In this document: one piece after another, positions 1 through 16,796 of the stretch
How positions within the stretch are numbered: position 1 is the first letter of the stretch
Layout of the letters: each line of letters opens with the position of its first letter
From: a bacterium
GTDB taxonomy: Bacteria > JAHJDO01
Direction of reading: 5' to 3'
NCBI GenBank assembly: GCA_030611945.1
Contig: JAUWOV010000038.1
Span: 1 to 16,796, forward strand
Length of the DNA stretch: 16,796 nt
Position numbers and translations under genes: made by a program
Notes under the pieces: generated by a model
Database searches by the model: none
The model's input: the letters and a program-made list of their open reading frames with translations, nothing else
What the model was told of the DNA's origin: nothing

Positions 1-1
1 G

Positions 2-229
2 TTTGCGTCTATTCCTAAAAAAGATGTAGAAAACATAATTAAAAAAATAAAAGTGTTAAAAGCTAACCCTTTGCCTGTTGGCGTGAAAAAAATTAAAAAA
101 GGAGCAGTATCTTATTTTCGCTTGCGATGCGGAAACTTTCGCATTGGATATCTGTTGAATTTTTCTGAGAAAGTTTTGAGAATAGTCTATATACGCAAAC
201 GGAATGAAAGCACCTACTCAAATCTTTAA
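2..229 (+). CDS. RelE/ParE-family toxin, 5'-truncated
   Basis: The reading frame is open from the window edge and gives 75 residues before TAA, so the N-terminus is missing. The C-terminal part has the RelE/ParE core pattern: a basic stretch (VKKIKKG), then a strand YFRLRCGNFRIGYLL, then VLRIVYIRKRNE near the end. Proteins of this fold are usually either ribosome-dependent mRNA endonucleases (RelE) or gyrase inhibitors (ParE). The sequence seen does not decide between them, and the typical final His/Tyr signature is replaced by RKRNESTY. No antitoxin gene follows; the next gene is an unrelated methyltransferase, so a partner, if present, must lie upstream of the window. Family assignment is from motif memory. 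Confidence 0.7.
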   Translation, partial: FASIPKKDVENIIKKIKVLKANPLPVGVKKIKKGAVSYFRLRCGNFRIGYLLNFSEKVLRIVYIRKRNESTYSNL

Positions 230-269
230 GCATTCGGATTTCCTAATTAAGCAGGAGAATGGCAGAAAA

Positions 270-276
270 GGGGAGG
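270..276 (+). promoter_or_regulatory. Shine-Dalgarno that sets the methyltransferase start
   Basis: GGGGAGG lies nine bases before the ATG at 286. The earlier in-frame ATG at 259 has its AGGAG directly against it, which is too close for initiation, so 286 is preferred. Confidence 0.7.
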
Positions 277-285
277 TTTGTTTCT

Positions 286-906
286 ATGAATAATATTTTT
301 GACCATTATTGCAAGAAATATGATGCATGGTATGAAAAGAACAAGTTTGCCTATTTATCAGAGCTTGAAGCCATAAAACAAGTTTTGCCTAAAAAGGGCA
401 AAGGGTTAGAAATTGGTGTTGGTACAGGAAGATTCGCCCAGGCATTAGGTATCAAATTTGGCATTGATCCGTCCATTGGAATGCTTAAAATCGCAAAAGA
501 AAGAGGCGTAAACGTAAGATTAAGTGACAGTGAGCGGCTTCCATTTAAAAATGATACTTTTGACTATGTAGCAATTATTATTACCATATGCTTTGTTAAT
601 GATTCTCAGAAAGTTATAGAAGAATCTTGCAGGGTTTTAAAGAATGGCGGAAAGATTATAATTGGCATAGTTGATAAAGATGGTTTTCTTGGTAAATTCT
701 ATCAGAAGAAGAAAAGTGTATTCTACGGAAAAGCAAAATTTTTCAGTACTGCTGAATTGACAAATCTAATTAAGGATGCGGGATTTAACGAATTTCGTTA
801 TTATCAGACGTTATTTGAACTTTCCGATAAAATAAAATCAATTGAAAAGCCTCAAAAAGGTTTTGGTAAAGGCAGTTTTGTGGTAATATCAGCGGCAAAA
901 GAGTAG
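286..906 (+). CDS. class I SAM-dependent methyltransferase
   Basis: This is a 206-residue protein of the Methyltransf_11 type, transferring a methyl group from S-adenosylmethionine to an unknown acceptor in the cytoplasm. Motif I, LEIGVGTGRFA, sits at residues 41-51, and the acidic residue after strand 2 is in GIDPS (D61). The later segment LPFKNDTFDYV followed by RVLKNGGKIIIG is the usual motif II/III region. The N-terminus (FDHYCKKYDAWYEKN) is typical of small UbiE-like methyltransferases. The start at 286 was chosen over an in-frame ATG at 259 because only 286 has a well-spaced Shine-Dalgarno. It stands 13 bases before a radical-SAM gene and is probably co-transcribed with it. The substrate cannot be read from the sequence; a small molecule or a metal/cofactor-related substrate is possible. 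Confidence 0.88.
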   Translation: MNNIFDHYCKKYDAWYEKNKFAYLSELEAIKQVLPKKGKGLEIGVGTGRFAQALGIKFGIDPSIGMLKIAKERGVNVRLSDSERLPFKNDTFDYVAIIITICFVNDSQKVIEESCRVLKNGGKIIIGIVDKDGFLGKFYQKKKSVFYGKAKFFSTAELTNLIKDAGFNEFRYYQTLFELSDKIKSIEKPQKGFGKGSFVVISAAKE

Positions 907-919
907 AAAGGATTAAATA

Positions 920-1837
920 ATGTCTTATATTTTTGGACCTGTGCCATCAAGAAGATTAGGATTTTCTCTTGGAGTAGATCTGGTTCCTTTTAAGGTATGC
1001 AGTCTTGATTGTGTTTATTGCCAGCTTGGGAAAACAACACGCAAGACAGTTGCAAGAAAGGAATACGTTCCTTCTGCAAAAATCTTGTCTGAATTAAAGA
1101 AAGTATTAACTGGTTCAAAAATCATTGATTATATTACTTTGTCAGGTAGTGGAGAGCCTACTCTCAATTCAATGACAGGCGAAATCATAAGAGAAATAAA
1201 AAAGATGACTCTTATCCCTGTAGCAGTTCTTACCAACGCTACACTGCTAACTAATGATATCTTGAGAAAAGAACTGTTGCCTGCGGATTTAGTGGTGCCT
1301 TCTCTTGACGGAGCTACACAAGATGCATTTGAAAGAGTAAACAGACCGTGCGCATCTTTGAAAATAGGAGAAATAATAAAAGGAATAATTGACTTTAAGA
1401 AAATATATAAAGGTAAAATGTGGCTTGAGATAATGCTTGTTAAGGACATAAATGAGAGCGAAGATGAATTAAATGCTTTAAAGTCCGCAGTAGAGCGGAT
1501 CAAGCCTGATAAAATTCAATTAAATACTCCTGTTCGTCCCCCGTGTGAACTATGGGTAAAAACATTAAGCGCTTCAAAACTTATCAAAATAAAAAAGTTT
1601 TTTGGAAACAAGTGTGAAATTATCGCTGATTTTAACAGAAAGGGACATAAAGCATATTTAAAAGATGTGGAAGAAGAAATCCTTACTCTGCTCAGCCGTC
1701 GTCCTGTAACATGTAAAGATGTGTCTTCTTCTTTGGGATTGCATATTAACGAGGTTATAAAATATGTAGATGAGCTGGAGAGACAAAAGAAAATAAGTCT
1801 GAAAATCTATCAGGGAAAGAGATATTTCCAAAAATGA
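920..1837 (+). CDS. radical SAM protein, COG0731 type, with C-terminal winged helix
   Basis: The 305-residue protein starts with the characteristic FGPVPSRRLGFSLGVD segment of COG0731 Fe-S oxidoreductases. The radical-SAM cluster motif CxxxCxxC is C27, C31 and C34 (CSLDCVYC), binding a [4Fe-4S] cluster that cleaves SAM. ITLSGSGEPTL around residues 72-82 is the GGE-like SAM-binding motif. After the barrel, residues about 250-305 form a winged helix-turn-helix-like tail (EEILTLLSRRP, then VSSSLGLHINEVIKYVDELE). The substrate of this family is not established to my knowledge. An AAAGGA lies just before the start. The stop overlaps the ATG of the next radical-SAM gene by four bases (ATGA at 1834-1837), so the two are probably translationally coupled. 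Confidence 0.88.
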   Translation: MSYIFGPVPSRRLGFSLGVDLVPFKVCSLDCVYCQLGKTTRKTVARKEYVPSAKILSELKKVLTGSKIIDYITLSGSGEPTLNSMTGEIIREIKKMTLIPVAVLTNATLLTNDILRKELLPADLVVPSLDGATQDAFERVNRPCASLKIGEIIKGIIDFKKIYKGKMWLEIMLVKDINESEDELNALKSAVERIKPDKIQLNTPVRPPCELWVKTLSASKLIKIKKFFGNKCEIIADFNRKGHKAYLKDVEEEILTLLSRRPVTCKDVSSSLGLHINEVIKYVDELERQKKISLKIYQGKRYFQK

Positions 1838-2550
1838 AGCTGGTAATAAAGGGATTTATTCAAACATCGCTTCTTGACTGGGACGGGAAAATCGTCTCTA
1901 CTCTTTACACGCCGCATTGCAACTTTCGATGTCCTTACTGTCAAAACGCAGGACTTATTATCAATCCCGAAAAATTAGAAACCATTCCTTTTGAAGCAAT
2001 TAAGGATTATTTGCGCAGAAACAATAAGTGGATTGACGGAATATGTTTAACAGGCGGCGAACCGTGTATGAATGAAGATTTACCGGAATTTGTTCAAAAA
2101 ATACGAGAACTTGATATAATGGTGAAACTTGACACTAATGGAGGATTTCCCGATATGCTCGCAGAAGTAATTAAGAATAAATTGGTTAATTATATAGCTA
2201 TGGATGTAAAAGCACCTCTGGATTTCAAGTCATATTTTAAATCTACCGGTATTAAGAGTCCATTGATTCTTGAGAATGTCAAGGATAGTATTAGATTAAT
2301 AATGGAATCTGATATTGATTATGAGTTCAGGACTACTGTAGTGCCGACTTTGCATGATGAAGAGGACATATTAAGAATAGCTAAATTTATCAAAAGAGCG
2401 AAAAAATATGCTATGCAGAACTTTTCAGCTCAAGGGGAGATACTGGATCCAAAATTTGAAAAGATTAAACCTTATCCAATAGAAAAACTAAATAAGATCC
2501 AGAAACTGGTTTCTCCTTACGTAGGGGAGTGCGTGGTTAGGGGCGGATAA
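1834..2550 (+). CDS. radical SAM activating enzyme, anaerobic RNR activase / PflA type
   Basis: This 238-residue protein is a glycyl-radical-activase-like radical-SAM enzyme. CNFRCPYC gives C29, C33 and C36 as cluster ligands, preceded by the SLLDWDGKIVSTLYTPHC segment typical of the NrdG2 group (anaerobic ribonucleoside-triphosphate reductase activating protein). LTGGEP around residues 72-77 is the SAM-contacting GGE motif, and YIAMDVKAPLD is the usual mid-barrel segment. Members generate a glycyl radical on a partner enzyme. No glycyl-radical enzyme (NrdD, PFL) is encoded in this window, so the partner would be elsewhere, and a different role cannot be excluded. Its start overlaps the stop of the preceding radical-SAM gene, so both products are probably made together. 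Confidence 0.85.
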   Translation: MKLVIKGFIQTSLLDWDGKIVSTLYTPHCNFRCPYCQNAGLIINPEKLETIPFEAIKDYLRRNNKWIDGICLTGGEPCMNEDLPEFVQKIRELDIMVKLDTNGGFPDMLAEVIKNKLVNYIAMDVKAPLDFKSYFKSTGIKSPLILENVKDSIRLIMESDIDYEFRTTVVPTLHDEEDILRIAKFIKRAKKYAMQNFSAQGEILDPKFEKIKPYPIEKLNKIQKLVSPYVGECVVRGG

Positions 2551-2580
2551 AAAAACTATAAAAACAAAAGGAGAAAGACA

Positions 2581-2955
2581 ATGGCAAAATTACCGGAAGC
2601 GGTCAGGAAGGCAATTGATAAGCAGGATGTTTTTCCAATTGCTACATGCAGTTCTGAAGGAGTTTCAAATGTTGTTTATGTTACATACTTGAAAGTAATA
2701 GATGATGAAACTGTGTTAATAGCAGACAATTACTTTGATAAAACACGCAGTAATATTTTGAGCAATCCGAAGGTGGCTTTTGTTGTTAGAGATAAGGGAA
2801 AGGGTTCATTTCAAGTAAAGGGAAGTGTTGAGCGATTGACGGATGGTCCAATGTTTGAGGAAATGCAAAAGTGGGTTCGTGATGATTTGCCAAGGGTTGC
2901 AGCTGTTGTTTTGCATGTGGAAGAAGTGTATAATGGAGCCAAACAGTTTGTATAG
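2581..2955 (+). CDS. pyridoxamine 5'-phosphate oxidase-like flavin-binding protein
   Basis: A 124-residue, single-domain split-barrel protein of the PNPOx-like FMN-binding superfamily. Visible features are the start FPIATCSSEGVSNVVYVTYL, the central DDETVLIADNYFDKTRSNILSNPKVAFVVRD stretch split over residues about 40-75, and FQVKGSVERL after it. The TRSNILSNPKVA element is the usual FMN-phosphate contact region. The protein is far shorter than true PNP oxidases and probably does not make pyridoxal phosphate; small relatives act as flavin reductases or F420/FMN-binding proteins. A strong AAAGGAGA precedes the ATG. It lies 39 bases before a flavoprotein disulfide reductase gene, so a redox partnership is plausible but not shown. 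Confidence 0.82.
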   Translation: MAKLPEAVRKAIDKQDVFPIATCSSEGVSNVVYVTYLKVIDDETVLIADNYFDKTRSNILSNPKVAFVVRDKGKGSFQVKGSVERLTDGPMFEEMQKWVRDDLPRVAAVVLHVEEVYNGAKQFV

Positions 2956-2994
2956 AGCCAAAAATTAATAATAAAATAAAAAGAAAGGTTAACG

Positions 2995-4350
2995 ATGAAA
3001 AATTATGATGTAGTTGTTATCGGTGGCAGCGCGGCAGGAATTCCTGCCGCTATTACGGCAAAGCGGCATTATCCGGACAAAAGCGTATTGCTTATACGTA
3101 AGGAGAATCAAGTATTAATACCATGCGGCATTCCATATATTTTTGGGACAGTCGGCACTCCTGAAAAAAATCTCATACCTGATAAGGTGCTTGAGAAGAA
3201 TGGAATTAAGTTGCTTATTGACCCAGTTGTACATATAAACAATAAGAATTGTGTTGTTGAAACAAAAGCAGGTGAACAGGTGCATTATGAAAAACTTGTT
3301 CTTGCTACCGGTTCTGAGCCGATGATCCCTCCAATACCCGGTATTGACAAAGGAAATATTTTTTCTATGAAAAAGGATGTTAAATATCTAAATGATATGA
3401 TTCATGCAATGGAGCATGCTTCTAATATGGTAATAGTTGGATGCGGTTTTATTGGTGTGGAACTTGCAGAGGAATGCAAAAAAAGAAGTAAAAATCTAAA
3501 TATTACTATAGTTGAGATGATGCATCATTGTTTGCAGCTGGTATATGATAAGGACTTTTGTTTAAAAGCTGAAGAAACGCTTATTGCCCAGGGTATTAAC
3601 CTTATGGTAAATGAAAAAGTAGAGTCTTTTACAGGCAATGATAAGGTAGAAGGAATTAAGTTGAAAAGCGGAGAAGAAATTAAGGCGGATATGGTAATAC
3701 TTGGTATTGGCGCCGTTTCTAATATTGGATTGGCGCAGGAAATCGGATTGGAAATAGGACCAACAAGAAGTATCATGGTAAACCGCTATATGCAGACAAG
3801 CGATCCAAATATTTTTGCGTGCGGTGACTGCACGGAAAAGGTTTCCTTCTTTGATGGAAAATCCTCCACTCTCAAGCTGGCATCCATAGCTACAATGGAA
3901 GCGCGTATAGCAGGAGCCAATTTGTTTGCGTCCAGCCGCTTGAATATGGGTGTTATAGGTGTGTTCTCTACAACTTTAGGCGACTCTGCATTCGCGGCTG
4001 CCGGTTTGACAGAAGGACAGGCTCAGAAGCAGGGGTATAATATCATTGTGGGAGAGAGCGAAGCAATAAACCGTCATCCTGGCGGTATGCCAGGCGCAGA
4101 GAATTTGAAGGTAAAGCTAGTTTTTGAAGCAGGCACGCAAATTATTTTAGGCGGGCAAATATGCGGAGCTAAGAGCGGTGGAGAACTTATCAATGCTATT
4201 AGCGCCTTTGTGCATCAGCGAATGACTGCTAATGATATAGCCACGTTTCAGCTGGGAACTCATCCGGCTCTTACAGCGTCTCCAATTGCTTATCAGCTAG
4301 TGAATGCAGCGGAGATTGCAATTAAACAATTGAAAATGAAAAGGGGGTAA
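2995..4350 (+). CDS. CoA-disulfide reductase / NADH oxidase-like FAD enzyme
   Basis: The 451-residue protein belongs to the single-cysteine pyridine-nucleotide disulfide oxidoreductases (CoADR, Nox, NADH peroxidase, persulfide/polysulfide reductase). The FAD dinucleotide motif GGSAAG is at residues 10-15. The redox-active cysteine is C44 in PCGIPY, the position used by CoADR-type enzymes. A second dinucleotide motif GCGFIG at 149-154 binds NAD(P)H, and FACGD at 274-278 is the second FAD contact. The C-terminal dimerisation domain (from about residue 330) is complete, and no rhodanese domain is fused. Likely reactions are NAD(P)H-dependent reduction of CoA disulfide, CoA persulfide or O2; the sequence alone does not decide. 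It sits six bases before a NifX-like gene with the same orientation, suggesting a link between sulfur redox and Fe-S/metal-cluster carriers. Confidence 0.88.
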   Translation: MKNYDVVVIGGSAAGIPAAITAKRHYPDKSVLLIRKENQVLIPCGIPYIFGTVGTPEKNLIPDKVLEKNGIKLLIDPVVHINNKNCVVETKAGEQVHYEKLVLATGSEPMIPPIPGIDKGNIFSMKKDVKYLNDMIHAMEHASNMVIVGCGFIGVELAEECKKRSKNLNITIVEMMHHCLQLVYDKDFCLKAEETLIAQGINLMVNEKVESFTGNDKVEGIKLKSGEEIKADMVILGIGAVSNIGLAQEIGLEIGPTRSIMVNRYMQTSDPNIFACGDCTEKVSFFDGKSSTLKLASIATMEARIAGANLFASSRLNMGVIGVFSTTLGDSAFAAAGLTEGQAQKQGYNIIVGESEAINRHPGGMPGAENLKVKLVFEAGTQIILGGQICGAKSGGELINAISAFVHQRMTANDIATFQLGTHPALTASPIAYQLVNAAEIAIKQLKMKRG

Positions 4351-4355
4351 TTAAG

Positions 4356-4757
4356 ATGCGTATAGCGATCTCAACAGACGGAGATTCTGTTTCAGCTCAT
4401 TTTGGAAGATGTCCTTCTTATACGATCGTAGATATTGAAGATGGAAAGGTAGGGAAAAAAGAGGCTGTTGACAATCCGGGGCATATGCCCGGCGCTATAC
4501 CTCAGTTTCTGCATGAAAAAGGAGTTGAGTGTATTATAGCAGGAGGAATGGGAGCAAGAGCTGTGGGCTTTTTTGATGAATTTGGTATTAAACCAATTGT
4601 AGGTGTGCAAGGAAGAATAGATGAAATCATTGAGAAACTGATCAAAGGCGAGCTTAAGGGAGGAGAAAGCTTGTGCAAGCCTAGTGCTGGCAAAGGATAT
4701 GGTATAGACAAGACTCTATGTGATCATCCAGATGAAACAAATAAATGTAACCAATAA
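4356..4757 (+). CDS. NifX/NifB-family Fe-Mo cofactor-binding-like protein, Cys-rich tail
   Basis: A 133-residue protein of the dinitrogenase iron-molybdenum cofactor family (Nitro_FeMo-Co domain). The start MRIAISTDGDSVSAHFGRCP is the hallmark, followed by NPGHMPG near residue 46, IIAGGMGARAVGFF near residue 67 and a conserved GGESLCKPSAGKGYG segment. The C-terminal tail carries three cysteines (C107, C121 and C131 by count), suggesting an Fe-S or metal site. In nitrogen fixers such proteins carry FeMo-co precursors, but many nif-lacking anaerobes keep stand-alone copies whose function is unsettled. AAGGGGG precedes the ATG at good spacing, and the gene begins six bases after the flavoenzyme. 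A second, divergent copy follows immediately. Confidence 0.88.
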   Translation: MRIAISTDGDSVSAHFGRCPSYTIVDIEDGKVGKKEAVDNPGHMPGAIPQFLHEKGVECIIAGGMGARAVGFFDEFGIKPIVGVQGRIDEIIEKLIKGELKGGESLCKPSAGKGYGIDKTLCDHPDETNKCNQ

Positions 4758-4770
4758 AGGGGATGTAACT

Positions 4771-5142
4771 ATGAAAATTTGTATAACTTCACAGGGAGAT
4801 AATTTGGACTCGCAGGTTGACCCAAGGTTCGGAAGATGTCAGTATTTTATTATTGCGGATACGGAAAATTCAGATTTTGAAGCAGTTCAGAATCAGAATC
4901 TATCCGGTATGGGCGGAGTTGGAATTCAGTCAGCTCAATTTATGGCAGAAAAAGAGGTGAAGACCGTTTTAACAGGTAATGTCGGTCCAAACGCTTTTCA
5001 AGGGTTACAAGCAGCAGGCGTAGAGATAATAACAGGCGTGTCAGGCAGTATCAAAGAAGCAATAGAAAAATATAACAAAGGCGAGCTCAAAGCAACTCAA
5101 GGGGCAAGTGTAAACTCAAAGTTCGGCATGGGTCAAAAATAA
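4771..5142 (+). CDS. NifX/NifB-family Fe-Mo cofactor-binding-like protein, second copy
   Basis: A 123-residue protein of the same family as its upstream neighbour: MKICITSQGDNLDSQVDPRF and then GRCQYFII form the N-terminal signature, and GNVGPNAFQGL with ITGVSG forms the second half. Unlike its neighbour it has no Cys-rich tail and ends in a Gly-rich stretch (KFGMGQK). The start was placed at 4771 because AAAGGGGA lies about eight bases upstream and because the family begins with MKI; an earlier in-frame ATG at 4720 overlaps the preceding gene and adds residues that do not fit the family. The two NifX-type proteins are likely old paralogues that may work as a pair. No nifHDK, nifE/N or nifB gene is visible. 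Confidence 0.87.
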   Translation: MKICITSQGDNLDSQVDPRFGRCQYFIIADTENSDFEAVQNQNLSGMGGVGIQSAQFMAEKEVKTVLTGNVGPNAFQGLQAAGVEIITGVSGSIKEAIEKYNKGELKATQGASVNSKFGMGQK

Positions 5143-5147
5143 AAAGT

Positions 5148-5246
5148 GCAGGATTTAGTCAAAGACTTTTTGAAGCAAAAGAGTTTTGCAAAGACAACAA
5201 TATTGAAGTTGTTTATAATCTTTGCTTAATGATGAATGCGATCTAA
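5148..5246 (+). pseudogene. remnant resembling the C-terminus of a CoA-binding (YccU-like) protein
   Basis: A 33-codon stretch in a frame different from the NifX gene reads AGFSQRLFEAKEFCKDNN followed by IEVVYNLCLMM and a stop. The pattern EA-x-EFC-x-(D/E)-N-x-I-x-VVY-x-x-C resembles the last helix and strand of CoA-binding-domain proteins (COG1832 type). There is no start codon with a ribosome site and nothing upstream belongs to it, because the NifX gene runs to 5142. If the likeness is real, this is a decayed or deleted gene; if not, it is just intergenic DNA. It accounts for about half of the 185-base gap before the zur promoter. Confidence 0.35.
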
Positions 5247-5259
5247 ATCAGAAAAAAAC

Positions 5260-5289
5260 TTGACAGGAAAACAGCAACTGTTGTAATAT
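5260..5289 (+). promoter_or_regulatory. sigma-70-type promoter of the Fur-family repressor gene
   Basis: A perfect -35 hexamer TTGACA (5260-5265) is followed by a -10 region TGTAAT/TAATAT (5282-5289), with 16 or 18 bases between depending on the register. Transcription would start near 5295, inside the palindrome at 5292-5314, which would place a bound repressor over the start point. Confidence 0.65.
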
Positions 5290-5291
5290 CC

Positions 5292-5314
5292 CAAATAGAA
5301 ATTGTTTCTATTTG
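5292..5314 (+). promoter_or_regulatory. perfect palindromic operator, site 1 (before zur-like gene)
   Basis: Two 10-base arms, CAAATAGAAA and TTTCTATTTG, are separated by TTG and match perfectly as an inverted repeat. The site begins three bases after the -10 box and ends 13 bases before the repressor's ATG. The position suggests autoregulation by the Fur-family protein, and the same core recurs at 5763-5783 and 8329-8349. Confidence 0.75.
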
Positions 5315-5327
5315 CTTTTGGGAAATT

Positions 5328-5747
5328 ATGAATGAAATTTATCTGAATAAATTGCAGGAAAAAAATTTCAAGCTTACTCCTCGCCGCATAGCTATTATAG
5401 ATTTCTTTTTAAGCAGGGAACGATATCTAAATCCTGAAATTATCTGGAAAGGATTGAAAAAGAAGTTTAAACATCTGGGCTTGCCAAGCATCTATAGAAA
5501 TCTGGAGCTATTTTCAAAGTGCGGGATACTTACAAAAATTCAGATGCCTAATAGAAAGCTTTATTATGGATTATGCAAGGCAAAAGACAACAAACATCAC
5601 CATCATATAGTATGTATAAAATGCGGCAAAGTTGGAGAATTTTTTGAGGAGAATTTGTTTGAAAAGAAAACGATCAATGGATTTAAGGTATTAAATCATT
5701 TTTTACAGGTAGAAGGCATATGTTCTACCTGCAGGATAAAAAGCTGA
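5328..5747 (+). CDS. zur: Fur-family metal-dependent repressor, probably Zur
   Basis: The 139-residue protein has the Fur layout: an N-terminal winged helix (KLTPRRIAIIDFF, then LPSIYRNLELFSKCGIL as the recognition helix region) and a C-terminal metal-binding dimerisation domain. HHHH at 90-93 and the paired motifs C96-x-x-C99 and C132-x-x-C135 match the structural zinc site plus the regulatory His cluster. It lies directly before a zinc-type ABC transporter, and the same palindrome stands before it and before that transporter, so zinc sensing (Zur) is the best reading. Fur (iron), Mur or PerR cannot be excluded by sequence alone. The ribosome site is weak (GGGA), which would keep repressor levels low. 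It is likely autorepressed through the operator at 5292-5314. Confidence 0.83.
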   Translation: MNEIYLNKLQEKNFKLTPRRIAIIDFFLSRERYLNPEIIWKGLKKKFKHLGLPSIYRNLELFSKCGILTKIQMPNRKLYYGLCKAKDNKHHHHIVCIKCGKVGEFFEENLFEKKTINGFKVLNHFLQVEGICSTCRIKS

Positions 5748-5755
5748 TTTTTTTT
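5706..5755 (+). terminator. hairpin plus downstream T-run at the 3' end of the repressor gene
   Basis: CAGGTAGAA (5706-5714) and TTCTACCTG (5723-5731) form a perfect 9-base stem with an 8-base loop, inside the last codons of the repressor gene. A run of eight T's follows at 5748-5755. The 16-base gap between stem and T-run is too long for a standard intrinsic terminator, so the call is tentative. Confidence 0.3.
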
Positions 5756-5762
5756 AATTATT

Positions 5763-5783
5763 AAATAGAAATGATTTCTACTA
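5763..5783 (+). promoter_or_regulatory. inverted-repeat operator, site 2 (before znuA)
   Basis: AAATAGAAA, spacer TGA, then TTTCTACTA. The central arms TAGAAA and TTTCTA are a perfect inverted repeat; the outer three positions are only partly symmetrical. A possible -10, TACTAT (5779-5784), overlaps the site, with no convincing -35 upstream. It lies 36 bases before the znuA start, where repressor binding would block transcription of the transporter operon. Confidence 0.7.
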
Positions 5784-5819
5784 TTCAGAGGACATTAACA
5801 AATTAGGAGGCTGATACTT

Positions 5820-6728
5820 ATGAGAAGATTAATGGTTCTTTTGGTTGTTACTGCTTTATTGATAAATGGTAAAACGATCAATGCTCAGTCTACTCAAGAC
5901 AGCAAGAAAAAGATTGGAGTTGTCGTAACTATACTTCCTCTGGCTGATTTTGTAGAGAACATAGGGAAAGATAAAGTTGATGTGTCTGTTGTGATTCCTC
6001 CGGGCGGGAACCCACATACTTATGAACCAACTCCAAGTCAGTTAAAACAGGTAAGCCAAGCGCAAATGTATGTGAAGGTGGGCTCAGGGGTTGAATTTGA
6101 ATTAGCCTGGATGGATAAACTTGCTTCTTTAAACAAGAATATGCTTATTTGCGATAGTTCAGAAGGTATTAGATTGATAGAGATGACAGAGCGCCATCAT
6201 AAGAAAAATAAAGAACATCATAATGAAGATGGGTATCATCATGGCAAGGATCCACATATTTGGCTTTCTCCGGTTAATGCAAAGGTAATAGTTGCAAACA
6301 TCAAAAATGCTCTCATTGAAATCGACCCAGGGAATAAAGAATTTTATACTCATAACGCACAAGAGTTTATCTTAAGACTGGATAATCTTAATAAAGAATT
6401 CGGAGATAATCTTTCTGCATTAAAAAACAGGACTTTTATTGTTTTTCATCCTGCATGGGGCTATTTTGCTTCTGATTATGGTTTAAAGCAAATACCGATT
6501 GAAGTTGAAGGCAAGGAACCTACTGTTAAAGAATTAATTAAACTAATAAAGAAAGCGAAAAAATGCAACATAAGAGTTGTTTTTGCTTCTCCTCAGTTTA
6601 GTAAAAAAAGCGCTGAAGTTATTGCCAAAGAAATTAACGGTAAAGTTGTATTTATGGATCCCTTAGCTAAAAACTATATAGAAAATTTACATAAGGTTGT
6701 AGACGCATTTACCCAAAGTTTAAAATGA
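5820..6728 (+). CDS. znuA: zinc ABC transporter, periplasmic binding protein
   Basis: This 302-residue cluster A-I (TroA/ZnuA) solute-binding protein would capture Zn(II) in the periplasm and pass it to the ZnuB permease. Residues 1-22 form a signal peptide with a probable cut after TINA; there is no lipobox cysteine. The metal ligands of the family are present: H66 (NPHTYEPTPSQ), H146 (DPHIWLSP), H210 (FHPAWGYF) and D280 (FMDPLA). Between residues 121 and 145 is a loop rich in His and charged residues (H126, H127, H133, H134, H140, H141), the mark of zinc rather than manganese members. The GGAGG ribosome site is strong. Its stop overlaps the next gene's start by four bases (ATGA). An operator-like palindrome just upstream points to repression when zinc is ample. 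Confidence 0.92.
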   Translation: MRRLMVLLVVTALLINGKTINAQSTQDSKKKIGVVVTILPLADFVENIGKDKVDVSVVIPPGGNPHTYEPTPSQLKQVSQAQMYVKVGSGVEFELAWMDKLASLNKNMLICDSSEGIRLIEMTERHHKKNKEHHNEDGYHHGKDPHIWLSPVNAKVIVANIKNALIEIDPGNKEFYTHNAQEFILRLDNLNKEFGDNLSALKNRTFIVFHPAWGYFASDYGLKQIPIEVEGKEPTVKELIKLIKKAKKCNIRVVFASPQFSKKSAEVIAKEINGKVVFMDPLAKNYIENLHKVVDAFTQSLK

Positions 6729-7492
6729 ATAGCGAAAAAGAAATTGTTAGTTTAAGAAATATTTATGTGGATTATGATGGTCAGACTGTCTTGGAAGATG
6801 TGAGTCTTTCTATAAAAGCAAATGACTTTTTGGGTATAATTGGACCGAATGGAGGGGGAAAGACTACGTTGCTTAAAGTAATCCTTGGCTTGATAAATCC
6901 AAAGGAGGGCGAAATCAAAATTTTTGGAAAAAATCCTGATAAGGTAAGGAGATTTGTAGGATATGTTCCGCAGACCCGTATTTTTGATCGGGAGTTTCCT
7001 ATAAATGTTTGGGATGTTGTGTTGATGGGCAGACTTTCCAACACCAGCCTATTAAAATATTACAATGAGGAGGATAGGAATATTACCCATCAAGCTCTCA
7101 GGGCAGTAGAAATGTTTGATTTCAAATATAGACAAATAGGCAAACTTTCCGAAGGTCAGAGACAAAGGGTTTTTATTGCTAGAGCTCTTGTCTCTGAACC
7201 TAGACTTCTTCTTCTTGATGAACCGACAGCAAGTGTTGATACGCATATGCAGCAAGGAGTTTATGATTTGTTGAAAGGATTAAAGGATAAAATGGCAATT
7301 GTCTTAGTGTCGCATGATATTGGAGTAATTTCGAGTTTCGTAGATAAGATTGCTTGCCTTAACCGCAAGCTTTTTTACCATAACTCAAAAGAAATAACCA
7401 GAGAAGATCTGGAGACAGTCTATCAATGTCCCGTAGAGATGATAGCGCATGGTGTTCCTCACAGGGTAATGAAGGAGCATAAAGAAAAATGA
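6725..7492 (+). CDS. znuC: zinc ABC transporter, ATPase subunit
   Basis: A 255-residue ABC ATPase that hydrolyses ATP on the cytoplasmic face to drive metal import. All motifs are intact: Walker A GPNGGGKT at 40-47, Q-loop Q83, signature LSEGQ at 141-145, Walker B LLLLDE at 161-166 and the H-loop H197 in LVSHD. The GPNGAGK consensus has G for A, common in metal importers. The C-terminal tail ([15 protein letters not shown]) is typical of ZnuC/MntB-type ATPases. It overlaps znuA upstream and znuB downstream by four bases each (ATGA), so the three subunits are probably produced in step. Confidence 0.93.
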
Positions 7493-8313
7493 TAGAAGCA
7501 TTGCAATATGAGTTTATAAGAAATGCTTTATTGTCTGCAATACTTGCCAGCATTGCCTGTGGGATTATCGGGACGTATGTTGTCGTAAAAAGAATAGTTT
7601 TTATAAGCGGCGGTATTGCTCATGCTGCATTTGGCGGTATTGGGTTGGGATATTTTTTGGGAATTAATCCAGTACTGGGAGTTATACCTTTTAGCATTGC
7701 TTCTGCGCTGGGTATAGGATTGGTAAGCAAAAAGAGTAAACTTCCTGAAGATACGACCATCGGGATTTTTTGGTCAATGGGAATGGCTCTAGGTGTTATC
7801 TTTATTGGGCTTACTCCAGGTTATGCCCCCGACCTTTTTAGCTACCTTTTTGGCAATATTTTAACTGTGCCCTCTTCTGATATAAGGTTAATGCTTATTC
7901 TAGATACCATCATTATTGTGGTAGTGAGTTTACTATATAAAGAATTTTTAGCTCTTTCTTTTGATGAAGAATTTGCAAAAACATCAGGGATCAAAGTTAT
8001 GACCCTTTATTTAGTTCTTTTGAGCCTCGTTGCGATCACAGTAGCAATGCTTGTGAGGATTGTTGGTATTATTCTGGTAATTGCTTTATTAACAATTCCT
8101 GCTGCAATCGCAAAACAGTATACAGATAGTTTAAGAAAAATGATGTTTCTCTCCATTCTTTTAGGCGTTATGTTTACCCTGTGTGGCTTATGGTTTTCTT
8201 ACTTTTTTGACATGGCATCCGGAGCAACAATCATCTTGTTTTCAGGGTGTGCTTTTGGGATTTCTTCAACATATAAAAGTATCACTAAACGCTTGCATAA
8301 TGCACGCATGTAA
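7489..8313 (+). CDS. znuB: zinc ABC transporter, permease subunit
   Basis: A 274-residue, strongly hydrophobic ABC-3 family permease forming the inner-membrane channel for the metal delivered by ZnuA. The family signature is visible: [29 protein letters not shown] near residues 28-57, then a series of membrane segments, [19 protein letters not shown] around residues 187-205 and a C-terminal helix rich in small residues. The H in [10 protein letters not shown] is conserved in the family. The ATG overlaps the znuC stop. The protein is full length. Zinc rather than manganese specificity is taken from znuA's His-rich loop and the Fur/Zur context, not from this subunit. Confidence 0.92.
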
Positions 8314-8328
8314 TATTTTTTATTTAAT

Positions 8329-8349
8329 AAACAGAAACGGCTTCTATTT
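8329..8349 (+). promoter_or_regulatory. inverted-repeat operator, site 3 (before small His-rich gene)
   Basis: AAACAGAAA, spacer CGG, then CTTCTATTT. Sixteen of eighteen arm positions agree with the perfect site at 5292-5314, and the same 9-3-9 spacing is kept. It lies only 12 bases before the ATG at 8362, so bound repressor would sit over the start of that transcript and might control the receptor gene behind it as well. Confidence 0.65.
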
Positions 8350-8361
8350 AGAACAAGAGAT

Positions 8362-8673
8362 ATGAAAATTATTATTAGGATGGGACGAATTTTAGGCATT
8401 GTATTGTTCGTGAGCGGTGTCGTTCTTTATCTTTTATTTGCCTCGTTTCATCCTTTGCTTCATAACCACCATGCAGATGGAAAACATCATCCAGATTGTC
8501 CTGCCTGCAACTTTTTACTTACAGCCGCTTTTTCTGATATACCTGAGATAGTTGTTTTTCCCGCTATTTCATATCACGCAGTCTTTGTAATGCTTCCTTA
8601 CTATCATCAACCATACCAACAGTTATTTTATTATTCTCATTCCAATCGCGGACCTCCTGTAAATTTCGTTTAG
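8362..8673 (+). CDS. small His/Cys-rich membrane-anchored protein (DUF2946-like)
   Basis: The product has 103 residues: one hydrophobic N-terminal segment (about 9-28), then a metal-binding-looking stretch with H30, H34, H36, H37, H42, H43 and the pair C46-x-x-C49 (DCPAC), a hydrophobic middle and a tail ending NRGPPVNFV. The layout, with His cluster, CPxC and a terminal RGPP, resembles the small DUF2946-type proteins found beside TonB receptors and metal genes in proteobacteria; the assignment is from memory. A periplasmic metal-binding or metal-passing role is inferred from the residues and the place between znuB and the receptor. The palindrome right before it suggests control by the same repressor. 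The ribosome site is poor (AAGAGA), and a later ATG at 8380 is a possible alternative start. Confidence 0.72.
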   Translation: MKIIIRMGRILGIVLFVSGVVLYLLFASFHPLLHNHHADGKHHPDCPACNFLLTAAFSDIPEIVVFPAISYHAVFVMLPYYHQPYQQLFYYSHSNRGPPVNFV

Positions 8674-8758
8674 CAATAAAATCCTATCATTTTAAGTTTC
8701 AAAAAAAGGTAGGCGTATCTTTTATATAAAATCTTTAAAATTTAAGGAGGATTGTATT

Positions 8759-10801
8759 ATGCGAAAACTATTGGTTGTATTTTTAATGTTAACATTTCTT
8801 ATACACGGAGTATTACTTTATGCTCAGGATATAGGCAAAACAGTGTTTAAATTAGGAGAAGTTGTTGTATCGGCAAAGGAAGGAAAAGAAGCGGGAAAAT
8901 TAGAAGGCAAGAGCAAGATAAAGAGTGAAGTTCTTAAAACACATAAAATTGTGGATCTTGCGGAAATTCTTTCTGATGAAATGATAACAGCCAGTATGAT
9001 CAGAAAAAGCGGCTATGGGAATGAAGTTGGCTTGAGGGGTTTTTCACAGTCAAACTTGAGGTTCTTTGTAGACGATACTATTGTTGAAGGAGCCTGCGGC
9101 AGTAGAAAAGACCCTTCTTTCTCGCATATCGGTTTGCTAGGCGTTGACCGCATAGAAGTGACAGAGGGCCCGTTTGATGTGACCAAAGCAGGCGCGCTTG
9201 GCGGGAGCGTCAATGTGGTTACGAAAAAACCGCAAGAGGGGTTTCATGGTGAACTGCTTGAAAAAATTGGAAGTCACGGCTATTGGAGTAATGGAGCCTA
9301 CTTCACAGGCGGGAATAAACTAATTCAGGCATTGCTTGGCTACAATTACTCTCAGGCGGATCAATATAAAGACGGAGACGGTAATTCGCTAAACAGCTTT
9401 AATCATGGTTACAGCGAAGAAGGCAAAGGCATGAAGGAATTTAAAAAACATGATGCTTGGGGTAAATTGCAGTTCAGGATAACGGATGACCAAACACTTA
9501 TTCTCTCACATACCTACGGATACGCTCATGATGTTATGGCGCCGCGGGCAGGAATGGATATAGAAACCGAAAGAACAAATTTAAGCAGCGCTGAATATAT
9601 CTTTAATGACCTTGGAGATTACTCGGACAAATTAACGGTATCATTTTATCATAACAAGATAGAGCATAATCCTTACAATAAGTATAGAGACGCTTCAATT
9701 ACAGATGGGTATGTTAAAGCTAACGATGTGGAGACAATTACTATTGGCGGGAAAATAGAGAATGAGCAGTCAACGGATTTTGCCGATTTTACCTATGGTT
9801 TTGATATATATCGCCGTAAATGGAATGGCTATATGTTTAATAAAGACACCGGCAAGACAATAAAATCCGATTTCTTTCCTGACACAAGTGCTCTTGGCTC
9901 AGGTCTTTACCTAAAAGCGGATAAAGATATTGATAAGTGGTCATTAGGCGCTGGTATTCGCGGCGACTATTTTGAAACAAAAGCCAATGATCTAAAAAAC
10001 GGGAGTCTTAGATACAGCCAAAAACTGACAGATACCAACGGAAATACGAATATATTTCCCAGCGGATATGCTACGGCAAAATATCACATCAATGAGCAGT
10101 CTGATATTTTTGGCGGAATTGGACGCAGTGTCCGCACTCCTACGCTTGCTGAACGCTATCTTCAGGCTTCCAATGGTTTCTATGGCAATCCTGATTTAAA
10201 AGAAACAAAAAACACAGAAGCTGACCTTGGATATCAAACGAATATTGGGAGAGTTAACTTCAGAATAAAAGGGTTTTACAGCTGGCTGGAGGATTACATT
10301 TATCAGCAGGCTAAACCAAAAACATGGACAAATATAAACGCTCATATTTATGGCGGCGATGTGAGTACTCTTACAGATATTGGAAATGATTTTTCAATAG
10401 GCGCGGCAGTAGCTTATCAACAAGGCAGAAAGGATTCTTATCCGGACAATAACTCAGATAAAGATCTTGCGCAGATTCCACCATTAAAGACTAAACTCAG
10501 CATAAACTACGACAATTCTAAGTTCTTCGGGATATTGGAATGGATCTGTTCGGGAAATGCTAAGGACGTTGATGCTGATGCAGGAGAGCAGAAAATGAAG
10601 GGTTGGGATGTGTTTAATTTTAGAACAGGGTATAAGTATAAACAGGTAACATTTAATATTGGCGTAGATAACATATTTGATAAGAAATACGCTGTGGCTA
10701 ACTCCTATGAGTGGGATGTTGTTGGAGGATCATCAGCAGCGCCGAATATAGTAAGTGAGCCCGGTAGATTTATTTACACAAGTCTTTGTTACGCATTTTA
10801 A
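8759..10801 (+). CDS. TonB-dependent outer-membrane receptor, probably for a metal
   Basis: A 680-residue receptor that would import a ligand through the outer membrane using TonB energy. Residues 1-22 are a signal peptide (LLYA before QD). The TonB-box-like segment VFKLGEVVVSA is at 29-39. A plug domain follows (VGLRGFSQSNLRFFVDD near 90-106; VDRIEVTEGP; AGALGGSVNVVTKKP), then a beta barrel ending in the aromatic residue F (CYAF). The plug segment EGACGSRKDP (C113) resembles the GCPNHMDPP segment of copper receptors such as OprC/NosA, but the methionine four residues after the cysteine is lysine (K117). Together with the neighbouring znu genes and the His-rich small protein this favours a metal ligand, zinc or copper; iron-siderophore uptake is the main alternative. 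A strong AAGGAGG ribosome site precedes it. Confidence 0.9.
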   Translation: MRKLLVVFLMLTFLIHGVLLYAQDIGKTVFKLGEVVVSAKEGKEAGKLEGKSKIKSEVLKTHKIVDLAEILSDEMITASMIRKSGYGNEVGLRGFSQSNLRFFVDDTIVEGACGSRKDPSFSHIGLLGVDRIEVTEGPFDVTKAGALGGSVNVVTKKPQEGFHGELLEKIGSHGYWSNGAYFTGGNKLIQALLGYNYSQADQYKDGDGNSLNSFNHGYSEEGKGMKEFKKHDAWGKLQFRITDDQTLILSHTYGYAHDVMAPRAGMDIETERTNLSSAEYIFNDLGDYSDKLTVSFYHNKIEHNPYNKYRDASITDGYVKANDVETITIGGKIENEQSTDFADFTYGFDIYRRKWNGYMFNKDTGKTIKSDFFPDTSALGSGLYLKADKDIDKWSLGAGIRGDYFETKANDLKNGSLRYSQKLTDTNGNTNIFPSGYATAKYHINEQSDIFGGIGRSVRTPTLAERYLQASNGFYGNPDLKETKNTEADLGYQTNIGRVNFRIKGFYSWLEDYIYQQAKPKTWTNINAHIYGGDVSTLTDIGNDFSIGAAVAYQQGRKDSYPDNNSDKDLAQIPPLKTKLSINYDNSKFFGILEWICSGNAKDVDADAGEQKMKGWDVFNFRTGYKYKQVTFNIGVDNIFDKKYAVANSYEWDVVGGSSAAPNIVSEPGRFIYTSLCYAF

Positions 10802-10827
10802 AAAGCATTAACTTAAACTCACCCTGA

Positions 10828-10881
10828 CCCTCTCTTGCCCTGAACCAGAGTTTCTCTCGGTTCGGGGCTTGACAGAGAGGG
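10828..10881. repeat. long imperfect palindrome (REP-like) between receptor and exbB
   Basis: The outer arms CCCTCTCT (10828-10835) and AGAGAGGG (10874-10881) pair exactly. The inner arms CCCTGAACC (10838-10846) and GGTTCGGGG (10859-10867) pair with one G-T wobble, and the tip AGAG-TTT-CTCT folds again. No T-run follows on either strand at the right distance, so it is not a standard terminator. The CACCCTGACCCTCTC flavour and high GC contrast with the AT-rich surroundings and recall dispersed intergenic palindromic repeats. Confidence 0.55.
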
Positions 10882-10907
10882 AAAAAGGTAGCAGAAGTAT
10901 AAAAAAT

Positions 10908-10912
10908 GGAGG
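10908..10912 (+). promoter_or_regulatory. Shine-Dalgarno that sets the exbB start
   Basis: GGAGG lies five bases before the ATG at 10918. An in-frame ATG at 10906 would put this sequence inside the coding region and has no ribosome site of its own. Confidence 0.7.
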
Positions 10913-10917
10913 TTATA

Positions 10918-11544
10918 ATGTTTGAATTTTTTCTAAAAGGCGGATTTTTGATGTGGCCGATATTTCTATGTTCAGTAATATCAATTGCTCTTATCCTGGA
11001 ACGTTTTTACTATTTGCACAAGGAGAAGATTGATATTTCTGAATTTTTCTCTCAAATAAAGGAACTTTTAATGAAGGGAAAAAGAGACAAGGCACTCACA
11101 GTTTGCCGGCAAAATGGAGGTTCATTTGGAAGAGTATTATCTGTGGGCATTCAAAATCATAGAAGAAATCTTCAGCATCAGGAAAAAGTTGTTTCCCGCA
11201 TAGGTTCCAGCGAAGTGAGAAACTTAGAAAAACACTTAAGAGGTTTAGCTGTTATTGGCAATATCACTCCTCTTCTGGGTCTGCTTGGCACTGTTACAGG
11301 AATGATTAAGGCGTTTATAAAGATTCAGGAGTTGGGCGGCAGTGTAGATACTTCTGTTTTGGCAGGTGGAATTTGGGAGGCTCTTCTTACTACTGCTGCG
11401 GGGTTATCCGTGGCTATACCAACCATGGTCTTTTATCATTATTTTGAGGCGAGGGTGGATAACATAGCTGTGCAGATGAAAGACGCTGCTCAAGAGCTGC
11501 TTGAACTTTTCGGAGCTAAAGAGGATGAGCCTTATGGAATTTAA
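10918..11544 (+). CDS. exbB: ExbB/TolQ/MotA-family proton channel protein
   Basis: The 208-residue inner-membrane protein has the ExbB layout: one helix near the N-terminus (about 12-30), a large cytoplasmic part and two helices (about 108-130 and 153-175). The conserved threonines and small residues that line the pore are visible in NITPLLGLLGTVTGM and ALLTTAAGLSVAIPTM. With ExbD it uses the proton gradient to energise TonB. It starts a three-gene set with exbD and tonB, lying just downstream of the receptor gene, so this unit probably serves that receptor. TolQ is close in sequence, but tonB two genes on favours ExbB. The stop overlaps the start of exbD by 11 bases. Confidence 0.9.
   Translation: MFEFFLKGGFLMWPIFLCSVISIALILERFYYLHKEKIDISEFFSQIKELLMKGKRDKALTVCRQNGGSFGRVLSVGIQNHRRNLQHQEKVVSRIGSSEVRNLEKHLRGLAVIGNITPLLGLLGTVTGMIKAFIKIQELGGSVDTSVLAGGIWEALLTTAAGLSVAIPTMVFYHYFEARVDNIAVQMKDAAQELLELFGAKEDEPYGI
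11521..11524 (+). promoter_or_regulatory. Shine-Dalgarno that sets the exbD start
   Basis: GAGG within the last codons of exbB lies nine bases before the ATG at 11534. The ATG at 11525 abuts it directly, and a TTG at 11501 has no better site. Confidence 0.5.
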
Positions 11545-11962
11545 AAGACGAAAAAAGATTCATACGCAGCTGGACATTGCGCCATTAATAGATATTGTCT
11601 TTTTGCTTCTTATCTTTTTTATGCTCTCTTCTCACTTTATCACTCAATCAGGTATAAAGATTATCCTGCCAAAAGCGGTTACTGCAAAATTACATCAGGA
11701 AGAAGATATTGTTATATTTATCTCTGAACATAACAATCTGTATTTGAACAAAGAGCCTCTGACATTGGATGCTCTTCTGATTAAATTAAAGGCAAAAGTG
11801 AAACAAAGCGAAAAAAAGACAGTAATTATCAAAGCAGATGAAAGGATTAATTTGGGGCTGGCAGTGAAGGTTATGGATATTGCTAAACAGGCAGATGCAG
11901 AAGGATTAATAATCTCCGCTAAAATAGAGCAACAAGACATAGGAACACAAAAGCACGAATAA
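11534..11962 (+). CDS. exbD: ExbD/TolR-family proton-motive protein
   Basis: A 142-residue protein: a short basic cytoplasmic N-terminus (MEFKRRKK), a single membrane helix with the essential aspartate D20 in PLIDIVFLLLIFFML, and a periplasmic domain from about residue 40. The Asp is the one protonated during channel function in the family. ExbD assembles with ExbB and moves or activates TonB. The start was placed at 11534 by ribosome-site spacing; upstream in-frame starts would add up to 11 residues that overlap exbB. The gene is followed by tonB with a single base between stop and ATG. Confidence 0.88.
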   Translation: MEFKRRKKIHTQLDIAPLIDIVFLLLIFFMLSSHFITQSGIKIILPKAVTAKLHQEEDIVIFISEHNNLYLNKEPLTLDALLIKLKAKVKQSEKKTVIIKADERINLGLAVKVMDIAKQADAEGLIISAKIEQQDIGTQKHE

Positions 11963-11963
11963 A

Positions 11964-12578
11964 ATGATTGAAGACAAGATAATAAAAATAGCGCTTGTGG
12001 TTTCTCTTGCAGGACATTGTCTGTTTTTAGGTGTGCCTGGATTCAATTTATCTGCTCCTAAGACTCAAGAAAAAAAAGATATTACTATTGAAATAAAAAT
12101 AGAAAGACCAGCTCTTTTGCCAAAGATAGATGTGATGGGAAAAGAGAAAAAAATAAAGAATGAAGTTATAGAAAATCCAGAACCTAAAGAGCAAACTAAA
12201 GAAGCAACTTTAAAGAAAGAGATCATAGAAAAACCAAAGCAAAAGCCGCCTCTGGAGTCTGTTAAGATAAACGATTCTCAAGATGAATCAATGCTCAGGT
12301 ATCAGGATATGGTCAAGCAAAGGATTGAACAGGCAAGAAGATATCCATTATGGGCAAGGAGGCAGAAAATAGAGGGAGCGGTTTATCTTAGATTTGCAAT
12401 TTTATCAAACGGGACATCTCAAGAAATCAGGATTTTACGTTCTTCTGGATTCAAAAGACTGGACAAGGAAGCAATTGCTATCATAAAAAGAGCGGAACCT
12501 TTTCCGCCAGTCCCAAAAGAAATATGCGCTTCTGAACTTCAAATGGAGATTGCCATTGTCTTCAATATCCATGATTAA
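11964..12578 (+). CDS. tonB: TonB energy-transducing protein
   Basis: The 204-residue protein has the three TonB parts. One membrane helix (about 7-25) contains S14 and H18 with the S-x-x-x-H spacing of the functional TonB helix. A Lys/Glu/Pro-rich linker (about 35-108) would span the periplasm. The C-terminal domain (about 110-204) has the family pattern RYPLWARRQKIEGAVYLRF, then ILRSSGFKRLDKEAIAIIKR and PFPPVP. This domain contacts the TonB box of the outer-membrane receptor. The linker is charged rather than strongly Pro-rich and is short. There is no clear ribosome site, so translation is probably coupled to exbD, which ends one base before. It is the only TonB in the window and pairs naturally with the receptor upstream. 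Confidence 0.88.
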   Translation: MIEDKIIKIALVVSLAGHCLFLGVPGFNLSAPKTQEKKDITIEIKIERPALLPKIDVMGKEKKIKNEVIENPEPKEQTKEATLKKEIIEKPKQKPPLESVKINDSQDESMLRYQDMVKQRIEQARRYPLWARRQKIEGAVYLRFAILSNGTSQEIRILRSSGFKRLDKEAIAIIKRAEPFPPVPKEICASELQMEIAIVFNIHD

Positions 12579-12586
12579 AATTGTCT

Positions 12587-12614
12587 TTGACTACATAAAT
12601 AATCGTGATAGAAT
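12587..12614 (+). promoter_or_regulatory. possible promoter of the CDF-SPFH operon
   Basis: TTGACT (12587-12592) and TAGAAT (12609-12614) are separated by 16 bases. Transcription would begin only about five bases before the ATG at 12626, which also lacks a ribosome site, so the message could be leaderless. The -10 box is half of a 13-base palindrome TAGAATTATTCTA (12609-12621). Confidence 0.45.
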
Positions 12615-12625
12615 TATTCTAAATT

Positions 12626-14437
12626 ATGACTAAAGAAGAAATAACAGCTCTTATATCGTCTTTTGTTAATCTGATATTATCAGTTGCGAAATTTATATTG
12701 GCAGCTTATTCAGGCAGCATAGCTCTTCTTGCTCAAGCGTGGGCATCTATATTTGACATACTTTCATCATTTGTGCTTTTTGGCGCGCTTAGAATGGACA
12801 GGGCGGACGCTGCGGCAAGGAAGAATTCGGTTAACTCTCAGGAAAACTATAGAGATACGGGTTCTATTTTTAAGGATGAAAACTTATCTCAAAAGGAAAA
12901 GCCTTTAGCGCGCAGACGGCTCTTCATCTCAAGATTAGAAGAAAAAGTGGCTGTTGGAATTGGGCTTTCCCTTATTTTTATATCGTATAAAATATTTATG
13001 AAAATAATTCATCCTTCTTCTATTGTTATTAAAAACCCTATTCCTGCGGCTTTTGTTATGGCTTTGCTGGCATTGGGTTCTTATCTTTTATCTAAATTCG
13101 AGGTATACGTTGGAGAAAAAAGCAAATCACCCGGACTCATAGCAGACGGTTATCACTCTAAGGTTGATATGTTCGGCTCCATATTAGTTGTTGTTGCGCT
13201 TCTGAGCGAGCATCTCGGTTTTCACATTGACGGGATAGCAGCAGTGATAATTTGCGGAATTATATTTATTCATGCATTGCATGTGCTTACAACAGCTTTA
13301 AAAGCGTATATGAATCCACGGGAAAAAAGTTATTTAAAGGATGCTCAACAGCATGAGGACATATTGGTGATATTTATTAAAGAGAAACTGCCTTTATTAA
13401 TGGATCGTTTGTATAGCGCATTATCCATGAAATTGTATCTGACCGGCAATTATAATCAAAATAAGAAGACATTAAACAAGGTCATAACAATTGTAATTTT
13501 AGTAATTGCTGCCGGCATATATTTTTCTTCGGGAATATATATGCTGAATCCGCATGAAAAAGCGATTGTGGAGCGTTTTGGAAAGCCCTTGAACATTACA
13601 AAACCTGTTCTGCCTGGTCTTCATTACGCTCTTCCTTTGCCTATTGACAGGATTAACAGAATAGACACTGAGAGAATAAGACGGATAAGCATTGGCTATA
13701 AGGCGGCTAAAGACTATCAGTTGATATTGTGGACAAACGTTCATTATAAAGAGGAATTGCCTTTTCTAACAGGAGAGAACAGTTTTCTGGATCTAAGTAT
13801 GAATGTTCATTATAGAATTAAGGATATATATAATTTTTTATACAGGAATTCATCTCCTGATGTCCTGATGGAGGAGCTTACCAATACCATATTGACAAAT
13901 GCTCTGTCAAAAAGAGAATTCTTTCCAACAATCACTGTTGATAGAGAAAAACTTGAATGGCAGATCCGTGAAACTCTCCAGATGAAACTTGACGAATTTA
14001 AAACTGGAATAGTGATAGTAGGAATACACTTCAGAGACATTCATCCTCCTACAGCCATTGCTGCAGCTTTTGAGGATGTTGTAAGCGCTCAGGAGGATTA
14101 TGAAACATACATTCATAAAGCAAAAGGCTATGAAAATAAAGTAATTCCTCATGCCAGAGCTACAAAGGTTAAGATGAAGAACGAAGCCGCTGCTTACAGA
14201 AATAATGTGCTGGCAAAGAGCAAGGGAGAATCCGGAAGGTTTCTCAATCAGCAGGCTGCGCATAGAAAGCATCCTGATATTACGGAAACACGTCTTTATA
14301 TAGAAGGAATGGAAGATGTTCTGCCTGATGTTCAGAAGTTTATCATATATCCCAAAGATGGAGAAAAGATTCCGGACATCTGGTTTTTTCAGGGCAATCA
14401 AGCGAACATTTCCACAATAATCAGAGAGGAGAAATAA
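12626..14437 (+). CDS. fusion of CDF-type cation transporter membrane domain and HflK-like SPFH protein
   Basis: The 603-residue protein has two parts. Residues 1-230 are a six-helix cation diffusion facilitator domain: helices at about 5-25, 30-52, 106-125, 138-156, 180-196 and 203-222. TM5 keeps the H-x-x-x-D metal site (H177, D181 in DGYHSKVD). TM2 keeps D44 but has A40 where the first ligand is expected, and Q37 in place of a common Asp. The cytoplasmic CDF domain is absent. After a linker, a seventh helix (286-306) leads into an SPFH/HflK domain (EKAIVERFGKPL, then PGLHYALPLPIDRI) and an Ala/Lys-rich coiled coil (about 485-545). HflK proteins form inner-membrane cages with HflC around FtsH. 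The CDF half may export or bind divalent metal, or be a structural relic. I know of no characterised protein with this architecture. Confidence 0.85.
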   Translation: MTKEEITALISSFVNLILSVAKFILAAYSGSIALLAQAWASIFDILSSFVLFGALRMDRADAAARKNSVNSQENYRDTGSIFKDENLSQKEKPLARRRLFISRLEEKVAVGIGLSLIFISYKIFMKIIHPSSIVIKNPIPAAFVMALLALGSYLLSKFEVYVGEKSKSPGLIADGYHSKVDMFGSILVVVALLSEHLGFHIDGIAAVIICGIIFIHALHVLTTALKAYMNPREKSYLKDAQQHEDILVIFIKEKLPLLMDRLYSALSMKLYLTGNYNQNKKTLNKVITIVILVIAAGIYFSSGIYMLNPHEKAIVERFGKPLNITKPVLPGLHYALPLPIDRINRIDTERIRRISIGYKAAKDYQLILWTNVHYKEELPFLTGENSFLDLSMNVHYRIKDIYNFLYRNSSPDVLMEELTNTILTNALSKREFFPTITVDREKLEWQIRETLQMKLDEFKTGIVIVGIHFRDIHPPTAIAAAFEDVVSAQEDYETYIHKAKGYENKVIPHARATKVKMKNEAAAYRNNVLAKSKGESGRFLNQQAAHRKHPDITETRLYIEGMEDVLPDVQKFIIYPKDGEKIPDIWFFQGNQANISTIIREEK

Positions 14438-14440
14438 CAA

Positions 14441-15334
14441 ATGAAAGCAGGAAACAAGTTTTTAATAATAATGCTTATAGTTATTGTAGGTCTATCGTTT
14501 TTGGTCTTCTACAAGGTTGATGAGAGAGAACATGTTGTCATTACTCAGTTTGGACATCCTGTTAAAACTATTACTGAGCCGGGTCTTTACTATAAATGGC
14601 CTGACCCTGTTCAGACAGTTAATAGGTTTGAAAAAAGGCTAATGCTTTATAAAACCAGATTGATTGAATATCTCACACAGGATAAAAAGAATATAATTGT
14701 GCAGTGTTTTGTATGCTGGAGAATTGATGAGCCTTTAGAATTTTTTCAGGCGATAGGGAATAATATAAGCGCCGCAAAAAAGATTGATGACATTGTTTGC
14801 GCTCAGATTGGAAGCATTCTTGGTAATTATGAAATGTCGTCAATAATATCAATAGAAAAGGATGCTGTGAAGATCAAGGAAATAGAAAAAGCCATAACAG
14901 AAAACAGCAACAAAAAAACTATGGATTCCTACGGCATTGAAATAAAAGAAATAGGTATATGCCGGCTTGCATTGCCACAGGATAATGTTGAGAGCGTATA
15001 TAAAAGAATGAAGTCTGAAAGAGAGTCAATTGCAAATAAATACCGCGCAGAAGGCAGAGAAAAGGCGGATATAATAAGATCCGAGGCGAATAAAATCCAA
15101 AGCAACATACTGTCTGAAGCCTATAAAGACGCTGAGATTATAAAAGGAGAGGGAGATGCTGCCGCTACAAAAATATATGCGGAAGCGTTTGAAAAAGATT
15201 CTGCGTTTTACAAGTTTATAAGAACTTTGGAATCTTATAAGAAGATAATTGATGATAAAACTACAGTTGTTCTTTCATCCAAATCCGATCTACTCAAATA
15301 TCTCAATAAAAAGACAAATAAGGCTACTAAATAG
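14441..15334 (+). CDS. hflC: HflC-like SPFH protein
   Basis: A 297-residue prohibitin/stomatin-family (SPFH) protein with one N-terminal membrane helix (about 7-25), an SPFH domain beginning VDEREHVVITQFGHPV and PGLYYKWPDPVQTV, and a long coiled coil from about residue 185. The HflC signature YKRMKSERESIANKYRAEG followed by KADIIRSEA is present, and the tail (SSKSDLLKYL) matches HflC. HflC pairs with HflK to form a membrane cage that restricts the FtsH protease. No ftsH gene is in the window, so the partner protease, if used, is elsewhere. A GAGGAGAA site precedes the ATG, three bases after the fusion gene's stop. C101 and C111 in the SPFH domain are unremarkable single cysteines. Confidence 0.87.
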   Translation: MKAGNKFLIIMLIVIVGLSFLVFYKVDEREHVVITQFGHPVKTITEPGLYYKWPDPVQTVNRFEKRLMLYKTRLIEYLTQDKKNIIVQCFVCWRIDEPLEFFQAIGNNISAAKKIDDIVCAQIGSILGNYEMSSIISIEKDAVKIKEIEKAITENSNKKTMDSYGIEIKEIGICRLALPQDNVESVYKRMKSERESIANKYRAEGREKADIIRSEANKIQSNILSEAYKDAEIIKGEGDAAATKIYAEAFEKDSAFYKFIRTLESYKKIIDDKTTVVLSSKSDLLKYLNKKTNKATK

Positions 15335-16308
15335 TGGATAAAGACAGCAGAAATCTTACTGAACTAAAAAAGGATATTCTATCCGCCTTTTCGACGGATA
15401 CCAATAAATTATGCCGTTGGTTTGCTGTATTGCTATTCGGAATATACTTGCTCTCAGGCATATATATTGTGAAAATAAATGAAGTTGGACTTGTCAGGCG
15501 GTTTGGAAAACTGATTCGTGAGAATGTTGAGTCTGGTATTCACTATCGTATGCCGTGGCCAATAGACGAAGTTGATAAGGTAAGGATCAAAGAAATTATG
15601 AGAACAGAGCTTTCATTCTGGTCAGATAAGATAGATAAAGATACACTTCCATCTTACTGCGTAACAGGGGACAAAAACATAGTGCATCTTAAGATGGTTG
15701 TTAATTATCAGATAAAAGAGCCAAAGAGCTTTTTATACGAAATTTATAATTCAAAGAAGATACTTGAAAATTCCATGTATTCAGCTATGGTTGATGCGAT
15801 CGCTAAGGTAAACGTTGATGATATTCTTACTACGGCTAAGCATAGATTTCAGCAGGACACTATGCGTCTATGTCAGGAAAGGTTGAATTTTCTAGGAACC
15901 GGTTTAGAGATAAAGTCAGTAGAACTTAAGAATATAGAGCCTCCATCGGAAGTTCTTCCAATGTTCAAAGATGTGGTCAATGCCAGAGAAGACGCTTCAA
16001 CTATGATTCATGACGCAGAATCATATTCTAACAAGATCATTCCAAATGCGCAGGCAGAGGCTGCAAAAACAATCAGTCAGGCGCAGGCGTATAAGATAAA
16101 GAAGACAGCTTATGCGCAGGGAGAGACAAATAAATTCCTGAAGATATTAGAGGAGTATAAGAAAGCAAAAGATATTACAGAGTTCAGGTTGCATGTGGAG
16201 ACTTTAGAGAAAGTCATGCCAAAAGCAAAAAAATATATCACCGGTTCAGACACAAAGGGTAAGGAAATAGCAAATACCAAGTTTTTTATAAACTCTGAAA
16301 AGAGATAA
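15334..16308 (+). CDS. hflK: HflK-like SPFH protein, second copy
   Basis: The 324-residue protein has a cytoplasmic N-terminus, one membrane helix (about 28-46), an SPFH domain (VGLVRRFGKLIRENVESG, then YRMPWPIDEV) and an Ala/Gln-rich coiled coil (about 215-285; PNAQAEAAKTISQAQAYK). Order and length match HflK. It closely resembles the C-terminal half of the CDF fusion (compare GIYLLSGIYIV with GIYFSSGIYML and the shared tail before the C-terminus), so the two are paralogues. It uses a GTG start overlapping the stop of the HflC-like gene (TAGTG) and has no ribosome site of its own, implying coupled translation. No later ATG gives a complete domain. Together the three genes could build a mixed SPFH cage with CDF-bearing subunits. 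Confidence 0.86.
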   Translation: MDKDSRNLTELKKDILSAFSTDTNKLCRWFAVLLFGIYLLSGIYIVKINEVGLVRRFGKLIRENVESGIHYRMPWPIDEVDKVRIKEIMRTELSFWSDKIDKDTLPSYCVTGDKNIVHLKMVVNYQIKEPKSFLYEIYNSKKILENSMYSAMVDAIAKVNVDDILTTAKHRFQQDTMRLCQERLNFLGTGLEIKSVELKNIEPPSEVLPMFKDVVNAREDASTMIHDAESYSNKIIPNAQAEAAKTISQAQAYKIKKTAYAQGETNKFLKILEEYKKAKDITEFRLHVETLEKVMPKAKKYITGSDTKGKEIANTKFFINSEKR

Positions 16309-16334
16309 GATTTATCCTTCTCCACCTGTTTCTC

Positions 16335-16796
16335 TCAGCTTCTTTCACGGTGCCTTTTTCCAAGAAGTATAATATCTCGTAGTTCTTCAATGCTTTTAGC
16401 ATGTAACCAGTCTTTGTCAAAGTTTGCGTCTTGCGTAATTTGCGCAATTGCCGATAAAGCGCGCAGGTGAAAATTCCTCTCATCACGTGTACCAACTAAT
16501 ATGAATACAGCATAAACAGGAGTTGATGATTCTATAAAGTTAATGCCAGCTTCGCATCTTACTATAACCAGTTCAAATTTGTGCTTGCCATCAATAATTA
16601 TATGCGGGATCGCCAGTCCCGGCTTTATTACTGTTGTTGAAGCTTTCTCCCGCGCAATTAAAGAATCAAGCAATTGCTGGACATTCATGTTTAATCTGTC
16701 GGCGAATTTCTCTGCAATAATTGTGAAGAATTCTTTAAGTGTAGCTTGTTTTGTTATATCAATTACTTCGCATCTTTTTACTAATTCGTCAAATCT
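16335..16796 (-). CDS. PTS EIIA type-2 domain protein, 5'-truncated by window edge
   Basis: The frame is open to the right edge, so the N-terminus is missing; 153 residues are visible. They cover a full fructose/mannitol-type EIIA domain: an N-terminal helix (LKEFFTIIAEKFADRL), a REKASTT segment, and PGLAIPHIII, whose His is the phosphorylated residue. VFILVGTRDERNFHLRALSAIAQI is a further family block. About 14 residues (RFDELVKRCEVIDI) precede the domain, suggesting it is the C-terminal part of a larger protein; in several groups such EIIA domains are fused to cation or chloride transporters. That fusion is an inference. An internal Met near 16688 would give a shortened domain lacking the first helix and is not favoured. 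The gene converges on the SPFH operon with a 26-base gap that shows no terminator. Confidence 0.78.
   Translation of the reverse strand, partial: RFDELVKRCEVIDITKQATLKEFFTIIAEKFADRLNMNVQQLLDSLIAREKASTTVIKPGLAIPHIIIDGKHKFELVIVRCEAGINFIESSTPVYAVFILVGTRDERNFHLRALSAIAQITQDANFDKDWLHAKSIEELRDIILLGKRHRERS

Follow-up and report, generated by a model that had tools for sequence, protein, structure and literature searches.

A CDF metal-transporter domain fused to HflK in a three-gene bacterial cassette, with other metal exporters in the same slot elsewhere

SPFH cages occur in all domains of life, and both their cargo and their purpose are debated. A cage subunit covalently joined to an exporter names its cargo directly and provides a genetic handle on the service of the cage to a transporter. 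We analyzed a stretch of bacterial DNA of 16,796 nucleotides (the window), for which a preliminary description had reported a cation diffusion facilitator (CDF) domain joined to an HflK-like SPFH protein, and asked whether this joined protein is real and what it might do.

The continuous frame of 603 codons was found exactly where it had been reported, at 12626-14437 on the plus strand (Table 1). Searched separately, both halves of its product scored above curated Pfam cut-offs: Cation_efflux matched at 66.5 bits (cut-off 26.6) in two stretches, the best covering residues 109 to 225, and Band_7 matched at 70.9 bits (cut-off 23.6) over residues 307 to 501. The HflK equivalog model of NCBIfam, TIGR01933, reached 190.2 bits (cut-off 159.4) and spans residues 304 to 579. 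Hydropathy indicates six helices plus the HflK anchor, with approximately 50 residues between TM6 and TM7, and it agrees with Cation_efflux on the six CDF-type helices, with H177 and D181 in TM5, of the preliminary description. At an E value of 0.1, Pfam gave no match in the window protein to the cytoplasmic C-terminal domain of CDF proteins (ZT_dimer), and this result, combined with the TIGR01933 score, bears out the earlier claim that an HflK-like protein replaces that domain. The NCBIfam model of the CDF superfamily, TIGR01297, describes a whole CDF protein and so covers more than the membrane domain found in the fusion; the window protein scored 63.6 bits, below the cut-off of 82.35, which three other fusions passed (L029, 96.5 bits; L034, 86.4; L031, 82.7). 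The fusion gene, hflC, and a second, unfused hflK (encoding HflK2) follow one another with almost no gap, and the 47 bases that separate the fusion gene from tonB contain a promoter-like site.

Table 1. Positions in the window of the fusion gene, its parts, and its cassette partners
Feature	Position	Strand	Basis
cdf-hflK fusion gene, 603 aa	12626..14437	+	ORF listing, Pfam, NCBIfam
CDF membrane domain, six helices, residues 1-232	12626..13321	+	Pfam PF01545, hydropathy, alignment of 27 fusions
TM2 half of metal site, A40-x3-D44	12743..12757	+	alignment of fusions, hydropathy
TM5 half of metal site, H177-x3-D181	13154..13168	+	alignment of fusions, hydropathy
Linker, residues 233-284, net positive, predicted cytoplasmic	13322..13477	+	hydropathy/charge, dN/dS
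Seventh membrane helix, the HflK signal anchor, residues 285-304	13478..13537	+	hydropathy; alignment to E. coli HflK in PDB 7vhp
SPFH / Band 7 domain, residues 307-501	13544..14128	+	Pfam
HflK C-terminal helical region	14129..14434	+	aligned to PDB 7vhp_E up to residue 580
hflC, cassette gene 2, 297 aa	14441..15334	+	TIGR01932, 196.7 bits (cut-off 134.4)
Second hflK (HflK2, unfused), cassette gene 3, 324 aa	15334..16308	+	TIGR01933, 205.5 bits (cut-off 159.4)
Promoter-like site TTGACT-16-TAGAAT	12587..12614	+	consensus scan only; no evidence of function

A frame error or assembly join at about 13,300 to 13,500 could have merged two separate genes, and we checked this region and found neither. 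The chance of 603 stop-free codons at the GC content of the window is approximately 1e-18. In three congeners, the fusion frame has the same length and no stop codon, with identities of 92, 79, and 76%. Among the congeners, dN/dS (Nei-Gojobori) was 0.12 to 0.18 for the whole gene, less than 0.4 for every segment, and 0.06 to 0.16 for the linker itself. Given the intact frame in the congeners and the low values in each segment and in the linker, we conclude that the fusion gene was produced neither by a join nor by a frame error.

The architecture is not unique to the window. We ran a profile built from six fusions over 385 genomes spread across the bacterial domain and detected CDF-HflK fusions beyond the genus in eleven genomes from nine families (the eleventh, G275, by Pfam), at lower identity than in the three congeners. 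The fusion is near-universal in the phylum of G214 (16 of 20 genomes) and also occurs in those of G028 (2 of 3), G268 (2 of 9), and G138 (3 of 8: G138, G416, and G275). Because these phylum lists are disjoint, and because families f36, f149, f189, and f202 belong to none of them, the carriers represent at least six phyla, that of the window included. Congener G002 (96% complete) yielded no fusion and no CDF match at all. Of 21 regions, 18 showed the gene order fusion, HflC, HflK2 directly in the calls of a simple gene picker; this picker had masked one gene in each of the remaining regions (L075, L078, and L084), and profile searches found it.

We also inspected long HflK frames without a CDF match in their N-terminal half for other domains. 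In ten genomes, HflK is fused to a Cu/Zn permease of the SO_0444 family, nine of these above the curated NCBIfam cut-off (NF033936) and the tenth by Pfam ArsP_1; at these loci (L053, L054, L056-L060, L063, L064, and L066), the fusion is again followed by HflC and a second HflK. One genome, G367, has two SO_0444-HflK fusions. The founding member of the SO_0444 family is required for growth under Zn or Cu stress (PMC3219624). In five genomes of a single phylum, HflK is fused to a P1B heavy-metal ATPase to give a protein of approximately 1,040 aa (L055, at G268:C146, and L139-L143; one is cut by a contig end) with the motifs CPC, DKTGT, and GDGINDA. An HP dipeptide outside the SPFH part was seen in L139 only. 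Judged by these sequences, three unrelated types of metal exporter, namely CDF, SO_0444 permease, and P1B ATPase, share one slot of the cassette. The preliminary description thus saw something real and described it nearly correctly, and the stronger finding, the swapping of exporters, lies outside the window.

The metal role proposed earlier had been drawn from the position of the gene after a zinc-uptake locus. Directly upstream of the fusion gene and in the same direction (window 5328-12578), there are a FUR-family regulator, ZnuA/ZnuC/ZnuB-like uptake genes, a gene for a small His-rich protein (8362-8673), a TonB-dependent receptor, and ExbB/ExbD/TonB; the receptor and ABC parts were identified by eye. 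These neighbors are particular to the window, and other congeners have different genes upstream of the cassette, which weakens the zinc-uptake neighborhood as evidence of function. A CbiQ-type transporter in G004 and a ZnuA in G175 each lie some kilobases from the cassette. The metal role itself is much better supported than before, because elsewhere the exporter carried by this cassette is a P1B ATPase or a Cu/Zn permease. Genes of the iron-sulfur or cofactor kind (NifX-like and MinD/NBP35-like) are present at window 4356-5142 and near the cassettes in L069, L072, and L076; these calls were made by eye from sequence starts only.

Trees of the two halves of the fusion suggest an old, modular system. 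In the HflK-domain tree (88 rows, a quick search, root not inferred), the canonical HflKs form one clade (26 rows; support 98, starred), and the window protein falls outside it. The fused HflKs make up two further clades: type I, which includes the window protein and contains CDF and ligand-less fusions (100, starred), and type II, which contains SO_0444, CDF, and P1B fusions (96, starred). The HflK2 partners of type I group together as well (99, starred). In the CDF-domain tree, 19 fused domains stand on one side and 20 stand-alone CDFs on the other (support 86, not starred), and the type I group is repeated (100, starred). Distances of the CDF and HflK halves correlate at r = 0.93, which shows that the halves were inherited together rather than that they interact, because shared descent gives the same signal. 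It is the congruence of the trees, together with the position of the fused HflKs outside the canonical clade, that points to age and modularity. The simplest reading would be a single old CDF-HflK fusion in which the CDF was later replaced by SO_0444 and P1B exporters in type II and its ligands were lost in part of type I. L041 and L068, two odd HflKs that break the groups of the tree, are located at or close to the ends of contigs and are probably truncated fusions.

How might such a protein be arranged? The TM2-3 loop (+12/-7) and the TM6-7 linker (+9/-6) of the fusion are both net positive, from which we infer that the N-terminus and the linker are cytoplasmic and that the SPFH domain is periplasmic. 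Structure prediction for the monomer from five sequences gave a pLDDT of 42 and a pTM of 0.27, at which the secondary structure alone is usable. In E. coli, 24 alternating HflK and HflC subunits form a cage on the periplasmic side around FtsH (PMC12048511). The explanation that we favor, with a probability of roughly 0.5 for the whole, is that the products of the genes at 12626-16308 assemble into an SPFH cage of the HflK/HflC type that tethers metal exporters, one of its two K-type subunits bearing an N-terminal exporter domain. This domain would sit in the inner membrane as six helices with both ends in the cytoplasm, and a short cytoplasmic linker would lead to the HflK anchor helix, through which the chain would cross to the periplasm. 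There, the SPFH and helical parts would join HflC and HflK2 in the cage wall, holding the exporters at the base of the periplasmic dome. The SPFH assembly would also stand in for the lost CDF cytoplasmic domain in bringing the CDF units together. Each cassette encodes two K-type subunits, which makes it a plausible guess that the wall has the order K1-C-K2-C and carries six exporter domains. Because any of the three exporter types can occupy the slot, the task shared by these cassettes would be metal export tied to the cage, whether by releasing metal locally into the dome, by clustering the exporters, or by controlling them. Against the proposed cage, metal genes are not constant neighbors of the cassette, and the window protein and its nearest relative, L006, do not have the TM2 His.

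The metal site bears directly on whether the CDF half transports. In YiiP, site A consists of Asp45 and Asp49 in TM2 and His153 and Asp157 in TM5, all of them essential, and in human ZnTs the site specific for zinc is of the HD-HD type (PMC6465983). Among the 27 aligned CDF fusions, HxxxD is present in TM2 in 25 and in TM5 in 26, and the four-ligand transport site (D/HxxxD in TM2 with HxxxD in TM5) is kept in 24. The TM5 exception is L067, which has Asn for the last Asp, and the TM2 exceptions are the window protein and L006, in which A40 replaces His. The earlier account of the site therefore holds for H177 and D181 in TM5 and needs correction in TM2, where the matching pair is A40 and D44 and the first ligand is missing. 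The window protein and L006 differ at residue 36 as well, with Q in place of the E or D of their relatives (Glu in the other congeners). With one of the four ligands absent, transport cannot be assumed for the window protein. For TM1-2, dN/dS was 0.07 between the window and L006 and approximately 0.3 to the other congeners; because these helices are thus strongly constrained again, the A40 change looks like a shift in use, not decay. Under the tethered-exporter explanation, the changed site means that the copy in the window's lineage may have a different export selectivity or may do no more than bind metal. No CDF other than the fused one was found in the window genome, and the same holds for several other carriers.

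Within the clade of the window fusion, three fusions (L061, L062, and L065) have a six-helix domain without any CDF ligand joined to HflK. Pfam assigns no family to this domain, which is perhaps a worn CDF, although its homology is weak. These proteins, together with A40 in the window protein and L006, suggest that some members may have become sensors or anchors. The corresponding alternative is that the CDF part does not transport at all, and that metal bound between TM2 and TM5 shifts the cage, and perhaps FtsH or its substrates, into another state. This alternative would chiefly concern the ligand-less members and the lineage of the window, in the latter of which the renewed constraint on TM1-2 agrees with it. 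As a general account it is possible but doubtful, given how widely the TM2 and TM5 pairs are kept among the fusions and that the slot elsewhere holds active-looking pumps, one of them ATP-driven with its catalytic motifs, which would be costly for a sensor.

A cage built for quality control or turnover is an unlikelier alternative. Here, the cage would bring FtsH to the exporter or shield the exporter from it, so that the amount of exporter tracks metal or stress. In E. coli, HflK/C associate with FtsH and regulate how it reaches membrane proteins (PMC12048511, PMC13220708), and changing Arg185 of E. coli HflK together with two other residues reduces the binding of FtsH (PMC13220708). Of 26 canonical HflKs, 23 have a basic residue at the corresponding position, as do, in keeping with this alternative, most type II fusions (14 of 16 with CDF, 9 of 11 with SO_0444). 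In type I, however, the position is basic in only 1 of 12 and acidic in 8, and it is not basic in the window protein, which makes a canonical FtsH link less likely for this cassette. The window genome does contain one FtsH, far from the cassette, which has no FtsH of its own; a separate, unfused canonical HflK/HflC pair is present on another contig (G000:C50:8073-9631). At the position of E. coli residue 242, a His precedes the conserved Pro-Pro in 41 of 43 fused HflKs and 7 of 26 canonical ones.

We consider it very improbable that a normal CDF exporter was joined by chance to a normal HflK and that each works independently. Each domain is recognizable alone, and CDF proteins without a cytoplasmic domain are known, according to PMC6465983 (citing Kolaj-Robin 2015); nevertheless, six or more phyla keep the fusion along with an HflC and a second HflK of its own, the trees of its halves are congruent, its linker is constrained, and other exporters occupy the same slot. 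Hardly credible at all is an assembly or frame artefact that merged two genes, as four assemblies of the genus and many further families have the frame whole.

If the cage with tethered exporters is correct, exporters of unrelated superfamilies built into the wall might constitute a distinct machinery, a modular "metal-export cage" that delivers metal to a closed-off chamber in the periplasm and is inherited across phyla as a three-gene unit while the pump is exchanged; we offer this broader proposal only tentatively. What makes the cassette informative is that the exporter has been swapped among three unrelated superfamilies while HflC and the second HflK stay, and that a CDF domain is maintained without its regulatory dimer domain. 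A literature search, limited largely to openly available journal papers, uncovered no earlier account of an SPFH protein fused to a CDF, ArsP, or P-type ATPase domain; domain databases may already list the architecture.

Among known systems, CDF proteins that have no C-terminal domain, such as MmCDF3, are known as stand-alone proteins. The MmCDF3 (Maricaulis maris) type is likewise a six-helix CDF without a cytoplasmic domain (PMC6465983; PMC4995437, which cites Russell and Soulimane 2012), and the fusion differs from it by the joined SPFH subunit. With YiiP/FieF, MamB/MamM, and ZnT, the fusions share the six helices, the TM5 HxxxD, and in most cases the TM2 HxxxD; they differ in having an SPFH protein instead of the cytoplasmic C-terminal domain and an extended TM2-TM3 loop, and the window copy is without one site-A ligand. 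The SO_0444 transporter (NF033936) and P1B ATPases (TIGR01525) occupy the same slot in sister cassettes with their characteristic motifs kept; their folds are unrelated, and they are absent from the window's cassette. The closest counterpart of the remainder is the E. coli HflK/HflC cage (PDB 7vhp, 7wi3, and 9cz1; SPFH3 subfamily), with which the cassette shares the SPFH domain, the signal-anchor helix, the C-terminal helical region, and an adjoining HflC (window fusion versus E. coli HflK, E = 7e-34). It differs from that cage in the six-helix exporter domain that precedes the anchor, in its two K-type subunits, in the position of its fused HflKs and HflK2s outside the canonical clade, and in type I by an Arg185 that is not kept.
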